Assembly (NCBI GenBank): GCA_016789245.1 | Contig: JAEURM010000121.1 | Coordinates: forward strand, 1-6,293 | Reading direction: 5' to 3' | From: Anaerolineales bacterium | GTDB lineage: Bacteria; Chloroflexota; Anaerolineae; Anaerolineales; UBA6663 | Length of the DNA stretch: 6,293 nt | Part shown: in pieces, positions 1-6,293 of the stretch | Layout: each line of letters starts with the position of its first letter | How positions within the stretch are numbered: the first letter of the stretch is position 1 | The notes under the pieces: generated by a model | Database searches by the model: none | Seen by the model: only the letters and a program-made list of their open reading frames with translations | Told to the model about the DNA's origin: nothing | Translations under genes and position numbers: made by a program

Positions 1-294
1 ATTGCCATGATACCTACTCCAAGAGTTGGTATAAGTGGCTAGATCCAAGGTCGGCGTTAAAGTATGAGTTGGGACAGGGCTCACCGTTTCCCGATCAATT
101 TTTGGAGTCCTTGTTGCTCGTGGCGTGTGAGAAGGCTGTAACATCAGAACATCACTCGTTGAAATTGTTGAATTATCTGGTGTAGGTGCTGTTGAAACAA
201 AAGGAGTTGTCTGGCTCGTGCCACATGAGGTCAGAACCAACGCGCTAATGATGAGTATGATTTGGCAAATTAAGTATCTCAATGTTTGCATCAT
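1..294 (-). CDS. Thr/Pro-rich lipoprotein, N-terminal part (runs off left edge)
   Basis: An open frame enters from base 294 and is still open at base 1, giving 98 residues of a longer protein. It begins MMQTLRYLICQ, continues with a hydrophobic stretch (IILIISALVL), and has a lipobox LTSC with the lipidated Cys near residue 24. This predicts export and anchoring to the outer face of the membrane. The following ~60 residues are rich in Thr, Ser and Pro, with repeated TP pairs, and look like a flexible tether to a folded domain outside the window. An AAAGG Shine-Dalgarno-like motif lies 5 bases before the ATG at 294; a second ATG at 291 is also possible. The DNA is more AT-rich (about 45% GC in the first line) and uses more A/T-ending codons than its neighbours, so recent acquisition or weak selection is possible. 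The function cannot be told from this part. The lipoprotein call rests on signal and lipobox only. Confidence 0.75.
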   Translation of the reverse strand, partial: MMQTLRYLICQIILIISALVLTSCGTSQTTPFVSTAPTPDNSTISTSDVLMLQPSHTPRATRTPKIDRETVSPVPTHTLTPTLDLATYTNSWSRYHGN

Positions 295-319
295 GATTGC
301 CTTTAGCGGGCTAACTATG

Positions 320-346
320 TTTTATACAGCCAGTGGCTGTATAAAA
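320..346. repeat. Perfect 27-base inverted repeat (hairpin or operator)
   Basis: Arms TTTTATACAGCC and GGCTGTATAAAA (12 bp each, perfect) flank a 3-base AGT loop. It lies 26 bases upstream of the lipoprotein ATG and downstream of the kinase gene. No T-run follows the stem on either strand, so it is not a typical intrinsic terminator. Read on the minus strand it contains TATAAA, a possible -10, so the dyad could overlap the lipoprotein promoter and act as an operator. Alternatively it is the first of three tandem hairpins in this gap. Confidence 0.8.
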
Positions 347-360
347 CCCCAATACCAGCG

Positions 361-386
361 ATTAGACAGTCTGTAGGCTGTCTAAT
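361..386. repeat. Inverted repeat with 9-bp arms
   Basis: Arms ATTAGACAG (361-369) and CTGTCTAAT (378-386) pair perfectly around an 8-base loop. It is the middle of three hairpins between the kinase and lipoprotein genes. There is no adjacent T-tract. The stem sequence differs from both neighbours, so this is a structural rather than a sequence repeat. Confidence 0.75.
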
Positions 387-395
387 TCCTTATCT

Positions 396-412
396 ACAGC
401 TTATGAAGCTGT
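396..412. repeat. Short perfect hairpin with 7-bp arms
   Basis: Arms ACAGCTT and AAGCTGT flank a 3-base ATG loop. It lies 26 bases past the stop codon of the fusion kinase. No T-run follows on the minus strand (the next bases read AGATAAGG), so termination would not be of the standard intrinsic type. The GCTT/AAGC core resembles the hairpins at 3698-3717 and 3729-3748. Confidence 0.7.
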
Positions 413-437
413 TTCCAGCCTGCCTGCCACTACTCCC

Positions 438-2039
438 TCAATTCACAATCGAAGGATACGGGCTGGGAATCTCAATCTCCAATTCTAAGCCGCCGCGTGG
501 GGGAGCCGTCATCTGCAAACTGCCGCCGAGCAAAGAAACGCGCTCACTAATCCCTACCAAGCCGTAGTGTTTGCGTTCTGAAAGTGAAGCTAAATCTACT
601 GGCACGCTCATGCCGTGGCCGTTATCCCCCAGCTTCACGCGCAAGCTGGCGGCCTGCGTGCGTTGCAGTGAAAGCCGCACCTGCGTAGCATCCGCGTGCT
701 TGCGGATGTTGCTCAGCCCTTCTTGAATAATGCGAAACACGGAAAGTTCAATCGGCTCCGGCAGGCGGCCCAGCGCGGCATCAATCTCCAACTCCACCGG
801 TACGCCGTTGGTTTCTGACCATTGATTGGCGAGTGAGCGAATGGCCGCTGACAGACCGTGGCTATCAATGGTGGGTGGGCGCAAATCACTGCACAATTGC
901 CGCAAGCTCCCGATGACGTACCGAATGCCGCCCCGAATCTTGGTCAACTCATCGTGTTGCGGCAAATCGCCCAACTCGGATTCCGTCTCTTCCAGTTGAT
1001 AGTTGTAGCTCAATAAATCCTGAATAATCTGGTCATGCAGTTCACGCGCCAACGCCTTACGCTCAGCCTCGCGCTCCGTCATCAAACGCCGGTTGGCCTC
1101 CTGCAAAGCCAAGTTCAGTTGGTCTAACGCCTTCACTTGGTCACGCAAGCGTTCAAAAAGTTGGCGGTTGAGTGAGCCTTGCGCTTCTAAGCTTTGGCGC
1201 AGGGCTTGTTGCGCGCGGCGTAAATCTTCAGCTTGCTGTTGCGCGGCGTGATAATTTTCCAGCGCCCAGATAACGGGTGTAATTTGCTCTTGCTGGCTGG
1301 AACCTACTACTAACTCCACAATTTCGCGCGGCGTGGTTTCAGACGTGCGCCGCAAAGTGATGGGCCGCCCGTGGTACAACACCAAAATCCGGTGCGTAAC
1401 GGCGAAGATGTGTTTTAGATCATCGCTACTAATGATGATGGCCACGTTTTGGCCGGCCAAAGCCCGAATGCGCTGGAGCAGTTTTTGTTGCCGTTCAAAG
1501 CTCAAACCGGCCAGCGCTTCATCCAACAGCAGTAAACGTGAAGGCCGGCACAGCGCGCGCGCCAATCCCACCACATGTTGCTGTTCCGCAGACAGTTGGT
1601 TGGCTGGCTCATGCACCAAATCGGGTGGCATTTCAAACTCACTAAACAGCGTCTGTGCCACCTGCGTCATCTTATCTTCTTGTGGCCAAATGCCCCACCG
1701 CTTGGCCCAGCCCCACTCGCGGCCCAAAAAAACGTTACGGAGCACGTTTAAGTTGCCCGCCAGCTTGGGCGTTTGGTGCACCATTTCAATGCCCAGCTTT
1801 TGCGCGTGGGCGGGGCTTTTAGGCTGAAGGGCTTGGCCGGCAAATGTTATTTCGCCGCTGGTGGGCGGATATTGCCCGCCGAGGATTTGAAAAAGCGTGG
1901 ATTTGCCGGAGCCGCGTTGCCCCACTACCCCCAGCACTTCGCCCGGCTCAATGGCAAAGCTCACGTTTTCCAACGCCGCCACCGAACCAAAATATTTGGT
2001 GAGGTTGCTAACGTGCAGAAGCGGAGTGGGCGGGGCCAT
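438..2039 (-). CDS. ABC-type ATPase fused to a NarL-type histidine kinase
   Basis: This is a 533-residue cytoplasmic protein with no membrane segment. Residues ~6-245 are an ABC ATPase most like the first cassette of sugar importers (RbsA/XylG/MglA). It shows Walker A GQRGSGKST (40-48), Q-loop Gln89, a signature LSAEQQ (149-154) in place of LSGGQ, and Walker B LLLLDE (169-174). The switch histidine position is Ser205 (IIISSDD), so ATP turnover may be impaired. Residues ~262-325 are a Gln/Leu/Arg-rich coiled coil. Residues ~325-390 are a HisKA_3 dimerisation domain with phospho-accepting His335 in ARELHDQ. Residues ~430-526 are the HATPase with N-box NIRKHAD (444-450), DNGHGM (472-477) and GLVGISER (493-500). 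The protein thus replaces the second cassette of a sugar ATPase with a kinase. No permease, binding protein or full response regulator lies beside it. The start is ATG 2039, immediately before the conserved cassette. A GTG at 2069 overlapping the upstream stop (GTGA) is a credible alternative. The longer frame from 2177 is unlikely because it overlaps the upstream gene. Ligand and target are unknown. Confidence 0.9.
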   Translation of the reverse strand: MAPPTPLLHVSNLTKYFGSVAALENVSFAIEPGEVLGVVGQRGSGKSTLFQILGGQYPPTSGEITFAGQALQPKSPAHAQKLGIEMVHQTPKLAGNLNVLRNVFLGREWGWAKRWGIWPQEDKMTQVAQTLFSEFEMPPDLVHEPANQLSAEQQHVVGLARALCRPSRLLLLDEALAGLSFERQQKLLQRIRALAGQNVAIIISSDDLKHIFAVTHRILVLYHGRPITLRRTSETTPREIVELVVGSSQQEQITPVIWALENYHAAQQQAEDLRRAQQALRQSLEAQGSLNRQLFERLRDQVKALDQLNLALQEANRRLMTEREAERKALARELHDQIIQDLLSYNYQLEETESELGDLPQHDELTKIRGGIRYVIGSLRQLCSDLRPPTIDSHGLSAAIRSLANQWSETNGVPVELEIDAALGRLPEPIELSVFRIIQEGLSNIRKHADATQVRLSLQRTQAASLRVKLGDNGHGMSVPVDLASLSERKHYGLVGISERVSLLGGSLQMTAPPRGGLELEIEIPSPYPSIVN

Positions 2040-2065
2040 ACGGGTGGTGGATGGCGGCTGAGCTT

Positions 2066-2260
2066 TCACCCCAGCGCCACAGCGAGTAACATGCCAAACA
2101 AGCCTAGCACCACGCCGAGGTGCAAAAGCAAATCTTGCGGCGTGAGCCACTCTAGGCCCAGCATACGCAAAACCCAATTCAACAGCACCAGCGCAATGCC
2201 CACCAGCACTAACAGGCCTTTATAACGAGCGAAGAAAGCGGAGATTTGATTGAGCCACAT
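2066..2260 (-). CDS. Small two-helix membrane protein, unknown function
   Basis: This frame encodes 64 residues with two strongly hydrophobic segments, about 15-35 (LLVLVGIALVLLNWVL) and 43-64 (LLLHLGVVLGLFGMLLAVAL). They are joined by a short loop, GLEWLTPQD. The N-terminus is short and mildly basic, so an integral inner-membrane hairpin is predicted. No family is recognised. The frame lies 35 bases after the hflX stop and 26 bases before the kinase ATG (or overlaps a possible kinase GTG start as GTGA), which fits co-transcription and possible translational coupling. No clear Shine-Dalgarno precedes ATG 2260; the region is T/C-rich on the coding strand. The two clean helices and its fit between neighbours argue for a real gene. 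A membrane anchor or partner role for the soluble fusion kinase is only a guess. Confidence 0.65.
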   Translation of the reverse strand: MWLNQISAFFARYKGLLVLVGIALVLLNWVLRMLGLEWLTPQDLLLHLGVVLGLFGMLLAVALG

Positions 2261-2295
2261 GAGATACTAAAAGAGAAAGCGAAAAAAAGAAAAAT

Positions 2296-3645
2296 TTAGG
2301 CTGGCTTACGCGCAGACTTGCGGGCCTTAGCCGCAAATGGCTTAAAGCGCGGCGCAATTCGGTCTGGCACGCGGCCGCGCATGTGTACGCCATCTTCTTG
2401 GTGTTCCGTTTGCTCTACTAAGCCTTGCTCATGGAACAACGAGATGAGATGACCGTGCTTATACGGCACTACCACGTTGATGGGCAACAAGTTGGTATAT
2501 AACGCATGCTCTAAGCGTTCTAACAATGTTGGCACACCCACGCCGGTGCGCGCCGAGAGCGAGGTGCCCAATTCCAAATACTCGCCCAAGTGCGCTTCCG
2601 CCGCCGCGCGCGTTTCCGGTGTGAGCGCATCAATTTTGTTGAAGGCTAACACCGTGGGCATCTCTGGAATTTCCAGCTCGGCCAACGTTTTTTCCACGGC
2701 CTGAATTTGCTGGCGGGCGTTGGCGTGCGTTACATCCACCACATGCAAAATCAAATCGGCTTCGGCGATTTCTTCCAGCGTAGCGCGGAAGGCGGCCACT
2801 AGCGCCGTGGGCAATTTTTGGATGAAGCCCACCGTATCCGTAAACAGCACGGGCCGCTTACCCGGCAGAAGCACGCGCCGCGTGGTGGGGTCTAGCGTGG
2901 CAAAGAGTTGGTCAGCGGCATAAATTTCATTGGAGCCGGTGAGTGTATTAAGCAAAGTGCTTTTACCGGCGTTGGTGTAGCCCACAATTGCTACCACGGG
3001 GATGGCGCTCCGTTGGCGTTGGGCGCGGTGCCGTTGGCGGTGCGCGCGCACTTTATCTAACTCGCGTTTAAGTTGGGTGATGCGGCGGCCCATTTCCCGC
3101 CGGTCAGCTTCCAACTGCGTTTCACCGGGGCCGCGCAAGCCCACGCCGCCATTGCCGGTACGGCCCGCACCGCCGCCTGCCTGCCGGGCCAAGTGCGTCC
3201 ACGCGCGCGTGAGGCGTGGCAAACGGTATTGGTATTGCGCCAATTCCACCTGCAATGCGCCTTCGCGGGTGTGCGCGTGTTGGGCAAAAATATCTAAGAT
3301 GAGGGCGGTGCGGTCTAGCACCTTCACGCTCTCACCAAAAATATCTTCCAGCTCACGTTGGTGGCGCGGTGAAAGCTCCTCGTCAAAAATCACCACATCG
3401 CTCAGCGTCTCTTCCACAAACGCGCGCACGTCTTCCGCTTTGCCGGAGCCAATCAGCGTGTTGGGGTCTGGGCGGGAGAGCTTTTGGTAGGTTTCGCCCA
3501 CCACTTGCAGGCCCGCCGTATCGGCCAGCAAGGCTAATTCAGTGAGAGAGTCTTCAATTCCCAATAAATGCTCGTTTTGGTGCAGTTCAATGCCCACCAA
3601 AAACGCGCGCTCTACGGGTGGTTTGGTTGCTTTAGGAGATGACAT
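2296..3645 (-). CDS. hflX: GTPase HflX (ribosome-associated)
   Basis: This is a 449-residue HflX-family GTPase. In characterised bacteria HflX binds the 50S subunit and splits stalled or hibernating ribosomes under heat or antibiotic stress. The N-terminal HflX domain is at ~12-120 (RAFLVGIEL, then NTLIGSGKAEDV and VIFDEELSPRHQRELE). It is followed by the characteristic Gly-rich linker and GPGETQLEADRR (154-183) and a basic coiled coil (~183-213). The G domain has G1 GYTNAGKST (222-230), G2 FATLDPTTR (248-256), G3 DTVGF (270-274), G4 NKID (336-339) and G5 SARTG (364-368). The protein ends in a Lys/Arg/Ala-rich tail after residue 434. All GTPase motifs are intact. ATG 3645 was chosen because it directly precedes the conserved domain and leaves the hairpin at 3665-3686 outside the gene. 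Upstream ATGs at 3669 and 3699 would run through hairpins. No strong Shine-Dalgarno is visible. It is followed after 35 bases by the small membrane gene. Confidence 0.96.
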   Translation of the reverse strand: MSSPKATKPPVERAFLVGIELHQNEHLLGIEDSLTELALLADTAGLQVVGETYQKLSRPDPNTLIGSGKAEDVRAFVEETLSDVVIFDEELSPRHQRELEDIFGESVKVLDRTALILDIFAQHAHTREGALQVELAQYQYRLPRLTRAWTHLARQAGGGAGRTGNGGVGLRGPGETQLEADRREMGRRITQLKRELDKVRAHRQRHRAQRQRSAIPVVAIVGYTNAGKSTLLNTLTGSNEIYAADQLFATLDPTTRRVLLPGKRPVLFTDTVGFIQKLPTALVAAFRATLEEIAEADLILHVVDVTHANARQQIQAVEKTLAELEIPEMPTVLAFNKIDALTPETRAAAEAHLGEYLELGTSLSARTGVGVPTLLERLEHALYTNLLPINVVVPYKHGHLISLFHEQGLVEQTEHQEDGVHMRGRVPDRIAPRFKPFAAKARKSARKPA

Positions 3646-3664
3646 TAAGTTTATTTTTAGCCCC

Positions 3665-3686
3665 GCCATCCATTGAAATGGACGGC
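3665..3686. repeat. Imperfect hairpin upstream of hflX
   Basis: Arms 3665-3674 (GCCATCCATT) and 3677-3686 (AATGGACGGC) pair with one A/C mismatch around a 2-base GA centre. It lies 20 bases upstream of the hflX ATG and is the nearest of three hairpins in this gap. If transcription starts at the candidate promoter at 3749-3754, it would fold in the hflX leader. Confidence 0.6.
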
Positions 3687-3697
3687 TGGCAACTCGC

Positions 3698-3717
3698 AAA
3701 CCCGCTTAAGCGGGTTT
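3698..3717. repeat. Perfect 20-base palindrome
   Basis: AAACCCGCTT is followed directly by its reverse complement AAGCGGGTTT. It is GC-rich in the middle of each arm and could form a stem with a small TTAA loop. No T-run adequate for intrinsic termination follows on the minus strand; the bases after the stem read GCGAGTTG. The core GCTTAAGC resembles the hairpins at 396-412 and 3729-3748. Confidence 0.75.
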
Positions 3718-3728
3718 CACAGTAGCAG

Positions 3729-3748
3729 GCGTCGGCTTCAGCCGATGC
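3729..3748. repeat. Hairpin just past the DUF4139 gene
   Basis: Arms GCGTCGGCT (3729-3737) and AGCCGATGC (3740-3748) pair around a TC loop with one G/T position. It begins 9 bases after the DUF4139 stop on the minus strand. There is no downstream T-tract, so it may protect the 3' end of the message rather than terminate it. It is the third hairpin in the gap. Confidence 0.7.
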
Positions 3749-3754
3749 ATTATA
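3749..3754 (-). promoter_or_regulatory. Candidate -10 box for hflX
   Basis: The minus strand reads TATAAT, a perfect -10 consensus, just after the DUF4139 stop codon. No convincing -35 is found 16-18 bases upstream. Transcription from here would place all or most of the three hairpins in the hflX leader. It may be chance; read-through from the DUF4139 gene is the alternative. Confidence 0.3.
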
Positions 3755-3757
3755 ACG

Positions 3758-5329
3758 TCACGGCAAGCCCAGCACTTCCAGCGTGCGCGGGTGCTCCACC
3801 GTGAACTCATAGCGCAATTCGCGCTTGCCGGGCGCGAGGGTGAGCTTCCACTCCAGCCGGTTCAAATCATCATGCTCGGTGGCACGCGGCTCGGCGCTCT
3901 CCAGCCGCACTTTTATTTGCTCATCGCGCGCTACGGGCAGTTGGTCACGCACCACCACGGTTTGTGCGGCATCCCGCAAGTTCTCCAGCTTAAGCACGTA
4001 CGCAAAGCGGATGCGGCGTTTATCACCCAAGAAGTTTTTATCTACTTCGCGTTGCGTCAGTTCACGCTCCACGCGCAAGCGCTCATCCGCGCCAAGGAAC
4101 AGTTCAATCTCTTGTTGTGGTGCCACAAACTCCAATTGCGTAGCGCCTAGGTAATCATCACCATCAAACAGTTGCGCTTGGCCGGGGAGGAAAGTGTACG
4201 CACTCTCATTCTTCAGCTTGGCGCGCCGGAAACAGGCGGCTTGCAAGCGCGGCGCGGTCACGTAATCCAGTTCGGGTTTCAGCGCCAAAGTGGTAATGGT
4301 TACTTTGCGCGTATCGCCGTTGCCGGGAATATCCGCCTTAGCCGTGAGTTGATACGTGAGCGCCGCGCCGCTCTCAGACACAACGGCGTCCAGATACTCC
4401 ATTTCCGCTTCGGGCACAGGTGCGCTAGCAGAAAAAGTTTGGCTCTCATCCATCACCATGGCGGCTTTCGCCATCCGGCCCCGCGCTACTTGGGGCGCGG
4501 CGGCCGGCATAGCGGGCATAGGCGGCGGCTTGGGTGCAATGTACCACGGTTGCAATTCTGGCACGGTGAGGGCTACCGCCGGTTGCGCGGTGGAGAGCGT
4601 GAGCGCTACATTTTGCCAATCTTCGCCGGTGTGTTGCGCCACTTGTGCCAAGTAGCTAACCTCTAAATTATTAGTCGTCAAGCGCAAATCGTACAGCGGG
4701 TGCCAACTGGCGTTCGTCACCATATGCGTCAGTTCCAGCGTCAGCTCGCCCGCTTGCACAACGTCCACTTCCACCACAGCCACATAGCGTTGTTTGGGCC
4801 GCGCGGAACCAAGGGCCTGCAATTGCCGCTTAAGCTGATCAATCACCTTATCGTTCTCACGCTTCTCACGGCTCAACTTCAGCAAATCCGCCTGTACGGC
4901 CAGCAGGCGTTGGCGCACAAAATCAAAAATAGCGCCCTGCTCCTCCGGCTTTTGGTTGCGCAGAACTAGGCCGCGCACAAACATTTCACTCTGCGCCCCT
5001 AGCCCTTCAATATTCTTCTGCTCTTTTTCCAAAATGGCCTGCCGCGCCGCCAACTCTGCGCCCGCATCTTGCGCGGCCAGCAGTTTGTTCTCTAGCTCCT
5101 GCACAGTAGCGGCCGGCGTTTCCAAGAGTTGTTCAAACTGCACACTCACGCCCAGCAGTTTGGCCCGCGCCGTGCCCTTGCCAGAAGCACGCACGGAATC
5201 CGGCATTAAATTCAGAGGCAGGTTTTCCACCCGAATTTTGTGCACGCCCACTTCCAAAGTCACTTGGCCCACCCGCGTCAGCCGGGCGCGGTCTGGGAAA
5301 ACAGTTACAGCGCGGATTGTGGTTTCCAT
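3758..5329 (-). CDS. DUF4139 / mucoidy inhibitor MuiA-family protein
   Basis: This is a 523-residue protein of the DUF4140-DUF4139 family, annotated in databases as mucoidy inhibitor MuiA-like; its biochemical role is unsettled. The N-terminal DUF4140-like part covers ~1-125 (TTIRAVTVFPDRARLTR, then VENLPLNLMPDSVRASG). It includes a coiled coil at ~72-110 and is followed by a second coiled coil at ~136-175. DUF4139 covers ~200-520 and shows NASWHPLYDLRL (207-217), TGEDWQNVALTLSTAQP (234-250), PWYI (261-264), LPGQAQLFDGDDYLGATQL (381-399), LGADERLRVEREL, FLGDKRR and RDQLPVARDE (461-470). A Pro/Ala/Met-rich low-complexity insert lies at ~267-310 between the two halves of the domain. No signal peptide or membrane segment is seen, so it is probably cytoplasmic. 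ATG 5329 is preceded by GAAAGG 6 bases upstream, which favours it over the in-frame ATG at 5395. The gene is followed by a 112-base gap with three hairpins before hflX and faces a divergent gene. Confidence 0.9.
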   Translation of the reverse strand: METTIRAVTVFPDRARLTRVGQVTLEVGVHKIRVENLPLNLMPDSVRASGKGTARAKLLGVSVQFEQLLETPAATVQELENKLLAAQDAGAELAARQAILEKEQKNIEGLGAQSEMFVRGLVLRNQKPEEQGAIFDFVRQRLLAVQADLLKLSREKRENDKVIDQLKRQLQALGSARPKQRYVAVVEVDVVQAGELTLELTHMVTNASWHPLYDLRLTTNNLEVSYLAQVAQHTGEDWQNVALTLSTAQPAVALTVPELQPWYIAPKPPPMPAMPAAAPQVARGRMAKAAMVMDESQTFSASAPVPEAEMEYLDAVVSESGAALTYQLTAKADIPGNGDTRKVTITTLALKPELDYVTAPRLQAACFRRAKLKNESAYTFLPGQAQLFDGDDYLGATQLEFVAPQQEIELFLGADERLRVERELTQREVDKNFLGDKRRIRFAYVLKLENLRDAAQTVVVRDQLPVARDEQIKVRLESAEPRATEHDDLNRLEWKLTLAPGKRELRYEFTVEHPRTLEVLGLP

Positions 5330-5430
5330 GAATTGCCTTTCAATAAATAACTGCCGAGCAAGGAGCCTTTTCCGATAACCAGCACCCTTCGACAATCACA
5401 GGACGCTAACCCTAATTCAGCCTTAGTTTG

Positions 5431-5436
5431 ATTATA
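5431..5436 (-). promoter_or_regulatory. Candidate -10 box for the DUF4139 gene
   Basis: The minus strand reads TATAAT. Transcription would begin near 5424 and give a leader of about 95 bases. The expected -35 position reads CCGGAA, which is poor. A better TTGAAC at 5462-5467 is 25 bases away, too far for a standard promoter. Confidence 0.4.
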
Positions 5437-5520
5437 CCTACCCAATCCTATCCTTCCGGCGGTTCAAGGTTAACTAATAATAACCAACTTATCCCCACCC
5501 CGTAAGTTTCAATAGCTTTC

Positions 5521-5526
5521 TATACT
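5521..5526 (+). promoter_or_regulatory. Candidate -10 box of the receiver-sensor gene, possibly leaderless
   Basis: TATACT lies 7 bases before the ATG at 5534, so transcription would begin at or next to the start codon. No Shine-Dalgarno is present in the preceding 20 bases (TTTCTATACTTTACAAC), which fits leaderless translation. No -35 consensus is seen at 16-18 bases upstream, so the call is weak. Confidence 0.35.
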
Positions 5527-5533
5527 TTACAAC

Positions 5534-6293
5534 ATGCCGAGAGCTGTATTGTTGGTACAAAGTGATTTAAGCGCCGCCAAACCTTTGGCGGACTTTTTTT
5601 CAGCGCGTGGTGACCGAGTGATTGAAGTGACCTCACCAGCAGAGGGATTAATGTGGCTGGGTGAAGTGGAGCCAGATTTAATTGCGTTGGATTTACACTT
5701 CCCCGGCAACCAATGGCTAGAAATCATTCAGCGCGTGCGGCGCACTTATACCAACACCCGCATCTTACTCACTAATCAATTTCCCGATATCCGCCGTGAG
5801 CTGGCCGCCAAAGAGCTAGGCTGTGAAGTGTTTTTGCGCCAACCGTTTACCAGTGTGTGGATTGAGCGTGCCGTTCAGCAAGTGGAGGGCCATGCCCCTA
5901 TTAAGCCTCGGGTGGCCGAGTTGCCCCGCGTGCGCATGCCCGTGCGGCTCAAAATTATCTTGCCGTTTGCTTTGTTGGCTTTGGTGTTTGCGGCCAGCGC
6001 CGCGTACCTCATCAGCCAGTACGTGGTGGATTCTATCCGTGACCGGTTTGACCGGCAGTTGCTAGATGCGGCCACACTCACGGCCGATTGGATGGTGCGC
6101 GAAGAAAGCGCCATGCTAGAAACTTTGCGGCTGGTGGCGAACACAGAAGGCGTGGCGCAGGCCGTGCAAAACGCCGATGCAGAGGCCGCGCGGCGTTTGG
6201 TTTTGCCCATTGCCGTAAACGCCCAAGCTGAAGCGGTGGAAGTGCTAGATTTTCAGGGCGTGAGCGTGCTTTCACTTTACCGCCAGAGCAACG
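5534..6293 (+). CDS. Degenerate receiver domain + transmembrane sensor protein (runs off right edge)
   Basis: An open frame from ATG 5534 continues to the window end (253 residues seen). Residues 4-117 resemble a response-regulator receiver: AVLLVQSD, then the phospho-acceptor candidate Asp53 in LIALDLHFPG, Thr80 in ILLTN, and the C-terminal FLRQPF. The usual acidic pair is replaced by Gln9-Ser10 and the invariant Lys by Gln103, so normal Mg-dependent phosphorylation is doubtful. A basic linker (RLPVRMPVRLK-like, ~126-140) leads into a transmembrane helix at ~141-161 (IILPFALLALVFAASAAYLIS). Then comes an extracytoplasmic helical start (YVVDSIRDRFDRQLLDAATLTADWMV) typical of Cache-type sensors. 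A second transmembrane helix and an output domain (histidine kinase, cyclase or GGDEF) are expected beyond the window but are not seen. ATG 5534 is chosen because the receiver fold begins at once. No Shine-Dalgarno is visible. The gene diverges from the DUF4139 gene. Confidence 0.8.
   Translation, partial: MPRAVLLVQSDLSAAKPLADFFSARGDRVIEVTSPAEGLMWLGEVEPDLIALDLHFPGNQWLEIIQRVRRTYTNTRILLTNQFPDIRRELAAKELGCEVFLRQPFTSVWIERAVQQVEGHAPIKPRVAELPRVRMPVRLKIILPFALLALVFAASAAYLISQYVVDSIRDRFDRQLLDAATLTADWMVREESAMLETLRLVANTEGVAQAVQNADAEAARRLVLPIAVNAQAEAVEVLDFQGVSVLSLYRQSN

Follow-up and report, generated by a model that had tools for sequence, protein, structure and literature searches.

The window analysed here (the whole stretch of 6,293 nucleotides, contig JAEURM010000121.1 from an Anaerolineales bacterium) carries on its minus strand a single open reading frame of 533 amino acids (438..2039; ATG at 2039, stop codon at 440-438), assigned from the ORF, Pfam and homologues as an ABC cassette, a helix, a HisKA_3 domain and a HATPase_c domain. 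Three Pfam domains were matched, all above cut-off: ABC_tran at residues 23-176 (E 3e-28), HisKA_3 at 326-389 (4e-10) and HATPase_c at 432-526 (1e-6). The fusion of one RbsA/XylG-like cassette to a complete NarL-type kinase, as proposed in a sequence-only reading of this DNA, was thus borne out. ABC_tran was matched once, and not as the two tandem cassettes of RbsA, XylG and GguA; SLC5 and STAC domains were not found in the window protein by Pfam. The best NCBIfam matches of the cassette were the first cassettes of the two-cassette sugar ATPases YtfR, XylG, LsrA and RbsA (covering roughly residues 6-254), none of which came near the full-length cut-offs. The best structural matches of the cassette model were ABC ATPases in general, with no sugar importer singled out, and a family missing from that list carries no weight.

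All parts of the gene lie on the minus strand. The N-terminal cassette (residues 6-245; 1305..2024) contains an intact Walker A motif, VVGQRGSGKST (residues 38-48; 1896..1928), a degenerate ABC signature, LSAEQ (residues 149-153; 1581..1595), in which Glu152 stands for Gly, and an H-loop Ser205-Asp206 (1422..1427) with Asp in place of the switch His; the Walker A Lys, the Q-loop Gln and the Walker-B Glu are kept. The linker (residues 246-321; 1077..1304) is predicted to be helical. The model places helices at 247-283 and 290-356, although its confidence is low between about 248 and 300, and the linker was better conserved than the cassette (mean 0.74 vs 0.62, 227 sequences). The HisKA_3 dimerisation/phosphotransfer domain (residues 322-389; 873..1076, Pfam) holds the phospho-acceptor His335 of the H-box (1035..1037) and is followed by the HATPase_c catalytic domain (residues 432-526; 462..746, Pfam and alignment). 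N444, D472, G474 and G493 are in place, and the alignment upheld the earlier statement that His335 and the N, G1 and G2 boxes are intact. By hydropathy the fusion protein is soluble: 0 membrane segments were predicted in 343/347 aligned fusions including the window protein, and one segment in P0062, P0138, P0161 and L092.

The window shows 4.25 kb on one side of the fusion gene and 0.44 kb on the other, downstream side; within these flanks neither importer nor regulator was found. A small hydrophobic ORF of 64 amino acids with two membrane helices by hydropathy (2066..2260, minus strand) lies 26 bp upstream of the kinase and is separated by 35 bp from the next upstream gene, a co-oriented HflX-type GTPase (2296..3645, minus strand, Pfam). 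Besides the window copy, six homologues of the small ORF were found (63-64 amino acids, 66-91% identity), and it is probably a real gene without a name, which may belong to the kinase system. For one of its relatives (P0244) and one relative of the kinase (P0004) the longest contig has the same recorded length, 578,081 bases, and the two genes may be kept together as a pair. Further upstream, Pfam identified a DUF4140-DUF4139 protein (3758-5329, minus strand) and, on the plus strand, an N-terminal receiver domain after which a dCache_3 sensor domain begins (5534-6292), an unusual order that is cut by the window end. A shared DUF4139-like neighbour called by eye in L002 and L057 was dropped, the L002 copy having no Pfam match. 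In all of the closest mapped relatives of the window protein (L001, L122-L126, L128 and L129; SH-aLRT 90), genes for a regulator and a binding protein come after the kinase; an ATPase and a permease are seen as well in four of these eight, and the other contigs end first. The HflX gene, the two-helix ORF and a lipoprotein ORF of the window had no match in the fusion loci compared, so the window gene seems to be displaced from its usual locus, and its importer and regulator would then be encoded elsewhere in the genome.

For the extent of the family, a search was started from the window protein. All 120 proteins listed of 3916 matches contained ABC_tran and HisKA_3 and were 511-594 amino acids long; two of the 120 were without a precomputed HATPase_c. 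The search started from the divergent member L111 (39% identical) again gave both domains in the 120 listed of 1312, and all named organisms among the matches listed in both searches were Chloroflexota. A genome scan with exact 8-residue words returned 19 loci, of which 11, all from Chloroflexota, held full-length relatives; the other eight (L012-L019) matched in the cassette only and were dropped. In evenly drawn, overlapping genome samples the fusion was present in 63/396 genomes of the class, 47/301 of the order and 27/400 of the phylum, nearly always as one copy and free of internal stops in all listed genomes except G211, G441 and G407. From the order sample, loci of 20 of the 47 matching genomes were fetched and then five more; one partial second copy (G204:C605) was excluded, and two Herpetosiphon regions were refetched (L155-L156). 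Full-length fusions of ABC_tran and HisKA_3 are a common feature of Chloroflexota, and the ABC-HK fusion is a real, conserved family. A sequencing or assembly artefact joining two genes, the error that had been named as refuting this reading, was ruled out, its probability being close to nil: relatives at 91, 88 and 86% identity (91% being the best among the matches listed) are full-length fusions, there are hundreds of full-length homologues, and the matches in the genomes listed lack internal stops apart from the three genomes named. Database labels for these proteins are 'ATP-binding cassette domain-containing protein' or 'signal transduction histidine kinase', and no paper on a cassette-kinase fusion was found by title and abstract start among the matches listed in the open PMC literature.

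Motif residues were counted in an alignment of 347 non-identical strings, made up of the window protein together with 240 proteins from databases and 106 sequences from loci, in which some database and locus sequences may be the same gene. At the second Gly position of the signature, Glu was found in 345 sequences, Asp in one and Gln in one; the loss of this Gly is reminiscent of CFTR G551D. The H-loop His was retained in 10/347, the Walker-B position held Glu in 52/347 and Asp in 207, and Glu174 and His206 occurred together in 0/347. The Walker A Lys (Lys46 in the window protein) was retained in 284/347 and the Q-loop Gln in 274/347; the complete catalytic set of Walker A Lys, Walker B Glu, signature Gly and H-loop His was present in 0/347. 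The kinase residues His335, Asn444, Asp472 and Gly474 were present in 347/347. In the importer ATPases of the same loci the signature Gly was found in 52/59 first cassettes, 59/59 second cassettes and 19/19 single-cassette proteins, and the H-loop His in 59/59 first cassettes and 19/19 single-cassette proteins; second cassettes had Ser at the H-loop His position in 59/59, and in RbsA-type proteins the second cassette is itself degenerate. Judged by these motifs, the fused cassette has lost the residues for hydrolysis and is no longer an ordinary ATPase.

Two subsets of the alignment deviate from the common pattern. The H-loop His occurs only in P0181, P0188, P0190, P0193, P0194, P0200, P0205, P0210, P0211 and P0217, which have Asp for the Walker-B Glu and Glu in the signature. 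The sequences P0123-P0163 (including Phototrophicus and Aggregatilineales) have a cassette without the Walker A Lys, often with the Q-loop Gln replaced by Arg or Glu and the Walker-B Glu by His or Asn, with signature Glu and kinase residues intact. Among the 120 listed proteins (of 1312) nearest L111, the Walker A Lys was absent in 57 and the kinase residues were kept; in the 12 sequences of this branch that were inspected, the entire Walker A loop is rewritten.

For the gene neighbourhoods, 110 loci were annotated with HMMs that had been derived from the Anaerolinea thermolimosa locus, using its genes and the matches to them; 59 loci were well flanked (at least 5 kb on both sides), and features were scored within a radius of 9 kb. 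A permease of the sugar-importer type was present in 54/59 well-flanked loci, or 52 without L103 and L133, whose permeases are long branches that may be of another kind and are counted among the 54. A binding protein was present in 51/59 and a REC-LuxR-REC regulator in 47/59, and all 47 regulator-bearing loci also had the permease. The remark that no permease or binding protein is near therefore holds for the window and fails for the family, and the neighbourhood comparison that had been proposed along with it, run on the 110 loci, placed importers and the regulator next to most fusion genes. No permease was found within 9 kb at five of the 59 well-flanked loci, four near-identical ones from Herpetosiphon and L091, which had neither importer nor regulator nearby. 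Over all 110 loci, many of them on short contigs, a permease or binding protein was found in 98, the regulator in 79 and neither in eight. Gene runs upstream of the kinase were of the form S-N2-P-HK in 16/110 loci and S-N1-P-HK in 8/110. The importer genes of A. thermolimosa had GguA, GguB and ChvE as best matches, below the curated cut-offs.

As a control, the other HisKA_3 kinases of four genomes were placed relative to PF02653 permeases: 1/38 lay within 9 kb and 2/38 within 12 kb, compared with 4/4 fusion kinases in the same genomes (4/4 vs 1/38, Fisher p 4.5e-5; the fusion neighbourhoods had been seen beforehand, and only the 1/38 is informative). Since PF02653 also covers amino-acid permeases, the control is generous if anything. 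The regulator was identified as REC-LuxR-REC by Pfam in 2/2 scanned, with Asp at both acceptor positions in 17/17 aligned; a second receiver after the DNA-binding domain, as at L001:9599-10663 and other loci, is unusual. The fusion gene thus goes together with the REC-LuxR-REC regulator and with importers resembling ChvE/GguA/GguB or Rbs/Frc. Where a Herpetosiphon fusion kinase has neither nearby, it comes after a radical-SAM protein (L008:6729-7925) whose C-terminal region is of the CofH/MqnC kind.

In 20/110 loci the kinase gene lies just downstream of a permease that lacks its own ATPase gene; some of these permeases are accompanied by a binding protein and others are not. At seven of these 20 no ABC ATPase gene was found in the whole stretch examined; at 12 a two-cassette ATPase was also present in that stretch. 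The fusion cassettes of the 20 loci have the signature Glu in 20/20, the H-loop His in 0/20, the Walker A Lys in 20/20 and the Walker-B Glu in 11/20. In a permease tree, from which five long-branch permeases were left out and in which three labels were set by hand (L088 ATPase-less, L070_P3 with ATPase, L168 cut by the contig end), 17 of the 20 ATPase-less permeases and one at a contig end formed one clade (support 99/96), whose sister group has ATPases. Apart from the contig-end member, this clade occurs only beside the fusion kinase. When 396 genomes were searched from the permease (five best candidates per genome scored, E up to 1e-70), 11/12 clade members adjoined a fusion kinase, and the twelfth lay at a contig end with a regulator upstream; for 19/20 other permease matches the cluster also contained a co-oriented ATPase gene, and the remaining one is cut off. 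The ATPase-less permease was modelled with a complete ABC-importer fold, and helix 176-193 of the model falls at the place expected for the coupling helix, the assignment of this helix to the coupling-helix position being our own. Paired permeases on one ATPase are known (LsrCD, YtfT/YjfF), and at L096, L130 and L149-L153, where the ATPase-less permease stands behind a complete importer, it could share the importer's ATPase as the second of a pair; the remaining ATPase-less permeases could borrow an ATPase encoded elsewhere.

With the kinase controlled for, distances between ATPase-less permeases followed those of the cassette at a partial r of 0.73; the corresponding value for the kinase was -0.05 (n=16). 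For permeases with their own ATPase (GguB type), partial r was -0.15 vs the cassette and 0.31 vs the kinase (n=50). The regulator gave 0.47 vs the cassette and 0.12 vs the kinase in the same ATPase-less loci (n=12), and 0.31 and 0.24 in all loci (n=75). Because the regulator, too, tracks the cassette to some degree, a clock effect may account for part of the 0.73, the cassette perhaps being simply a better clock than the kinase. At the level of sequence distances, the co-variation favours docking on the ATPase-less permease and lends no support to docking on a GguB-type permease, the case that applies to the nearest mapped relatives of the window protein.

The fusion probably serves as sensor kinase in a two-component system concerned with sugar uptake, with a pseudo-ATPase docking on a sugar permease. 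The cassette would take the part of an ABC ATPase without hydrolysing ATP and would sit on the cytoplasmic side of the permease, which in about a fifth of the loci is the ATPase-less one; when the binding protein delivers sugar, the docked cassette would follow the shape change of the permease, the conserved helix would carry this change down to the phosphotransfer domain, and the kinase would phosphorylate the regulator, which would adjust importer expression. The disabled motor, which stands where a sensing domain would normally be and in many relatives lies beside sugar-import genes, suggests importer parts turned into a sugar receptor. At the ATPase-less loci, an ABC importer may, as a tentative extension with chances slightly below even, have been rebuilt as a membrane receptor: the binding protein and the ATPase-less permease would catch sugar outside, the dead cassette would sit at the place of the motor, and permease motion would lead to phosphorylation and not to transport. 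The window protein would then be a member of the same family whose partner is either a complete importer or a receptor encoded at another locus.

The cassette had earlier been proposed as a docking or sensory module through which the kinase reads transporter state or ATP level. The absence of the catalytic set from every aligned sequence and the linkage to importer and regulator support the transporter part of that proposal; the ATP part fared less well. A soluble ATP/ADP sensor, in which non-hydrolytic nucleotide binding sets the kinase through an open or closed cassette without permease contact, is unlikely: it would account for the Walker A Lys (284/347) and Q-loop Gln (274/347), both kept in the window protein, and for the loci without an importer nearby, but leaves the importer linkage and the ATPase-less permeases unexplained. 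Moreover, the loss of the Walker A Lys around Phototrophicus (57 of 120 listed), with kinase residues kept, weighs against a shared role in ATP sensing, and L111, the mapped member of this branch, adjoins an importer and the regulator. That the kinase replaces the second cassette, as had also been suggested, is correct for the domain order but not for the importer's motor, many relatives adjoining a complete two-cassette ATPase.

Such neighbouring ATPases (S-N2-P-HK at 16 and S-N1-P-HK at 8 of 110 loci) could instead form a mixed dimer with the fused cassette, the kinase reading or braking the importer's own ATPase. In the established geometry of ABC dimers the signature of one cassette faces the nucleotide of its partner, where the signature Glu of the fusion would come to lie; this, together with the 20/110 loci that have a permease but no ATPase gene in the run next to the kinase, makes such a dimer a little less credible still than nucleotide sensing. 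It is more doubtful again, and quite improbable, that the cassette is a slow motor powering the permease without an ATPase gene, the protein being transporter subunit and kinase at once. The fusion cassette is indeed the only one in the ATPase-less gene run, and has the Walker A Lys at all 20 of these loci and the Walker-B Glu at 11 (52/347 overall), but the same 20 all have the signature Glu and none the H-loop His, Glu174 and His206 are never combined (0/347), and 12/20 also hold a two-cassette ATPase in the stretch examined. Docking of a non-hydrolysing cassette on the permease is the reading kept in what follows.

UhpC is a transporter homologue that works with the NarL-type kinase UhpB and the LuxR-type regulator UhpA; UhpABC belongs to the major facilitator family with a membrane kinase and, unlike ABC-HK, has no ABC parts. 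With respect to GguA, RbsA and XylG, the fusion cassette is closest to their first cassette, but ABC-HK has one cassette, has lost the hydrolysis residues and carries the kinase at the place of the second cassette. In the account given in PMC8871633, UhpC is the receptor in UhpABC control of a sugar-phosphate transporter; the likeness lies in a receptor, a kinase and a regulator serving a sugar transporter, and the ATPase-less permease would be the ABC counterpart of UhpC. The SLC5/STAC histidine kinases CbrA, CrbS and RpuS, as described in the parts cited of PMC8871633 and PMC9100948, resemble ABC-HK in joining a histidine kinase to a part taken from a transporter; there this part is a membrane symporter domain followed by STAC, whereas in ABC-HK it is a soluble cassette, and the membrane part is a separate gene if present anywhere. 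BceS, a kinase that lacks a sensing domain of its own, is proposed in the cited part of PMC10314905 to read ABC transporter cycling in BceAB-BceS; in that description it has membrane helices, contacts BceB and has no fused cassette, in contrast to the window protein with its 0 membrane segments. In PstSCAB-PhoU-PhoR the state of the importer is passed to the kinase (PMC6978683), which, according to the part cited, uses the adaptor PhoU and no fusion, unlike ABC-HK.

Kinases that read transporters are already known, but the way in which kinases are coupled to ABC transporters is still under study. In ABC-HK, the motor domain of the transporter itself, deprived of its catalysis and joined to the kinase, appears to serve as the coupling part. 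The ABC-HK fusion is probably a new form of transporter-coupled sensing, and would be more than that if the ATPase-less loci are receptors. It occurs in genera that include cultured strains (Anaerolinea, Herpetosiphon). If the receptor interpretation is true, the family would document how an active transporter became a receptor, and would offer a compact system for mutational tests of the path from permease to kinase.
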